Assembly: GCA_016222805.1 (NCBI GenBank)
Contig: JACRQG010000017.1
Location: 1-64,000, forward strand
Reading direction: 5' to 3'
DNA: 64,000 nucleotides
DNA from: Verrucomicrobiota bacterium
GTDB taxonomy: Bacteria; Verrucomicrobiota; Verrucomicrobiia; Opitutales; Opitutaceae
Shown here in pieces: positions 1 to 64,000 of this stretch. How positions within the stretch are numbered: the first letter of the stretch is position 1; the number at the start of each line of letters is the position of its first letter. A program made the translations under genes and the position numbers. The notes below the pieces were generated by a model. That model had not been told where the DNA came from and ran no database searches. It saw nothing but the letters and a program-made list of their open reading frames with translations.

Positions 1-980
1 GGCAGGGGCAACTCGTCGAGCTTGCCCGCGGCGGCCACAATCTCGTAGGCCGTGCGGAAGTGCAGCTTGGCGAAATTCCCCAGCGCCCGGGCTCCGAAGC
101 GTTCGATGATCTGCCCCCCCTGCGCCTTCACCGCCGCGCTCGCTCCCTTCTGCAACTTGGCCCCGAACTGCTTGGACAGCGTGTGCATCTGCCGCACGAA
201 CTCCGCGCGCGCCACCACCGACGCCGCCGCCACGACGGGGTCTTCCTCCGCCCGGGTGCGCATCCGCAGGTCGAAGTTCTTGACCCCTTTCCGCGCGAGT
301 TCCCGCTGGGCTAGCGGCTGCTCGGAAAACTGATCCAGCAGGCCCCAGGGCACCCACCGCTCCGCGAGGGCCTGGTCCAGGGCCGTGGCATGCTGCCACG
401 CAAGCAGCCGGTTCAGGTTCGCGCCCGGCCGGCCCATCAACTCGTTGTACTTCGGCATCCCGCAGAAACAGGTCCGCACGACGACTCCCTTGGTTTCGCG
501 AATCATCGCGTCGAACTTCATGATCTGGGGCTCCGCGATCTTCTTCGAGTCCTTCACGCCGGCCTTGATCCACCCCTCGACGGCCGCCCGGTCGGCAATC
601 ACCGTGGCCGCAATGACCGGTCCGAAGAAGTCGCCTTTGCCGCTCTCATCCAGACCGGCGTGCGCCTCGAACCACTCGGGATGCAGCACCTCGTCGTAGC
701 CGAGTTTCGCCGCCCCGGTGACTTCAGGTTCGATGACATCCCTGACGAAGTCCTCGGTCCCCTTCCCAGCCACCACCACCTTGCCGCTGGTATACGCGCT
801 CACGTTCACCTTGAGGTGGTCCGCCTTGAACGCGAACCGCGTGTACGCGACCTCGAAAGGCGTCCAGCCGCGGGCTTCCAGGAGGGAGCGCAGCTTGCCC
901 ATCTGGGCGTCGTCCAGCTTGACCGTGTAGGAGGAGAGCTTCTTCGGTGCTTCGGCTTCTTCGCGGGATCGGTTCGACAT
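1..980 (-). CDS. rnhC: Ribonuclease HIII, 3' end beyond window edge
   Basis: Cleaves the RNA strand of RNA-DNA hybrids in the cytoplasm. Reading leftward from the ATG at 980, 326 codons are open to the window edge with no stop. The first ~85 residues form the TBP-like N-terminal domain typical of HIII. They are followed by the family signature AGLDESGKGDFFGPV, which supplies the first catalytic Asp and Glu, then VKDSKK with another catalytic Asp, and DPVVAAASVVARAEF late in the protein. HIII proteins are usually about 300-330 residues, so only a few codons should be missing. The gene diverges from mutY with only 64 bp between them. HIII rather than HII is called because of the N-terminal extension and the GKGDFFGP wording. 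Confidence 0.93.
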   Translation of the reverse strand, partial: MSNRSREEAEAPKKLSSYTVKLDDAQMGKLRSLLEARGWTPFEVAYTRFAFKADHLKVNVSAYTSGKVVVAGKGTEDFVRDVIEPEVTGAAKLGYDEVLHPEWFEAHAGLDESGKGDFFGPVIAATVIADRAAVEGWIKAGVKDSKKIAEPQIMKFDAMIRETKGVVVRTCFCGMPKYNELMGRPGANLNRLLAWQHATALDQALAERWVPWGLLDQFSEQPLAQRELARKGVKNFDLRMRTRAEEDPVVAAASVVARAEFVRQMHTLSKQFGAKLQKGASAAVKAQGGQIIERFGARALGNFAKLHFRTAYEIVAAAGKLDELPL

Positions 981-1044
981 CGGCGCCATCACCCACGAAA
1001 GCGGCGGAAAGCTCAAAAAAAATCTGCTTGGTCCTCGCCGGTGT

Positions 1045-2112
1045 TTGGTGCGTGGTGGGCTCCCCGTGCGCCCACCGTTGCCCGCCTTCCGTCGCGAGTT
1101 CCAGGCCAGCCTGTTGGCGTGGTATCGCCGCCACGCCCGCTCCCTGCCGTGGCGCGAGGCGCCGACTCTCTACAAGACCGTCGTGAGCGAGTTCATGCTG
1201 CAGCAGACCCAGGTGAAGACGGTGTTGCCGTATTTCAGCCGGTGGCTCGCAAGCCTGCCTGATTTTGATGCGCTCGCCGCGGCGCCGGAAGAGCAGGTCC
1301 TGAAACTCTGGGAGGGCCTCGGTTATTATTCGCGGGCCCGCAATCTCCACCGACTGGCCCGCACCCTGGTCGCCCTGCCCGCCCCGCCGCGCACGCCCGA
1401 AGCCTGGCAGGAACTGCCGGGGGTCGGTCCCTACACCGCGGCTGCCATCACCAGCATCAGCTTCAGCGCCCCCGCCGCCTGCGTGGACGGCAACGTGGTG
1501 CGGATCCTGACGCGCCTGACGGCGGATTCCACGCGCCACCGCGACTCGGCGACGGCGGCCCGCGCCCTGGCACCACTGGCCACCGCCCTGCTCTCGGCCG
1601 ACCATCCGGGCGATCACAACCAGGCCATGATGGAACTCGGCGCCACGGTCTGCCTGCGCCAGAACCCGCTCTGCCTCACCTGTCCGGTCCGCACCCACTG
1701 CGCAGCCGCCCGCGCGGGGAATCCCCAGGAGTATCCGCGCCTTGCGCCCCGGACCACGGAGGAGCGCCAGGTGACCCGGCTTTGGTGCCTCCATCGCGGC
1801 GCCCTGCTGCTGCACCGGGCTTCCGCCGAATCGCGTCGGCTCGCGCGCCTGCATGAACTCCCGACCGCCGCTCAGCTACACCTGACCGAGACTGCGGCCA
1901 CGCAAGGGCTCCTGCTGCTGCGCCGCCGCCGCTCCATCACCCGCTACGTGATCACCGAGAGGATCCACGCGCTGTCCTCGCCTCCCCGCCATCTGGACCC
2001 CGGGTTGGTATGGATCCCCTTGGAAGACCTGGACTCCATTGCCCTCTCCGGCCCCCACCGGCGGTGGATACGCGAAGTCCTTGCCGACACCAACCCCAGC
2101 GAGCCCGCTTGA
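1045..2112 (+). CDS. mutY: A/G-specific adenine glycosylase MutY
   Basis: Removes adenine mispaired with 8-oxoguanine. The protein shows the catalytic Glu in EFMLQQTQV (about residue 49), the helix-hairpin-helix LPGVGPYTAAA, the catalytic Asp in VDGNVVR, and a 4Fe-4S cluster motif with spacing C-X6-C-X2-C-X5-C. A short NUDIX-like C-terminal domain follows. The start is uncertain: no ATG lies near the conserved start, and a TTG at 1045 or GTG at 1048 is used here without an obvious Shine-Dalgarno. The window also encodes an Fpg/Nei glycosylase at 50084, so two arms of oxidised-guanine repair are present. Confidence 0.94.
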   Translation: MVRGGLPVRPPLPAFRREFQASLLAWYRRHARSLPWREAPTLYKTVVSEFMLQQTQVKTVLPYFSRWLASLPDFDALAAAPEEQVLKLWEGLGYYSRARNLHRLARTLVALPAPPRTPEAWQELPGVGPYTAAAITSISFSAPAACVDGNVVRILTRLTADSTRHRDSATAARALAPLATALLSADHPGDHNQAMMELGATVCLRQNPLCLTCPVRTHCAAARAGNPQEYPRLAPRTTEERQVTRLWCLHRGALLLHRASAESRRLARLHELPTAAQLHLTETAATQGLLLLRRRRSITRYVITERIHALSSPPRHLDPGLVWIPLEDLDSIALSGPHRRWIREVLADTNPSEPA

Positions 2113-2152
2113 GGCGCTCCACGGGCGCCTTTGCCCCTCCCCGCCGCCACCC

Positions 2153-3103
2153 TCAAGCGCTGCGTGCCAAGAGTTCCTCCACCCGAGCCTTGGAAGTGGT
2201 GATGTCTTCCACGGTCAACCGCGGCCCGAATTCGAGCGTCAGCAAGTGTTCCGGCCGCCAGAACTCGCTTACCATCCTGAAATTGATGTGCCCCGCCCCG
2301 ATGGGTTGGTGGTCGTTCCCCTGCGCATTCACGTCGTGGAGGTGAAAGCCGATGGTGCGACCAGCCATGGCGGCCAGGTGGTCGCGATGTTTCAACAGGC
2401 CCATGCCCTCCTTGATGTCGGCATGGCCGGTGTCATGCCAGTAGCCCACGGGGGCATCCGCGGGGAATTCCGCGAGGAAAGCCGGGTAGTCGGCATCGAG
2501 CGGCAGTTCCTCGAATTTTTCGCGGTTCTCGAAGCCCAGCCGGATTCCCTTTTGCCGGGCGTGGTCGAGCACCTCGTTGATGCTTGCCTTCACCTGGTTC
2601 CAGAAGGGTGGCATGCGATTCCGCAGCTTCGCCAGGCTCTTGCGCAACAGATTCTGGTAGGTCGTATCCTCCGCGGAACGTCCGGCATCGTGGTGATCGC
2701 GCAGGTAGTTGCGGATGTCCCGCGCGGGGTTGAACCAGAAGAACGTAACGCTGCCGAGATGACAGACCACGACCTTGGCCTTCATCTGCGCGGCGAAATC
2801 GATCGAGCGCTTCGTGTGCCGGAGCCACTGGTCGTGCTCCCGATGCTCCTTCACCGACGGCTCGAAAAGGTTGGGGGCGGCCTGCACCACCCCGGTCGGC
2901 AAAGGGCAAAAGTTGTGGGTCGAACTGATCTTGATGACCCCGGCCTCCACCGCCCGCATGATTCCCGGAACCAGGGTAATCCGGATGCCATGGCTCAGTT
3001 AGGCATATTCGAACCCCAGCCCGGCGATCTCCGACAGCATCGCGTAGCCGTCCTGGTGACGGTGCGAGCACCAACTGGTGGAGAGGGCGACGACAGGCTT
3101 CAC
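2153..3103 (-). pseudogene. Sugar phosphate isomerase/epimerase-like TIM barrel interrupted by one in-frame TAA
   Basis: Read from the GTG at 3103, the first 34 codons give a typical barrel N-terminus (MKPVVALSTSWCSHR ... GFEYA). A TAA follows at 3001-2999, and the same frame then continues without any shift (LSHGIRITLVPGI) to the normal stop. The downstream part from ATG 2959 is an intact 268-residue AP_endonuc_2/xylose-isomerase-like chain with the expected metal ligands in GFENREKF, WHDTGHAD, HLHDV and TLEFGP. A GAA codon at the stop would read FEYAELSHGIR, so a single substitution (plus-strand C to A at 3001) explains the break. It may be a recent pseudogene, a sequencing error, or a gene re-initiating at 2959 without its first strand and helix. 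Substrate unknown. Confidence 0.8.
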
Positions 3104-3163
3104 GCGACGTGCAGCCAATGACGAAACCCGCCCGAGGCAAGTTGCGTCGCTGTCGAAAACTTA

Positions 3164-3202
3164 CAAAAAAACCGCCGCGCTCCGCTGGGCGGTAGCGCGG
3201 CG
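3164..3202 (-). terminator. Intrinsic terminator of rpsU
   Basis: On the minus strand a perfect 9-bp stem (CGCCGCGCT / AGCGCGGCG, arms at 3202-3194 and 3181-3173) is followed at once by a run of seven T. It lies 31 bp past the rpsU stop, as expected for a strong Rho-independent terminator closing the hisG-to-rpsU cluster. Confidence 0.85.
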
Positions 3203-3233
3203 TGCGTCGGCATGAACCAAACGCCGGTAGGAC

Positions 3234-3431
3234 TTACTCGGCGTAGCGGCGGCGCAGCATCTGCGTGAAGGCCTGGACCTTCTCCTTGCGCCGGCGTTTC
3301 TCACAGGGCTTCTCGTAGTAGCGCTTGGCGCGCGCACCCTTGATGATGTTCTCCCGCTCGAGCTTCTTCTTCATGCGGCGCAGCGCACGGTCGATCGGCT
3401 CGTTCTTCCGGATTTTGATTTCGATAGGCAT
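3234..3431 (-). CDS. rpsU: 30S ribosomal protein bS21
   Basis: A small basic protein of 65 residues that joins the 30S subunit late in assembly and helps initiation. The sequence MPIEIKIRKNEPIDRAL, then RRMKKKLERENII and the Arg/Lys-rich C-terminus, is the bS21 pattern at its usual length. The ATG at 3431 is chosen because the family begins here; an upstream in-frame extension to 3503 has no family similarity. It lies 68 bp after the lipoprotein gene on the same strand and is followed by a strong terminator, so it is the last gene of that cluster or has its own promoter in the 68-bp gap. Confidence 0.95.
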   Translation of the reverse strand: MPIEIKIRKNEPIDRALRRMKKKLERENIIKGARAKRYYEKPCEKRRRKEKVQAFTQMLRRRYAE

Positions 3432-3499
3432 GTTGAAGGACTTGGGCGGACGAAGGTGAAAGGAAAAGCGGGTAACTAGGCCCGGCGACGCACCCGGCG

Positions 3500-3991
3500 T
3501 CAACGGCTTTTTTCCATTGCAGCCGGAGGCTTGCCGAGCACCTGCCCGACCCGCTGAAAGAAGACCTCGTACTGGGGGGTATCCCGCAGGGGCGTGGCGG
3601 TGGCGTGACCGGCCCGGTTCGAGGAGTCGGCCTCGATGATCTCGCTGAGGCGCGCCGTCACCTCCGCGGCCGCCCCTTCCCGGATCGACCGCACTTTGAC
3701 GCGCAGCGACAACTGCCGCGAACTCCCCTGGGTGTCGCCGAGGTGGACGTTTCCGACGCCTTCATACTCCCCCTGCGCAGCTCCGCCCCGCACCATCCGA
3801 TACCCCATCTGGCTGGCCGCAATGCGAACGGCGTCATAGACGTCACGGGCGGTCGCCTCGTACTCCCGCGCCTTTCCCTCATCCCGCGCCGCGAGGCGCT
3901 CGCGGACCGCGGAGGTCGCCTCGGAAAGCGACTCGCAGCCGGCGAGGAGCAGCACGGAGGCAGCGAGGACGGAGGTGAGGAGCTTCTTCAT
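3500..3991 (-). CDS. Small lipoprotein, DUF3568-like
   Basis: A 163-residue predicted lipoprotein. The N-terminus MKKLLTSVLAASVLLLAGC is a lipoprotein signal with lipobox LAGC. The mature part begins with a charged helix, then an alpha/beta region with RVKVRSIREGAAAEVTARLSE resembling DUF3568-type domains. That assignment is tentative. Its ATG overlaps the aguA stop by four bases (ATGA), so it is translationally coupled to the agmatine deiminase gene. Nothing in the sequence shows a catalytic role; a periplasmic or outer-membrane structural role is an inference. Confidence 0.8.
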   Translation of the reverse strand: MKKLLTSVLAASVLLLAGCESLSEATSAVRERLAARDEGKAREYEATARDVYDAVRIAASQMGYRMVRGGAAQGEYEGVGNVHLGDTQGSSRQLSLRVKVRSIREGAAAEVTARLSEIIEADSSNRAGHATATPLRDTPQYEVFFQRVGQVLGKPPAAMEKSR

Positions 3992-5037
3992 GCGGGTTGC
4001 TGTTGGGAAATGCAGTGGAGCGTGCCAAGCCCCCAGATCAAGTCCGCGCAGTCGATGGGGACGATCTCCCGGCCGGGGAAACAGGCTCCGAGCACCGCGC
4101 ACGCGGCGGCGTCGCGGCGGCGCTGCCGAAAGGTCGGCACCAGGACCGCTCCGTTGATCACCAGGAAATTCGCATAGCTGGCCGGCACCCGCTGTCCATC
4201 GAAGACCACCGGCGCCGGCATCGGCAGCGCCACGAGTTCGAACTTCCCACCGGTGCGCGTCCGAAACGACTCCAGCCGCTCCCATACTCCGCGCAACGGG
4301 CGGTAGTTGGCATCCCGGGAGTTTGTTTCTTTCGCGGCCACGATTCCGCCCGGACGGAAGAACCGGCCGATGTCGTCGATATGGCCGTCGGTGTCGTCGC
4401 CGGCAATTCCCTCCCCGACCCACAGCACACGCTGCACCCCCAGCATCCCGCGGAGATTGGCCTCGATTTCCTCCCGGGACAGGTCGGGGTTCCGGTTCGG
4501 GTTGAGGAGGCACTGCTCGCTGGTGAGCAGGTCGCCCTGCCCGTCGACATCGATCGATCCCCCCTCCAGCACCATCGCGTGCGGAAACCGCCGCAGTCCC
4601 AGGCGGCGGGCAATGCGCGCCGGAATGCGATTGTCGTCCCCAAACGGGGGATACTTGCCACCCCAGGCGTTGTAGGTCCAGTCGGTGATCGCGACTTCCC
4701 CGGTGCGGTCGTTGCGCACGAAGATCGGACCATGGTCGCGGCACCAGGCGTCGTTGGTGCGATGCGGAAAGAAGCGCACCCGGTCGAGATTGGCTCCTGC
4801 CGCCTTGCAAAGCCGCCGAGCCTGAGGGCGCAGCGCCGCGACGGCGTTGATTCGTACCTCCTGATACCGGCTGATCGCCGCCGCCACCCGGGCAAACGCC
4901 GAGGGGATCGGCCGGAAGCGACCCGGCCAGGTGGCCCGCCGGTGCGGCCACGACAGCCAGACCGCCGCCTGCGGTTCCCACTCCGCCGGCATGCGGAACC
5001 CGAGACGCGCCGGGGTCTTTGCGCCCCGCTTGCTCAC
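3988..5037 (-). CDS. aguA: Agmatine deiminase
   Basis: Converts agmatine to N-carbamoylputrescine and ammonia. The 349-residue chain has the family blocks MPAEWEPQAAVWLSWP, HRTNDAWCRDHGP, EGGSIDVDGQG, LLNPNRNP and GDDTDGHIDD. The catalytic Cys is C342 in GLGTLHCISQQQP at the extreme C-terminus. The GTG at 5037 is chosen because it overlaps the stop of the DUF3088 gene (GTGA) and gives the usual family N-terminus; a longer reading frame to 5109 adds non-homologous residues. With aguB two genes upstream it completes the arginine-decarboxylase-dependent route to putrescine. No arginine decarboxylase gene is in the window. Confidence 0.94.
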   Translation of the reverse strand: MSKRGAKTPARLGFRMPAEWEPQAAVWLSWPHRRATWPGRFRPIPSAFARVAAAISRYQEVRINAVAALRPQARRLCKAAGANLDRVRFFPHRTNDAWCRDHGPIFVRNDRTGEVAITDWTYNAWGGKYPPFGDDNRIPARIARRLGLRRFPHAMVLEGGSIDVDGQGDLLTSEQCLLNPNRNPDLSREEIEANLRGMLGVQRVLWVGEGIAGDDTDGHIDDIGRFFRPGGIVAAKETNSRDANYRPLRGVWERLESFRTRTGGKFELVALPMPAPVVFDGQRVPASYANFLVINGAVLVPTFRQRRRDAAACAVLGACFPGREIVPIDCADLIWGLGTLHCISQQQPA

Positions 5038-5390
5038 GGATGCGCCGCCGGAATGCCGTGTACCGCCGCGAGGTAGGCGGCAATGGCGGGAGCACCGGCG
5101 ACAAACCACCGACCCGAGGCGTCATGCTGCCGCACCGCCATCCCTTCCGGCGGCCTCCCCGCCAACACCAGCAGCGGGCAGCTCTGGTTCTCTGCGCCCA
5201 CGAGCGGCACAATCTCCGCCCGGGGCCGGGCGAAATCGACATAGTGCACGTCGACCCTGCCCCGCAGGTAGGGATAGTAGCTCAGGAGCCCCTCCACCTG
5301 CGCACATTCCGGACAGTGGAAGATCCCGGTGCCTACGCGGCCATCCGCGAAATTGGGGGTCAGGAGGAAGAGTTGATCGTGGGTCGTCAT
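5034..5390 (-). CDS. DUF3088 family protein
   Basis: A 118-residue protein resembling the DUF3088 family, which has a thioredoxin-like appearance. Seen: an N-terminal beta strand (DQLFLLTP), a CxxC motif C26-P-E-C29 at the start of the first helix, and a conserved centre with NQSCPLLVL. It sits between aguB and aguA with 4-base overlaps on both sides, so it is co-translated with the putrescine enzymes. Function is unknown; the CxxC would allow a redox or metal-binding role, but that is only an inference. Confidence 0.82.
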   Translation of the reverse strand: MTTHDQLFLLTPNFADGRVGTGIFHCPECAQVEGLLSYYPYLRGRVDVHYVDFARPRAEIVPLVGAENQSCPLLVLAGRPPEGMAVRQHDASGRWFVAGAPAIAAYLAAVHGIPAAHP

Positions 5391-6271
5391 GCGTGATCCA
5401 GGAAGCGCTGCGTCAGTCCCGCATAGGCGTCGATCCGCCGGTCGCGAAGGAACGGCCAGTGGGTGCGAGTCTCCTCGACCCGCTCAAGGTCCACCTCCGC
5501 GAGGAGGACTTCCTCCCGCTCCACGCTCGCCCGGCCAAGAATCTCACCGCTGGTGCCCGCCACGAAGCTCTGCCCCCAGAATTCGAGTCCGTCGCCGCCT
5601 TCGGGCCGCTCGAGCCCTACCCGATTGACGGCCGCCACATAGCAGCCGTTGGCAATGGCGTGACCGCGCTGGATGGTCTCCCAGGCCGAGTGTTGCCGCA
5701 GCCCGTGCGCCGCCTTCTCGGCCGGATGCCAGCCGATCGCGGTCGGGTAGAAAAGGATCTCGGCCCCCTGCAGCGCGGTCAGCCGGGCCGCCTCCGGATA
5801 CCATTGATCCCAGCAGATCAGTACGCCGATGCGCCCGTAGCGCGTCTTCCAAGTCCGAAAGCCGGTGTCTCCCGGCGTGAAGTAGAACTTCTCGTAGTAG
5901 AGCGGATCGTCCGGGATGTGCATCTTCCGGTAGACCCCCAGCAGTTTGCCGTCGGCATCGATGACCGCCGCCGTGTTGTGATAAAGACCCGCGGCGCGCC
6001 GCTCGAACAGCGACGCCACGACCACCACCCGGTGCCTCAGCGCGAAGCGGCTGAAGGCCTCCGTGGTCGGTCCAGGGATGCTCTCCGCGAGGCGGAAGTA
6101 GTCGTGTTTCTCCGCCTGGCAAAAGTACTGCGACCGGAAGAGTTCCTGCGTGCAGATGATCTTCGCCCCCCCGCGGACCGCCTTCGTGGCGAACGCCAGG
6201 GTCTTCTTCAGGTTGGCCTCCGGCCTTTCGCCGCAGGCGTGCTGCAACAATGCGAGGGTGACTTTGCCCAC
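5387..6271 (-). CDS. aguB: N-carbamoylputrescine amidase
   Basis: Nitrilase-superfamily hydrolase that converts N-carbamoylputrescine to putrescine, CO2 and ammonia. The 294-residue length is normal. The catalytic triad is visible as E43 (CTQELF), K116 (YRKMHIPD) and C153 (LICWDQWYPE). The blocks YYEKFYFTPGD and FYPTAIGW are typical of AguB rather than of general nitrilases. The stop overlaps the DUF3088 start (ATGA), and hisG lies only 26 bp upstream. Pairing with aguA in the same operon makes the substrate assignment strong. Confidence 0.95.
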   Translation of the reverse strand: MGKVTLALLQHACGERPEANLKKTLAFATKAVRGGAKIICTQELFRSQYFCQAEKHDYFRLAESIPGPTTEAFSRFALRHRVVVVASLFERRAAGLYHNTAAVIDADGKLLGVYRKMHIPDDPLYYEKFYFTPGDTGFRTWKTRYGRIGVLICWDQWYPEAARLTALQGAEILFYPTAIGWHPAEKAAHGLRQHSAWETIQRGHAIANGCYVAAVNRVGLERPEGGDGLEFWGQSFVAGTSGEILGRASVEREEVLLAEVDLERVEETRTHWPFLRDRRIDAYAGLTQRFLDHA

Positions 6272-6297
6272 GGGAAACGCGGCGATGGCGCCGGCCT

Positions 6298-7197
6298 TCA
6301 GTAAACCACCTTGTTCAGGGGATATTCGACGATGCCCTCGGCTCCGAGTGCCTTCAGCTGCGGGATGATTTCGCGCACGACGCTCTCATCAATGATCGTC
6401 TCGAGCGCGATCCACTCCGGGGTGCTGAGTTGGGAAATCGTCGGGTTGCGCAAGGCCGGCAGCCGTCCCACGACCTGATCGAGCGCAGCCTTGGGCAGAT
6501 TCATTTTCAGACCGACCTTGGACTCCGCCTCGAGGGCGCCGCGCAGCAGGAGGGCGATGGTCTCGATTTTTCGGCGTTTGGCCGGGTTGGCCCAGCTCGC
6601 CTTGTTGGCGATCAGCTTGGTGTTGGTCTCGAGCAGGGTGTCCACGATCCGGAGCTTGGCCGCCCGGAGGGAGCTGCCCGTTTCCGTGATGTCGACGATG
6701 GCATCGACCAAGTCCGGCACCTTCACCTCGGTCGCCCCCCAGGAAAACTCCAGGTCGACGGCGACGCCCTTCCGCTCGAAGTACCGCCGGGTCGTATTGA
6801 CCAACTCCGTGGCCACCCGCTTGCCGGCCAAGTCCGCGGCGGACTTCACCGGCGAAGACTCCGGGACACACAGCACCCAGCGCGATTTCAAGGTCGAGGC
6901 CCGGCTGTAGACCAGATCGCACACTTCGACCACATCCGAGTTGTTTTCCTGGATCCAGTCGTAGCCCGTCAGGCCGCAATCGAAGAACCCGTGTTCGACG
7001 TAACGGCTGACTTCCTGGGCCCGCACAAAGCGGCCGTCCAGTTCCGCGTCGTCGATGGAGGGACGGTAGCTCCGCGAACTGGTCGCGATCTTCCATCCCG
7101 CCTTCGCAAAGAGGTTCTTCGTGGACTCCTCGAGGCTGCCCTTCGGCAGTCCGAGCATGAGCAAGGGAGCTTTTTCGGACACGCGCAGAAACGACAC
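6298..7197 (-). CDS. hisG: ATP phosphoribosyltransferase, long form
   Basis: First step of histidine synthesis: ATP plus PRPP gives phosphoribosyl-ATP. The protein has GLPKGSLEE near the N-terminus, CGLTGYDW, and the PRPP-binding block [15 protein letters not shown]. Its ~300 residues include a C-terminal ACT-like regulatory domain (about residues 215-299), so this is the long HisG type that works without HisZ and is usually feedback-inhibited by histidine. The start is a GTG at 7197, or a GTG five codons later (VSEKAPLL), which has a GGAG about 13 nt upstream. No other his genes are in the window. It heads the leftward cluster with the agmatine genes. Confidence 0.95.
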
Positions 7198-7272
7198 TCC
7201 GGCCCCGGCACCTTCAAGCTAATTTCCGCCGGCCCTTCCGCCCCCGACGCCACCCGCCGCGACACCCCTCGC

Positions 7273-7935
7273 TCAACGCAACCGCCGACGCCAGGCCAGC
7301 CCCATCGCCAAACCGAGTGCCAGCAGAGCCCAGACGGATGGCTCCGGCACCGCGCTCAGGACAAAACCGTCAAAGGTCTGCGCCGAAAAGCCGTAGAGGC
7401 CGACCCGCCCACTCGAAAAGGCGCTGCTGACCAGCACGGTCGACGGGGTCGGGTTTCCGTTCACGTACGCGGAGAACGTATTGCCCACGACGTCGACGCG
7501 GATGGTGGCGGTGCTGACGCCATTGGTGAACAACCCGGTCACCTCGTTCAACGCGGGGCTGACCGAGCCGTTGACGATTTCGTGCCAGTACAAACCTGTG
7601 CCCGTCCGGCCGTTTCCGCCCGTAACCAGCAGAATTCCGTTCTGATTGCCGGAACTGCGCAGCCAGATTCCGCCATCCGACAGTCCTTGGATGGTAACGG
7701 ACACCGAAAAGTCGGTGAGCAGCCACGGCAGCCCGGAGTAGGTGGCGGGGTTGTTGTTCGGAGACGTCGGCGCATACACGCCGCCCGTGGCCGTCCACCC
7801 GCCGACCTCGTTGCCCCAGGCCGGCGCCGCGCCCGCCGTGAAGTCATCGGTGAAGATGACCTGGGCCTGGCCGCGCTCCGCCAGGACGAGCAACAGCCAC
7901 AGCGCCGAACAGAGAAGGCGAACGGTCGCCGGCAT
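7273..7935 (-). CDS. PEP-CTERM sorting-domain protein
   Basis: A 220-residue exported protein. It has a signal peptide (residues 1-24), a beta-rich LamG/DUF1080-like middle (WTATGG, GIWLRSSG, VNGNPTPS) and a C-terminal PEP-CTERM tag: VPEPSVWALLALGLAMGLAW followed by RRRLR. In bacteria with this tag, exosortase cleaves and transfers the protein to the envelope or an extracellular matrix; no exosortase gene is in the window. The middle domain suggests carbohydrate or matrix binding, which is an inference. It ends 75 bp before hisG on the same strand, without a clear terminator between. Confidence 0.85.
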   Translation of the reverse strand: MPATVRLLCSALWLLLVLAERGQAQVIFTDDFTAGAAPAWGNEVGGWTATGGVYAPTSPNNNPATYSGLPWLLTDFSVSVTIQGLSDGGIWLRSSGNQNGILLVTGGNGRTGTGLYWHEIVNGSVSPALNEVTGLFTNGVSTATIRVDVVGNTFSAYVNGNPTPSTVLVSSAFSSGRVGLYGFSAQTFDGFVLSAVPEPSVWALLALGLAMGLAWRRRLR

Positions 7936-8061
7936 GGCGAAAAAATGCCCTCCGACCGGCGTCGGTGCAATCCCCGAGTCGATACGCGGCGGGCGTCAGT
8001 ACCCGGCGTGATGGTTGACACCCGGGGGGCGAATTGTAAAAAGCTCGCGCAAGCCCTTTCC

Positions 8062-8829
8062 ATGCCTTCCGCGTCTCCCGCCCGCACGCAGCCGAAACCG
8101 TTGATCGTGATTGTGGAGGATGAGGCTGACCTCGCCAATCTGGTCGCCGGTCACCTCGAACGCGTCGGCATGCACACACAGATCTGCAACCGGGCGCAGC
8201 ACGCGTTGAAGTTCCTGAAGCGCAACTTCGCCAACCTCATCCTCCTCGACATCAACCTGCCCGATCAGTCGGGCTTCGCCCTCGCGGAGGAACTGAAGGC
8301 CGCCGACATCAATATCCCGATCATCTTCCTCACCGGGAATGTCGAGGAGACGAGCAAGGTCCGGGGCCTCGATATGGGCGGCGACGATTACGTCACCAAA
8401 CCTTTCAGCTACGCCGAATTGACCGCCCGCATCCGCGCGGTCCTGCGCCGGGCCGAGGTCAAGACGGACCTCAACGTCACCAAGAACGTCCGCGTCAGCG
8501 ACGAGCCGTTCGACTTCTGTGGCGCACGCGTGACTCCGGTACGCCTCGAGATCTCTTTCCCGAATGGCGTCACCCAGAAACTGGGCCGCAAGGAACTTGG
8601 CATCCTTGCCTACCTGAATGCCCATGCCGGCGAAGTGATCACCCGCAAAGCCCTGATCCACTCGGTCTGGGGCGTGCACGCCGACGTCAAGAGCCGCTCG
8701 CTCGACCAGTATATCGTAAAGGTGCGGGATCTCTACACCAGCCACGGCCTGTCACTCGACGCATTCCGTACTGTCCACGGGATTGGTTACATCTTCGATC
8801 CCAAGGGAGAGTCGGACCTCGGCAAATAG
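8062..8829 (+). CDS. OmpR/PhoB-type response regulator, orphan
   Basis: A two-component DNA-binding regulator of 255 residues. The receiver domain (about residues 13-130) has the acidic pair E19-D20, phosphoacceptor D63 (LLDINLPD), T in FLTGN and K in DYVTKPF. The C-terminal half is a winged helix (LGRKELGILAYL, SRSLDQYIVKVR, IGYIF). The ATG at 8062 is chosen over the upstream open frame because residues before it are unrelated. No histidine kinase is adjacent; the only signalling neighbour is the convergent chemoreceptor gene 45 bp away. The linker between the domains (about residues 135-165) is longer than in classic OmpR. Confidence 0.92.
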   Translation: MPSASPARTQPKPLIVIVEDEADLANLVAGHLERVGMHTQICNRAQHALKFLKRNFANLILLDINLPDQSGFALAEELKAADINIPIIFLTGNVEETSKVRGLDMGGDDYVTKPFSYAELTARIRAVLRRAEVKTDLNVTKNVRVSDEPFDFCGARVTPVRLEISFPNGVTQKLGRKELGILAYLNAHAGEVITRKALIHSVWGVHADVKSRSLDQYIVKVRDLYTSHGLSLDAFRTVHGIGYIFDPKGESDLGK

Positions 8830-8874
8830 GCGCGGCCTGGCCAAGTCCGGCACGCCGGCAACACTCGTCCCCGG

Positions 8875-10884
8875 TCAGCGGTCGCGGACAGAACCCTCGA
8901 GGTCCTCCGACCGGGTGCCGACCGGCGCGAGCCCGTTCTTTTCCGAACGCCACCGCCCAGCGCTGGGAACCGCGGTTGCGGTCGGAACCGAGGACCGTTG
9001 ACCCGAAGAAGTGACGGAGAGCGCAGGCAAGACACGACTCCCTCCAGGGGAGCCACTCTGCTCCCGCCGGGCCGCGGTGCCATTCACGAGTTGCTCCAGG
9101 CTGGCGACCACATCCCTCAAGGCCAGCGACTGGGCATTCAGCTGCTGTGCGGCGGCGGCGGTTTCCTCGGCATTGCCCGCTGTACCCTGCGTGACTTTGT
9201 CCATCTGGACCACTGCCCCATTCACCTGCTCGATGCCGCGGGTCTGCTCGACCGAAGCCGTCGCGATTTCCGCGACGGTCTCGTCGATCTGCCGGGTCTT
9301 GTCCGCGATTTCGCGGAGTACCGAGGCTACCTGCCCACTCAGGGTCACGCCGGTGTTGCTCTTGGCAATGGAGTCCTCGATTTTCGTGCCGGTCTCCCGG
9401 GCGGACTGGGCCGCCCGTTGCGCGAGGGTCCGGACCTCCTCAGCCACCACGGCGAAACCCATGCCGGCTTCACCAGCCCGCGCCGCCTCGACGGCAGCAT
9501 TGAGAGCCAGGATGTTGGTTTGGAAGGCGATTTCGTCGATGCTCTTGACGATCTTTGCGATGTTGTCGGCGGATGCCTTGATCGCGTTCATCGCGCCGAT
9601 CATTTCCTCCATTTGCCTGGCGCCTTGATCGGTCACGGCCCGGGTGGCCCCCGTCAGCGACTTGGCCTTCTGGGCATGCTCCGCATTCCGTTTTGCCATG
9701 CCGTTGATTTCTTCGATCGACGCGCTGGTTTCCTCCAGTGAGGCCGCCTGCTCGCTCGCACCGGAGGCGAGGGACTGGCTGGCCGAGGAGATCTGGCTCG
9801 CGGCGGAAGAGGTCTGCTCCGAACCGGAACTGAGCTGCGTCGAGATCCGCCCCAGCACCTGACCCAGCCTTCGGGTGAAGGTAAGCCCGAGAATCAACGT
9901 CACAACCACCCCCGCGGCCGTCGAGGCGATACTCAAGGTCTTCACGGTGTTGGTCAGGGACTCGGTGCGCCTCGCGGTTTCTTCCGCGGCGCGCTGGTTC
10001 AGCGCCACCATCTGCTTCAGAGCCACCTCGACCGGCTCGGACTTCCTGTCCACGTCCTCCATCGCCTTTCCCATCTTCTCGAGTAGTTCTTCCGCCTCCG
10101 CCGCAATGGCGGAGATGTCATCAAAGTGCTTCATCACCGTCCCCAATCGGGGAGCAAATTTTGAACGGACCAGGTTGCGGGCACCGACCGCGTCGCCGCC
10201 GGCGACCAGCGCCTTCGCCTGCGCCACTTCCTCGTGCAGCCTCTGGTGGAGCGCTTTCGACGCCTCCACCGTTTCACGCATGCGGGGATTCCCGATACTG
10301 AGCGAAGCAATCCAGCGGCCATAGGAACACGAGGCAGGGTCGATGCCCCCGCCCGGGATGGGCACTCCGGATTCCACATGCTCCATCACCTGTACATAGA
10401 GCCGGTAGTGAGCAGTGCGGACGTCAGCGATGTCTCGTCTCAGCACTTTGGGATCACCCACCCCAAACCCGACAAAGGCCCGTTCGGCAGCTACAAACGC
10501 CTCATGGGCGCTCCACCAGATCTTCCATTGGGAAACGAACTCATGCCAGGCCGCCGCCTCCGCCGGGGTCTTGGCCAGCGCCTCGTAACGCGCCCAGGAC
10601 TCGTCGGCCTCCTTCTTCGCCGCGCCCATTTCCCGATGGGCCGCCTGGCGGGCGGCGGACGTCGTCTCCGCGGCCGCGATTTCCTCCTCCGCAGTGTCAA
10701 TCGTGCGCATCGCGAGAGCCAGATCCTGCAGGGAATCGACACTGGGAAGCCGCACGAACCCTAGTTCTTCCACCGCCTGGTCACTCCTTTCCGCACCTAC
10801 ATATGCGATCCCTCCGAGGATCAGCATCAGCAGCGCCACCCCCAGGGCGGCAGCCATGAGTTTCGTTCGCAGTGTCCAGTTCAT
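8875..10884 (-). CDS. Methyl-accepting chemotaxis protein with CZB-like periplasmic part
   Basis: A transmembrane chemoreceptor of 669 residues. A TM helix (about 8-29) is followed by a helical periplasmic domain, a second TM (about 316-336), and a cytoplasmic signalling domain with the hairpin-tip block [20 protein letters not shown]. Within the periplasmic part, H159, C186 (CSYGRW), H213 and H217 reproduce the 3His/1Cys pattern of chemoreceptor zinc-binding domains. The ATG at 10884 is preferred over 10911 because GAGG precedes it by 9 nt and the TM follows directly. No canonical HAMP domain is evident after TM2. The C-terminal ~65 residues are low-complexity and lack a recognisable CheR-binding pentapeptide. 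Confidence 0.92.
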
Positions 10885-11343
10885 TGTCTTTTGCCTCGGC
10901 GCTAATGCCATTTGCCCCGGTCACTGCCACGCGCGGGGACGATTGTAGGGCGTGGTTGACAGGAATGCGCTGCGCAGGTCCGGTTCGACAAAGGGAGCAT
11001 TCGAGACTTGCTCCTATCGCCCGAGCCTGAACCTACCTTAGGGAATTCCTGAAACCATTAGGGGATTTGCGAACCTCGCGCATAGGGATTATCGAAGCCC
11101 GTCGGAGCCGCGGCCCGGAAAGACGCTGGATACCCCGCTGGGGCCACGTTCCATCCCGGGAGGCAGCCCCTGCGAACAACGCCCGAAGGTTAACCGAACC
11201 GGTCGGGCAAGGCTGGCGCCCGTTTCCCTCGGCGATTCTGCCTGCGGTGATTCCCCACGCCACTTCACCCGCAATCTCCCACCCCAGGGCGACCCCTCTT
11301 CTTAGAGTCGCGCCAACATTCCCTTCCGCTGGAATCGGTTGGC
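10885..11343. other. Gene-free region upstream of the chemoreceptor gene
   Basis: About 460 bp between the leftward exonuclease gene and the leftward chemoreceptor gene. The short open frames here have no start-site signals or protein-like composition. The region must hold the chemoreceptor promoter near its left end, but I could not identify convincing sigma70, sigma28 or sigma54 boxes. A weak GCGAC/GTCGC pairing near 11290-11320 could be a poor terminator for the exonuclease gene; no T-run follows it. Confidence 0.5.
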
Positions 11344-12267
11344 CTAAAAAAGCTCCGACTGGACGCCTGGACTCGCCCTTGCTTCCCGGCTCTCTGGTAA
11401 CACCGCATAGCGTCGGCGGGCCTCTTCAGCGGTGCTCCGCATTTCGAACTCCTCAAGCAACCGCACCAATTCGGCGGGTTGCGGCGTGCGCCACTCCGGC
11501 TTCACCGGCGGGAGCCCCAGGTTCAAGGTCGTGAGCTTCAAGTTAACCCGCAGGCGCCCGGCCTCGGCAGCGACCTTTTCCCGGAAACGTTCCGGTTTCA
11601 GTTCCCCCGCGTGGGCCAAGACTCCCTCGAGGCTGCCCCAGGCCGACAGCCACGCCGCCGCCGTCTTTGGGCCTACCCCGTCGATCCCGGGAATGTTGTC
11701 GGAGGTGTCCCCGACCAGCGCGAGGTAGTCGGCGATTTGCCCGGGAGGCACGCCAAACTTCTCGACCACGCCCGCCGCATCGAGGCGGCGCCAGCCGAGC
11801 CTGGGGTTCGCTGACGGGGGCGGCAGCATGACCACGACGAGCTCCCCGACGATCTGGGCAAAATCCTTGTCGCTGCTCACGATCACCACCTCGTCGCCCG
11901 CGGTCGCCCGCCGGACCGCCTCGGCCGCCAGCAGGTCGTCGCTCTCCACGCCCATCTGCTCGATGCCCGCCAGGCCCATCGCCCGGGTCAGGACCTTCAG
12001 CGGTTCGATTTGCTGGCGCAGGGCATCCGGCATCGGCGCCCGTTGCGCCTTGTACTCCGCGTGGAGCGCCACGCGATCGGCGGATTCGCCCAGGTCGAAG
12101 AATACCAGGGTGGAGTCCGGCTTCTCCTGATCCATCAGCTTCCACAGCGACTTGACCCACCCATGCAATGCCCCCGTCGGGAAACCATCCGCACGGGTCA
12201 GTTCCGGCATCGCGTGAAAGCAGCGGTACGCCAGGTTGAAACCATCCACGAGGAGCCATTTCGCCAT
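11344..12267 (-). CDS. 5'-3' exonuclease, PolI N-terminal type
   Basis: A stand-alone 307-residue protein of the PIN-like 5'-3' exonuclease family (flap/RNA-primer removal). It shows WLLVDGFNLAYR, VFFDLG, GVESDDLLA, IVSSDKDFAQ and the helix-3-turn stretch LVGDTSDNIPGIDGVGPKTAA; the Asp residues in these blocks bind the catalytic metals. The start is set at ATG 12267 because the family begins with this strand; 14 upstream in-frame residues are not conserved. It diverges from the beta-propeller gene. Confidence 0.92.
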   Translation of the reverse strand: MAKWLLVDGFNLAYRCFHAMPELTRADGFPTGALHGWVKSLWKLMDQEKPDSTLVFFDLGESADRVALHAEYKAQRAPMPDALRQQIEPLKVLTRAMGLAGIEQMGVESDDLLAAEAVRRATAGDEVVIVSSDKDFAQIVGELVVVMLPPPSANPRLGWRRLDAAGVVEKFGVPPGQIADYLALVGDTSDNIPGIDGVGPKTAAAWLSAWGSLEGVLAHAGELKPERFREKVAAEAGRLRVNLKLTTLNLGLPPVKPEWRTPQPAELVRLLEEFEMRSTAEEARRRYAVLPESREARASPGVQSELF

Positions 12268-12388
12268 GCGCCGAGGGGACACACTCCCCTCGCGTCGGTC
12301 AATCCACACCTCCCTCCTTCGCGCACTCGCTCAACCTCACTCGCGGCGCCGCCTTGCATTTCCCGCATATTCTCCTCCGTCTTGTGGG

Positions 12389-14638
12389 GTGATCCGGCAC
12401 CTCCCCTCCCAGCTCCTCAGCCTGGTTCTTCTGGCCGCGCCACTCTCCGCCGACCCGCTGTCGCGGAAGACGGAGATCGACTTCTACCGCGATGTGCCCA
12501 GCCGGAACCTCAAGGGCCTGGCCACCCGCTCCGATGGCCGGCTGGTCGCGGGGCCAACGCTGGTCGAACTCGCCGGGACTCCACCCGCCGAACTGCTCTG
12601 GTGCCTGGAGCCCGGCGGGGATCCCGGGCGTTTTCTCGTCGGCACGGGCCCGGAAGGGCGGATCTTCGAAGTCACCGTCGACCCGGCTGCCGCCAGCTTT
12701 CAGTCCCGGGAAATCGCGCGCCTGGAGGACCCGCAGGTTTTCGCTCTCCGGCGCCTCCCCGACGGTTCCGTTCTCGCCGGCACGTCACCGAAAGGAGCGC
12801 TGTGCCTCCTGCGCGACGGCAAGGTGGTGGCCCGCACCGCCCTTCCCGTCGATTCAATCTTCGACCTGATTTCGCTGGATTCGGATACAATCCTGGTCGG
12901 TACCGGGAATCCCGGCCGGATCTACCGATTGGATCTTGGTCGATTCCGCGACTCCGGCGTTCACCCGGCCAAGGTGACAGACGCCGCCGTGCTCGCGGAA
13001 AGGGGCCTCACGGTTTTCGGGCAAATCCGCGACCGCAATGTTCGGCGCCTCGCGGTCCTGGCGGATGGCCGGGTGGCCGCCGGGTCCTCGCCGCGCGGCA
13101 ACGTTTATCTCTTCCCCCGCGAGGCCGGCGGGGCCCCCGTGATCCTGCAGGAGAACCGCGATGGGGAAGTCACCGACTTGCTGCCCCTCCTCGATGGTGA
13201 TCTGCTGGCCACGATCGTTTTCGCGCCCTCCACGGGTGAAACCCGCATCACGCCGTCGCCCCTGGCGCCCCGACCGGGCCCGGACGCCAAGGACCCGCTC
13301 CCCCCACCCTCGCAGCCCGAGCGCTTTGGCGGCCGCAGCACCTTGGTGCGGTTCCCCGCCCGCGGCTTCCCGGAAACGCTTACCACGCGGACCAACACCG
13401 CGTTCTACCGGGTCGCCCGTCGGGGCGACCTGCTCATTCTAGCCGGCGGAGAACAGGGAGAACTCGCCGGCTACGACCTCAAGGCGCGCCTCTCCCTGTG
13501 GTTCGCCGGCAGCGCCTCCTCCCAACTCAACCACTTGCTCCCGCTCGGCGGCTCCGGCGTCATCCCCGACCGCTTTGTCGTTCTGCGCAACAACGCACCT
13601 GGCTTCGCCCTCCTCGATTTCGCCGGCACCGGCCGACGTGAGGCCGAGACGCGCCGCCTCGACCTGCCGGCTCCGTCCCTGCTCGGGGCGGTTCGTTTCA
13701 ACCGGCTGCGCTCGGTACCCGCATCCGCGCTCACCCTGGAGGTTCGCACCAGCAACGGCACCGACGAAGTGGAAGGCTGGACTCCGTGGACACCTTTCGC
13801 GCTCTCCCCCGACCAGGGGTGGCGCGGCGAATCGCTGCGCGGCCGGGCCCTCAAGCTCCGCGTCGCCTTCGAGGCACCGGCCGGTTTCGAAATTGATCGA
13901 GCCTCCCTATTCTTCCTGCCGCAGAATCGCCGGCCCCAGTTGCAGGAGTTCCGCGTGCTCGCTCCAGGACTGGGACTCCTCCCCGCCTCCGACCCTACCC
14001 CGAGTGCCAGCCTCTCGCTCAACCAACTCCTGCAGGGTTCCAAGGACGAGGACCGCCGCCGCAGCAATTTTCTCACCAGCCAGATTGTGCCCAGCCCGGG
14101 CGTGCAGGTCGTGCTCTGGAATCTCCTCGACCCGGATGGCGACGCGCTGGCGTCCACGTTTTCCCTCCGGCGCGAAGGCGAGGAAAACTGGACGGACGTG
14201 GTGACCGCCACTCGTGATTCCTACGCGCAGTTCAACACCCGGCACCTGCCCGACGGAATTTACTTCACGCGCCTGGTGGCCACCGAGGTCGCACCCCGGC
14301 CTGCGGCCGAGCGGCTCTCCCATACCTTCGAAACCGACGATCTGGTAATCGACCACACTGCCCCCGAACTGCTCGAGGCGACCGCGCGCCGCACCGCCGA
14401 CTCCGTGGTTGTCACGGTGCGCGGACGCGATCAGCTTTCGCTCCTGGATAGCCTCGAAGTCGTCTTCAACAACAACGTGCGCGAAAATGTCGAACATCCC
14501 ATCGACGGAGTCCGGGACGGCCGCGAGGAGACTTTCGTGCTCGAAGTGCCCGTGGCGCGCGTGGCCAACGCCACCTCGCTTGAACTCACTCTGTTCGACC
14601 AGGCCGGCAACAGCGTGGCCCGGCGTCTGACCTGGTAA
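12389..14638 (+). CDS. Secreted beta-propeller protein
   Basis: A predicted exported protein of ~749 residues with no recognised enzyme motif. From the GTG at 12389 it has a signal peptide (VIRHLPSQLLSLVLLAAPLSA). Repeated blades follow of the type LPDGSVLAGTSPKG, DTILVGTGNPGRIYRL, LADGRVAAGSSPRGNVYLF and LLDGDLLATIV, so the first ~400 residues form a WD40/YVTN-like propeller. The last ~250 residues look like beta-sandwich modules (DLVIDHTAPELLEATAR ... LELTLFDQAGN). The start is uncertain because no Shine-Dalgarno stands out. It lies 18 bp before the aldo/keto reductase gene and is probably co-transcribed with it. Function unknown. Confidence 0.8.
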   Translation: MIRHLPSQLLSLVLLAAPLSADPLSRKTEIDFYRDVPSRNLKGLATRSDGRLVAGPTLVELAGTPPAELLWCLEPGGDPGRFLVGTGPEGRIFEVTVDPAAASFQSREIARLEDPQVFALRRLPDGSVLAGTSPKGALCLLRDGKVVARTALPVDSIFDLISLDSDTILVGTGNPGRIYRLDLGRFRDSGVHPAKVTDAAVLAERGLTVFGQIRDRNVRRLAVLADGRVAAGSSPRGNVYLFPREAGGAPVILQENRDGEVTDLLPLLDGDLLATIVFAPSTGETRITPSPLAPRPGPDAKDPLPPPSQPERFGGRSTLVRFPARGFPETLTTRTNTAFYRVARRGDLLILAGGEQGELAGYDLKARLSLWFAGSASSQLNHLLPLGGSGVIPDRFVVLRNNAPGFALLDFAGTGRREAETRRLDLPAPSLLGAVRFNRLRSVPASALTLEVRTSNGTDEVEGWTPWTPFALSPDQGWRGESLRGRALKLRVAFEAPAGFEIDRASLFFLPQNRRPQLQEFRVLAPGLGLLPASDPTPSASLSLNQLLQGSKDEDRRRSNFLTSQIVPSPGVQVVLWNLLDPDGDALASTFSLRREGEENWTDVVTATRDSYAQFNTRHLPDGIYFTRLVATEVAPRPAAERLSHTFETDDLVIDHTAPELLEATARRTADSVVVTVRGRDQLSLLDSLEVVFNNNVRENVEHPIDGVRDGREETFVLEVPVARVANATSLELTLFDQAGNSVARRLTW

Positions 14639-14656
14639 CCTCCTTCCTGATTCCCC

Positions 14657-15688
14657 ATGAAACGTCGCTCCTTCCTCAAGACCATGGGCGCTGCCGCTGG
14701 TCTCGCCGCGGGTGTCCGCCCGCTGTTCGCCGATCCTGCCGATCCGAGTCGCCGGCTCATTTCTCATCCCAGCGGGCTGCCCCGCCGCGTCCTCGGGCGC
14801 ACCGGGCAGGCGATTTCGATCATCGGGTTTCCTGGGCTCGCGCTCGCCCGCACCACGCAGGAAGAGGCCAACCGGGCGGTCCGTGCCTCCTTTGAGAGCG
14901 GGATGAACTACTTCGACGTCGCACCGGCCTACGGCAACGGCAAAGCCGAGATTGCGATGGGGCCCGCCCTGCAGGCGCTGCCGCGGGACCAAGTCTTCCT
15001 CTCCTGCAAGACCAAGAAGCGCGACGCGGCCGGGGCCATGCAGGAGCTCGAGCAGTCGCTGGTGCGCCTGAAGACCGATCATTTCGAGCTCTACCAACTG
15101 CACGTGATGTCGACCGCCGCGGAAGTGAAGGAGGCTTTTGGGCCAGGCGGTGCCATCGAAACCCTGCTGAAGGCGCGAGAGCAGGGCAAGGTGCGCTGGC
15201 TCGGCTTCTCCGCCCACACCAAGGAGGCCGCGCTGGACTGCCTGCGGCACTTTAAGTTCGAGACGGTGATGTACCCCGTGAACTTCGTGGAGCACTACCA
15301 GCACAAGTTTGATCCCGAGGTGCTCGCGCTCGCGCGCCAGTCCGGGGCCGCGGTCATCGCGATCAAGCCGATCTCGGCCGGTTCCTGGAAGCCCGGCGAG
15401 AAGAAGACCCGCAACAACTACTGGTACAGGGCGCTCGAGGAGCAGGACGAGATCAACCTGGCGATGCGTTTCGCCCTCTCGCTCGATCCGGTCGTCTCGG
15501 CGATTCCGACCTCGTTTATCGATCTGAACGAGCGCTCAATCATTGCCGGCCGGGCCTTCCGACCCGCTACCGATACGGACCTGAAGTCGATGCAGGCCCT
15601 GGCCGAGAAGTACAGCCCGCTCTTCCCGCGCAAGCCTCTGTACCTCGGCGCCACCGGCCCGCACTCCAACTACGGCGCGCACGTCTAG
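14657..15688 (+). CDS. Tat-exported aldo/keto reductase
   Basis: An NADPH-dependent-oxidoreductase-type protein of 343 residues. The N-terminus MKRRSFLKTMGAAAG is a Tat leader, so it is expected to be folded with its cofactor before export. The AKR barrel shows VLGRTGQAISIIGFPG, FDVAPAYGNGKAE (catalytic Asp and Tyr), SCKTKKR (catalytic Lys) and YQLHVM (His). VSAIPTSF marks the cofactor-binding end. It follows the propeller gene by 18 bp. The substrate cannot be read from sequence. Confidence 0.9.
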   Translation: MKRRSFLKTMGAAAGLAAGVRPLFADPADPSRRLISHPSGLPRRVLGRTGQAISIIGFPGLALARTTQEEANRAVRASFESGMNYFDVAPAYGNGKAEIAMGPALQALPRDQVFLSCKTKKRDAAGAMQELEQSLVRLKTDHFELYQLHVMSTAAEVKEAFGPGGAIETLLKAREQGKVRWLGFSAHTKEAALDCLRHFKFETVMYPVNFVEHYQHKFDPEVLALARQSGAAVIAIKPISAGSWKPGEKKTRNNYWYRALEEQDEINLAMRFALSLDPVVSAIPTSFIDLNERSIIAGRAFRPATDTDLKSMQALAEKYSPLFPRKPLYLGATGPHSNYGAHV

Positions 15689-15709
15689 CCCGCCTCCCTG
15701 ATTCGGCAG

Positions 15710-15738
15710 CCGCGCTTGAGCCGAAGGCGCAAGCGCGG
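15710..15738 (+). terminator. Possible hairpin terminator after the aldo/keto reductase gene
   Basis: A perfect 9-bp inverted repeat, CCGCGCTTG / CAAGCGCGG, separated by 11 nt, 22 bp after the stop codon. No T-run follows, so it may be only a transcript-stabilising hairpin. A smaller CCCGCC/GGCGGG repeat lies at 15764-15778. Confidence 0.35.
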
Positions 15739-15863
15739 CCGGAAAAGACCTCGTGATCGCTAACCCGCCGACGGCGGGCTGCGCTCCATCATGTTCGCCC
15801 TTCACGTGGGCCTGCCCGGCAGAGGCGACGGCGTCTCCCGGTTGGCGGCGCCCGCAACCAGCC

Positions 15864-15897
15864 CAAAAAAGAAAGCCCGCCGGGGGACCGGCGGGCT
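15864..15897 (-). terminator. Intrinsic terminator of the second PEP-CTERM gene
   Basis: On the minus strand a 10-bp perfect GC-rich stem (AGCCCGCCGG / CCGGCGGGCT) with a 4-nt loop is followed by TTCTTTTTT. It begins 20 bp after the stop of the gene at 15918-16598. Confidence 0.88.
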
Positions 15898-15917
15898 GCT
15901 CAGGGGGATGGGCGGTG

Positions 15918-16598
15918 TCAGCGGCGCACGAAGCGGCGCAGGCCACCCAGAAAAGCCAGCGCGAAGCCAAAGACGAGGAAGCTCCCGCTCTCCGGCACGG
16001 ACGACGGCGGCGGCCCCGGGGTGTAGGTGTCAGCGGTGATTTCGACGAGGTAGCCATTGGACCCACCGTGGTCCTCGAGGAGCAACTGCAGGAAATGCGT
16101 GCCGGCGCTCAGGTTGCCGATGTTGTACTGGTATTCCCACGGCACCGCATGCCCGCCAGCGCGCGCGCCACCGATGTAATTGCCGTCCAGCCAGACGAAG
16201 ATGCCGTTATCGACCCCGAACTTGGCCACGACGTTGGTCGCGCCCAGGGTGTTGAACTGGTACATCACCGCCACTTCAGTCCCGGGAATCCAAGTGTTGG
16301 GGATGTTGGTTTCGTACGTCCAGTTAGAGTTGAGGCTGAGCGGATTCGTGAGCCAGTTGCCCAGAGCACTCGCCGCGGCGGTAAGGTCCGGCGCGGTGTT
16401 GTAAGTGAAAGACCCATCATTGGAGATCGGGAACATCCCGGTTTCGCCACCGTTGGCCGCGGTCTGATTCAGCACCGTGCCAATCGAGTCGTTGTAAAAG
16501 CCGGGGTCACTCGTCTGGACCAAGACCACCGCCTGAAGTGACGTCGCGGTCGCCAGGCAGCCGAGCGCCAGAAGGCGGGGAAGCAGGTAGCGTTTCAT
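15918..16598 (-). CDS. PEP-CTERM sorting-domain protein
   Basis: A 226-residue exported protein. It has a signal peptide (MKRYLLPRLLALGCLATATSLQA), a beta-rich body with WTYETNIPNTW, KFGVDNGIFVWLDG and SAGTHFLQLLLEDHGG (the last is typical of PA14- or lectin-like folds), and a C-terminal tag VPESGSFLVFGFALAFLGG followed by LRRFVRR. The ATG at 16598 is preferred to 16631 because the signal peptide begins there. It has its own terminator and a ~280-bp upstream region with two inverted repeats. Exosortase-dependent anchoring is inferred from the tag. Confidence 0.85.
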   Translation of the reverse strand: MKRYLLPRLLALGCLATATSLQAVVLVQTSDPGFYNDSIGTVLNQTAANGGETGMFPISNDGSFTYNTAPDLTAAASALGNWLTNPLSLNSNWTYETNIPNTWIPGTEVAVMYQFNTLGATNVVAKFGVDNGIFVWLDGNYIGGARAGGHAVPWEYQYNIGNLSAGTHFLQLLLEDHGGSNGYLVEITADTYTPGPPPSSVPESGSFLVFGFALAFLGGLRRFVRR

Positions 16599-16644
16599 GT
16601 GAAGAGGAAGGGATGGGTTCAAATGTGCCAAGGGATGAGATTAT

Positions 16645-16660
16645 CTAAACGCCCGTTTAG
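16645..16660. promoter_or_regulatory. Perfect 16-bp palindrome upstream of the PEP-CTERM gene
   Basis: CTAAACGCCCGTTTAG, two 7-bp arms around a CC, 46 bp upstream of the start at 16598. Its form resembles operators of TetR-type dimers. No regulator gene is adjacent, so the bound protein is unknown. Confidence 0.4.
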
Positions 16661-16756
16661 CGCCTTTTGTACCAACCGGATTCCCTGCGGTCTGCCGAAC
16701 CGCCCCATCGTGCGGCGCCGGAGGGCTTTATGGCGTGCCATACGGGTAATGCGTAC

Positions 16757-16771
16757 GTAGTTTCCCACTAC
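16757..16771. promoter_or_regulatory. GTAGT-N5-ACTAC dyad upstream of the PEP-CTERM gene
   Basis: A perfect 5-bp inverted repeat with a 5-nt spacer, in an AT-richer patch about 160 bp upstream of the gene at 16598. It could be an activator site, but it could also arise by chance. Confidence 0.3.
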
Positions 16772-16879
16772 CGACCGCCGCGCGGGATGTAAACTCCCCC
16801 GACACGTTTCGCCGGTTTTCGGCGCCTCCGCCATGGGGGCAGCCGGGAGGGCGCCGCCCCCAGTCTGCGCGGCTTGCGG

Positions 16880-17824
16880 TTATCCCCGCGGATGCGCCTT
16901 GGCGTGGATTTCCTTGAGCCGCGCCACGCTGACGTGGGTGTAGACCTGGGTGGTCGCCAGCTGCGCATGGCCCAGCAGTTCCTGCACGAGCCGCAGGTCG
17001 GCCCCGGCGTTCAAGAGGTGCGTCGCGTAGCTGTGCCGCAACTTGTGCGGGGTCAGATCGAGCGGCAGTCCGGCCCGCGCCAGATGCCGCTTCAGCATCG
17101 CCTGCACCTCCTGCACGCGGGTGCGACGCCCGTCGGCATTCACCAGCACTGGCGACCCCGGCGCCGCCTCCGGGGCAAACTCGGCGCGGAACTTCCGCAA
17201 CACCTCGAGCGCCACCCTGCCCAACGGACACAGCCGTTCCTTTCGCCCCTTGCCCAGGACCCGGGCCACCCCGGCCGAAAGGTCAATCGCACCGTAGTTC
17301 AGGCCCACCAGTTCGCTCACGCGCAGCCCGCCCCCGTAGAGTAGTTCCATCGCCAGCCGATCCCGCCACGCCGTGTGGGCGTCGATCTGCCCCTCCTCCA
17401 GCAGGCGCTGCGGGGAGAGCAGCAGTGTGCGCACCTGCTCCTCGGTCAGAAAACGAGGGAGCCGCTTCTCCAACTTCGGCAGCGGCACTCCGAGGAACGG
17501 ATTCCGTGAAATTCGCCCCTGCCGCAGCCAGTAACGGAAGAAGGTGCGCAGGCCCGAGGCGTGATTGTGGAGAGTGCGCCGGTCAAAGCGGCGCTGCGCC
17601 TCGATCACGAAGTCCCGCAGGTCCCGGGAGGTCAGCGCCTCCACCCCGCGCGCCCAGGCCCCGATCGCCGGATCCGAGGCCCAGCGATAGAAGTCCACAA
17701 ACGCCTGCCGGTAGTTGCGAACAGTGTACGGCGAATAACGCCGCTCCCGCGCGAGGAAGTCCTCGAAGGGTTGCCACCACTCCGCGAGCACCGCGGCAGG
17801 AATCTCAGCCTCCGGTTTGGACAC
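16880..17824 (-). CDS. xerC: Tyrosine recombinase, XerC/XerD type
   Basis: A site-specific recombinase of ~314 residues that resolves chromosome dimers at dif. It has the N-terminal SAM-like domain (about residues 14-110) and the catalytic domain with R168 (GGGLRVSEL), Lys in GKGRKER, H260 and R263 (TPHKLRHSYATHLL), H286 (LLGHAQL) and nucleophile Y295 (VYTHVS). The GTG at 17824 is preferred to a TTG at 17833 because GGGAGG lies 9 nt upstream of it. It overlaps the mazG end by 20 bp. A phage or element integrase is less likely given the typical Xer wording and lack of mobile genes nearby. Confidence 0.93.
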   Translation of the reverse strand: MSKPEAEIPAAVLAEWWQPFEDFLARERRYSPYTVRNYRQAFVDFYRWASDPAIGAWARGVEALTSRDLRDFVIEAQRRFDRRTLHNHASGLRTFFRYWLRQGRISRNPFLGVPLPKLEKRLPRFLTEEQVRTLLLSPQRLLEEGQIDAHTAWRDRLAMELLYGGGLRVSELVGLNYGAIDLSAGVARVLGKGRKERLCPLGRVALEVLRKFRAEFAPEAAPGSPVLVNADGRRTRVQEVQAMLKRHLARAGLPLDLTPHKLRHSYATHLLNAGADLRLVQELLGHAQLATTQVYTHVSVARLKEIHAKAHPRG

Positions 17825-18476
17825 GCGCCTCAACCTCCCGCATCACTCGCGTCGCCTGCAGGCGCAGGGCGCCCTCGGGATCGAGTCCCCGGGCGCGCGC
17901 CGCCGCCGCCAATTCGAACAACCGCCGCCCCAGCGTCGCCTCATCCAGTTCGCGTCCGAGCGCGGCGATGCGCGCCGGGTCCACGACACCATCCACCGGC
18001 AGTTGCTTCTTCTCAATCTGCTTCCAGACCGCTTCGGCAAACATCAGCGCCGGCAACCGCGGGGGCAGATCCTTGAACACAGCGCCCTGCGACGCCGCCG
18101 GGCCGTTCTTCTTCTCCGTCGCCTTGATCCTCTCCCATTCGGTGATCACCTGCTCCGAGGTCTCCAGCTTGCCGGTGCCGAACACGTGCGGATGACGGCG
18201 GACCAGCTTCTCGTTGATTTCGCGCGCGACATCGTCGAAGTCGAAGTGCCCCTGCTCCGCGGCGATCTGGGCATGAAACACGATTTGGATCAGCACGTCG
18301 CCGAGCTCCTCGCGCATGTGCGGGTAATCGTTCCGGTCGATCGTGTCGATGAGCTCGCTGACCTCGTCGATCAGGCAGCGCACGAGCGTGCCATGCGTCT
18401 GCTCCCGATCCCAGGGGCAGCCGTCCGGGGCCCGCAGCCGCGCCATGGTCCGGCGCAAGTCGTCGATTGCACTCAT
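17805..18476 (-). CDS. mazG: Nucleoside triphosphate pyrophosphohydrolase MazG
   Basis: A house-cleaning NTP pyrophosphatase of 223 residues. It shows LRAPDGCPWDREQTH, the metal-binding helix pair CLIDEVSELIDTID and MREELGDVLIQIVFHA (the EExxE/ExxD pattern), and the second-domain block VFGTGKLETSEQV. The ATG at 18476 marks the conserved family start; the longer open frame upstream is not conserved. The gene overlaps xerC at its 3' end and diverges from trpC with 97 bp between starts. Confidence 0.94.
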   Translation of the reverse strand: MSAIDDLRRTMARLRAPDGCPWDREQTHGTLVRCLIDEVSELIDTIDRNDYPHMREELGDVLIQIVFHAQIAAEQGHFDFDDVAREINEKLVRRHPHVFGTGKLETSEQVITEWERIKATEKKNGPAASQGAVFKDLPPRLPALMFAEAVWKQIEKKQLPVDGVVDPARIAALGRELDEATLGRRLFELAAAARARGLDPEGALRLQATRVMREVEARVQTGG

Positions 18477-18573
18477 CCCACGAGGAGAAACCACCAATCC
18501 CGCCAAACACACGAAAAAACCTCCTGAACTCTGGTCTGGTTTTCGCGCCTTCGGTGTATTTCGTGGAGACCCC

Positions 18574-19374
18574 ATGTCCGACAAGCTCACCGAGATCATG
18601 GCCTGGAAGCGGCAGGAGATTGCCGGGCGACTGCGCGCCGTCCCTCCGGAGGAACTCGCCGCCCTGCATGCCCGCCTGCCGCCGCCGCCGGCCTTCGCCG
18701 CGGCCCTGCGCCGGCCAGACGGACGACTGGCCGTCATCTCGGAGATCAAGCGCCGCTCCCCGTCCGCGGGGGCCATCAAGGCCGGCGTCTCGGCCCTCGA
18801 TCAGGCCGCGAAGTACCGCACCGCCGGTGCCGACGCACTCTCCATCCTGACCGATCAGAAGTTCTTCGGCGGCAGCCTCGAGGATCTCCGCGAAGTCACC
18901 GCCCGATTCCAGGCCACGCCGCCGGCGCCTCCCTGCCTCCGCAAGGACTTCATGGTGCACCCGCTGCAGGTGCGGGAGGCGCGTGAGGCCGGTGCCAGCG
19001 CCATTCTCATCATCGTGCGGGCCCTGGCCGACCCCGAAATCCGCGAGCTCCAGGAAGCCGCCCGCGCGGCCGGGCTCGATGCGTTGTTCGAGATTCACAC
19101 CGAGGCCGAACTCGACCGCGCCCTCGCCCACGGGGCCCGGCTTATCGGGGTGAACAACCGCGAGCTCGCGATCTTCAAGACTGATCTTGGCCTCAGTGAG
19201 CGCCTGATCCCGAAGTTCCCGCGTGATGTCGTCGCGGTCAGCGAAAGCGGAATCGCCACGGCCGCCGATGCCGCCCGCGCGCGCGCCTGCGGTGCGCACG
19301 CCGTTCTGGTCGGGGAATCGCTGATGCGCGCCCCGGACCCGTCCGCCCTGCTCCGCGAGTTTCACGCCGTTTGA
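18574..19374 (+). CDS. trpC: Indole-3-glycerol phosphate synthase
   Basis: Tryptophan biosynthesis: it closes the indole ring of CdRP to form indole-3-glycerol phosphate. The 266-residue TIM barrel has ISEIKRRSPSAG, TDQKFFGGSLEDL, LRKDFMVHPLQV, LIGVNNREL and VSESGI, all family blocks with the catalytic Lys and Glu residues. The ATG at 18574 is preceded by GTGGAG and is the family start. No other trp gene is in the window. It heads a tight six-gene rightward run ending at 22610. Confidence 0.95.
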   Translation: MSDKLTEIMAWKRQEIAGRLRAVPPEELAALHARLPPPPAFAAALRRPDGRLAVISEIKRRSPSAGAIKAGVSALDQAAKYRTAGADALSILTDQKFFGGSLEDLREVTARFQATPPAPPCLRKDFMVHPLQVREAREAGASAILIIVRALADPEIRELQEAARAAGLDALFEIHTEAELDRALAHGARLIGVNNRELAIFKTDLGLSERLIPKFPRDVVAVSESGIATAADAARARACGAHAVLVGESLMRAPDPSALLREFHAV

Positions 19375-19384
19375 GCCGTTTCCC

Positions 19385-19807
19385 ATGCACCTGCGTCCCA
19401 TCACCGCGTTCGCCACCCTTGGTGGCCTGACCTTCCTCCCGCGTTCGCTGGACAAGATTCGCAAGCACGCCCGAGGCGAACTGCACCCCGACCACTTTGC
19501 CTTCATCGGAAAGGGCTTTGATGGCCGCCTCTGCCACTTCCTCGGGATCCGCTACGACGACCTGAGCGCCCGCACGCTCGCCGGTGGAACGGACGAGGAG
19601 GTACTGGCCTGGATTCGCGCCCACGGACGCCCCTTCACTGACGTCGATGTCCTGATCTGGAACGGCTTTGCCACCAAGCGAGGATGGCGCGATGACGCCA
19701 CGCCGCTGCTGGAGCAGCAGAAGGCGGAGAGCGGGCTCGCCCATCGCACCGACCTGCTGACCTTTTTTGACTACTACGAGGTCGACGAAGGACGCGCCCC
19801 GCGCTGA
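19385..19807 (+). CDS. DUF5069 family protein
   Basis: A 140-residue cytosolic protein of unknown function, with the family opening LGGLTFLPRSLDKIRKHARGE and the block FIGKGFDGRLCHFLGI. It lies 10 bp after trpC and 2 bp before rsmA, so it is co-transcribed with both. No catalytic motif, signal peptide or membrane segment is visible. DUF5069 proteins are seen mainly in Verrucomicrobiota and neighbours, which fits the assignment of the window. Confidence 0.8.
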   Translation: MHLRPITAFATLGGLTFLPRSLDKIRKHARGELHPDHFAFIGKGFDGRLCHFLGIRYDDLSARTLAGGTDEEVLAWIRAHGRPFTDVDVLIWNGFATKRGWRDDATPLLEQQKAESGLAHRTDLLTFFDYYEVDEGRAPR

Positions 19808-19809
19808 CC

Positions 19810-20655
19810 ATGCCGCTTTCGCCCAGCGCCACCCGCGACCTGCTCGCGCGTCTGCACCATGCGCCCAAGCGGTTCCTGGGGCAGAACTTCCTCGTCGACG
19901 GCAACATCGTCCGGAAGTCGGTGGAGTTGGCGCAGATCGCGCCCGGCGACATCGTGATCGAGGTCGGCCCCGGGCTCGGCACTCTCACGACGGCGCTCCT
20001 TGAGGCCGGGGCAACCGTTTGGGCGGTGGAGACCGACCGCACCCTCCACGCCCACCTGCGCGACTCCCTGCAACCGCGCTTTCCCGGGCAGCTGCACCTG
20101 CTCGAAGGCGATGCCGTGGAACACCCGCTCGCCGGGCTTTCCGCCGCACCGACCGACTTCAAGATCGTCGCCAACCTCCCGTACGCCATCGCCACGCCCT
20201 GGCTCGACGCCGTCCTTTCGGGCCCCCTGCCGCTCCGGCTCGTCCTGATGCTCCAGCAGGAGGCGGCCCAGCGGTACACGGCGCAGCCGGGCTCCAAGTC
20301 GTTTGGCGCCATCTCCGTCTTCCTGCAGGCGGCCTACGACGTCGCCCCGGGCCATCGCGTCGCCGCCTCCTGTTTTCATCCCCGTCCCGACGTGGAGTCC
20401 CACCTGCTCCACCTCGTGCGCAAACCGAGTCCCTATGTCTTCCCTGCCCCCGCCCGGGCGCTGGTCCGGGGGTGCTTTCAACAACGCCGCAAGCAGATCG
20501 GCGCCCTCCTGCGGCACCGCCTGCCCGACGGCGGCCCGGCAATCCGGGAGCGGCTGGCGGCCCATGGTCACACAGAGCAGGACCGCCCGGAGGACCTCCC
20601 CGTGGCCTGTTGGCAGGCCCTCGGAGCCCTGGCCCCCACGCCACCGTTGACTTGA
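19810..20655 (+). CDS. rsmA: 16S rRNA dimethyladenosine transferase RsmA/KsgA
   Basis: Dimethylates the two adjacent adenines near the 3' end of 16S rRNA during 30S assembly, using SAM. The 281-residue protein has KRFLGQNFLVD, the SAM loop IEVGPGLGTLT, the acidic loop LLEGDAVE, the catalytic NLPY (NLPYAIATP) and the late block CFHPRPDVES. The C-terminal helical domain is present. The ATG lies 2 bp after the DUF5069 stop. Confidence 0.95.
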   Translation: MPLSPSATRDLLARLHHAPKRFLGQNFLVDGNIVRKSVELAQIAPGDIVIEVGPGLGTLTTALLEAGATVWAVETDRTLHAHLRDSLQPRFPGQLHLLEGDAVEHPLAGLSAAPTDFKIVANLPYAIATPWLDAVLSGPLPLRLVLMLQQEAAQRYTAQPGSKSFGAISVFLQAAYDVAPGHRVAASCFHPRPDVESHLLHLVRKPSPYVFPAPARALVRGCFQQRRKQIGALLRHRLPDGGPAIRERLAAHGHTEQDRPEDLPVACWQALGALAPTPPLT

Positions 20656-20693
20656 AAGCCGGCCCCGGACCGCTAGTCACTATCCCCTTTCCC

Positions 20694-21353
20694 ATGTTGC
20701 GTACCACGCTCGCCCTTGTGTTGGCCCTCGTCTCCTCCGCGCTGGCGCTCCGCGCCCAGGGCCTCGAAGGCAAGATCGAGGGCAAGACCTACGTCTCCCC
20801 CACCGGCCTGTTCAAGGTCCTGATTCCGGTCCTGCCGGAGCTGGGTGGCGATGTCACCGACACCCCCAACGTCGTGACCTTTCAGGATGACTTCAACGTC
20901 CACGTGAGCATCGCCGCGTTTCAGCAGGATGCGACCCAGCGGTGGGAGCTCTCGACGCGCGGCACCAAGGACTACCTGATCTACTTCTTCAGCAACTTCG
21001 TGCTCGCGGACTTCAAGCAGACCTTTGCCGGCGTGCAGATTGAGAGCGCCAAGTATGTCCCGGGCACGATGGACGGTTCCCTGCTGACTTACCTGCTGGT
21101 GCCCGGCGGCACCATGTTCCCGGAGCGCGCCCCGCAGGTCGGCACCGATCGCCTCCCGGTCGCGAAGCGCGGCAACCTCCTCTTCGTGCGCAACGAGCAC
21201 GTGTTCGTGATCAGCATCGAGCTCGCGGAGAAGGTCATCGAAGGGAAGTCGTTCAGCAAGACCACCGCCGAGGAGGACGAGATCCTCCGCAAACGCCTGC
21301 TCGAAATGGTCGACAAGATTACCTTCACCAAGCCCGCCGCCCCCAAGAAATGA
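20694..21353 (+). CDS. Exported protein of unknown function
   Basis: A 219-residue protein with a clear signal peptide (MLRTTLALVLALVSSALALRA) and a soluble alpha/beta mature part. No catalytic motif is recognised. The block GKTYVSPTGLFKVLIP resembles the start of several uncharacterised periplasmic domains that begin with a short beta-hairpin. It lies 38 bp after rsmA and its stop overlaps the following lipoprotein start by 4 bases, so the two are coupled and may work together in the envelope. Confidence 0.75.
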   Translation: MLRTTLALVLALVSSALALRAQGLEGKIEGKTYVSPTGLFKVLIPVLPELGGDVTDTPNVVTFQDDFNVHVSIAAFQQDATQRWELSTRGTKDYLIYFFSNFVLADFKQTFAGVQIESAKYVPGTMDGSLLTYLLVPGGTMFPERAPQVGTDRLPVAKRGNLLFVRNEHVFVISIELAEKVIEGKSFSKTTAEEDEILRKRLLEMVDKITFTKPAAPKK

Positions 21354-22081
21354 CGTTCCCGCGGCGCCCGGCCAGACGTCGCCTGCTCGCCGCCAGCCTG
21401 GCCATCCTGGCCCTCTTCCTCGGGGGCTGTGTTTACCTCCGGCTGCTCGAGGTCAAATTGCAGCTCGGCAAGTTCGACCAGTACTTCGCCCTCCGCACTG
21501 AGGAAGGGCTGACGCTTCTCTGCCAGAAGCCCGTGATCCGGCCCGACGACGTTCGGTGGTTTGGGGTCAAGCCGGAGTCGGTCGAGCATCTCGGCCAGGC
21601 GGAAAGATGGCGGATCCGCTGGGTCAAGCAGCGCCCGCCGGAAAGTCCCGAAACCGCCGAGTACGACATCGTGATCGAACTCGGCTTTGCCGACGGAAAA
21701 CTCAATCGGGTGTCCATCCCGGAGCGCTACTTTGCCGTGATGCCCAAGGCCTTTCTCGTCGGGGTCATCCGGAGCTTTGGCCGCGGGAAGATCGATCAGA
21801 CCGGCCAGTCGGTGCACACCTCCGTGACTGCGCCCGACGTCGCCTCGGCGCGGCCCCGGCTCGCCGCCATCGACAAGCTCCTCGGCGCTCCGACCGAACG
21901 GCAGATGGCCGGCACCGAAACCACGCTGCGCTACCGTTACGTTCCCGCGACCCGCGAATCACGCGTCGGCACCTTCGACATGATCCTCCGCTTCGACACG
22001 GCGAGCGGCGCCCTGACCTTCTGGCAGGCCGTCACGCCGGTGGGAAAACTGGGCTTCAACTTCGGCCCCGCCGACCGCTGA
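21350..22081 (+). CDS. Lipoprotein of unknown function
   Basis: A 243-residue predicted lipoprotein with an Arg-rich n-region, a hydrophobic stretch and lipobox LGGC (about residue 27). The mature part is mixed alpha/beta with LRTEEGLTLLCQKPVI and the C-terminal block LRFDTASGALTFWQAVTPVG; neither matches a family I know. It overlaps the preceding exported protein gene by ATGA and is followed after 16 bp by the GNAT gene. Confidence 0.75.
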   Translation: MTFPRRPARRRLLAASLAILALFLGGCVYLRLLEVKLQLGKFDQYFALRTEEGLTLLCQKPVIRPDDVRWFGVKPESVEHLGQAERWRIRWVKQRPPESPETAEYDIVIELGFADGKLNRVSIPERYFAVMPKAFLVGVIRSFGRGKIDQTGQSVHTSVTAPDVASARPRLAAIDKLLGAPTERQMAGTETTLRYRYVPATRESRVGTFDMILRFDTASGALTFWQAVTPVGKLGFNFGPADR

Positions 22082-22097
22082 TCCCTCCGCGCACCGC

Positions 22098-22610
22098 ATG
22101 ACCTCCTCTCCCTTCTACCGGCGCCTGGCCACACTTGCCGATCTCCCGGCCATCGTCGCCATCTACAACTCCACCATCGCGGGCCGCATGGTCACCGCCG
22201 ACCTCGAGCCAGTCAGCGTGGAGTCGCGCCGCGCGTGGTTCGACCTGCACCAGCAACCCTCCCGCCCCCTCTGGGTGCTGGCGGACGGCGCCGACGCGGT
22301 TGGCGCATGGTTGAGCTTCGACACGTTCTACCCCCGCGCGGCGTATGATGGCACCGCGATGATCGCCGTGTATGTGTCCGAGCAACACCGTCGCTGCGGG
22401 CTGGGCCGCCGGCTGCTTCGCGAGGCGGTGGCGGGCGCGCCCGCCCTCGGGCTGCACACGCTCCTGGGCTATATCTTCGGACACAACGAGCCCAGCCTGC
22501 GCCTGTTTGCCGCCGAAGGATTTGTCCGGTGGGCGCACCTGCCCCGGGTCGCGGTCCTCGATGGGGTGGAACGCGACCTCGTCATCGTCGGCCGGAGGGT
22601 GATGGCGTAG
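22098..22610 (+). CDS. GNAT N-acetyltransferase, phosphinothricin-acetyltransferase-like
   Basis: A 170-residue acetyl-CoA-dependent acetyltransferase. Seen: YRRLATLADLPAIVAIYN at the start, the acceptor region typical of the Pat/Bar subgroup (IYNSTIAGR ... RRAWFDLHQ), motif A with the acetyl-CoA pyrophosphate loop RRCGLGRRLL, and the late block YIFGHNEPSLRLFAAEGF. The substrate could be an amino acid or an amino-acid-like toxin. It is last in the trpC run and converges on the TonB receptor gene. Confidence 0.87.
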   Translation: MTSSPFYRRLATLADLPAIVAIYNSTIAGRMVTADLEPVSVESRRAWFDLHQQPSRPLWVLADGADAVGAWLSFDTFYPRAAYDGTAMIAVYVSEQHRRCGLGRRLLREAVAGAPALGLHTLLGYIFGHNEPSLRLFAAEGFVRWAHLPRVAVLDGVERDLVIVGRRVMA

Positions 22611-22640
22611 CGGCGCCCGGCACCACCCTCCGCGCCGCTC

Positions 22641-25600
22641 TTACAGATCGAAGGTCGCCGTGAGGATGAACTGGCGCGGATCGATGATCCGGTAGGCGTA
22701 CGACGAGCCGTCCGGATTCACGGCGATGGCCTGGAGCCGGCCGCCCTCGAAGACATTGCGTACATTGAGCTGCAGACGGGTTCGCACCTTGCCGGCGAAC
22801 AGCCGCAGGCCGTAACCCGCGGTCAGGTCGACGTAGTAGCGCGACTTGTCGTAGATGGGACGGTTGCGATCGAGCGTCCGCACCACCCCGTCGGCATCCG
22901 GCGTCGCGCCATAAAAGCCGATCGAGGCCTTGTCCTCCCAACGGACGGCGCCACCGAGGCTCAGTCCCCGGAGCCGCCCTTCGGAGAACGTGTAGTTCGC
23001 CAGCGAATTGAAACGCCATTCGCGCACCTGGGACCGCGGCTTGCCCTGGTTGGCAATCGCCAGCTTCAGCGGGGCCTGCACGCTGCCGATGAAGAAGTCG
23101 CGCGGCACCCCGCCCGAACCCCAGCGGTTGGTCCACCATTCCACCCCGGCATCATCCTTGGCGGTGGTCCAGATGGGCATCCGGCTGTCGATGTACTCCT
23201 GCACCCGCGGCGAGATGTTGGTGTCGATCGACTTCTGCTGCGCGCCGGTGAACTTGAAGCGCCAGTTGCGGGTCGGGTTGTAGTTCAGTTCGATCTCGAG
23301 CCCCTTCGCCTCGATATCGGAAGTCTCCGTGATGCTCTTGCCCGCCAGGTTGTCGATGAACTCGGTCGGCAGCCCCATGATCCGGGCCACCTCGGCGGAC
23401 GTCTGCGCCGCCGTCGGCACGATGCCGCGTGCCGTGAACCGCGCATTCGCCACGTTGGTCGCCCATTCCTCGAAGTCGAACGAGTCGTTGCCGTTCCCGC
23501 TGCGCCCGGTGTCGAGCCGGATGGCGCGCGTGGCGACGATGCCGGCGTCGCCGTTGCGGGCGTTCTGCTGGAAGTTTTCGTAGCGGTTGATGCGCAGGTA
23601 GAGCCGGTTGTCGAGGAGGTTGAAGGACACGCCGTAGTCCTTGCCGCGGCCGGTCGGGTTCGGCAGCACCTCGCCGAGCAGGTTGTATTGGGTCACCGCC
23701 GGCTGGAAACTGTCGGACTTGTTGTAGTGCGCCGCCATCGACCGGACGCCGTCCGCGAGGAACCGCGCGAGTCCACTGCCCTCGCGCGCCGTGCGGTCGA
23801 GCAGCTTCACGTCGCGCAGCGGCCGCACCACGCCGCCGTAGGTCTTGGTCTTGCCGGACTTCTCCAGCCAGTTGCCCCACACATCCAGCGGCGTGTAGTC
23901 GAGCAGGCCGGTGCGGGAATCTACCACGGCGCCGTTGGAATCACGGCTGCGGTTCTTGTCCTCGCGCACGCCAAAGGTCGTGACGAGGCGGCCGTCGAGG
24001 AAGAAGTTCTGCATCGTGCTCGACTGGGTGCGAATCTCGCGCCGCGTGCGATTGGAGGGCGTGACCCCCGCTTCCCCGATGGTCGCCGGCTCGTTCACCC
24101 ACTGGTTGGTCGCGGCATTGAACCACGTGAGGTTGTAGCGACCGCTCAGGCCGTAGACCGCCGGCGGCGCATAATCGATGTTCTGGTTGGCCGCGTCGCC
24201 GACGTAGTACTTGTAGTACGCGCGGGCGGCCGTCACCCCGGTGCGGTTCTGCAGGTTGATCCAGTTGTGGTCGGAGAGCACCGCGTCGCGATAGCGGAAG
24301 ACCGCGGTGTCCAGGCGGCGGGTCTCCCAGTGCCACGCCAGGCGCTGCTGACCAATCCAGGACAACAGGCGCGGCAGCCCGCGCGGCGTGAGCTGGTACG
24401 CGACGTCGGCACTCTGAATATCGTTGATCGAAGGCCGGTTGAACAGGGTGGGCTCTGAGGCCGCGATGTAGGGCCGCTTGAAGTACGGGTTGGTGCGTCC
24501 GTCGAGCAGCTTCTCGTTCACGTCGACGTAGAGCACCGCGTTGGTGCCGCCGATGAAGTTCCGGCTGTAGCTGTCAAAGTCCTCTCGAAGCCAGCCTCCC
24601 CGCACGGCGAGGAGATGCTGGTCCGTCTGCACCAGGAACTGCTCCAGCTCCACGCTGTAGATGTCGGCCTTGTCCTTGTTGTAGTTCGGCGCGACGAAGT
24701 TCACCGAGCTCCAGTCGTAGAGGGACCGATCGGTGATGCTCGACATCACGTAGAGCGGGAAAAGGGTGCCGCGGAGACGTTGCAGATCCGTGCCGCTCTC
24801 GAGGAAGCGGAGGTTGGTGTTGGGATTGTCCGGAGTCGGAATGCCGGCAAACGTGCCCGTCGTCGGAACCGTGCCCGTGCGGTTCACGCTCCAGAACTGG
24901 ATGGCGCCGCCGTCGACGTAGATGCTCGGCCGATTGTAGAAACCAGTGCCCTGGGCAAACAGCCCGATGGGGAGGATGCCATCCTGGCCCTGGGTGTACG
25001 GGCCCATGCGCGTGCCGTTGGCGTAGGTGGCGATCTGGGTGGTCGGATCCCAGGTCGGGCTGCCGACGGCCTTCCAGTAGGTCACGGCGTCGCGCGGCGT
25101 CACCGAATTCGGCCGGCGCGCGTAGTTGTGGTAGGATTCGTAGCTGCCCCGCACCGTGGTGTTCTTGAAGGGGCGGTAGGTCACCGCGGCCTGTCCCCGC
25201 CGGCTGAGTTCCTCGGACGGCTTGCGCTCGAACGCCTTGTCCTCGTACACGCCGGAGACGCGCACCGCCAGTTTGCGGTCGAGCAGCGGCCGGTTGACGT
25301 CGAAGCTGGTGCGATAGCCGCCGTAGCTGTCGGCCCGCAGGGTGGCGGAGGCGAAGGCGCGGGTCAGGTTGGCCTGGGAGCGGATCACGTTCACCGTGCC
25401 CGAGGTGTTGCCCAGCCCGAAGATGTTGGAGTTCGGGCCGCGGCTGATCTCGACGGCATCGATGTTGTAGGTGTCGATCGGGATGCTGCTCGTGCTGGCG
25501 AAGTTCCCCACCGCCATGTTGGCTGAATCGATGCCGCGGATACGATTGGCGGTCATCGGGCTGCCCTGCACGCTGTCGTTCACGCCCCCGTTGCGATCGA

Positions 25601-26051
25601 CGGTGAAGGCCGTGAAGTTCCCGGTCCCCTCGGTGTTGGCCTCGTAGAGGAAGATGTCGTTGATGTCGACCGCCGCCGTGTCGAGCAGCTGCTGCTTGGT
25701 CACGACCGTGATCGACGCGCCCAGGTCCTCGATCTTCGAGTTGAGGCGGGTCCCGGACAGTGTGTTGGCGGCGAGGTAGCCGCGGTCGGCCGACGCCGAG
25801 ACCTGAAACGGCGACAACTCCACGACCTGATCGGTGCCCGCCGCCGCCACGGGCGCCCGGGCGGCTCGGGCCTCGTCGGCCTGCAGCGAAGCAAGCTCAT
25901 CGGCGTCGAGGCGTCCGTTCTGGTTCTTGTCGTAGCGCGCGAGCTGCGCCGGCGTCGGCGCCGGGGTCGCAGCCGTCTGCCCCCAGGCGATGACCGGGAC
26001 ACTCGCGCCCAATAGGGCGATGAGCCAACGGAAAGAAAGGAGGTTTTTCAT
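22641..26051 (-). CDS. TonB-dependent receptor with N-terminal EF-hand loop
   Basis: An outer-membrane transporter of 1136 residues. A signal peptide (about residues 1-25) is followed by a canonical EF-hand loop D41-N43-N45-G-x-L-D49-x-x-E52, then VELSPFQVSASADRGY and the plug domain (SKIEDLGASITVVTKQ, EISRGPN, GNTSGTVNVI). The rest is a long barrel ending in QFILTATFDL with the terminal aromatic-plus-hydrophobic pattern needed for Bam insertion. The ATG at 26051 fits the signal peptide. It is the last gene of the leftward operon with GH106 (143 bp upstream) and the lyase, so rhamnogalacturonan fragments are its likely cargo (inference). Confidence 0.93.
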   Translation of the reverse strand: MKNLLSFRWLIALLGASVPVIAWGQTAATPAPTPAQLARYDKNQNGRLDADELASLQADEARAARAPVAAAGTDQVVELSPFQVSASADRGYLAANTLSGTRLNSKIEDLGASITVVTKQQLLDTAAVDINDIFLYEANTEGTGNFTAFTVDRNGGVNDSVQGSPMTANRIRGIDSANMAVGNFASTSSIPIDTYNIDAVEISRGPNSNIFGLGNTSGTVNVIRSQANLTRAFASATLRADSYGGYRTSFDVNRPLLDRKLAVRVSGVYEDKAFERKPSEELSRRGQAAVTYRPFKNTTVRGSYESYHNYARRPNSVTPRDAVTYWKAVGSPTWDPTTQIATYANGTRMGPYTQGQDGILPIGLFAQGTGFYNRPSIYVDGGAIQFWSVNRTGTVPTTGTFAGIPTPDNPNTNLRFLESGTDLQRLRGTLFPLYVMSSITDRSLYDWSSVNFVAPNYNKDKADIYSVELEQFLVQTDQHLLAVRGGWLREDFDSYSRNFIGGTNAVLYVDVNEKLLDGRTNPYFKRPYIAASEPTLFNRPSINDIQSADVAYQLTPRGLPRLLSWIGQQRLAWHWETRRLDTAVFRYRDAVLSDHNWINLQNRTGVTAARAYYKYYVGDAANQNIDYAPPAVYGLSGRYNLTWFNAATNQWVNEPATIGEAGVTPSNRTRREIRTQSSTMQNFFLDGRLVTTFGVREDKNRSRDSNGAVVDSRTGLLDYTPLDVWGNWLEKSGKTKTYGGVVRPLRDVKLLDRTAREGSGLARFLADGVRSMAAHYNKSDSFQPAVTQYNLLGEVLPNPTGRGKDYGVSFNLLDNRLYLRINRYENFQQNARNGDAGIVATRAIRLDTGRSGNGNDSFDFEEWATNVANARFTARGIVPTAAQTSAEVARIMGLPTEFIDNLAGKSITETSDIEAKGLEIELNYNPTRNWRFKFTGAQQKSIDTNISPRVQEYIDSRMPIWTTAKDDAGVEWWTNRWGSGGVPRDFFIGSVQAPLKLAIANQGKPRSQVREWRFNSLANYTFSEGRLRGLSLGGAVRWEDKASIGFYGATPDADGVVRTLDRNRPIYDKSRYYVDLTAGYGLRLFAGKVRTRLQLNVRNVFEGGRLQAIAVNPDGSSYAYRIIDPRQFILTATFDL

Positions 26052-26194
26052 GGTGCAAGCAGGGAGTAGTTCAGAGCGAAGCGGACCGCAGGGCGGCCCA
26101 CTCGGGGACCTCCCAAGGCAATCCGTGCCCGGCCCGGTGACAACGGGCGCCGCCACCGGACAGTTGGAAAGCTGCCGGCGGCTCCCGCGCGGTC

Positions 26195-29065
26195 CTATCG
26201 CGCAGCAGGCACCGCCAGCGGAACGAGTGTCACCGGCCCCAGCAGGCCCGACTCCCGCGGAGTCCACGCAGCGGCCGAGAAGTTGCCGTCCGCACCCCGG
26301 TTGGCCGCCAGGCGCGCGGGGTAGTTCGTGTTGTAGAATTTCTTCCAGGTGGCGTCGCGCCGGTCGAGATCCGCAATCCGGTTGGCGGCCAGATTGGTCA
26401 CCGCAACCTCGAGGACGTTGCGCCCCGGGCGCAGCGCAGAGCCCGGAGCCAGCACCACCCGCCAGGGAGCAGAGATGAGGGCCCCCACTTCGGTCCCGTT
26501 CAGGCGCACGCGGGCGCTGTCCGCCACCCGCCCGAGGTCCAGTGCGCAGACCGCGCTATCGAGCACCGGTCGGTCGAACTCGAGCCGGTACACGGCGGTC
26601 CCGCCGAAGGCCCGGGCCGCCTCGCCCCCGAGTTCGGTCCACGTCTTGAGATCGCGACAGCGGAAAGGCGCAGGCAGGGATGGGCCCCCTGACGAAAACG
26701 TCACCGTCCATTCGCCCGTCAGGCGCACGGCGGGCCCGGCAGCGCGGAAGGTGGGGCTGGCGGATTCCCCCTCACCCACGCTGCGCTCAAACGTCCGGAT
26801 CAGGCAGGTTTCTCCGGGCGCCAGCGCGACACGAACTTCCCCCCTACCATCCGCGCCGCGCCGCGAGTTTGCCCGGCCGCTCTTTCCGGTCATGGGATCA
26901 AAAAGCCCGGCGTCATGGAAGGGCACCTCCAGTCGCACGAAATCCTCAACGACCTTCTCCGTGCCGTTGTGCAGGAAGTAGACATGGCCGCGATCGAGCC
27001 GGCGCCGCACGAACTGCAGTCCCCGATCGACCAGCCCCTCCCGGGACACGCCCGCCTGCGTCAGCAACGCCTCGAGATCCTCCCCGGCCAACGCGGTGGC
27101 CCGCAGGGCTTGCAGATGTCCGCGCACTTCCGCGCGCCGCTCCTCGAGCCGCCCCCAGCCGGGCACATCGGCGGGCCAGCCACGATGGAAGATCACCTTG
27201 GCCCCCGCCTCCGCCAGCTTCCGCAGCCGAGCGGCCGTCGCGGCGGGCATCAGCTTGGTATCCGACACCACGATCGCCCGGTAGCGGCCGCCACCGATCT
27301 CCAGACCTCCGTTCCGGAATTCGATCCCGGTCAGGAGGCGATCGCTCACGAAGTCGAAGGTGTAGCCGCGGTCCTGCAGCATCTGCGCCACCCCGTAGGC
27401 ACCGGGCCGGGCTCCGCCGAGAAAGTGCGGCATCGCGCTGGCGTCACGCCCCGGACCGGGCTGCGCCCAGGCGTCATGAATCGGATAATACAGCAGGACG
27501 TCGTGGTCGGCCCTTCCGGCTTGGAGGAAGGACTGGCAACGGGTCACGTAGGCGTTGAGCACGTCCGCGTCGGCCCAGATTGGATTGGTCGGGTCGAGTT
27601 CCACCGACGCGTAGAAGTGGTGCCCCGGCCATGGCTCGCCCGGGGGCGAAAACACCGTGCCGTGGTAACAGTTGTGGTTCACCCCGCCGAGGAACATCTG
27701 ATCGACGCGGCGCTTGATGTCCCCGAGCGAGGACAACCAGTGTTCGTCGAGCCAGGTCGCCGTCTCGGCCGACGTCAGCCGCCGGCCGGTGAGGTTGGCC
27801 GCCGAGGAGGCGAACTTCATGCCGACGATGTTGGTGCCCTCGGTCTCCGGAATGTCACTCGCGGCGTAGAGGTCGAGCAGGTTGGCCGGTGAACCGTGGG
27901 CCTGGTTGCGGATGATCGCTCCGTGGCGTTTGGCCCACGCCGCCCAGGGCAACGTGAATTCCTCGATCAACAGATCGGAAACGGTCTCCCGGTGATCGGA
28001 GCGCACGCGCACGTTCCGGTCGGGAGTGTCGCGGCCGGCGAAGGCCGGCAATTCTGCGCGAAGATCGTAGCCGCGCCGACGCCGGAACTCCTCGAAGAAC
28101 CGCGGCGTCCAGTTGGCCTCGCCGCTGGCGTCATCGACCTCGTAGGAGTCGTTGAAGTAGGCGCGGAGGCGGTCGACGCGGAAGCCCTTTGCCGCCGTGT
28201 CGAAGCGCTGCAGGTACTGCGCCAGCGTTCCGGAGGAAAAGTGATCTATCACATCGCCCTCCCCGCCCGGTCCGGCCCGCTCGACCTGCTTGCCGTGCCA
28301 GCCCTGGAACACCGCATAGAGCACCCAGTCGCTTCCGGCGGGTGCGGTCCAATCCAGGAGCCCATCCGGGTTGACCCGTGAGGTGAGATCGACCCGTTCG
28401 CCGCGCCCCGAGTGCGCCACCAGGGCCTGGAGTTCCAGCCGGCGCGGGAACCGAACCTGGTCCAAGGCCAGGTCCTGCAGGTTGGCATTGGCCGTGACCG
28501 GGTCCTTGAGGTCCTCGATCCGGGAACGGCGTGGTCCCGCCACCCGCACGACCGGCCGGTCGGTTTCGACCAGGGGTTGCGTGAGTCGCTTCCCTCCGGC
28601 GAGTTCATGGCTGCGCACCACCACATGCCGGGCCGCCATCTCCGGCGTGACCCACGGCCCGCCAAAGGGCCAGCCGGTACCGGTTGACATGTCGATGCCC
28701 AAGCCGAGGCGCTCCCCTTCGTCGAGAACATGCTCCAGAAGTTTCATCCAATCGGGCGACAGGTAGGGTCGAAAGCGATCCTCCTGCCCGCGCACGCCGT
28801 AAATGGGCGTGATCTCGAGTCCGCCGAGGCCCGCCTTGGCGTACTTCTCCATCTCGACCGTGAAGTCCCGGGGCGTGCCGATGCTACCGAGCCACCACCA
28901 GCGCGACCAGGGTTTCGTCTCCGCGGTGACCGCGGGCCAGTTCCAGGGCGCCGTTTCGGCCGCCGGCGGCGTGGCTGCGCCGGCCGCCAGGATACCTGCC
29001 AGCAGCAGCGCTCCTCTGAGCCAATGCCGGGCGCCGCACGGCCAGGTCGACCGTTGGGAGGTCAT
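26195..29065 (-). CDS. GH106-type alpha-L-rhamnosidase
   Basis: A predicted secreted glycosidase of 956 residues. It has a signal peptide (about 1-30), then family blocks SRWWWLG (54-60), AGLGGLEITPIYGVRG (78-93), MSTGTGWPFGGPWV (126-139) and YFNDSYEVD. The C-terminus is a galactose-binding-like sandwich (VYRLEFDRP, ARVRLNGTEVGALISAPW). GH106 enzymes release terminal rhamnose from pectic rhamnogalacturonans. The start overlaps the lyase stop by ATGA, so the two enzymes are translationally coupled. The exact catalytic Glu residues were not assigned. Family is inferred from motif wording; other distant GH2-like families are less likely. Confidence 0.85.
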   Translation of the reverse strand: MTSQRSTWPCGARHWLRGALLLAGILAAGAATPPAAETAPWNWPAVTAETKPWSRWWWLGSIGTPRDFTVEMEKYAKAGLGGLEITPIYGVRGQEDRFRPYLSPDWMKLLEHVLDEGERLGLGIDMSTGTGWPFGGPWVTPEMAARHVVVRSHELAGGKRLTQPLVETDRPVVRVAGPRRSRIEDLKDPVTANANLQDLALDQVRFPRRLELQALVAHSGRGERVDLTSRVNPDGLLDWTAPAGSDWVLYAVFQGWHGKQVERAGPGGEGDVIDHFSSGTLAQYLQRFDTAAKGFRVDRLRAYFNDSYEVDDASGEANWTPRFFEEFRRRRGYDLRAELPAFAGRDTPDRNVRVRSDHRETVSDLLIEEFTLPWAAWAKRHGAIIRNQAHGSPANLLDLYAASDIPETEGTNIVGMKFASSAANLTGRRLTSAETATWLDEHWLSSLGDIKRRVDQMFLGGVNHNCYHGTVFSPPGEPWPGHHFYASVELDPTNPIWADADVLNAYVTRCQSFLQAGRADHDVLLYYPIHDAWAQPGPGRDASAMPHFLGGARPGAYGVAQMLQDRGYTFDFVSDRLLTGIEFRNGGLEIGGGRYRAIVVSDTKLMPAATAARLRKLAEAGAKVIFHRGWPADVPGWGRLEERRAEVRGHLQALRATALAGEDLEALLTQAGVSREGLVDRGLQFVRRRLDRGHVYFLHNGTEKVVEDFVRLEVPFHDAGLFDPMTGKSGRANSRRGADGRGEVRVALAPGETCLIRTFERSVGEGESASPTFRAAGPAVRLTGEWTVTFSSGGPSLPAPFRCRDLKTWTELGGEAARAFGGTAVYRLEFDRPVLDSAVCALDLGRVADSARVRLNGTEVGALISAPWRVVLAPGSALRPGRNVLEVAVTNLAANRIADLDRRDATWKKFYNTNYPARLAANRGADGNFSAAAWTPRESGLLGPVTLVPLAVPAAR

Positions 29066-31860
29066 GGGGACTTCCCCTTTCGTTCCGGAGCCTTTCCGCC
29101 CGGAGGAACCGCGCGCCCATCTCCCGAACTGCGCCCGCCCCTGCCGCCCCGACCAAACGGGAAGGGCTCCGGTGGCGGAACCTCGGTGGGAAGTTGATCG
29201 GCGCAGAGTTCCAGCACCTCGATCGCGCTCAACCCCGACTGGGCGGCGCCGTTGGTGCTGAGTCGGGGCGCCTCGTCGATGGGATTAAGCACCAGGGGCC
29301 CTTCAACGCGGGTCGTGGCGAGCAGTCCGCCGCCGAAGCGGAGCAGCGAACTCGTGGCGGCACGGGCGAAGACCGGATTGCGCGTCTTCCAGTAGGCGTA
29401 GGCGGCGAGCCGCGGCGTGCCTTGGCTCATGCGACCCTGTTCGCCGAGGTAGGCGCCATCTGCACCTTCCGTCCCCGTCTGCTGGTCGCGCTTCAGCACG
29501 TCCGCCGGCGCGCTGCCGATCCGGCAGTATTGCAGCCACATCTTCTGCCAGCCCGGATGATCGATGACCTCGTTTAACTCGAAGATCACCTGCGCGCCTC
29601 CTTGGATCGTGGAGAGATTGTACGAGCCGACCTCATCAGAAACCTGGAAGAGTTTTCCGGTCTCGGGATCGTATCCGTACACGAGGTTCTTCCCGGACTT
29701 GAGCCAGTACGGCATGGCCTGGAAGGACTCGATTCCGGCCACGATCTTGTCGCGCCACTTGCGGTCGCCCGTCCGCTCCCACTCGGTCATCCAGTTGCTG
29801 ACGTAGGCGAACCAATCAGGTCCAGCCCGCACGCGCGCCGGGTGGCGTTTTTCCGCCGCGGTGATTGGTTGCGCGAGCCGCATCGGATCGAGCGTAAGCG
29901 AGGTGAAGTCGGCGTTGACTACCTCCCGCATCAGGTCGCCCGTACGCTCGTCGGTCGTCAGGTAGTAATACGGACGCTTCAGTCCCGCCATGCTGATGCG
30001 CACCTCCTTGGCGCCGCAGCCCCAGTGCCGCACGTTGTGCCGCGATCCCAGCCCGGCCAGGGAACCGAGATGATAGCAGTCCACCTCGCTGGTGTGGCGG
30101 GTCATCGCCTCCGCCAGGCGGAAGACGTCAGCCCGGCCCGTGCGGAGGAAACTGAGCCAGAGCCAGAGGTCGGTGCCGAGTTCCGTGTTGTCCCACGCCA
30201 TGCCGCCGAGGTCGTAGTTCCAGACATGGCGCTCGCGGTCGAACGAGTGCATCACATCGCCAAAATCCCAGAAGCCGTACCAACGGTGCTGCTCGACTTG
30301 TTTCTGGTAGAACGCGACGGTGCTTTCCAATTGCTCCTCAACCGCCTTGCGGAAGGGTGTCGACCGGTCGGGCAGGCTCCAAATCCCCAGAGCCCGGACC
30401 GAGTGGAGGTAGGCCGGGGTCGCGACGAGAAGCGGCGGCCGCTCCCCCAGCCCGGCCTGTTTCACGCTGTCCTCCCGCGAGGGCACCGTCGCCGCGGGAA
30501 AGAGCGTCAACTCGCTGGTGCGCGCCACGCCCACGGGCGTGCTCAATCCGGGCTGCACATCCTCGTACACCGCCTCGAGCCCATGAGCCCGCGTGTCGTA
30601 GTGCCGCAGATCCATCGCCGGCCCGTCCGGCGACCACAGCCAGACCCGCAAGGCCGCCTCCCCAGTGGTCGCTCCCGCAACCTCGAGTGAAACCGGATGC
30701 GACTGCCAGAAGTTCTTCACGCTCACGCCAAGCCCGCCGCTGGCGTCCCCCGCAAACACCAGTCCCGACGCCCGCCGCCCCGCCCCGCACGGAATCCAGG
30801 CGCTCTGCGGATTGGTCCGTTTCACCACGGTGAAGCCGTCGGCATTGGCCTGGGTCAGCTTGAACGCATCCCACACCGCCCAGTCCGCGAGCAGCCCCTG
30901 CTCCCCGGCCGAATACTCCGCCCGATTCGGCACGCGGCGGCCGGCGAGTTGCGCCGGGTAGACGTTGCCGGTGCCATCCGGATGGGAGACGCTTCTCCCC
31001 CCGCGCCCCACCATCGGCTGCACGGGCTCGGCCCACAGGCCACCGTTCTCACCCGAAAAGCGGACGTGCCGGTTCTGCACTTCCTCGCGCAGCGGCACAC
31101 CGAATTCCAGTCCCAGACCACGGATGAAGTCCTTCTGCTCATCACCGTCGAACACGATGGTGTGGACCATGCGCACCGTCTCCTGGCCGGCGAAGAAGTA
31201 CAGCCGCACCACGAACGGCAGCCACTCCCGGGAACCGCGCGCCGCCCGGTGCACGCCCTCCACTTTCAGCACCGCCCGCACCGGACCGTCCTGCTCCACG
31301 GTCACCCGCTGGGTGCGGCCCAGAAACGACTCCCGCGGAGCGGTCTCCTGCGGTTCGCCCTCCGGTCCGTGCTGCACGATGCAAACGAGACGGCCGCGCC
31401 GCGCGACGTCGCGCCCGCCGACCACCAACGAATCGATCAGCGCATCCCCCCACTGCGGAACGCGCGCCCGCACGTTGCCGGTGTCGACCTCGATGGTGGT
31501 GTCGCTCCGCCGCACGCGCACGCGGACCTCGGTGGCGACCACCGACGGACTCGGCGCGAGGGTGAACTTCCCCGCCCCTTCGCTGCCGGCCACGGTGGCG
31601 AACCCGCTCCACTTGAGGGAGCCGTCCGGCCAGTAGGCCAGCGGCCAGGTCTGCAGCGGGAGCGCGCGGCCCGAAGGGCCCGTCAAGGTGAACGCCTGCT
31701 CCCGTTTCACCGCGCCCCGCGGCCACGGCACTCCCCAACTCACGCCGGCCTTCAACTCGGCCGGATTGCCACCGAGCCAGTTCAACTCGACCGGCGTCGG
31801 GTCGGCCGCGGGAAGGGAGGTCGCCAGGAGGCAGAAGAGGGCGGGCAGTTGCGATTTCAT
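29062..31860 (-). CDS. PcRGLX/YetA-like rhamnogalacturonan exolyase (PL26-type)
   Basis: An exported protein of 932 residues. It has a signal peptide (MKSQLPALFCLLATSLPAA), an N-terminal beta domain (VELNWLGGNPAELKAGVSWG) and a central (alpha/alpha) toroid with WYGFWDFGDVMHSFD (about residue 530) and HNVRHWGCGAKEVRIS (about 610). These match the PcRGLX/YetA-like family that cleaves rhamnogalacturonan-I backbone by beta-elimination. The last ~35 residues are an odd Gly/Arg/Pro/Lys-rich tail (FGRGGRGGRSSG ... KAPERKGKSP). The ATG at 31860 fits the signal peptide. First gene of the leftward operon; GH106 follows with ATGA overlap. Confidence 0.83.
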   Translation of the reverse strand: MKSQLPALFCLLATSLPAADPTPVELNWLGGNPAELKAGVSWGVPWPRGAVKREQAFTLTGPSGRALPLQTWPLAYWPDGSLKWSGFATVAGSEGAGKFTLAPSPSVVATEVRVRVRRSDTTIEVDTGNVRARVPQWGDALIDSLVVGGRDVARRGRLVCIVQHGPEGEPQETAPRESFLGRTQRVTVEQDGPVRAVLKVEGVHRAARGSREWLPFVVRLYFFAGQETVRMVHTIVFDGDEQKDFIRGLGLEFGVPLREEVQNRHVRFSGENGGLWAEPVQPMVGRGGRSVSHPDGTGNVYPAQLAGRRVPNRAEYSAGEQGLLADWAVWDAFKLTQANADGFTVVKRTNPQSAWIPCGAGRRASGLVFAGDASGGLGVSVKNFWQSHPVSLEVAGATTGEAALRVWLWSPDGPAMDLRHYDTRAHGLEAVYEDVQPGLSTPVGVARTSELTLFPAATVPSREDSVKQAGLGERPPLLVATPAYLHSVRALGIWSLPDRSTPFRKAVEEQLESTVAFYQKQVEQHRWYGFWDFGDVMHSFDRERHVWNYDLGGMAWDNTELGTDLWLWLSFLRTGRADVFRLAEAMTRHTSEVDCYHLGSLAGLGSRHNVRHWGCGAKEVRISMAGLKRPYYYLTTDERTGDLMREVVNADFTSLTLDPMRLAQPITAAEKRHPARVRAGPDWFAYVSNWMTEWERTGDRKWRDKIVAGIESFQAMPYWLKSGKNLVYGYDPETGKLFQVSDEVGSYNLSTIQGGAQVIFELNEVIDHPGWQKMWLQYCRIGSAPADVLKRDQQTGTEGADGAYLGEQGRMSQGTPRLAAYAYWKTRNPVFARAATSSLLRFGGGLLATTRVEGPLVLNPIDEAPRLSTNGAAQSGLSAIEVLELCADQLPTEVPPPEPFPFGRGGRGGRSSGDGRAVPPGGKAPERKGKSP

Positions 31861-32120
31861 GGGGTGAACTGGGTCGGCGATTCTCCCGTCACCGCCGATT
31901 GGCTGTCGGAGCCGACGGCGAGGAGTGGTCGGGGAGAACGGGCACGACGTCCCAGCATGAGAGTCGTTCCGTGGATTCCCAGCGGTTATCCCCATTCCAA
32001 ACGCGGACAGTCCAATCCAGCGCGCCACGATTTGACAGCGAGGCGGCCCCGGCGCTTGCCTTGGGCCAGCTTGCCCCGCGCGGATCTTGCCGCGACCTGC
32101 ACCTCGACCCCGTCTCCGCC
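31861..32120. promoter_or_regulatory. Divergent promoter region of the pectin locus
   Basis: 260 bp between the starts of the leftward lyase operon and the rightward TonB receptor gene. It must drive both. A TTGACA occurs at 32032 on the plus strand but no convincing -10 follows at 16-18 bp. Several short GC-rich inverted repeats are present and none stands out as an operator. Confidence 0.5.
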
Positions 32121-35100
32121 ATGACTACCCCTCAGGCTCTGTTCGTCTCTCGCATCCGCTCGCTCGCGCGGGCGCTTTTCTGGGCCGGCCTATCCGTGTC
32201 CCTCTTGCCGCCCGGGAGCTTTGCCCAGGAGCCCACGGCCACCCTCGCCGGCACCGTGGCCAACGCCAGCACCCGGCAGTTCCTCACCGACGCCGAGGTG
32301 CGGATCGCCGGAACCAGCCTCGTCGCGCTGACGGACCGGGCGGGCGCTTTTTCGCTGTCCGGCCTGAAACCCGGCACCTATGAAGTGATCGCCTCCTACA
32401 CCGGGCTCGATGCGGAACGCCGCACCGTCACCGTCGCCGCCAGCGCCACGAGCCGGCAAGAGTTCAACCTCACGGCGGAGATCTACCGGCTCCAGCCCTT
32501 CGTCGTCGCCAGCGAGGTGGAGGGCAACGCCGCCGCAATCAACCAGCAGAAGAAATCGGACTTCTTCATCGCCACGATCTCGGCCGACACGCTCGGCAAC
32601 GTCTCCGAGGGCAACATCGGCGAGTTCCTGCGCTACGTGCCCGGCATCCAGGTGAACTTCAGCAACGCGGATGCCTCCACCGTCTCGATGCGCGGGCAGG
32701 ATCCCGAGGCGACTCTGTTCACCTTCGACGGCCAGGTGCCCGCGGCCGCCGGCACGCCCCCGCGCTCCAGCACGGGCAGCAGCGACGCCTCGAGCCGCGC
32801 CTTTGAATTCAGCCAGGCCACCATCGCCAACATCGAAACCATCGAGGTGTACAAGGCGCCCCCGCCGTGGATGTCGCCCTCGACCGGAGGGGTCGTCAAC
32901 GCCGTCACGAAGAATGCCTTCGCCCAGAAGGGCCGGCGCTTCTCCACCACCCTGACGCTCTCCGCCAACAGCGAGATGATGCACTGGCGCCTCCCCGGGC
33001 CGGGCTCACGCACCACCCACCGGATCAAGCCCGGCGGCAGCGTCAATTACTCGGAAGCCTTCTTCGAAAACACCCTCGGGCTCACCTTCTCGTACTTCGA
33101 GAGCAACGTCATCAACCCGAGCCACAACTACGCGATGGGATATTCGCCATTCACCGCCGGCACCGCCGCCAATCCCGTCACCGAGAACTCCCGTTTCAAC
33201 GTCAACACCTTCACCCTCGTCGACGGTCCGCAGGTGAAGAACCGCCGCTCCCTCACCCTCAACGCCGACTACCGGCTCGGCCGGCACACGGTCCTCAAGC
33301 TCAAGACATCGGGCAACCACTACCTCAGCCAGAATCGCAGCCACACCTTTCGCGTCCGGCCCGGCACCGTGGATCCCGCTTCGACCACCACCGACGCCAC
33401 CGTGCGCAACGCCCTCGTCGACATCTTCAACGACTACAGCGACTCCCTCAGCGCCAACTACGGCGTCGGCGGCTCGGTCGAACATCGCTTCGGCCCGTGG
33501 CGGGTCGACTATTCGGCGTTCTACGCGAAGTCGGATTCCAAGGTCACCGATCTGCCGGCGATGATTCAGTCGATGCAGTTCAACCTGGTCGCGGCCGACG
33601 CGATCGTGGTGCGCATGACCGCGGACCCGAACACCCCCGCGCCGCGTTCGCTCGTGCAGGTGGCCGGGCCCGATCTTTACGACCTGGCGAGCTACAACAC
33701 GCGCAAGAGCTTTTCGCTGCAGACTTCGCCCCGCTTCCAGAACGACCGCACCTGGAACCTGAAGTTCGACGCGCGCCGCGACTTTGCCGGCTTCGTCGTG
33801 CCGTTCGACCTGCGGGCGGGCGCCTCCCTTTACCAGCTGCACCGGCGGAAGATGGCCGGCCAGATCGTACTCAACTACACCGGCCCCGACGGCGTCGCCG
33901 GCAATGCCGACGATCCGCAGCTCAGCGCTGCGCAGTTCATCAAGACCACCTATGGCGACAAGTTCCTCTACGGCATCCGCACGCCTCCCCTCGTCGATCC
34001 GTACAAGTTTGCCGCCTTCATGACCGCCAACCCCCGCGCGGTGCAGGACATCCAGGGACAAAACATCCAGCGTCAGCGCGTCAACACCCAGCAGATGGCC
34101 CAGGACGTGACCGCCGCCTACTTTGCCGGCACGGCGCGACCCACGCCGCGCCTCACCCTCGTGGCCGGACTCCGCGGGGAGAAGACGGAGAACTTCGTCC
34201 GGGGAGCCATTCGCATCAACTCCCTCGGTGCGCCCATTCTCGCCCAGGGTTTTTCCAACACGTCGAAACCGTACTTTGACGCCATCTACTCGCGCACCCA
34301 GCGCGCCACCAGCGACTACACCGACCATTTCCCGAACTTCCAGGCCACCTACCGCTTCACGCCGGACCTGCTCTTCCGCGGCGCCGTGTCCCGTTCGATG
34401 TCCCGGCCCGGCGTGCAAACCATCCTGCCCAACACCACGGTCAACGACACCGCGGCGATTCCCAGCGTCACCGTCAATAACACCGGGCTGCTCCCCACCT
34501 ATTCCCGAAACATCGACCTGCAGTTTGAACTCTTCACGCGGCCGTCGGGGCGCATCGAACTCGGCTGGTTCCGCAAGACGGTCTCAAACTACATCATCAC
34601 CTCGACCGACACGATTCAGCCGGGCGACGACAACGGCTTCGACGGTCAATACGCCGGCTACCTGCTCAACACGCAGGACAACGGCGGCAAGGGACAGTTC
34701 GAGGGCATCGAGTTCTCCGCCCGCCAGAGCCTGCAACCCTACCTGAAGTTTGTCCCGGAGTTGCTGCGGGGCTGGGAGGTGTTCGGCGGCTACAACAAGA
34801 ACACGAAGGGCGAGGCCCCCAACCGCGCCGGCGTGGTGACCAAGCCGCTCGCCCCCAACTTCTACGACTGGAATGCCAACTGGGGCGTCAGCTACATGAC
34901 CCCGCGCCGCACCCTGTACCTCAACGTCCGCACCACGCTTTTCCCGGAAGCAATCACCACGGCCGCCTCGGCCACGGATCTCCGTCCCGTCTACGAATCG
35001 AAGCACCAACGCTGGGACGCCACCCTCCGCTGGACCATCAGTCGCACCTATTCCCTGGAACTCAACGGAGCCAACCTGACCAACGATTCCTGGCGCAACT

Positions 35101-35207
35101 TCTACCAGGGCGGGCGCAACACCTCGCGCCGTACCTTCGGCACTAACTACACCCTTTCCTTCCGCGCCAACCTGGATCAACTGCGACTCACCGGGGGCGG
35201 GCGCTGA
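32121..35207 (+). CDS. TonB-dependent receptor with carboxypeptidase-regulatory-like domain
   Basis: An outer-membrane transporter of 1028 residues. A signal peptide ends near SFAQEP. A CarboxypepD_reg-like beta domain follows (TLAGTVANASTRQFLTDAEVRI to EFNLTAEIYRL), then the plug (NVSEGNIGEFLRYVPGIQV, STVSMRGQDPEATLFTFDG, IETIEVYKAPP, STGGVVNAVT) and a long barrel. This arrangement resembles the TonB-dependent receptor family common in Opitutaceae and sphingomonads. It is transcribed away from the lyase/GH106/TonB operon across a shared promoter region, so it probably imports another pectic fragment. No partner SusD-like gene is present. Confidence 0.93.
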   Translation: MTTPQALFVSRIRSLARALFWAGLSVSLLPPGSFAQEPTATLAGTVANASTRQFLTDAEVRIAGTSLVALTDRAGAFSLSGLKPGTYEVIASYTGLDAERRTVTVAASATSRQEFNLTAEIYRLQPFVVASEVEGNAAAINQQKKSDFFIATISADTLGNVSEGNIGEFLRYVPGIQVNFSNADASTVSMRGQDPEATLFTFDGQVPAAAGTPPRSSTGSSDASSRAFEFSQATIANIETIEVYKAPPPWMSPSTGGVVNAVTKNAFAQKGRRFSTTLTLSANSEMMHWRLPGPGSRTTHRIKPGGSVNYSEAFFENTLGLTFSYFESNVINPSHNYAMGYSPFTAGTAANPVTENSRFNVNTFTLVDGPQVKNRRSLTLNADYRLGRHTVLKLKTSGNHYLSQNRSHTFRVRPGTVDPASTTTDATVRNALVDIFNDYSDSLSANYGVGGSVEHRFGPWRVDYSAFYAKSDSKVTDLPAMIQSMQFNLVAADAIVVRMTADPNTPAPRSLVQVAGPDLYDLASYNTRKSFSLQTSPRFQNDRTWNLKFDARRDFAGFVVPFDLRAGASLYQLHRRKMAGQIVLNYTGPDGVAGNADDPQLSAAQFIKTTYGDKFLYGIRTPPLVDPYKFAAFMTANPRAVQDIQGQNIQRQRVNTQQMAQDVTAAYFAGTARPTPRLTLVAGLRGEKTENFVRGAIRINSLGAPILAQGFSNTSKPYFDAIYSRTQRATSDYTDHFPNFQATYRFTPDLLFRGAVSRSMSRPGVQTILPNTTVNDTAAIPSVTVNNTGLLPTYSRNIDLQFELFTRPSGRIELGWFRKTVSNYIITSTDTIQPGDDNGFDGQYAGYLLNTQDNGGKGQFEGIEFSARQSLQPYLKFVPELLRGWEVFGGYNKNTKGEAPNRAGVVTKPLAPNFYDWNANWGVSYMTPRRTLYLNVRTTLFPEAITTAASATDLRPVYESKHQRWDATLRWTISRTYSLELNGANLTNDSWRNFYQGGRNTSRRTFGTNYTLSFRANLDQLRLTGGGR

Positions 35208-35249
35208 ACCGCCGGCGCAGCGGCCTCGTCCCGCACGACGAAGCTCCCC

Positions 35250-35325
35250 TGTAGGCGGGGCGCCCCCGCCCCGCGATTCCGGCCGATCGTCCCGGCCAAG
35301 CGCGGCGGGGTCGCCGCGCCCACAT
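35250..35325. repeat. GC-rich palindromic intergenic element
   Basis: After the TonB receptor gene, a 76-bp element begins TGTAGGCGGGGCGCCCCCG and ends near CGGGGTCGCCGCGCCCACA. It has the same plan as the two elements after pyc: TGTAG, a GC hairpin, a short spacer, and a second GC hairpin. It is probably a diverged member of one REP-like family. Confidence 0.5.
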
Positions 35326-35403
35326 GTCCAAGGCGCACACCGCTTGCCTCCGCTTTGGCATTGCCGCCCGGAGGGTGAATCGCAATGCAACTGGCGCCCA
35401 TCG

Positions 35404-38400
35404 ATGCCCAATTCCAAGCCGCTCCCGTCCCACGCCGAACCCGCCCTCCGCCCGATTCGCAAGCTGATGGCGGCCAACCGCAGCGAGATCGCCGTGCGCA
35501 TCTTCCGCGCCGGCACCGAGCTCAATCTCCGCACTGTGGCCATCTTCGCGCAGGAGGATCGCCTGTGCATCCATCGCTACAAGGCCGACGAAGCCTACCA
35601 GGTCGGCGCCGGCAAGGGCCCGGTGGCGGCCTACCTCGACATCGAGAGCATCATCGGCGTGGCCAAGGAGAAGGGCGTCGACGCCATCCACCCCGGCTAC
35701 GGGTTCCTCTCGGAAAACGCCGAGTTCGCCCGCGCCTGCGAACGCGCCGGACTGATCTTCGTCGGGCCGCGCCCCGAACTCCTGGACATGATGGGCGACA
35801 AGACCGCCGCGCGCGCCCTGGCCCAGCGGATCCACGTTCCGACCCTTCCCGGGACCGAGAATCCCATCGTCGACCGCGAGGAGGCCCTGCGCGTGGCCAA
35901 GAGCATCGGCTTCCCCCTGATCATCAAGGCCGCCTTCGGCGGCGGCGGCCGGGGCATGCGCGTGGTCCACAAGGCCGGTGATTTGGCCAACCTGCTCGAC
36001 GAGGCTCAGGCCGAGGCCGGCCGCGCCTTCGGCAACCCCGCCGTCTTCCTCGAGAAGTACATTCCGCGCGCCAAGCACATCGAAGTGCAGGTGCTCGGCG
36101 ATCGCCACGGCAACGTGATTCACCTGCACGAGCGCGACTGCTCGGTGCAGCGCCGCCACCAGAAGGTGGTGGAGGTCGCTCCGTCCTTCGGGCTCCCGGA
36201 AAAGGTCGTCAACGAACTGTGCGACGCCGCGGCGCGGATGGCGCGGGAGATTCGTTACGACAACGCCGGCACCGTCGAATTCCTCTACGATCTCGATCGG
36301 CACGAGTGGTTCTTCATCGAGATGAACCCGCGCATCCAGGTCGAGCACACCATCACCGAGGTGATTACCGGGCTGGATTTGGTGCGGGCGCAGATCCTCA
36401 TCGCGCAGGGCCACTCGCTCCACTCGCCGGAGGTCGGCATGCCGCGCCAGCCCGACATTCCGCGCAACGGCTACGCGATCCAGTGCCGCATCACCACGGA
36501 GGATCCCGAGAACAAGTTCATCCCGGATTACGGCCGCATTCTGGCCTACCGCTCGCCCGGCGGCTTCGGCGTCCGCCTCGACGGTGGCATGGGCTACGCC
36601 GGCGCCGTGATCACGCCCTTCTACGACTCGCTCCTGGTGAAGAGCATCACCAGCGGACAGACCTACGACATCGCGATGCGCCGCGCCCACCGGACGCTGA
36701 GCGAGTTCCGGATCCGCGGGGTGAAGACCAACATTCCGTTCCTGGAAAACGTCATCGCCCATCCGGAATTCCGGTCGGGCCAGGCCACCACGACGCTGAT
36801 CGACACCACGCCGGAGCTCTTCGCCTTCAAGCCGCGGCGCGATCGCGCCACCAAGCTCCTCAACTTCCTCGGCCACGTCATCGTCAACGGCAACCCACAC
36901 GCGAAGGGATACCGCCCCGACAAGCCCTTCCTGCCCGCCGTGATTCCGGCCTATGACCACCGCGTCGAACCGCCGGCCGGCACCCGGCAGAAACTCCTCG
37001 AACTGGGTCCGCGGGGATTCGCCGCCTGGGCTGCGAAGCAGAAGCGCCTCCTCGTCACCGACACGACCTGGCGCGACGCCCACCAGTCGCTCATGGCGAC
37101 CCGCGTGCGCAGCTACGACATGCTCGCCGGCGCGGGCGCCCTCGCCCACCGCACGCCCAACCTGTTCTCCCTCGAGATGTGGGGCGGCGCCACCTTCGAC
37201 ACGGCGATGCGCTTCCTCAACGAGGATCCCTGGGAGCGCCTCCGCCAGCTCCGCGCCCGGGTGCCCAATATCTGCTTCCAGATGCTGTTCCGCGGCGCCA
37301 ACGCCGTCGGCTACACCAACTACCCGGACAACGTCGTCGCCGGTTTCGTGAAGCATGCCGCGGCCAACGGCATGGACATCTTCCGGGTCTTCGACTCCCT
37401 GAATTACCTGCCGAACCTCCGCGTCGCGATGGCGGCGGTCAACGAGACCCACGCCGTCTGCGAAGCCGCGCTGTGCTACACCGGCGACATCCTGGACGAG
37501 CGGCGCGACAAGTTCTCCCTCAAGTACTATGTGCGCCTGGCAAAGGAACTGGAGAAGATGGGCGCCCACATCCTCGCGATCAAGGACATGGCCGGCCTGT
37601 GCCGTCCGTATGCCGCCTTCAAGCTGGTCAAGGCCCTGAAGGAGGAGGTCGGCCTGCCGATTCATTTCCATACGCACGACACCAGCGGCATCGCCGCCGC
37701 GAGCGTGCTGCGCGCGGCGGACGCCGGGGTCGACATCGTCGATCTCGCTCTGGCCGCGATGAGCGGCAGCACGTCGCAGCCGAACCTCAACTCCGTGGTC
37801 GCCGCCCTGCAGCACACGGCCCGCGACACCCAGCTCGACCTCGATGCCCTGAACGAGTTTTCCGACTACTGGGAGATTGTGCGCGACTACTACCGGCCCT
37901 TCGACACCGCGCCGAAGAGCGGCTCCGCCGAGGTGTACCTCCACGAAATGCCCGGCGGGCAGTACACCAACCTCAAGGAGCAAGCCGCTTCGATGGGAGT
38001 CGCCCACCGCTGGCCGGAGATCGCCCGCACCTACGCCGAGGTGAACCAGCTGTTCGGCGACATCGTCAAGGTCACGCCCAGTTCCAAAGTCGTCGGTGAC
38101 ATGGCGCTGTTCCTGTTCAGCCGCGGCATCAAACCGGCCGATGTGGTCAATCTCGAGCCCGGCTCCCTGCCGTTCCCGGAAAGTGTCATCGACATGATGA
38201 GCGGCGGCCTCGGCTGGCCCGAGGGCGGGTGGCCGGAGCGAGTCTCCCTCGTGGTGCTCGGGGAGAAGCGGCACGCCGAGGCGCAAGCCCGTTACCAGGC
38301 GACGCGAAAGAAACCCGGCGGGGCGCCCAAAGGCGCGCCGGTGCTGGACCTCGAAAAGGTACGCGCCGACCTGGCGTCGGCGCTCCGGCGCCCGGCGAGC

Positions 38401-38946
38401 GACGACGACGTCTTCTCGCATCTGATGTACCCGCAGGTGTTCGCGGATTTCGCCAAGCATGTGGCCACCTACAGCGACGTCTCCGTGCTGCCGACCCCGG
38501 CCTTCTTCTATGGCCTGAAGCCCGGCGAGGAAATCTCCGTCAACATCGAGGAAGGAAAGGTCCTGATCATCCGCCTGATCTCGATCGGGCAGCCCGACAA
38601 GGATGGCCGCCGGGCGATCAGCTACGAACTCAACGGCATCGCCCGCGAGACCTTCGTGGTCGATAAGAGCATCGCCCCGAAGACCAAGGCCCGCCCGAAG
38701 GCCGACCTCGCCGATCCGCTGCAGATTGCGGCTCCCATCCCCGGGCTGATCGCGCAGCTCGTCGTCTCGGTCGGGAGCAAGGTCGCGAAGGGCGACAAGC
38801 TGCTCATGATGGAAGCGATGAAGATGCAGAACACCGTCTACGCCTCCGCTGACGGTGTGGTTTCGGAACTGCACGTCGCTCTGGGCGACACCGTGGAGTC
38901 GAAGGACCTGCTCCTGAAGCTCCGCCCCGCCTCCGCCGCCAGTTGA
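35404..38946 (+). CDS. pyc: Pyruvate carboxylase
   Basis: Biotin-dependent carboxylation of pyruvate to oxaloacetate (anaplerosis). The 1180-residue single chain has the biotin carboxylase domain (about 18-480; AANRSEIAVRIFRA, HPGYGFLSEN, KAAFGGGGRGMR, EMNPRIQVEHTITE), the carboxyltransferase TIM barrel (about 555-840; TDTTWRDAHQSLMATRVR, FHTHDTSG), a PYC_OADA-type region and a C-terminal biotinyl domain with K1140 in MEAMKMQ. The ATG at 35404 fits family length; the frame is open upstream but not conserved. Monocistronic by context. Confidence 0.97.
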   Translation: MPNSKPLPSHAEPALRPIRKLMAANRSEIAVRIFRAGTELNLRTVAIFAQEDRLCIHRYKADEAYQVGAGKGPVAAYLDIESIIGVAKEKGVDAIHPGYGFLSENAEFARACERAGLIFVGPRPELLDMMGDKTAARALAQRIHVPTLPGTENPIVDREEALRVAKSIGFPLIIKAAFGGGGRGMRVVHKAGDLANLLDEAQAEAGRAFGNPAVFLEKYIPRAKHIEVQVLGDRHGNVIHLHERDCSVQRRHQKVVEVAPSFGLPEKVVNELCDAAARMAREIRYDNAGTVEFLYDLDRHEWFFIEMNPRIQVEHTITEVITGLDLVRAQILIAQGHSLHSPEVGMPRQPDIPRNGYAIQCRITTEDPENKFIPDYGRILAYRSPGGFGVRLDGGMGYAGAVITPFYDSLLVKSITSGQTYDIAMRRAHRTLSEFRIRGVKTNIPFLENVIAHPEFRSGQATTTLIDTTPELFAFKPRRDRATKLLNFLGHVIVNGNPHAKGYRPDKPFLPAVIPAYDHRVEPPAGTRQKLLELGPRGFAAWAAKQKRLLVTDTTWRDAHQSLMATRVRSYDMLAGAGALAHRTPNLFSLEMWGGATFDTAMRFLNEDPWERLRQLRARVPNICFQMLFRGANAVGYTNYPDNVVAGFVKHAAANGMDIFRVFDSLNYLPNLRVAMAAVNETHAVCEAALCYTGDILDERRDKFSLKYYVRLAKELEKMGAHILAIKDMAGLCRPYAAFKLVKALKEEVGLPIHFHTHDTSGIAAASVLRAADAGVDIVDLALAAMSGSTSQPNLNSVVAALQHTARDTQLDLDALNEFSDYWEIVRDYYRPFDTAPKSGSAEVYLHEMPGGQYTNLKEQAASMGVAHRWPEIARTYAEVNQLFGDIVKVTPSSKVVGDMALFLFSRGIKPADVVNLEPGSLPFPESVIDMMSGGLGWPEGGWPERVSLVVLGEKRHAEAQARYQATRKKPGGAPKGAPVLDLEKVRADLASALRRPASDDDVFSHLMYPQVFADFAKHVATYSDVSVLPTPAFFYGLKPGEEISVNIEEGKVLIIRLISIGQPDKDGRRAISYELNGIARETFVVDKSIAPKTKARPKADLADPLQIAAPIPGLIAQLVVSVGSKVAKGDKLLMMEAMKMQNTVYASADGVVSELHVALGDTVESKDLLLKLRPASAAS

Positions 38947-38958
38947 CCGACGCTTGAA

Positions 38959-39038
38959 TGTAGCCGGGGGCGGCGACCCCGGCCTTGGGCAAAAGCGACT
39001 GACGTATTCACCGGACCGGCCTCAGCGAGGCCGGCTAC
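38959..39038. repeat. 80-bp inverted-repeat element, copy 1
   Basis: It begins TGTAGCCGGGGGCGGCGACC and ends GAGGCCGGCTAC, so GTAGCCGG at one end pairs with CCGGCTAC at the other. Each half also holds its own smaller hairpin. It lies 13 bp past pyc and may act as a transcript end for pyc. Copy 2 follows after 10 bp. Confidence 0.8.
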
Positions 39039-39048
39039 ACCGGCGTCC

Positions 39049-39128
39049 TGTAGCCGGGGGCGGCGACCCCGGCCTTTGCTGATTGCGCCCTACGTTTTCA
39101 CCGGGCCGGCCTCGACGAGGCCGGCTAC
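39049..39128. repeat. 80-bp inverted-repeat element, copy 2
   Basis: Same length and ends as copy 1, with the two copies identical over the first ~27 bp and the last ~30 bp apart from a few substitutions; only the middle differs. Together they fill the gap between convergent pyc and the amino acid permease gene, 18 bp before the permease stop. Confidence 0.8.
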
Positions 39129-39146
39129 CGGTTGGCGGGATTCGCC

Positions 39147-40613
39147 CTACGGCGTCACCTGCCGGCGCAGCTTGCTGTGGTGCCGGCTGTACGTGAAGTA
39201 GATCACAATCCCCAAGGCCATCCAGCCGATGAGCCGGAGCCACGTGTCCCACGGCAGCGCGAGCATCTGCGCTCCGCAGACGATGGCCCCGAGGATTGGC
39301 ACCAGGGGAACCAGCGGCGTCCGGAACGGCCGATGCAGCTCCGGCTGCCGAATGCGCAGGATCCAGATGCTGAGGCACACGATCACAAAGGCGAAGAGGG
39401 TTCCGATGGACACCAGTTCACCCAGCAGGCTGAGTGGCAGCAGCCCGCCGAACACGGACGCAATCAGGCCGGTCACGATGGTGGTGATGTGCGGCGTCCG
39501 AAACTTGGGGTGAATCTTCGCAAACGCCGCCGGCAGCAGTCCGTCGTTGGCCATCGAGAAGAAGATGCGCGGCTGGCCCATCATCATCACGAGGATGACC
39601 GAACTCAGGCCCGCCAGCGCGGCAATCTCGACGACAAACCGGAGGGCGGCGGGGGCGCCGGCCGCCTGCAGGGCATTCACCACCGGAGCCGGGTTGTTCA
39701 GGTCGGTGTACTTCGACATCCCGGTCAGCACGAGCGAGACCGCGACGAAAATCAGGCTGCAGATTCCCAGCGAACCCAGGATGCCGAGGGGCATGTCCCG
39801 CTGCGGATTCTTCGCCTCCTGCGCGGAGGTCGAGACCGCGTCAAAGCCGATGTAGGCGAAAAAGATCACCGCGGCTCCCTTCATGATGCCGCTCCAGCCG
39901 AACTGTCCGGGACCGGTGTTCTCCGGGATGAACGGGGTCCAGTTCTTGATCGCCAGGTCCGGATGCGTGAGCAGGAACCACGCCCCGAATCCGATCACGG
40001 CCAGGAGCACCGAGACCTTGGTGAAGACCATCACGTTGTTGAAATTGGCCGACTCCTTCACCCCCACGACGAGCAGGCCGGTGATGAGCAGAATGATCGC
40101 GATCGCGGGCAGGTTAACCAGCGCCCCGCTCGCCACGAGTTTGCCATTCACGATGTCGAACGGCGCCCGGGTCAGGTGCTCCGGCAGCGTGACTCCAAAC
40201 TCCTTCAGGAAGGCCACGAAGTGGCCCGACCATCCCACCGCCACGGTGGGCGCGCAGAAAAGATACTCGAGGATCAGGTCCCAGCCGATGATCCAGGCCA
40301 GAAACTCCCCCAGGGTGGCGTAGGCGTACGTGTAGGCGCTTCCCGCGATGGGAATCATCGCCGAGAACTCGGCATAACAGAGGCCGGCAAAGAGGCAGCC
40401 GACGCCGGAGATGAGGAACGAGATCGCAATCGCCGGGCCCGCGTACTGCGCCGCCGCCTGGCCGGTCAGCACGAAGATGCCCGCGCCGATGATGGCCCCG
40501 ATGCCCAGGCTCACGAGGTTGGCCGGCCCGAGGGCCTTGCGCAGGCCGTGCGGGCTTTCGTGGGCACCCTCGGCCTGGAGGGTGGCGAACGGCTTGCGGT
40601 GGAACAAACTCAT
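39147..40613 (-). CDS. APC-family amino acid permease, cationic amino acid transporter type
   Basis: An inner-membrane secondary transporter of 488 residues with about 12 TM segments. The N-terminus has LVSLGIGAIIGAGIFVLTG (TM1, the unwound GxGIF substrate site). Later blocks are GSAYTYAYATLGEFLAWIIGW and FFAYIGFDAVSTSAQEAKNP, which are typical of CAT/YhdG-type basic amino acid permeases. The ATG at 40613 fits the conserved start. Arginine uptake would feed agmatine formation, but nothing here proves the substrate. Confidence 0.92.
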   Translation of the reverse strand: MSLFHRKPFATLQAEGAHESPHGLRKALGPANLVSLGIGAIIGAGIFVLTGQAAAQYAGPAIAISFLISGVGCLFAGLCYAEFSAMIPIAGSAYTYAYATLGEFLAWIIGWDLILEYLFCAPTVAVGWSGHFVAFLKEFGVTLPEHLTRAPFDIVNGKLVASGALVNLPAIAIILLITGLLVVGVKESANFNNVMVFTKVSVLLAVIGFGAWFLLTHPDLAIKNWTPFIPENTGPGQFGWSGIMKGAAVIFFAYIGFDAVSTSAQEAKNPQRDMPLGILGSLGICSLIFVAVSLVLTGMSKYTDLNNPAPVVNALQAAGAPAALRFVVEIAALAGLSSVILVMMMGQPRIFFSMANDGLLPAAFAKIHPKFRTPHITTIVTGLIASVFGGLLPLSLLGELVSIGTLFAFVIVCLSIWILRIRQPELHRPFRTPLVPLVPILGAIVCGAQMLALPWDTWLRLIGWMALGIVIYFTYSRHHSKLRRQVTP

Positions 40614-40761
40614 GGGGGGAACAGGAGGTTGCGGACCGGGATGATCCGCGCGGCGAGCGCGGCGCAAGGGGAACCGGCCGGACGCCCGCCGTCAATCGGC
40701 GACTGTAGAAATCCTGCGGAGGCAAGCCTGCCGCCGACGCACTCCTTGCCGGACCGTAGGG

Positions 40762-43704
40762 TCAATAGCTGCCGCTGAAACCGAACTTAATCACCGTCGT
40801 GTAGAGGTCGTTTCGCGTCATGCGATCCTTGATGTACGTGAACTGGTGGTTGGTTCCCACGTTGAACACGTTGATCACATCCGCATAGACGCTAAACCGA
40901 CGGCTGAACGCGTACGCGAGGTTGAAGTCGACCGGCGTGCTGCCCTTGTCGTAGACGCGCCGGGAGGCGTCGGCGTTGTAGCTCTCGAGCCGATCCGAGG
41001 AGTAGTTGACCTTGGCCCGCACGGTCCAGCCGTGGGCCAGGTACGAAATGCCGGCGTTTCCAGTCCGCGGTGTGAAGAGTGGGATGGTCCGACCGCTGTT
41101 GTTCGCCCCGGGCGTGCCGTAGTCGCCCTGCGTGCGCAGCCAGGTGAGGTTGGCAAACACGCCGAAGCCCCGCCAGAACCCCCGAAGATTGCTGAACTGC
41201 TGGTTGTAGGAGAACTCCAGCCCGCGAATCGTCGCGGAACCGCCGTTGCGGTCCGTGGTGAGCAGGTAGCCCTCATATTCCTGGCCGAAGATGTTGTTGC
41301 TGTCGTCGACGCGACCGACGCTGGCTCGATAGATGAAGTTGCTGAGCTTCTTCTCGAAGGCCCCGACGGAAAACAGGCCGGCCGGCTCGAAGTAGTACTC
41401 CAGGGAGAGGTCCAGATTCTTCGACCGCTGCGGCTGCAAATCCGGGTTGTTCGACGTGATGGTCAGGTTGTCGTTGTTGATCGTCATCGTCGGGATGATC
41501 TGGCCGAAGTTGGGCCGTCCGATGCCGGTGGAATAACTCAAGCGTCCAATCAGGTTTCGCGTGGCATTGTACTTGAGGTGCACGCTCGGGAAGGTGTTGC
41601 GGTAGTCGCCCTCGCCCCGGGTCGGGTTGCCGTACTCCGCCAGGTTGCGGCGTGCCGTCTCCTCGTCGGTCACCGTGCCGACCCAGGCCGCCCGCCGGGC
41701 CCGCTCCGCCGCGGTCAGTTCCTGCTTGTAGCCGGAGGCCGAGAAGGAGGTTTCCTCCAACCGCACGCCGGTCACGAGGTTCAGACGCCCCCAGCGCGTC
41801 TCTCCCTGGAGATAGAGAGCCGTCACGGTCTCCTCCGCCCGCGTGTCGTTGCGAATCGTGTCCTGGGTGCTGGTCGCCACGTTGCGTCGGAAGAGCTGGG
41901 GCTGGGACCGCAGGGCCTCCATCAACTCCGGCAGCTTCATGAACTGCAGCCCGCGCGGATAACTGAAGGCAACATGCGTGTAGCCCGGGTCGAAGAAGCG
42001 TCCGAGGTCGTCGTCATTCGCCGTCCCCACCGGCCCCGCCACGCCGTTGGGACCGACATAGCTGTAAAGGTTGCGCGTCTGGTCGCGCTTGCGGGTTTGC
42101 TCCCGGTAACGGAAGCCCGTCTTGAGGGAGAGCGGCAGGACGCTCGCCCAGGCCTTCCGGTAGTTCACCTGCGCTCCGACAATCTCGTCGTGGCTGGCGA
42201 TCTCCGGCAGATCGAGCGAGGTCATCGTGGAATTGCGCGGGTCGTAGATGTCCGGCCCGCTGATTTGCGCGACCGTGAAGTAATTGTGCGTCGCTGAGCG
42301 ATCGAAACGGAAGCCGACTCCCGCCACCGCCCGCGCCGGGATGAACCTCCGCTCGTCGCCCTGTGACGGGGAGTAGTTCGCGGTGAAGTCCACCTTGCCC
42401 CCGAGAAAGCGGGAATTCTCGCCGCCGATGGTGTAGTTCAGGGTGCGCACGTCGCGTTCACGGCGATTCTGGTTGAAGGTAAAGGTCTGGTTGCGGGTCT
42501 CCGTGACAGTGCTGGTGACGGAGACGATGTTGGTGGCCGTCGCGGTGTTGACCGTCGGTTGCCGGCGATTCAGCTGGTCGACGTAGTAGGAGTACGTCGT
42601 GTTGAAGTAGACCTTGGTCGCATCCCCCAGCCGGTAGTCGAAGCGCACGCCGGCCCCCTGTCGCTTGTGCTTGAGCTGATCCTGGCCCCAGTTGGCCGCG
42701 GTGAAAAACACCGGGCGGTCCGTGGCCGTCGTCTGCTCGTACAGGAGATTGCTGCGATCCCGGGGCTTGTGGCTCTCGTTGTAGCTCGCCGTCACGAGGA
42801 TGCCGACCCGCTCGCGGATGATGTCCGAGTAGCTCAGGCTCACGAGCGGCCGGAACGACTTCTGGTCCAGGTTGTACGTGTGTCCGACATTGTAGGTGGC
42901 GCGGCGCCCTTTCCGATCGAGGGCGCTCTTGGTTTTCAGGTTCACGCTGCCACCGATCGAGTCCGCGTCCATGTCGGGCGTGGCCGCCTTGGTGACCTCG
43001 ATGGTTTCGATGAAATCCGCCGGGACCTTGTCGATTTCGAAGCCCCGGTTGAGGCTGCGCGTCGTCCCGTTCGCGCCGCGGGTCCCATCGATGCTGACCG
43101 CGTTCATGTTCGAATCGACCCCGCGGATGCGGATCAGGTAGATCTCCCCTTCCGATTCCTCCTTGCTGATGCCGGGCATGCGCTGGAGGAAGTTGCCGAG
43201 GTTGAGATCAGCCACGTTGCCAAAGGCATCCGACGAGATCACGTCCTTCACGTTGCCGGCGTTGCGCCGTTCGGTGATGGCGAGGGCGTTCCCCTCCCGC
43301 TCGCCCTCCACGACGAACTTGTCGAGCTGGTACACCGAGGAACTGAGTCCGAAGTCCCGGGTGACGACGGCGCCGGCGGTGACCACCGCCGGCAGGGATC
43401 GGGCCTCGAGACCCGCGTAGGTGGCGGTGAGGGTGTAGGTGCCGGCCGCAACGTCCGGAATCTCGTAGCGCCCATCGCGCGTGGTCAGGGCCGACAGGCC
43501 GCCCGGCAGCAAGGTGACTTCCGCGCCTTCCAGGTTCTGCCCGGTCGCCGAATTGCTGACCGAACCGGTGATGGTTCCGGTCCGCGACCGAGCCTCCGCC
43601 ACCGGGGATTCCGCGGCGGTCGCCGCGCCGATCAGGAACAGGAAGGCAATGAAACGTCCGCAATGGGCGTGACCACGGCTACCAGGGCAGGAGGCTTGGT
43701 TCAT
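40762..43704 (-). CDS. TonB-dependent receptor, TIGR01782-like
   Basis: An outer-membrane transporter of 980 residues. A signal peptide (about 1-30) is followed by a CarboxypepD_reg domain (GTITGSVSNSATGQNLEGAEV to VTRDFGLSSSVYQLD). The plug follows, with FGNVADLNLGNFLQRMPGIS, IRIRGVDSNMNAVSIDG and IETIEVTKAATPDMDADSIGG, the wording of the TonB-Xanth-Caul group, then the barrel ending in FGFSGSY. The neighbouring permease and spermidine-synthase-like genes give no cargo hint. The ATG at 43704 has no strong Shine-Dalgarno. Stands alone on its strand with 148 bp to the permease. Confidence 0.93.
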   Translation of the reverse strand: MNQASCPGSRGHAHCGRFIAFLFLIGAATAAESPVAEARSRTGTITGSVSNSATGQNLEGAEVTLLPGGLSALTTRDGRYEIPDVAAGTYTLTATYAGLEARSLPAVVTAGAVVTRDFGLSSSVYQLDKFVVEGEREGNALAITERRNAGNVKDVISSDAFGNVADLNLGNFLQRMPGISKEESEGEIYLIRIRGVDSNMNAVSIDGTRGANGTTRSLNRGFEIDKVPADFIETIEVTKAATPDMDADSIGGSVNLKTKSALDRKGRRATYNVGHTYNLDQKSFRPLVSLSYSDIIRERVGILVTASYNESHKPRDRSNLLYEQTTATDRPVFFTAANWGQDQLKHKRQGAGVRFDYRLGDATKVYFNTTYSYYVDQLNRRQPTVNTATATNIVSVTSTVTETRNQTFTFNQNRRERDVRTLNYTIGGENSRFLGGKVDFTANYSPSQGDERRFIPARAVAGVGFRFDRSATHNYFTVAQISGPDIYDPRNSTMTSLDLPEIASHDEIVGAQVNYRKAWASVLPLSLKTGFRYREQTRKRDQTRNLYSYVGPNGVAGPVGTANDDDLGRFFDPGYTHVAFSYPRGLQFMKLPELMEALRSQPQLFRRNVATSTQDTIRNDTRAEETVTALYLQGETRWGRLNLVTGVRLEETSFSASGYKQELTAAERARRAAWVGTVTDEETARRNLAEYGNPTRGEGDYRNTFPSVHLKYNATRNLIGRLSYSTGIGRPNFGQIIPTMTINNDNLTITSNNPDLQPQRSKNLDLSLEYYFEPAGLFSVGAFEKKLSNFIYRASVGRVDDSNNIFGQEYEGYLLTTDRNGGSATIRGLEFSYNQQFSNLRGFWRGFGVFANLTWLRTQGDYGTPGANNSGRTIPLFTPRTGNAGISYLAHGWTVRAKVNYSSDRLESYNADASRRVYDKGSTPVDFNLAYAFSRRFSVYADVINVFNVGTNHQFTYIKDRMTRNDLYTTVIKFGFSGSY

Positions 43705-43862
43705 GGGGGCTTGGGGTTGAGGCCGCCGGACGGGTTTCTGTCCGAGGGCTGGACTTTCCGGACAATCGCACGGCGGGGTAAGGCGCCGCGCGACCGCGAC
43801 GCCGGAGACTAGCGACAACTTCGCGGGTCCGGCAAGCGCAACCCGGACCTGGCCCCGCCGGC

Positions 43863-46148
43863 CTACTTCAGAATCTTGAACATGCTCGTGTAGTCGTCCG
43901 TCCAGAGCGGGATGTCGGCCCGCGGAGGCACTGCCGGGCTCGCCGCCGCGCGCAGGGCCTCGCGGTTCATGAACTCCGTATTCTTGCTCAGCACCATCCA
44001 CGAAGCCGCATAGAACCACCAGCCGCCGTCCTCCTCGTCGATGCCCCCGTCGCTGCTGTCGATGTTGTACGCCTGGTAGCCGAATTCGCGTGCGGCGTTC
44101 TCCACCACCGGACGAAGGTCCAGGTACCGGTTGGAGATGTTCACGAGGATGGCGCCGTCCGGCTTGAGGTGGCGCTGGTAGATCGCAAACGCCTCCTTCG
44201 TCAGCAGGTGGACCGGCACGGCGTCGCTGCTGAAGGCATCCATGATGAGGAAATCGTACTCCTGCGGCGGCTCGTTCTCCATCGAAAGCCGGCCGTCGCC
44301 CATCACGATCTCGATCTTCGCCGGGCTCAGCGCGAGGTAGCTGAAGGGCTTGCGGGCGATGTCAGTCACCTGCGGGTTGATCTCGTAAATGCGGATCGTG
44401 TCGCCCGGCTTGCCGTAGGCCGTCACCGTCCCGACACCCAGGCCCAGCAGGCCGATGCGCTGCCCCTGCTGCCGCGGAAACTGGCGGAGCGCCAGGCCGA
44501 GGCCCGACGAGGGGCCGAAATACGAGGTGATCATCGGCGCCCGCTCCGGGGACGTGAACTGGAAGCCGTGGGTGATTCGCCCGTGCTGCAGCAGGTAGTG
44601 ATGGGAGAGCGGATTGCCCTTTTCGTATTCGAAGACCGACAGCACGCCGTAGAAGTTGCGCGCGCTCAGCACGGCCCCGTGCGACGACTCGCGGATCTGG
44701 GTCACGAGGGCGAAGACCAACCCGAGCCAGCCGGCGCCCAAGAGGCCGCAGGCGAGCGCCGGCCAGGCCAGCGCCCGGCTCCCGCGCCTTGCCCGCCACC
44801 AGAGCAGACCGGCCACCGCCGCGGCCGCCACCCACACGAGCCAGTGCAGCGCCCCCACCCGCTCCCAGAAGGTGTAGCTGCCCCCATGCGTCATCACACG
44901 CTGCCGCATCCATTCGGACAGACGCTGCAGGGCCGTCGCGGCGCCTGCGGTGGCACCCACCGCGAGCACCACCCCCAACACCCGCCACCGCCCCGCACTG
45001 AAAGCCGCCCGGCCGCGCCAAGCCACCACGATGAGCAGCAGGCCCGCCAGCGCCAAGCCGAGGTGCATCTCGTGAAAATTGGAGAAGACCGCCGGAGCCA
45101 CCAGCGCCACGAACAGGCCACCCACCGCGCCGCCGGCCGCGATCATCAGGTAGAACGACGTGAGGTGTCGCGGGTCCGGTCGGAGATGATAGAGTTCCCC
45201 GTGGCAGACCATGCAGGCGACAAAGAGCGTGGCGGAGTAGATCCCAATCTGCGTGAGAATTTCCATGTCCGGCCCCTCGAACAGGGCCTTGGTGATCGCC
45301 GCCATCGCCGCCACCAGCGCAAACGTGTAGTAAAACCGGGAATACCACCGCGGCCCGTCGAAACTGATGATGAAGGTCAGCAGGTAGAGCGCCAGCGGGA
45401 GCACCCACAGGAACGGGATGACCGCCACGTCCTGGCACATCTTGTTGGTCACCGCCAGGAGCAGGATCGACGCACACGCCGGCAGCCCCAGCCACAAGAG
45501 GCGCTGCGACCAAGTGGGAGCCGGCGCCGCGTTCGTGTCTGTGGCGGCCGCCATCATCTCGGCCGCGGGTTGCCGCCACATCCGCCACGCGCAGTAGGCG
45601 CACGCGGCCGCGTAGGCGACCAGGCCCCAGGACCAAATCTGCGCCTGGCCCTGCCGGGTGAAGTTGGTCTCGAAATAGATGGGATAGCTGATGAGCGCGA
45701 GGAGCGAGCCGACGTTCGACAGCGCGTAGAGCCGGTACGGCGAGGCCCCCGGCCGGGTCCGCCGAAACCACTCCTGCATCAGCGGGCCCGTCGCGGCCAG
45801 GACAAGGTACGGGAGCCCCAGGCTCACCGCGAGCAAGGCCAGGATATGCCAGGTCGGGTCTCCGGCCCCGGTGGGTTTCCAGGAATCAGCCGGGGTGATC
45901 GGCAGCGTGGCCAGGGCTGCCGCGAGCACCACGACGTGCACGCCGGCCTGCGCCCGGGACGAGAGCCGGCGGCTCAGCAGGTGCGCGTAGGCATACCCGC
46001 CGAGCAGCAACACCTGGAAGAACAGCATGCAGGTCGTCCACACCCCCGGGCTGCCTCCGAACCACGGCAGGATGTACTTGCCGATGAGCGGCTGGACCTG
46101 GAAAAGCAGGAAAGCTCCCGTGAAGATGGTGAGGGCGAAGGGGACCAT
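43863..46148 (-). CDS. Membrane-fused spermidine-synthase-like protein
   Basis: A 761-residue protein with about 12-14 TM helices in the first ~470 residues (FTGAFLLFQVQPLIGKYILPWFGG and following), then a cytosolic methyltransferase-fold domain of the spermidine synthase superfamily (IGLLGLGVGTVTAYG, YEINPQVTDIA, DFLIMDAFSSDAVPVHLLT). The family is sometimes called fused MFS/spermidine synthase. Its aminopropyltransferase activity is not established. The key Asp of the substrate loop is present in the IMDAFSSD block. The putrescine operon near 5 kb is far away and gives no direct link. The ATG at 46148 begins the first TM. Confidence 0.88.
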   Translation of the reverse strand: MVPFALTIFTGAFLLFQVQPLIGKYILPWFGGSPGVWTTCMLFFQVLLLGGYAYAHLLSRRLSSRAQAGVHVVVLAAALATLPITPADSWKPTGAGDPTWHILALLAVSLGLPYLVLAATGPLMQEWFRRTRPGASPYRLYALSNVGSLLALISYPIYFETNFTRQGQAQIWSWGLVAYAAACAYCAWRMWRQPAAEMMAAATDTNAAPAPTWSQRLLWLGLPACASILLLAVTNKMCQDVAVIPFLWVLPLALYLLTFIISFDGPRWYSRFYYTFALVAAMAAITKALFEGPDMEILTQIGIYSATLFVACMVCHGELYHLRPDPRHLTSFYLMIAAGGAVGGLFVALVAPAVFSNFHEMHLGLALAGLLLIVVAWRGRAAFSAGRWRVLGVVLAVGATAGAATALQRLSEWMRQRVMTHGGSYTFWERVGALHWLVWVAAAAVAGLLWWRARRGSRALAWPALACGLLGAGWLGLVFALVTQIRESSHGAVLSARNFYGVLSVFEYEKGNPLSHHYLLQHGRITHGFQFTSPERAPMITSYFGPSSGLGLALRQFPRQQGQRIGLLGLGVGTVTAYGKPGDTIRIYEINPQVTDIARKPFSYLALSPAKIEIVMGDGRLSMENEPPQEYDFLIMDAFSSDAVPVHLLTKEAFAIYQRHLKPDGAILVNISNRYLDLRPVVENAAREFGYQAYNIDSSDGGIDEEDGGWWFYAASWMVLSKNTEFMNREALRAAASPAVPPRADIPLWTDDYTSMFKILK

Positions 46149-46315
46149 GTCGGAAAGGTGCGGTGCGAAAACGCGCCCATGGGAGAAGGGAAAACCCCGG
46201 GCGTGGCAATCGTTTCGCGGCCCGGCCGCCGCTTTCACCGCCGGTCGCCGGCTCCTCGGATTTGGCTTGGTCAACCCGCCCGATTCGTAGTTTGGTCGTC
46301 CCTTCCAACACCGCC

Positions 46316-46753
46316 ATGCCCAAAATCGAGGTCAACAAGGTCGCCGAAATCCTGAAGAAGAACGACATTTCCCCGGCCATTCTGCGGCGGGTGATCGAGG
46401 AGATGAACCTCGCCGTGCAACCGGATCCGGGTGAGGAGGAGAAGCCGCCGCCGATCAAGAAGCAGTTCGTCATTCTGGTCAGCGATCCCGAAGGGCGGCT
46501 GCCGAAACAGGACTTTGTCGGCTGGGTGTTGCAGATCCCGGAGAACGAGAGCGTGGCCACGACCCAGGAGCGGGTCTTCCGCGGCGCCTACGACTTCAAC
46601 ACGACCAAGAAGGGCCGCCTGCTGCCGGTGAAAACCGTGGGCGAGGCGATCGAGAACGTGCCGGCGAAGTTCTTCAAGGAAGCGGATGTCTGGGTGAAGA
46701 CCAAGACGCCCGTGCTGATGCTCCGCACCGACAACGAGATTCCGCGGGAGTAA
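46316..46753 (+). CDS. Conserved small protein of unknown function
   Basis: A 145-residue soluble protein. It begins MPKIEVNKVAEILKKNDIS, a short helical segment (about 1-28). A charged linker precedes an alpha/beta body with KKQFVILVSDPEGRLP, DFVGWVLQIPE and TTKKGRLLPVKTVGEA. I do not recognise a named domain; the body resembles proteins that occur in several Verrucomicrobiota genomes. It diverges from the membrane spermidine-synthase-like gene (167 bp between starts) and converges on the DUF192 gene with a 5-bp gap. No signal peptide. Confidence 0.7.
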   Translation: MPKIEVNKVAEILKKNDISPAILRRVIEEMNLAVQPDPGEEEKPPPIKKQFVILVSDPEGRLPKQDFVGWVLQIPENESVATTQERVFRGAYDFNTTKKGRLLPVKTVGEAIENVPAKFFKEADVWVKTKTPVLMLRTDNEIPRE

Positions 46754-46758
46754 CGCCG

Positions 46759-47328
46759 CTACGGGCGCCGTGCCGCGCCATCGCCCGCGGGCAGACCGTA
46801 TCGGGCCGGATCGAACCCCCGCTCCCGCAGCGCCGCCGCCACCGCGGCCAGATCGAGCTTCGCACCGGGCTTGATCCCATTCTCCCGGTACCACCCCTGG
46901 TTGACCTCCAGGGCGAATTGCAGGTCGGTGCTCCGCGAACTCACCGATTTTTCGTCGAACGGGTGCAGCGGGTAGATTTCCGCCAGCACCCCGTCGCCGC
47001 GGAAGAAGCCGATATCGAGCGGGGTCGGAGTGTTGCGCATCCAGAAACTCATCGCCTGCGGCCGGTCGTAGATGAAGATCATGCCATCGTCGCGGCCCAG
47101 GTCCCGGCGCTCCATCAAACCCCGCTGCATCTCCAGGGGCCGAACCGCGAGTTGCATCCGCACGGTCTTCTCTCCGACCCGGATGGGGAAGAAGTCCCGT
47201 ACCGTCTTCACCACCGGCGCGCCGGTCGCCGGCCCGGCTCCTGCCGGCTTCTCCCGCGCGCACGAAAGCAGGCCGGCCGTCAACACGAGGACCGCGCCCC
47301 AGCGCGAAACCAGATTTGCATTTTTCAC
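46759..47328 (-). CDS. DUF192 lipoprotein
   Basis: A 189-residue protein with a lipoprotein-type signal (about residues 1-23, lipobox LLSC) and a single DUF192 domain: VRMQLAVRPLEMQRGLMERR, MIFIYDRPQAMSFWMRNTPTPLDIGFF and FALEVNQGWY. DUF192 proteins are small periplasmic beta-barrels of unsettled function. The start is a GTG at 47328; an ATG at 47321 is in another frame. Its 5' end is very close to that of the divergent M24 peptidase gene, so their promoters must overlap. Confidence 0.88.
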   Translation of the reverse strand: MKNANLVSRWGAVLVLTAGLLSCAREKPAGAGPATGAPVVKTVRDFFPIRVGEKTVRMQLAVRPLEMQRGLMERRDLGRDDGMIFIYDRPQAMSFWMRNTPTPLDIGFFRGDGVLAEIYPLHPFDEKSVSSRSTDLQFALEVNQGWYRENGIKPGAKLDLAAVAAALRERGFDPARYGLPAGDGAARRP

Positions 47329-47377
47329 AGCGGCGGTGGCTAATGCGCGCCTCGCCGCAACTCAACCTCTCTCTGCC

Positions 47378-48517
47378 GTGCCTGGTCCGCAACTTCCGCC
47401 GCCCCTCCTTTACGCCGACACCGCCCGGAGCCCCGACGCGCTCTATTTCGGTCGCGTGGAGGTCCCCGATCCGTTCCTCGCCTTCGGCCTGCGAGGCCGC
47501 CGATACGCCGTGGTCAGTGCGCTCGAATTCGGCCGCGTCCGCCGCACGTCGGCCTTCGACGTCGTTCTTCCCCTCGAGCGTTTCCTGAAACTCGCCCGGG
47601 AGCGCTGGCCCCGGCGCACGCCGGGACCGGCGGAAGTGCTGAGCCTGGTGGCCCGCGAGTACCGTCAGAACCGTTTCCGGGTGCCGCTCGACTTTCCGGC
47701 CGGCTTGCTGGACAAGGCCCGCGCCCTGGGGCTCCGCTTGGAAGTTGCCGACGGCCCCCTGTTCCCCGATCGGGAGATCAAGACCCCGGCGGAGGCGGCC
47801 GCCATTCGCGAGGGCAACCGCTGCAGCGCCCTCGGTTTCGCCGCCGTCGAGCGCATCCTGCGCGCGAGCCGGATCCGGGGAAATCGGCTTTACCATCGCG
47901 GCCGGGTGGTCACGAGCGAACACCTGAAGTTCGCCATCGAAGTGGCCTGCCTGGAGGCGGGGGCCATTTCCTCCCACACCATCGTGGCCGGCGGTGATCA
48001 GGCGTGCGATCCGCACGAGCGCGGTTCGGGGCCGATCCGGCCCCACGAACTCGTCATCGTCGACATCTTTCCCCGCGTCAGCCACACCGGGTTTCATGGC
48101 GACATGACCCGCACTTTCCTGCGCGGGCGCGCCTCCGATGCCCAGCGGGCGCTGGTCGAGGCCGTGCGCGCGGCGCAACTCGCCGCGCTCCGGGCCACGC
48201 GCGCCAACGCCAACGGCCGCGATGTGCACAACCGATGCGTGGAGGTCTTTCGCCAGCGCGGCTTCGAGACCAAGGTCACGGCCCGCGGGTCCGTCGGGTT
48301 CTTCCACGGCACCGGCCACGGCCTGGGGCTCGCCGTCCATGAACCCCCGCGTATGAGCGGCCTCGTGGACTATACCCTCAAGGCCGGCTCGGTGGTCACG
48401 GTGGAGCCCGGACTCTATTATCCCGGCGTGGGTGCCTGCCGGATCGAGGACGTGGTGCAGGTCACGACCGGCGCCCCGCGGATGCTCTCCCGCTATCACT
48501 ATCACTGGGAGTTCTGA
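47378..48517 (+). CDS. M24 family metallopeptidase (Xaa-Pro aminopeptidase type)
   Basis: A dinuclear metallopeptidase of ~379 residues. It has an N-terminal creatinase-like domain (about 1-155) and a pita-bread catalytic domain with metal ligands in VIVDIFPR (Asp), FHGDMTRTF (Asp), GTGHGLGLAVHE (His), TVEPGLYYPG (Glu) and RIEDVVQV (Glu). The start is uncertain: GTG at 47378 is used, with GTG 47336 as an alternative that would nearly touch the divergent DUF192 start. The stop is 3 bp before the heptose kinase gene, so it heads a six-gene run. Physiological substrate unknown. Confidence 0.88.
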   Translation: MPGPQLPPPLLYADTARSPDALYFGRVEVPDPFLAFGLRGRRYAVVSALEFGRVRRTSAFDVVLPLERFLKLARERWPRRTPGPAEVLSLVAREYRQNRFRVPLDFPAGLLDKARALGLRLEVADGPLFPDREIKTPAEAAAIREGNRCSALGFAAVERILRASRIRGNRLYHRGRVVTSEHLKFAIEVACLEAGAISSHTIVAGGDQACDPHERGSGPIRPHELVIVDIFPRVSHTGFHGDMTRTFLRGRASDAQRALVEAVRAAQLAALRATRANANGRDVHNRCVEVFRQRGFETKVTARGSVGFFHGTGHGLGLAVHEPPRMSGLVDYTLKAGSVVTVEPGLYYPGVGACRIEDVVQVTTGAPRMLSRYHYHWEF

Positions 48518-48520
48518 GCC

Positions 48521-49495
48521 ATGAGAGGATTGCCCCAACTCCTGAAGAAGATCACGCGGCTCCGCATCCTCGTCGTCGGGGATGTCATGCTCGACCACTA
48601 CATCTGGGGCGACGCCACCCGCATCTCGCCGGAGGCACCCGTCCCCGTCATCGACATCGCGCGCGACTCCTGGACGGCCGGCGGTGCCGCCAACGTCGCC
48701 CTCAACCTCGCCTCGCTCGGCGCCCATTGCTCCGTCATCGGCTATTTCGGCAGCGACGACAGCGGCACGCGGCTGTCCACGATTCTCCACAGCAAACGCA
48801 TCCATACCGTCACGACTCCCGGATCCGCGCCGACCATCGTGAAAACCCGGGTGGTGGTGCAGCACCAGCAGCTCTGCCGGCTTGATCGCGAGGCTCCCCC
48901 GACGGCCTATGAAATCTCAGCCTCGAAGCTGGAGCCGCTGGTGGCTCCGGAGATCGCCCGTTGCGATGCCGTAATCCTCTCCGACTACGCCAAGGGAATC
49001 CTGACCGATCCTGTGGTCGAGCGCGTCACCCGCCTGGCCAAGGCCGCCGGCAAGCTGGTCGCCCTCGACCCAAAGCCCAAGCGGCGTCTCAGCTTTCACG
49101 GCCTCGATCTCATCACCCCCAACAAGCGCGAGTCCCTGCAGCTGGCCGGGATCGAGCCCCCCCCGCACGCGCCCTTCCCGGCCGCCGAGGTCTGCCAGCG
49201 CCTGCACGAACTCTATGCGACGCGCCACCTCGTCATCACGCTCGGCGAGGAGGGCATGCTGTTGAGTTCGGGAGGAAGGATCCGGAAGATCATCCCCACC
49301 GCCGCCCGCGAGGTCTTCGACGTTTCCGGCGCGGGCGACACCGCCCTCGCCTCCCTCGTGCTGGCCCTCGCCGCCGGGAGCACGCTCGAAACCGCCGCCC
49401 ACTTTGCCAACGCCGCCGCCGGGGTCGTCGTGGGCAAGCTGGGCACGGCCACGGTCACTCCCGCCGAGATGATTGCGTACGTGAATCACCGGTGA
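48521..49495 (+). CDS. rfaE1: D-glycero-beta-D-manno-heptose-7-phosphate kinase
   Basis: PfkB-family kinase that phosphorylates heptose-7-phosphate at C1 on the way to ADP-heptose for the lipopolysaccharide core. The 324-residue protein has VVGDVMLDHYIWGDATRISPEAPV, the signature of this subgroup, GGAANVALNLASLGA, ALDPKPKR, LITPNKRES and the catalytic anion-hole block DVSGAGDTALA. It ends after the kinase domain; the nucleotidyltransferase half present in bifunctional HldE is missing, so RfaE2 should be encoded elsewhere. Its stop overlaps the gmhB start (GTGA). Confidence 0.94.
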   Translation: MRGLPQLLKKITRLRILVVGDVMLDHYIWGDATRISPEAPVPVIDIARDSWTAGGAANVALNLASLGAHCSVIGYFGSDDSGTRLSTILHSKRIHTVTTPGSAPTIVKTRVVVQHQQLCRLDREAPPTAYEISASKLEPLVAPEIARCDAVILSDYAKGILTDPVVERVTRLAKAAGKLVALDPKPKRRLSFHGLDLITPNKRESLQLAGIEPPPHAPFPAAEVCQRLHELYATRHLVITLGEEGMLLSSGGRIRKIIPTAAREVFDVSGAGDTALASLVLALAAGSTLETAAHFANAAAGVVVGKLGTATVTPAEMIAYVNHR

Positions 49496-50091
49496 TCTTC
49501 GAACATCTCCCGCCCCCCGCCCCGTCCGCGACGCGCGGGGGCGCCCTCTTCCTCGATCGCGACGGCACCCTCATCTACGATCGTCACTATCTCGCCGATC
49601 CAGCCGGCGTGGAGTTGCTCCCGGGAGTCGCCGGAGCCCTGCGCGAGGCGCTCGCCAAGGGATACCGGCTCTTCCTGCACACCAACCAGTCCGGCATCGC
49701 CCGGGGCCTTTTTCAGCTCGACGACGTCCTGCGCTGCAACGTGCGGATGGACGAACTCCTCGCCCTGCCGCGGCCGATCTTTGCCGCGATCTGCATCGCG
49801 CCGGAGGGCCCCGGTGATCCGGCAATCTACCGCAAACCGACACCCCGCTTTCCGCTGGAGATGATGACCCGTTACCGACTCGATCCCGCCCACTGCTGGA
49901 TGGTTGGTGACCGCGAGAGCGACGTCGAAACCGGGCTCGCCGCCGGCATCGGCGCCATCGCCGTCTGCACGGGCAAGCATGATGCCGCCGGGTGGGCGAA
50001 GGTCGCGCCCGCCGGCGTGCGCATCTTTCCCGGACTCGCCGACTTTGTCGCCACCCTCGAGCCGCTTCCTCCGGCCGCGTCGCATGCCTGA
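49492..50091 (+). CDS. gmhB: Heptose 1,7-bisphosphate 7-phosphatase, GmhB-like
   Basis: HAD-family phosphatase of 199 residues; removes the 7-phosphate after the RfaE1 step. HAD motifs: D22 and D24 (FLDRDGTL), T64/S67 region (HTNQSGIA), K115 (YRKPTPRF), D140 and D144 (VGDRESD). In many GmhB proteins a CxH...CxC zinc loop lies just before the Lys; here that region reads AICIAPEG with a single Cys, so the zinc loop is absent. The GTG at 49492 overlaps the kinase stop and is the best start. Position next to rfaE1 supports the heptose role over histidinol phosphatase. Confidence 0.88.
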   Translation: MIFEHLPPPAPSATRGGALFLDRDGTLIYDRHYLADPAGVELLPGVAGALREALAKGYRLFLHTNQSGIARGLFQLDDVLRCNVRMDELLALPRPIFAAICIAPEGPGDPAIYRKPTPRFPLEMMTRYRLDPAHCWMVGDRESDVETGLAAGIGAIAVCTGKHDAAGWAKVAPAGVRIFPGLADFVATLEPLPPAASHA

Positions 50092-50911
50092 ACTGGCCGA
50101 AGTCGAGTTCTACCGGAAACGCTGGGCGCAGGTCGCGACCGGGGCGCGAATCTTGCGGATTGCGACGCATGACGGGCGCCGGGTCTTCCGCGGCACCGAT
50201 GTGCCGGCTCTCCGCCGCGCGCTGACCGGCGCCACCCTGGTGTCCTCCCATGCCGCCGCCAAGCAGATGCTGTTTTGCTTTCGCGGCGGAGGTTGGCTGG
50301 GACTGCACCTCGGGATGAGCGGGGAACTGTTCGTCGCGCCGCCCACCCATGAGCCGGGACGGCACGATCACCTCGTGCTGTACCTGCGCGAGTCCGCCCT
50401 GGTATTCCGCGACCCCCGGATGTTCGGCCGCGTGCTCTTTCACTCCGGTCGCGAAGCTCCGACGTGGTGGACACAACTGGCTCCCCCCATCCTCTCAGCT
50501 GCTTTCACCCTCGAGGAGGTCGCGGCGTACCTGCGCCGCAGGGCCCGCGCCCCCCTCAAGGCGGTGCTCTTGCAGCAGGAGAGATTTCCCGGAATCGGAA
50601 ACTGGATGGCCGACGAGATTCTCTGGCGGGCCGCGCTCCATCCCGCTCGTCCGGCCGCGTCCCTTTCTCCGGCCGAGACGCGCCGGCTCTGGCGGGAATG
50701 CCGCCGCGTCTGCCAACTCGCCCTCAACTGCATCGCCGGGCGGGGCCAGTCGCTGCCGGCGGACCTCAACGTCGGGATTCCCCGTTCCTGGTTGTTTCTC
50801 CATCGGTGGCAGGAGGGAGGGCGCTGTCCCCGCACGGGTTGCCGCCTCGCCCGCGCGACCATCGGCGGTCGGACCACCTGCTGGTCCCCGGCCCGGCAGC
50901 CGCGCCCATGA
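50084..50911 (+). CDS. Fpg/Nei-family DNA glycosylase with degenerate zinc finger
   Basis: Base-excision glycosylase/AP lyase of 275 residues for oxidised bases. It has the catalytic N-terminus MPELAEVEF (Pro2 as nucleophile, Glu3), a Lys in AAAKQML and the H2TH block [21 protein letters not shown]. The C-terminal finger keeps its key Arg (R263, GGRTT), but only C248 of the four expected cysteines is in place; the others are T251, S268 and R271, with C253 and C266 at unusual positions. It starts 8 bp before the gmhB stop and its stop overlaps tlyA (ATGA). MutM versus Nei specificity cannot be settled here. Confidence 0.9.
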
Positions 50912-51654
50912 AGCGCGTTCGCCTCGACGAATTGCTGGTGGCCCGGGGACTGGCCGAGTCACGGGCCAAGGCCAAGGCCCTGATCATGAGCGGGCGCGTG
51001 CTCCACGGCAGCGAGCGCCTCGACAAACCGGGCCGGGAGGTGCCGGCTGACATTGAGCTGTCCGTGGAGCAGCCGCCACGGTTCGTCAGCCGGGGCGGCG
51101 AGAAACTCGCGGCCGCGCTCGTCCATTTCGGGATTCAACTCCAGGGCGCGCACGTGCTCGACGTTGGCGCTTCGACCGGCGGCTTCACCGACTGCGCCTT
51201 GCAGGCCGGCGCCGCCTCCGCCGTCTGCGTCGATGTCGGACGCGCCCAGCTCCACGCGCGCCTGCGCGCGGATCCCCGGGTCACCAACCTGGAGAAGATC
51301 AACGCCCGTTTCCTCCGGGCAGCGGACCTGCCGCGCAGCGAATTCGACGCCGTGGTCCTCGACCTCTCGTTCATCTCGCTCACTGTGGTGCTGCCCGCCG
51401 TCTGGCCGTTCCTTCGTGCCGGAGGCACGTTGGTGGCCCTGGTAAAACCCCAATTTGAGGCCGGCAAGGCGGAGGTCGATCGCGGCAAAGGGGTGATCCG
51501 CGACCCGCAGGTCCAGGCGGAAACCCTGGAGCGGGTGCGTGGCTTCGCGGCGACCCAATTGCCCGGCGCCGCCGTGGAAGGAGCCATCGACTCCCCGATC
51601 ACGGGCGCGGATGGCAACCGCGAGTTCTTGCTGTGCCTGAAAAAGCGGCCTTAG
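50908..51654 (+). CDS. tlyA: TlyA family rRNA 2'-O-methyltransferase / hemolysin-like
   Basis: A 248-residue protein with an N-terminal S4 RNA-binding domain (about 1-62; [20 protein letters not shown]) and an FtsJ-like SAM domain ([32 protein letters not shown]). The family methylates 16S/23S rRNA in mycobacteria; the older name hemolysin is historical. [10 protein letters not shown] between the domains is the usual linker. The ATG overlaps the glycosylase stop. The following NAD kinase gene starts 16 bp later. Confidence 0.93.
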
Positions 51655-51670
51655 TCCGAGTCGACTTCCG

Positions 51671-52510
51671 ATGAGACCCATCCGCCACCTCGCGTTTGTC
51701 GTGAACCGCAGCAAGGAGGGCGCCCCGGCGCTGGTCCGGGAGCTCGCGCGCATCGCGCGGGCGGAGGGCGTGCGCTACAAGCTCACGTCGCGTTTTCCCC
51801 CCACCCCTGGTTTCCTGCGGGGCTGCGACGCCTGCTGCGCCATCGGCGGCGACGGCACCCTGCTCGGGGTCGCGCGGGAGGCCGCCCTGGCCCAGGTGCC
51901 GATCATCGGCGTCAACTGCGGCAACCTGGGGTTCCTCACCACGTTTTCGGCCGAAGAGGCTCGGGCCCACTTCGCGAAGTTGCTCGGAGGCGCCCTTCAG
52001 GTCGATCCACGCAAATTGATCGAATGCTCCTTTGGCCGGTCGCCCGGGGAACTCGCCCTGAACGACGTGCTCGTGAAGGACGAAGTGAACTCGCGGCTCG
52101 TTCGGCTTGAAGTCCACGCCGACGGAGAACTCGTGACGGACTACCTCTGCGACGGCCTCATCTTTTCGACCCCCACCGGGTCCACGGCGTACAACCTCTC
52201 CGCCGGCGGGCCGATCCTCCACCCTTCCGCCGGAGTCATCGCAATGACTCCGATCTGCCCGCACACCCTCAGCAACCGAGCCATCATCTTTCGCGATTCG
52301 GTGCGCCTTCGCGTGGTCAGTCGATCGCCTGACTCCCGGCTTTTCGTCGCGATTGACGGCCGGCGCCAAGCCTTGCCCGCCAATAGCTTACACATCGACA
52401 TCGCCATCGCGAAACGCCGCCTTCTGCTGGCCCAGCATCGGGACTACTCCCATTTTTCGGTGATCCGAAAAAAGCTGATGTGGAGCGGAGGATTTTCCGC
52501 AAAGCGTTAG
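51671..52510 (+). CDS. nadK: NAD kinase
   Basis: Phosphorylates NAD to NADP. The 279-residue protein has the GGDGT motif (59-63) in AIGGDGTLLG, GVNCGNLGFLT, LNDVLVKDE, the conserved FSTPTGSTAYNLSAGGPI block and PICPHTLSNRA. It is the last gene of the run that starts with the M24 peptidase. The only neighbour downstream is the EF-hand gene after ~100 bp, which has its own upstream sequence and terminator. Confidence 0.96.
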   Translation: MRPIRHLAFVVNRSKEGAPALVRELARIARAEGVRYKLTSRFPPTPGFLRGCDACCAIGGDGTLLGVAREAALAQVPIIGVNCGNLGFLTTFSAEEARAHFAKLLGGALQVDPRKLIECSFGRSPGELALNDVLVKDEVNSRLVRLEVHADGELVTDYLCDGLIFSTPTGSTAYNLSAGGPILHPSAGVIAMTPICPHTLSNRAIIFRDSVRLRVVSRSPDSRLFVAIDGRRQALPANSLHIDIAIAKRRLLLAQHRDYSHFSVIRKKLMWSGGFSAKR

Positions 52511-52606
52511 GAGCGAAGGGCAAGCCCGGTTTCTGTCCCAAGTGTAACCTTGACTTCGTGGGTCCGTCGTAGAGAGGTCTTCAGTCGGAACTACTCCAAA
52601 AAACAA

Positions 52607-52876
52607 ATGAACAAACGATTCCTCTCCACCGCGGTTCTTGCCGCGTTCGTCAGCCTGCCGCTCCTCGTGAATGCGGCGGAAGAAAAGAAAAAGGGCGGCG
52701 GTTTCGGCGCCATGGACACGGACAAGGACGGCAAGGTCTCCAAGAAGGAGTTCGTCGCTGCCCAGAAGGATGCCGCCAAGGCCGAGAAGCGCTTCGCCGA
52801 TCTCGACAAGAACAACGACGGCTTCCTGAGCCAGGAAGAGTTCGCCGCCGGCCAGAAGAAGAAGGAAAAGAAGTAA
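52607..52876 (+). CDS. Small exported two-EF-hand protein
   Basis: An 89-residue protein with a signal peptide (about 1-24, VNAAE) and two canonical EF-hand loops in the mature part: D37-x-D39-x-D41-G-x-V-S45-x-x-E48 and D67-x-N69-x-D71-G-x-L-S75-x-x-E78. Each is followed by FVAAQK or FAAGQK. The tail is KKKEKK. It is likely a periplasmic or surface calcium-binding protein; the partner is unknown. The ATG at 52607 is preferred to an upstream frame start at 52550 because the signal peptide begins here. Its own intrinsic terminator follows. Confidence 0.88.
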   Translation: MNKRFLSTAVLAAFVSLPLLVNAAEEKKKGGGFGAMDTDKDGKVSKKEFVAAQKDAAKAEKRFADLDKNNDGFLSQEEFAAGQKKKEKK

Positions 52877-52901
52877 TCCTTCGCTTAAATTTGCTCTCAG
52901 G

Positions 52902-52935
52902 GGCGACCCGGTTTCCGGGTCGCCATTTTCTTTTC
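52902..52935 (+). terminator. Intrinsic terminator of the EF-hand protein gene
   Basis: A perfect 10-bp stem GGCGACCCGG / CCGGGTCGCC with a 3-nt TTT loop, followed by ATTTTCTTTT, 25 bp after the stop. It also faces the convergent DUF3445 gene. Confidence 0.9.
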
Positions 52936-52966
52936 CTCGATTCTCGTCCTTTTCGAAGCTCCGCAA

Positions 52967-53767
52967 CTACGCCAGCCGTTCCAGCAGGTCTTCCCGAACC
53001 TCGAGGAGTCGTTTGTAGGCCGCCAGCGGCTCCGGCATCGTGGCGAGTGCCCGGCGCAGGTCTGCCGCCAGCGGGGTGCCGACCACGCCATCGAGGCGCA
53101 CGAGACTGATCCGAATGCCGAAGGCGATCCCGCCGGAGCGCGGCAGGGCAACCAGCGCCTGGTGCTCCACTCTCAGCCAAAGCCCGGCGAGATTCACGGG
53201 CCGACGGGGGGCGGGAAGGCCGCGCTCCGGATGCAGGTTGAGTTCGTCCGTCGCGGCGAGGCCCCAGTTGTCCCGGAGATAGGCGATCCCCGGCTTCATG
53301 CGTCCGAGGAATTGCTGCACCGGAACTGCCAGCGCCTCGTTGAGGCCGGGAACCGGTTGATGAATCTCCTCCAAGGTCGCTCCCAGCTTCTCGCGCAGCG
53401 CCCAGCCTGTCGGAAAGCACAAGGCGCCCCCTCGCAGGCGATACGTGTCCCCGGGCTCGCGTGCCAACAACAGCAGATCCGGCTCCAGTCGCTTCCCCAT
53501 CTCGACCACGTCCAGCGGAGCGGCGGCCCGTGACGGCGGCGTCCCCGCCCAACCCACCGCGAGTTCGGCGAACTCGGCCAGGAGCGGCACTCCCTCTGGC
53601 TCCAGGGCGGCATGGCGCTCCCGGTCTTCCTCCAGCCAACGGCGCCGTTCCTCCAAGATCCGGCCGGTCGGGTCCTGTCCCGCAAAGAAGGCCCCGGGCT
53701 CCCCTCGCCGCAGGGTCAGGTGAAAGCGGAAATCCCCCTCCGGGAACACCGTCGTCCACGATTTCAC
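52967..53767 (-). CDS. DUF3445 / heme-dependent N-demethylase alpha-like protein
   Basis: A 266-residue protein of the DUF3445 (HODM alpha-like) family. Blocks seen: WTTVFPEGDFRFHLTLRRG near the start, the conserved LCFPTGWALREKLGATLEEIH and VPGLNEAL, then LRDNWGLAATDELNLHPE and LWLRVEHQALVALPRSGG. The related enzyme subunit oxidatively demethylates methylated amines with heme; activity here is inferred only. The GTG at 53767 is the family-like start, 7 bp after the M16 peptidase stop on the same strand, so the two genes are co-transcribed. Confidence 0.82.
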   Translation of the reverse strand: MKSWTTVFPEGDFRFHLTLRRGEPGAFFAGQDPTGRILEERRRWLEEDRERHAALEPEGVPLLAEFAELAVGWAGTPPSRAAAPLDVVEMGKRLEPDLLLLAREPGDTYRLRGGALCFPTGWALREKLGATLEEIHQPVPGLNEALAVPVQQFLGRMKPGIAYLRDNWGLAATDELNLHPERGLPAPRRPVNLAGLWLRVEHQALVALPRSGGIAFGIRISLVRLDGVVGTPLAADLRRALATMPEPLAAYKRLLEVREDLLERLA

Positions 53768-53774
53768 GGCAGAA

Positions 53775-56348
53775 TCACGGTCGCACGACCAGTTGGGTTC
53801 GGCGTTCCCGCACGAGCCGGCGCTGCGCAAACGCCGCGAGGTCCGCGATCGTCACCGACTCCACGCGGCCATCGTAGTTTTTCCAATCGTTGATGGGCTG
53901 CCCCTGCAGGGCGTTGAGCCCGGCTTGCATGGCCCGCGCCGAGTTGGTCTGGAGGCTCTGCCGCCGCGCCGCCTTGAGTCTCGTCTGGCAACGCGCCAAC
54001 TCCGCCGCTTCCACCGCGCCGGTGGCCACGCGGCTCACTTCCGCGTCAATCTCCGCCAGCACCTCCTGTTCCCGGCCGGGTTGGGTGCCGGCCACAAAAT
54101 AGAACATCCCGGACTCGATCCCCGTGACGCGCCCCGACCGGACGAAATAGGCGAGTCCCTTTTCCTCGCGAACCCGTTCAAAGAGGCGCGAAGCCATTCC
54201 GCTGAACAACTCGTCGATAACCTCACCCACGTAGAAATCGTCGGCGTTGATCGAGGGACCGGGGAAACCCTGCAGCACCACGGCCTGTTCCCGGGGCTGG
54301 GTCTCAACATGGTCCCCCGGGGTTGCTGGCAGGAGCAGCCCCGCAACGTCCACCGCCCAGACGGGCGCCGGGCCGGCCGGCAACCCCTGCACCACCCGCT
54401 TCAGCGCGGGCAGCAGCCGACGTGGTTCAAAATCCCCGGCCACGACCAGGACCACGTTGGGGCCGACGGCCAGGCGTCGGTGCAAGCCTTGCAGGTCCTT
54501 CGCGGAAAGCGCGGCAACGCCCTCCCGGTTTCCAGCCGCATCCAGGGACAGCGGATGGCACCCAAAGAACCGCTCGCGCAGCCGCTTTCGGGCAAGCGTC
54601 ACGACATCGTCGTCGTCCTGCTGCAGCGCGGCGATCTGCGCCTCCCGCTCGGTCTCCAGCGTGGCCGCGCGGAAGGCCGGGGCCATCAGCGCCTCGGTCA
54701 GCACCGACACGGCGCGATCCACATCCGGCGGGAGCACCTCCACCGCCACTCCCAGGCTGTTGTTGCCCGAAAACGGAAAAAAGCTGCCTCCCACCTCCTC
54801 GATATACCCTGCGACCATGGCTGCCGGGCGCCGGCGGGTGTCCTTGGTCAGCATCGTCGCCAGCAGCATCGTCGCCCCGCGCTTCCCGGCCTCCTCGTAG
54901 AGCGCCCCACCCTGCAGCATCAATCGAAGGTGGAGATTGGGCAGCCGGCGATCCGGCTGCAGGAGAATCCGGGCCCCATTTGGGAGTCGCACCTCACTGA
55001 AGTCCGCGCGCTCCCCCGCGGCCACGCCCTGAGCCGGTGCCGCGGTGGCGGCCGCCGCCCGCGGGCTGCTCGAAACCGCGGTGAGGCGTTCCGGCACCAG
55101 GTAGCGCGCCGTCACTCGCGAGAGCCGACGGGCGTCCACCGCTTCGAGCTGGGCAAAGTAGGTCCGGCTGTGATCCAGGTCCCCCACCACCACCTCTGCG
55201 ACCCCGAGGCGCGAAGCCTGCCCGCTCATGGTCTTACGGGTGTTGATTTCCGCCACCACCATTTGTCGCCGCGCTTTTCGCAGCTGCGCCTCTGCGAACG
55301 CGCGTTTCCGGCACCGTTCCACGAGGCGAAGGATCGCCGCTTCGGCGGCCTCGCGCCTGGCCGGCTCGCAGGTATACGACACACAAAAGAGCCCCACCGT
55401 GCCGGGATTCCAGGCCGAAGCATCGATGGCGTGCACCAGTCCGGCCTTTTCGCGAATCTCCTGCCAGAGCACCGAACTTTCCCCGTGCCCGAGCACGGCC
55501 GCCAGCAGATCGAGTGCCGGCGCATCCTCGTGGGACAGCCCGGGGATCGGCCATGCCAGCACCCCGCGAGTCACTTCCACGTCCTCCCGACGGTGCTCGA
55601 CCCTCGGTGCGAGTTGGGGCGGTTCGTCCGGGACGAGCACCGGGGCCAGGCGGGCCCGTGGCGCCCGTCCGAAATGCTCCTCCACCTGGGTTCGCACCCG
55701 GGCGGGATCGATGTCGCCCACGATTACCACCACGAGGTTGTTGGGCACGTACCGGGCCCGGTAGTAACTCTCCAAGTCATCCCGCGACACAGCCGCGAAC
55801 ACGTCCCGGTGACCGATGATCGGCTGGCGATATGGATGCTCCCGAAAGGCCGTCGGGAACAACTGATCCCAAAGCCGATTGTCGGGGTCATCCTTCCTCA
55901 TCGCGATTTCCCGCAGCACCCCGTCCTTCTCGCGGGCGACCTCGTCCTCCGGTAGGGTCGATTCCAGGACGGCGTCGGCCAGGATGTCGACCGCGACGCC
56001 CACGTGCTCACTCGGCAGGTCGATGTAGTAGACCGTGCGGTCAAAGGTGGTGTATGCGTTGATGTACCCTCCGTGGGCCTGGACCTGCGCGCTGATTTCC
56101 CGACCCGCCCTCCGGCTCGTGCCCTTGAACAGCATGTGCTCGAGGAAGTGCGACAGTCCCGCCCCGAGGTGCGCCGACTCGTGCACACTGCCGGTCTTTA
56201 CCCAGACCTGCACGGAGGCCAGCGCGGCCGACGTGTCGCGTTTGAGCAGCAACGTCAGGCCGTTCGGCAGCACGTGACGCTCCACCGGCTCGTTCCAGAA
56301 GGCGTCCAGCAGGGCAAAGTCGGAGGTTGAAGCGTGGTTTTTGGGCAT
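53775..56348 (-). CDS. M16 family peptidase, two fused halves
   Basis: A zinc-dependent insulinase-type peptidase of 857 residues with two M16 modules. The first has H67-x-x-E70-H71 (HFLEHMLFKG, inverted zincin) and the downstream Glu E147 (VLREIAM), so it is catalytic. The second (about 430-857) lacks HxxEH and serves as the non-catalytic half. The substrate-gate block YFVRSGR is in the second half. No clear signal peptide is visible at the ATG 56348, so it may be cytosolic. It is usual for M16 pairs to be split into two genes in many bacteria; here they are fused. Confidence 0.92.
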   Translation of the reverse strand: MPKNHASTSDFALLDAFWNEPVERHVLPNGLTLLLKRDTSAALASVQVWVKTGSVHESAHLGAGLSHFLEHMLFKGTSRRAGREISAQVQAHGGYINAYTTFDRTVYYIDLPSEHVGVAVDILADAVLESTLPEDEVAREKDGVLREIAMRKDDPDNRLWDQLFPTAFREHPYRQPIIGHRDVFAAVSRDDLESYYRARYVPNNLVVVIVGDIDPARVRTQVEEHFGRAPRARLAPVLVPDEPPQLAPRVEHRREDVEVTRGVLAWPIPGLSHEDAPALDLLAAVLGHGESSVLWQEIREKAGLVHAIDASAWNPGTVGLFCVSYTCEPARREAAEAAILRLVERCRKRAFAEAQLRKARRQMVVAEINTRKTMSGQASRLGVAEVVVGDLDHSRTYFAQLEAVDARRLSRVTARYLVPERLTAVSSSPRAAAATAAPAQGVAAGERADFSEVRLPNGARILLQPDRRLPNLHLRLMLQGGALYEEAGKRGATMLLATMLTKDTRRRPAAMVAGYIEEVGGSFFPFSGNNSLGVAVEVLPPDVDRAVSVLTEALMAPAFRAATLETEREAQIAALQQDDDDVVTLARKRLRERFFGCHPLSLDAAGNREGVAALSAKDLQGLHRRLAVGPNVVLVVAGDFEPRRLLPALKRVVQGLPAGPAPVWAVDVAGLLLPATPGDHVETQPREQAVVLQGFPGPSINADDFYVGEVIDELFSGMASRLFERVREEKGLAYFVRSGRVTGIESGMFYFVAGTQPGREQEVLAEIDAEVSRVATGAVEAAELARCQTRLKAARRQSLQTNSARAMQAGLNALQGQPINDWKNYDGRVESVTIADLAAFAQRRLVRERRTQLVVRP

Positions 56349-56423
56349 GCGAAGGGAAGAAGACAGGGTGTGCGCTCCCCGCTGACTCAAGGAGCGGCCG
56401 TTGCGCAACCAGGTGCAGGCCGG

Positions 56424-56861
56424 TCAGGCGGTGCCAAAGGCCTCCGTTGCGGACGTCCCCCGCGGGCGGCGGGCCGGCTGAAACGGCCTCACAAACGCTT
56501 CCTCAAAGTCGAAGATGTCCGCGAAGTCCTCTTTTCGATCATTCTCCGTCTTCGAGAAGACATTGTATTCAATGAGGTTGAAGACAATGTCGCCGAAGTC
56601 GCGGCAACGCTTCACTCCCCAGGAGTTCAGCACCGTCTTGGCCAGGGGACCGTACTGGTCGAGGGCATAAGAGCGCAGTCCCTCCAGCAGTTCCGGGCCG
56701 GAAACATGACGCGATCGCTCGGCCCGGGCGTTGTCCCGTTTCCTCATCTCCTTGACCGTGAAATCCAGGCCTAGGCGGACGAAATCGTAGGCTTTCCGAT
56801 CGAATCGGGGATCTTCCTTGCAGATGAGAGCGACGATTTCGGCGAAATCCGGGTTTTGCAT
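56424..56861 (-). CDS. Minf_1886 family protein
   Basis: A 145-residue small soluble protein matching the Minf_1886 family, found in Verrucomicrobiota and Planctomycetota. Seen: YDFVRLGLDFTVKEM, HVSGPELLEGLRSYALDQYGPLAKTVLNSWG and the C-terminal FGDIVFNLIE. Function unknown. It lies 75 bp upstream of the M16 gene on the same strand and diverges from the Fur-type regulator with 129 bp between starts. No catalytic motif or export signal is visible. Confidence 0.85.
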   Translation of the reverse strand: MQNPDFAEIVALICKEDPRFDRKAYDFVRLGLDFTVKEMRKRDNARAERSRHVSGPELLEGLRSYALDQYGPLAKTVLNSWGVKRCRDFGDIVFNLIEYNVFSKTENDRKEDFADIFDFEEAFVRPFQPARRPRGTSATEAFGTA

Positions 56862-56990
56862 GACGGCGGGCGCAGGTTGGCAAACCGCACCTGCCGGTGC
56901 AACTCTGCGCGCGTTCCCGGGGCCGGGAGCAACGCAAGTGCCAAGTATTGGCTGGAAAAGCAGGTGCCGAATGTCACTGTCCGGTTACAA

Positions 56991-57527
56991 ATGATCGCGT
57001 CCACCCAGACGAACTCGCCCCTCGCCGGTTCCTCCAAGTCCACGGCGCCCTCCCTTTCCCAGGTCGACCTCGCCACCGCTCGCTTGAAGTCCGCCGGACT
57101 CCGGGTGACGCAACCGCGACTGGCGATCCTGGCCGCGCTCAGCCGGCACTCCAGCCCGACCAGTATCGAGCAAATCCACACCGAAGTCGGATCGGCCACT
57201 TGCGATCTAGTCACGGTGTACCGGTGCATGGCGGCATTCGAGCGCATCGGCCTCGTGAGCCGCGCCTTTTTCCACAATGGCACCGCACTCTTCCGCCTGA
57301 CCTGCGGGGAGCCCGAGCGCTACCATGTGGTGTGCAAGGAGACCAATGCCGTCGCGGAGTTGGACGCGGCCACTTCCGCCGAATTGCGCCGGGCGGTGGA
57401 AGCAGTGCAGGAGACTCTGCGGGCGCGCGGCTACACGGATGTCGGCCACATGGTGGAATTCTTCGGCGTCGCGCCATCGCCCGCGGCCGTGCGTGGCGCC
57501 AACGCACCCGTCTCGGCCATTCGCTAA
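56991..57527 (+). CDS. Fur-family transcription regulator lacking the CxxC zinc motif
   Basis: A 178-residue regulator. The winged helix is at about 27-95 (LKSAGLRVTQPRLAILAAL, CDLVTVYRCMAAFERIGLV). In the dimerisation domain the usual HHHxxC..CG block reads ERYHVVCKETNAV: one His-to-Tyr change and only one Cys, so the structural zinc site of Fur/Zur/PerR is not formed. It converges on the superoxide dismutase gene 68 bp away, which suggests a role in metal or oxidative-stress control (inference). The ATG at 56991 is used; no strong Shine-Dalgarno is visible. Confidence 0.88.
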   Translation: MIASTQTNSPLAGSSKSTAPSLSQVDLATARLKSAGLRVTQPRLAILAALSRHSSPTSIEQIHTEVGSATCDLVTVYRCMAAFERIGLVSRAFFHNGTALFRLTCGEPERYHVVCKETNAVAELDAATSAELRRAVEAVQETLRARGYTDVGHMVEFFGVAPSPAAVRGANAPVSAIR

Positions 57528-57595
57528 CCGGCGCACAGCGCGGGCCAGAGGTGCCGACCGCTCGGCACCCTCATGTTACCTGTGCACCAGCAGCT

Positions 57596-58333
57596 TCAGC
57601 CCGCCGCGGCAAAGCGCGCGGCCACGGCGTTCCAATCGACGATGCTCCAGAACGCCGCGACATAATCCGCCCGGCGATTCTGGTATTTGAGATAGTAGGC
57701 GTGCTCCCAGACATCCAGCCCGAGGAGCGGAACGGCTCCTTCCATGAGAGGCGTGTCCTGGTTGGCGGTGGAACTGACCTCGAGTTTGCCGCCGCGACGA
57801 CTCAGCCAGGCCCAGCCGCTGCCGAAGCGCTTCATCGCCGCCTCTCCAAACTGCGTCTTGAAACCCTCCAGGGAACCGAAACTCCGGTTCAAGGCCGTCG
57901 CCAACTCTCCCGTCGGCGCCCCGCCTCCCTTCGGGCCAATCACCTGCCAGAAGAGCGCGTGGTTGAGGTGGCCACCCACGTTGTTGCGGAGCACGGTCCG
58001 CACGGACTCCGGCAGCGCACCGAGGTTGGCCACCATTTCCTCAGCTGACCGTCGTGTCAGGTCCGGGTGGCCGGCGAGAGCGTTGTTGGCATTGGTGATG
58101 TAGGCCTGGTGATGTTTGGCGTGATGAATCTCCATCGTCCGCGCGTCGATGTGCGGTTCCAGGGCATCGTAGGCGTACGGGAGTTTCGGCAGGGAAAAAG
58201 GCGGCACAGTGCGGGAACTGGCGGCCGAGGCCGCGAGGGCAGGACGCACGGCGGCACCCAGGCCAAGGGTGGTCACACCGGCGCCGATCGACTTCAACAG
58301 GGCGCGACGGGAAAGCGGGGAAGTGGGCGACAT
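57596..58333 (-). CDS. sodA: Tat-exported superoxide dismutase, Mn-type
   Basis: Dismutes superoxide. The 245-residue protein has a Tat leader ([12 protein letters not shown]) and then the Fe/Mn SOD fold with metal ligands H70 (MEIHHAKHH), H125 (NHALFW), D207 and H211 (LDVWEHAYY). Gly-rich [10 protein letters not shown] and Gln192 (NQDTPL) favour manganese over iron, a rule of thumb. The leader indicates a periplasmic enzyme, unlike the usual cytosolic SodA. The Fur-type gene converges on it from the left, and the ABC fusion gene ends 43 bp upstream of its start. Confidence 0.93.
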
Positions 58334-58376
58334 GCGCGCACCGTAGTGGTGACCGTCCGCGGTGCAAGCAGCGCCT

Positions 58377-61300
58377 TCAGGAACCCGCCGCTCCCAGGCG
58401 AATGCGCGGATCCAGCCAAAGCAGGAGGAGATCGCTCACCAACGTCCCCACCACGCCGAGCAGGCTGAGGAGCATCAGCATCGAACCCGCGAGATAGACA
58501 TCCTCGGCGATCAGGGCATCGAACAGCGTCGGTCCAATCATCGGCAGACTGAGAACCATCGCGACGATGGCCCCGCCCGACACCAGGTGTGGGAACATTC
58601 CACCGAGGCTCGAGATGAACGGATTGAGTGCCAGCCGCACCGGGTACTTGAGCAACAGTCGCAAGGGACGGACTCCCTTGGCCCGCGCGGTGGTGACGTA
58701 GGGTCGCTTCAGTTCGTCGAGCAGGTTGGCGCGCATCACGCGGACCATGCCCGCCGCCGATCCGGCGCCCAAAACCACGACGGGAAGCCAGGCATGCTTC
58801 AGCAGGTCCAGCACCTTGGCCCCGCTCCAACCCGGCATCGAGGCGAACTCCGGCGAAAACAGGCCGATGCTCTCCAATCCCAGCCAGCGGCGAGCCACGT
58901 ACATCACGACGAGCGCGAGCAGGAACGATGGAACCGACACCCCGAGAAACCCCAGGAACGTCAGCGCAAAATCACCGGCCGAGTACCGCCGCACCGCCGA
59001 GTAGACGCCGAGCGGCAGCGCCACCGCCCAGGCCAAGAGCACCGCCGCGAGGGAGATGAAGACCGTGAGGGCGACCCGATCCCCAATCACCTCGCCCGCC
59101 GGTTTCTCGTGCTCCATGGACAGCCCGAGGTTGCCCTGCAGCAGTCCCTCGTCCGCGGGCTGAAAGGTTGCGAACCAACGGAAGCCCATCCACCGCGCGT
59201 AGCGTTGCCACAGCGGCTCATCGAGGCGGAAGTTGCGCCGCACTTCGGCCGCCAGTTCCGCGCTCGCCGGCGTCCCCTCCATCTCGAGCCGCGCCACGCG
59301 CATCTCCGCAAAATCCCCCGGCGGCAGCTGCACGAGCCCGAAGACAATGACCGAGACCACCAGCATCGTCGGCACCATCAGCAGGAGACGGCGCCCGATG
59401 AGCGGGTGCCGCAGCAGGATCAGGACCGCCCCGGCACCGGCCGCCACCCAGCCCAGCACGCGCACCAACCCGCCCAGCCACCCCCGCCCTCCCCCGGCGG
59501 CCAAGGCGGCGGACCGCGGCCAGGGAGACACCGTCACCATCGCGTCCCGGACCTGGGCGGTGATCGCGGGATCCTCGCGCGAGTGCTCCCAGAAATAGGT
59601 TTCCACCCCGGTGTTGCCCGGCGTCTGGAAGTTCGCCCCGAAGACCGCCATTCGCGGAACGTTGCGAAAGCCTTTCTTCACCACCACCAGTTGCGGCGGC
59701 GGCGACGACACGCTGATGGTCCATACATGGTCGGCCGCGATCTCCTGCACCTCGCGAAAACGCGCAATCCGCTCCTCCTCCCTCGGCAGCTGGCTCGCCT
59801 CCTCGAGGATCTCCATCGCCCGGCGCAGCGGGTGATCGCGCGGAGGCTCGATCGCGTTGGGCCGTCGTGCCGCCGGGTCCCCATACAGGCCGCCGGCCTG
59901 GTACCAGGTCCCGTACCCCGGAGCGAAGAACGACTCGAAGTAAGTCGGCACGAAATTCCGCGGTTCGATCAACGGATAGAACTCACTTTCGCCCGTCCAC
60001 ACGGTGAAATCGTGCTCATAGGTGAGCTTCTCCTGCTCGAACAGCCGCCGCGCCCGGGCCCGGAACAGGACACGCACCCCGACCGCGGCCCAGTCGTCGA
60101 TCACAAATTGCGCCGGACCATCGGTGGTGTAGTCGGTCAGGTTCAGCGTAAAAGTCATGCGCGTGCCGTCGGGAAACACCCGAAAACCCTCGGAATCGCG
60201 CTGCCGCAGCCCCAGGTCGTCCAGCAGGCGGTTGGCCCGTGCCGGATCGTGCTCCACGAACGACCGCCGCAGGCGCTCATGGTAATACGGCGAGTCCGCC
60301 GGCGGCGCAATTTGGGCCGGCTCGGTCTGCCCGTTGAACTCCGCCCGGATGATGTCGCGACGGTTGATGGCCAGCGACAGCGCCTGCCGGAACTTCGGCT
60401 CGTTCAGGAGACGGTGCTTCCACGCGGTGTCCGGCCGTCGCGGATCAACCTTTCGGTTGAGATTGGGAAAGACGGTGAAGAGGGACTGCGTGCTCGGCTT
60501 CCAGTGGTACACCTCGTAGTCGTGGGCCGCCGCCCCGCCGAGCAACAGCGTGTGGTCATCGTAACGGATGTGACGATCCTGCATCGACACCTCGCCGTTG
60601 GCGGCGGCCACCGCGATGAGGTTGTTGGACTTCAGCTCAAGGACCAGCCGATCGAGGTACGGGAGCTGGTTGCCCTGGGTGTCGACCGCCCAGTAGTACG
60701 GGTTGCGCACCAGGGTTTGCGGGGTGGTCGGATAGTAGGTCCGAAGCACCCAGGGCCAGAGCCGCGGGTGTTCGGGGTTGAGGTAGTGCTTCATCCGCCG
60801 GTACACCGCCACCGGGCTCGAGAGCTCAAACGCCTCCATCGTCCGGCGGATCAACTCGGGGTCTCCCACCGCCGGGTGGAATTGGCGCAGGTAGTGGGCC
60901 GGCAGGATGTGCTCGATGTGCTCTTCGGGGTTCATCCCGGTTGAGGCCAGCCTCTCCAGGAACAGCGGATTCGCCTGGCTGAACTCGAACCGCACCCGGC
61001 GATCGTCCACCTTCGTCACCCGCCCGAGTTCCGGTCCCGCGCGCAGCAGCTTGGGAACGAGGTTGAAGTAGCGCACCTCGTGTTCGTACCAGAAGACGAT
61101 GTCATCCGCGGACACCGGGTGGCCGTCCGACCAGCGCATGCCGCGCCGGAGTTCAAAGGTGTACACCCGACGGTCCGGAGAGACCTCCCACGTCTTGGCC
61201 ACATGCGGGACGATTGGATACCCCTGCGGCGACCACCGCACCAGGTTCGAAGCGGACAATCGCCAGTAGATCGTCGACAGGTCCGTCATCGAGTTCACGA

Positions 61301-61685
61301 ACCGGTGCCAGGTCCCGCCGTAACGGCCGATCCCGTCCGGCCCTTCCATGACGACCGGCTCCGGCCCGGTTCGCTGCGCCACGGGCGGCAGCCGACCTTC
61401 CCGTACCAGCCCCGCCAGGATCGGAGACTGGCCACGCGGCCGCCAGGCGGGACGCCCTCCCGCGGCGTAGTCGACCTCGCGCGTGACCACCGGAGGGTGT
61501 TCGCGCGCCACCTCGCGCGCCCGTTCCCGCGCCTCCGCGACCGCCTGCAACTGTGCCGGCGGCGCGGCGGGCGGAGGTGCCGCGACCTCCGGACGAAACA
61601 GCCACCCCGCCCCGAAGAGGAGCAGCCCGAAGGCGAGGGCGGCCCCGCCCAGCCCGGCCAGAATGACGAGCAAGCGCCTGTTCAC
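58377..61685 (-). CDS. Fused solute-binding protein (family 5) and DppB-type ABC permease
   Basis: A 1102-residue chain combining two transporter parts normally made separately. An N-terminal TM (about 4-28) is followed by a periplasmic SBP_bac_5 domain (about 110-690: [50 protein letters not shown]). A C-terminal permease of the DppB class follows ([44 protein letters not shown] loop [12 protein letters not shown]). No ATPase or DppC-type partner gene is adjacent. The GTG at 61685 is chosen because the TM starts directly after it; upstream codons are open but unlikely. Cargo is probably a peptide or oligomer. Confidence 0.9.
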
Positions 61686-61812
61686 ACGAGTGCTGGGCGC
61701 GACAAAACTCCCGGACGCCGTGAACGCAATGATGTTCAACCGCCGCTCCCGCGACCTCCTGAGCACTTGCCAAGTACCGGCCCCGCTGCGAGCGTGCCCC
61801 CACCATCGTCCC

Positions 61813-62703
61813 ATGCGCTCTCCGATCTCCCGCCGTCATGCCCTTCGCAACCTCGCCGGCGCCGCCGCCCTCGCCTCGCTTCCGGCGGGCCGCGCCGCCG
61901 AAAGCGCCCTCGGTGGCGGATTCCGCCAGTCGGTCTGCAAATGGTGCTACAAGGACATTCCGCTGGATCGCTTTTGCGCCGAAGCCAAGGCGATGGGCCT
62001 CGCTTCGGTCGAATTGCTCAATCCCGAGGAGTTTCCCACGCTGAAGAAGCACGGCCTGCACTGCGCCATGGTGAGCAATCCGACCGGCAAGACTCCGGCC
62101 GGCGTCAACGTGGGCGGCATCGCCAAGTCCTGGAACCGCGTCGAACACCACGACACCCTCGTCGCCCTCTACGAGAAGCGCATCGCCGAAGTGGCGGAGG
62201 CCGGGTTCCAGAATCTCATCTGCTTCTCCGGCAACCGCGAGAAGATGGACGATCAGCAGGGCCTCGAGAACTGCGCCCTTGGCCTGAAGCGGCTCATGGG
62301 TCTGGCGGAGAAACGGGGAGTCACGCTCGTGATGGAGCTCCTCAACTCCAAGGTGAACCACAAGGACTACATGTGCGACCGCACGCCCTGGGGGGTGGAG
62401 TTGTGCAAGCGGATCGGCTCCGAGCGCTTCAAGCTCCTCTACGACATCTACCACATGCAGATCATGGAGGGGGATGTCATCCGCACGATCAAGGACTACG
62501 CCCCGTACCTCGCGCATTACCACACCGCCGGCAACCCCGGTCGCAACGAGTTCGAGCCGCAGGATCAGCAGGAGCTCAACTACCCGGCCATCATGCAGGC
62601 CATCAAGGCGACCGGGTTCAAGGGGTTCGTGGGCCAGGAATTCCTGCCCAAACGCGATCCCCTCACCTCCCTCCGCGCCGCCGTGAAACTCTGCGCCGTC
62701 TAG
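61813..62703 (+). CDS. Tat-exported hydroxypyruvate-isomerase-like TIM barrel
   Basis: A 296-residue protein with a Tat leader (SRRHALRNLAGAAALA) and a xylose-isomerase-like barrel: SVCKWCYKDIPLD, VMELLNSKVNH (Glu ligand), LYDIYHMQIMEGD (Asp/His), HTAGNPGRNEF and VGQEFLP (Glu). The wording is that of the hydroxypyruvate isomerase (Hyi) group. It is divergent from the ABC fusion gene with 127 bp between starts. Export of such an isomerase implies a periplasmic sugar-acid substrate, which is an inference. Confidence 0.9.
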   Translation: MRSPISRRHALRNLAGAAALASLPAGRAAESALGGGFRQSVCKWCYKDIPLDRFCAEAKAMGLASVELLNPEEFPTLKKHGLHCAMVSNPTGKTPAGVNVGGIAKSWNRVEHHDTLVALYEKRIAEVAEAGFQNLICFSGNREKMDDQQGLENCALGLKRLMGLAEKRGVTLVMELLNSKVNHKDYMCDRTPWGVELCKRIGSERFKLLYDIYHMQIMEGDVIRTIKDYAPYLAHYHTAGNPGRNEFEPQDQQELNYPAIMQAIKATGFKGFVGQEFLPKRDPLTSLRAAVKLCAV

Positions 62704-63022
62704 CGCCGGGTTTCCCCCTCGCGGTGCGGGGCCGCCACCGCCGTGATACAGCGCGCAAGTTGTCGCCGGCTCGCTGAGGCCGGCCTCGACCCGGAGATCG
62801 AAGCACGGCCCCCGGTCGGCGATCCCGCCTGCCACTGGACCGTCGCATGCCGGGGCCAATAGAAAGAGCGCTGGCACACCCCGAAGATTGCCTGCTTCCC
62901 GCCGGCTTGGTCCCGCGGTGGCATTCTCCTTGCTTCCGCCGGGACAGTCATTTGACCTCCCTCGCCGCTACCATTGCCCACCTGCGAACGCGCCCCGTTC
63001 GCTCCCTGCCCCTTTTCCACCC
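62704..63022. other. Gene-free region before the fourth TonB receptor
   Basis: 319 bp without a coding signal. It contains GGCCGGCCTCGAC (62779-62791), a stretch shared with the inverted-repeat elements after pyc, probably a decayed relative. It must also hold the receptor promoter; no clear -35/-10 pair was found by eye. Confidence 0.45.
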
Positions 63023-64000
63023 ATGACTGTACGCTTACCACGGACCTCCGTTGTCGTGTCCCGGAGAAACCGGTTGCCCGGGTCTCTCCTGTTGCTCCCG
63101 GTTCTTGTTCTTGCCGCCCCTGCTCTCCACGCCCAGGGGATCGCCCCGGCGCCCGCGCCGGCCGCCCCCGCCAAGACCGACGAGTCGGTCAAACTCGAGA
63201 AGTTCGTGGTCACTGGCTCCCTGCTGAAACGCATCGCCGGCGAGAGCGCCCTGCCGGTCCAGACGATTACGATGCAGGAGATCGATCAGCTCGGCATCAA
63301 CAGCGCCGAAGAGCTGATCATGAACCTCAACATCAACGGCAACGGCCTCGACAATCTCGCTTCGAACGCGGATGTCGTCACCGGGGCCCAGCGCGGCAAC
63401 AACGGCGCCACCTCGGCCAATCTCCGCGGCCAGGGTGCCGGCGCCACGCTCGTCCTGCTCAACGGCCGGCGCGTTGCCTCCCATGGTCTCAACGGCGGCG
63501 TGGTTGACCTGAACTCGATCCCGTTCGCCGCCATCGAACGCATCGAAACCCTCAAGGATGGCGCCTCCGCCATCTACGGCACCGATGCCGTCGGCGGTGT
63601 GATCAACTTCATCCTCCGCACCGATTACCAGGGGATCACCGCCAACGCCTCGACCGACATCACCGAGCAGGGCGGCGGCAACGTGCACCGTTATTCTGTC
63701 CTCGCCGGCTACGGCAACCTGAGCCGCGACCGCTTCAACATCATGACGTCGCTGGCGGTCTCCGACCACAAGCGGCTGCGCGGCGACCAGCGCGACTTCG
63801 TCAACACCTTCCAACCAGACCGCGGCCTTTCGGTCGACACCCGCGGCACCCCGGTCGCGACCATCTTCCCCTTCACCACCCTCTACACGGCGATCAGTCG
63901 CGACAACCTCGACAACGCCGGCCGCAGCACCGGTCCTGCCGATCCCCAGAATCCCGCGGTGCGGATGAGCGGCGGCATCAACATCGTCGACCTCCCCAAT
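63023..64000 (+). CDS. TonB-dependent receptor, 5' part
   Basis: The first 326 codons of an outer-membrane receptor; the frame is open to the window edge. It has an Arg-rich signal peptide (VSRRNRLPGSLLLLPVLVLAAP ... ALHAQ), a proline/alanine-rich linker, the block VKLEKFVVTGSLLKRIAGESALPV and the plug domain (SAEELIMNL, SANLRGQGAGATLVLLNGRR, IERIETLKDGASAIYGTDAVGGVINF). The plug wording matches receptors of the Caulobacter/Opitutus type without a CarboxypepD_reg domain. The barrel begins near residue 215. ATG at 63023. Confidence 0.93.
   Translation, partial: MTVRLPRTSVVVSRRNRLPGSLLLLPVLVLAAPALHAQGIAPAPAPAAPAKTDESVKLEKFVVTGSLLKRIAGESALPVQTITMQEIDQLGINSAEELIMNLNINGNGLDNLASNADVVTGAQRGNNGATSANLRGQGAGATLVLLNGRRVASHGLNGGVVDLNSIPFAAIERIETLKDGASAIYGTDAVGGVINFILRTDYQGITANASTDITEQGGGNVHRYSVLAGYGNLSRDRFNIMTSLAVSDHKRLRGDQRDFVNTFQPDRGLSVDTRGTPVATIFPFTTLYTAISRDNLDNAGRSTGPADPQNPAVRMSGGINIVDLPN

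Follow-up and report, generated by a model that had tools for sequence, protein, structure and literature searches.

Among described importers, DppABCDF of E. coli (8z1v; PMC12136057) resembles the system analysed here in having an SBP_bac_5 receptor, a DppB, a DppC with an OppC_N domain and two different ATPases, and a heterodimeric B/C pore is expected for both. The E. coli translocator is described as inactive without receptor and ATP, and a scoop motif of DppB reaches into the receptor (PMC12136057). Covalent attachment of a receptor to a pore subunit has been described for GlnPQ and EgtUBC (PMC8025302, PMC9732360) and for OpuA (PMC11065425). GlnPQ is presented as a homodimer, so that each transporter has two or more receptors (PMC8025302, PMC9732360), and the linked arrangement is said to aid fast delivery (PMC8025302). 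Gram-negative receptors are described as typically soluble and receptor-pore fusion is named for Gram-positives (PMC9732360), and receptor fusions among TRAP transporters are called rare (PMC8276074). No receptor-permease fusion of the Opp/Dpp family was recognised in the open-licence literature searched. OpuF is reportedly a further receptor-permease fusion, going by the title of a paper in a reference list, and OpuF, GlnPQ, EgtUBC and OpuA all belong to importer families other than Opp/Dpp.

In the window, a stretch of 64,000 nucleotides on contig C12 of an Opitutaceae (Verrucomicrobiota) genome, a fused receptor-permease gene (AB, encoding protein P0001) occupies positions 58377–61685 of the minus strand. 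The sequence-only reading had reported an SBP_bac_5 receptor and a DppB-type permease in one unbroken frame, and this is borne out by a single open frame of 1145 aa (58377–61814, minus strand) with zero internal stops and by three Pfam domains, all above their curated cut-offs (SBP_bac_5, residues 201–605, E 5.7e-49; BPD_transp_1_N, residues 806–919, E 9.5e-6; BPD_transp_1, residues 932–1139, E 1.7e-26). The frame stays open up to an ATG at 61814, its far end, and the GTG at 61685 is residue 44; because no conserved sequence is visible upstream of the GTG in an alignment of 39 fused proteins, the GTG is the likely start codon rather than the ATG. Compared to E. coli DppABCDF, the receptor is not a separate protein and instead forms one chain with DppB and an added linker helix, and the genes of the system lie at two loci. 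With a probability of roughly 0.8, AB would combine, as a single protein, the DppA and DppB of an Opp/Dpp-family Type I importer that works with DppC, DppD and DppF encoded on contig C17 of the same genome, has exactly one tethered receptor, and probably takes up an oligosaccharide. The sequences themselves show the architecture, its recurrence, the hydrophobic linker segment and the co-occurrence with DppC, and trees support a single origin of the fusion.

Along the chain, an N-terminal membrane helix, either a signal anchor or a signal peptide, is predicted at residues 46–72 (61599–61679) by hydropathy and corresponds to helix 3–29 of an AlphaFold2 model; the 19-residue hydropathy of this helix is at least 1.76 in all 38 fused proteins with an N-terminus (L176, which has none, was excluded). 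The receptor domain (residues 128–742; 59589–61433) is an SBP_bac_5 domain of the ~600-aa type, based on Pfam, on matches to 5ipw and SPH1118 and on Foldseek. A linker (residues 743–805; 59400–59588), delimited by alignment and hydropathy, contains a predicted extra membrane helix at residues 779–802 (59409–59480) followed by basic residues, and leads into the DppB-type permease domain (residues 806–1145; 58380–59399), which was assigned by Pfam and by its match to the DppB of PDB 8z1v (E 2.6e-28). All of these features are on the minus strand. Residues 1033–1047 of the permease domain (58674–58718, minus strand) form, judging by sequence, an EAA-type coupling loop.

The junction was compared among 39 distinct fused proteins, the remainder of 45 fused sequences after six duplicates were dropped; as these proteins were chosen for being fused, their unbroken junctions alone are no test of fusion. 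The receptor is separated from DppB by 55–70 residues (alignment positions 745–806) that include a hydrophobic stretch, and hydropathy, measured as the peak 19-residue Kyte-Doolittle mean, is at least 1.49 in 39/39 proteins and at least 1.6 in 38/39, with a net charge of +2 to +4 after the stretch, on its inner side, in all 39. A membrane anchor already present at the C-terminus of unfused receptors was considered and rejected, the tails of unfused receptors peaking at 1.32 or less (n = 23) and at 1.15 or less in six further receptors from the phylum. Windows inside the receptor bodies of fused proteins peak at up to 1.56 (median, 0.95; none at 1.6); hydropathy alone thus leaves a membrane helix undecided for the weakest linker (L044, 1.49). 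The AlphaFold2 model, built from 55 aligned rows (mean pLDDT, 80.4; pTM, 0.71), places the linker helix at 736–759, directly preceding DppB helix 1 at 761–786, with low to moderate confidence for the linker helix (ten-residue means, 46–65). In unfused operons, the permease starts near its own first helix. In this family, the receptor ends outside of the membrane and DppB begins inside, and a fusion of the two therefore needs one extra membrane crossing, which the linker helix would supply. In its periplasmic part, the linker varies in both sequence and length, as could be expected if the chain were cut there after insertion, yielding a soluble receptor and an ordinary DppB, with the fusion merely coupling their synthesis 1:1. 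This is considered improbable, as a conserved cleavage motif is absent from the alignment when inspected by eye only; the conserved linker helix fits permanent attachment, though it is not decisive, because a chain cut at a later stage would need the helix as well.

The possibility that two normal genes were joined by a sequencing or assembly error, with a stop or frame break lost, draws on an unfused Opitutales locus, L052, in which receptor and permease share one frame with a single stop codon between them (L052:11972–11987). The 39 distinct fused proteins originate from many assemblies, however, and their junctions contain the hydrophobic segment that unfused relatives lack, leaving such an error with practically no chance. 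A stop or frameshift between the domains is excluded by the recurrence of the fusion in independent assemblies, and an error or pseudogene was rejected on the same grounds.

A scan of genome contigs with six short peptide patterns, which divergent independent fusions would escape, identified 48 loci. Sixteen of these (L036–L051; from Opitutae, Opitutaceae, Opitutus or Verrucomicrobia) are fused, with best-segment identities of 64–77%, and 16 of the other 32 have a permease match beside the receptor. Of these 16 distant loci with a permease, 15 were frame-checked (all but L071) and none were fused, so that no fusion from another phylum was found among them: unfused operons of the same phylum and of Paracoccus, Devosia, Actinopolymorpha, Caldilineaceae and Lachnospiraceae encode homologues of the same subunits, with receptor and permease as separate genes in 15/15 frame-checked loci and, in contrast to AB, no linker helix. 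Within the family of the window, the fusion is present in 24 of 100 genomes; G070 and G087 have fragments only, located at contig ends, and that of G087 spans the permease alone. For the four genomes of the window's own genus, it is present in G000 and G006 and absent from G054 and G081, both of which also lack DppC. Across 387 genomes of the phylum, 30 had a match at E ≤ 1e-70, of which 23, from 10 family codes, are fused and seven are unfused or cut (fused status was judged by frame length with a second look at doubtful cases; G308 is cut at a contig end). The fusion itself therefore stands as described in the sequence-only reading, but as a patchily distributed trait of 24/100 family and 23/387 phylum genomes instead of a one-off.

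A permease-domain tree of 63 rows (40 fused and 23 unfused, rooted on L173 and L174) separated all 40 fused rows from the rest by a single well-supported branch (UFB 99, SH-aLRT 100), which was recovered in all 200 bootstrap trees checked. This tree left out sep_L077 (long branch), L215 (cut), L184, L188 and L194 (the same as L217, L216 and L218, respectively) and 14 of the 21 rows of the clade described below as split; a quick tree of 55 rows agrees on a single fused branch (SH-aLRT 99). The nearest rows outside of the fused branch are unfused and from the same phylum (L205, L206, L208, L211 and L052), and unfused operons of this phylum encode homologous subunits, usually in the same order (A-B-C-D-F in L206–L208 and L210; A-B-C in L052). 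One origin is the simplest reading of a single fused branch among unfused rows, and the fusion probably arose once, nested among unfused A-B-C-D-F operons. No close unfused orthologue with the same flanks was found, with 0/16 and 0/23 unfused rows falling within the window's clade. G005 and G035 were examined as possible close pre-fusion relatives and rejected, as both sit on a very long branch in two trees. Receptor-pore fusions have been described mainly for Gram-positive importers, and those studied have homodimeric pores; here, a Gram-negative phylum appears to have acquired the fusion once, in an Opp/Dpp-family importer, with a membrane helix added for topology.

The second part of the earlier claim, that no DppC or Dpp ATPase gene lies next door and that the partner must be elsewhere in the genome, was confirmed for the window. 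Neither was found within C12:54000–73000, and in whole-genome searches contig C12 had no PF00528 match besides AB and neither an oligo_HPY nor a close DppD match. The genome as a whole has 18 PF00528 matches and four oligo_HPY matches (one under the cut-off), and contig C17 encodes DppC (P0002), DppD (P0003) and DppF (P0004) in a row, lacking a receptor or DppB. P0002 possesses OppC_N and BPD_transp_1 domains, while P0003 and P0004 both possess ABC_tran with Walker A, signature and Walker B motifs; oligo_HPY is above the cut-off only in P0004, and only for its first half, with the P0003 match below the cut-off. These DppD/DppF-like ATPases (L031:5877–7666, contig C17), with at most half of an oligo_HPY, lack the cluster of C-terminal cysteines through which E. 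coli DppD/DppF bind [4Fe-4S]. Mycobacterial ATPases are reported to be connected with or without a [4Fe-4S] domain (PMC12136057), so the cysteines would be a trait of E. coli Dpp and not family-defining.

The absence of neighbouring partner genes holds for the window's clade and does not extend to the fusion in general. Outside of the window's clade, 17 of the 18 fused loci of the family have DppC behind the fusion, including L154, where a GFO_IDH_MocA oxidoreductase lies between the two; L162 has no DppC within 7.5 kb downstream, although it is outside of the split clade. In the phylum set, DppC follows the fusion in 14/14 fused loci. The DppC encoded behind fusions is 58–73% identical to the C17 DppC (45% in L103, a truncated copy), and the DppD of five fused operons is 61–73% identical to the C17 DppD. 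In the family set of 100 genomes, 22 have both the fusion and DppC, two have the fusion only, two have DppC only and 74 have neither (Fisher p = 1e-17, a statistic that ignores the relatedness of the genomes). The two genomes with DppC only, G005 and G035, each have A and B unfused, and those with the fusion only are G086 (86% complete) and G087 (72% complete, with the permease fragment), neither of which had a DppC match. Based on homology and co-occurrence, AB on C12 would pair with DppC-DppD-DppF on C17, and the annotation would be corrected in that the apparently receptor-less C-D-F operon would have its receptor at another locus.

Alternatively, AB could be served by other subunits, such as the OppC of contig C28 or the ATPases of contig C35, leaving the C17 operon with another task. 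C35 has a second OppD/OppF pair located away from permeases, C28 has OppB/OppC without an oligo_HPY ATPase, and sugar importers with shared motors are known (MsmX; PMC7658222). The identity of the C17 DppC to those behind fusions and its co-occurrence with the fusion speak against this, as does the C35 OppD, which is only 53% identical to the C17 DppD, below the values for the five fused operons; the alternative is judged very improbable. Separately, a second Opp-type system in this genome may also be split, with three receptors, OppB and OppC on C28 (L032) and OppD and OppF on C35 (L033).

Within the window's clade, AB occurs alone in 21 distinct loci, without C-D-F nearby, although some offer little downstream sequence (0.3 kb for L051). 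Twelve genomes of this clade were searched whole, and DppC was located elsewhere in 10 and absent in G086 and G087; D and F follow DppC in nine of the 10, with D on a third contig in G060. In G062, AB (C23:91–95 kb) and DppC (C23:25–26 kb, with D and F beside it) are ~65 kb apart on the same contig, and the split is therefore not an artefact of contig ends. The AB trees favour a single split (support of 97 in the 55-row tree and 100/98 in the 63-row tree), and the suggestion of one event rests on these. The DppC tree was set aside as weak evidence for a single split event, as two linked rows are interspersed among its split rows, which do not form one clade (2 changes).

With AB and the C17 subunits taken as one importer, we infer its membrane topology, complex assembly, stoichiometry, kinetics and ligand. 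The chain would begin in the cytoplasm, cross the membrane with its N-terminal helix, fold its receptor domain in the periplasm and cross back through the extra linker helix, so that the six helices of the DppB domain take their normal orientation. Together with the C17-encoded subunits, a DppC-type permease and the ATPases DppD and DppF, AB would form a transporter with a B/C heterodimeric pore; as only one half of such a pore is fused, each transporter would have exactly one receptor. Tethered permanently by ~35 periplasmic linker residues, the receptor would deliver ligand by repeated local docking and not by diffusion; by analogy to GlnPQ, whose linkage is stated to favour delivery (PMC8025302), it should dock repeatedly on its own pore. 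The altered stoichiometry and kinetics that the earlier reading ascribed to tethering are plausible by likeness to GlnPQ and OpuA. AB would nevertheless differ from GlnPQ in its Gram-negative lineage, a probable heterodimeric pore (in relatives, DppC is encoded as its own gene behind the fusion), one receptor and the extra membrane helix. Such a natural system, with one tethered receptor and a heterodimeric pore, would allow the benefit of freely diffusing receptors to be compared against close unfused relatives.

Tentatively, importers of the Verrucomicrobiota may be modular, with a fused AB and its own DppC making up a dedicated uptake unit that has a single tethered receptor, and with one DppD/DppF motor encoded elsewhere driving several such units. 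Four fused frames occur in G012, three in G042 and three in G057 (one a fragment), each genome having one DppD at least 57% identical to the C17 DppD, and D and F are both visible in only five of the 18 family fused loci outside of the window's clade, some of these stretches being short. In the phylum set, DppD starts directly after DppC in at least seven of 14 loci, and such common complete operons count against a shared motor. If motors were shared, tethering would prevent a receptor from docking on the pore of a paralogous unit. Several fused paralogs per genome with few DppD relatives of the same type were also seen in G033, G063 and G032, a hint at shared ATPases.

For the ligand, the receptor half is nearest to PDB 5ipw (E 3.3e-88; the listing names no ligand) and to SPH1118 (E 8.9e-71), the fold of which it matches at a TMt of up to 0.90 (Foldseek), followed in fold comparison by MelB and chitooligosaccharide receptors. 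SPH1118 of Sphingomonas sp. A1 (7ver), likewise of the ~600-aa subtype, is a receptor protein of its own and is described as binding pectin and unsaturated trigalacturonate (PMC9314435). Only five of its 16 ligand contacts are kept in P0001 (R294, R466, R496, E505 and F592) and 11 differ; R57, R438 and W594 are lost, and four further contact positions are aromatic (W184, Y418, Y562 and W606). With this degree of conservation, pectin itself is unsupported as the ligand. Peptide uptake, as the family names suggest, would agree with the best NCBIfam models of both halves, which are oligopeptide or nickel transporters and all below cut-off, but the nearest receptors with stated ligands bind pectin, melibiose/raffinose and chitooligosaccharides, and carbohydrate genes lie near fused loci of relatives. 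Among 116 genes near 16 fused loci outside of the window's clade (15 with DppC), the commonest by raw count of the 25 of 149 families listed, describing the neighbourhood of relatives and not of the window, are GFO_IDH_MocA (n = 7), sulfatase (n = 5), AP_endonuc_2 (a sugar-isomerase-like TIM barrel; n = 5) and MR_MLE (n = 4), with UxuA and alginate lyase occurring once each. A peptide importer is thus rather unlikely, and an oligosaccharide is probably the likeliest class of ligand.

Both loci have conserved flanks and therefore look like stable chromosomal places. A divergently arranged neighbour of AB (61814–62704, plus strand) encodes a xylose-isomerase-like TIM-barrel protein (PF01261) that is found near AB in 17 of 21 clade loci, and for which a role with the transporter is possible. 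Downstream of AB, at least one of a superoxide dismutase, a FUR-like protein, a 145-aa protein and an M16 peptidase is present in 20 of the 21 fused loci of the clade, the window's own included, and the C-D-F operon is near HflX in six of 10 loci. The 145-aa protein (56424–56861, minus strand), which had no Pfam match at E ≤ 1e-5, is near the fusion in 16/21 clade loci, its own included, at 67–100% identity. Directly behind the fusion, the window encodes a Fe/Mn superoxide dismutase (57596–58333, minus strand), present at this place in part of the clade only, whose start is twin-arginine-like.
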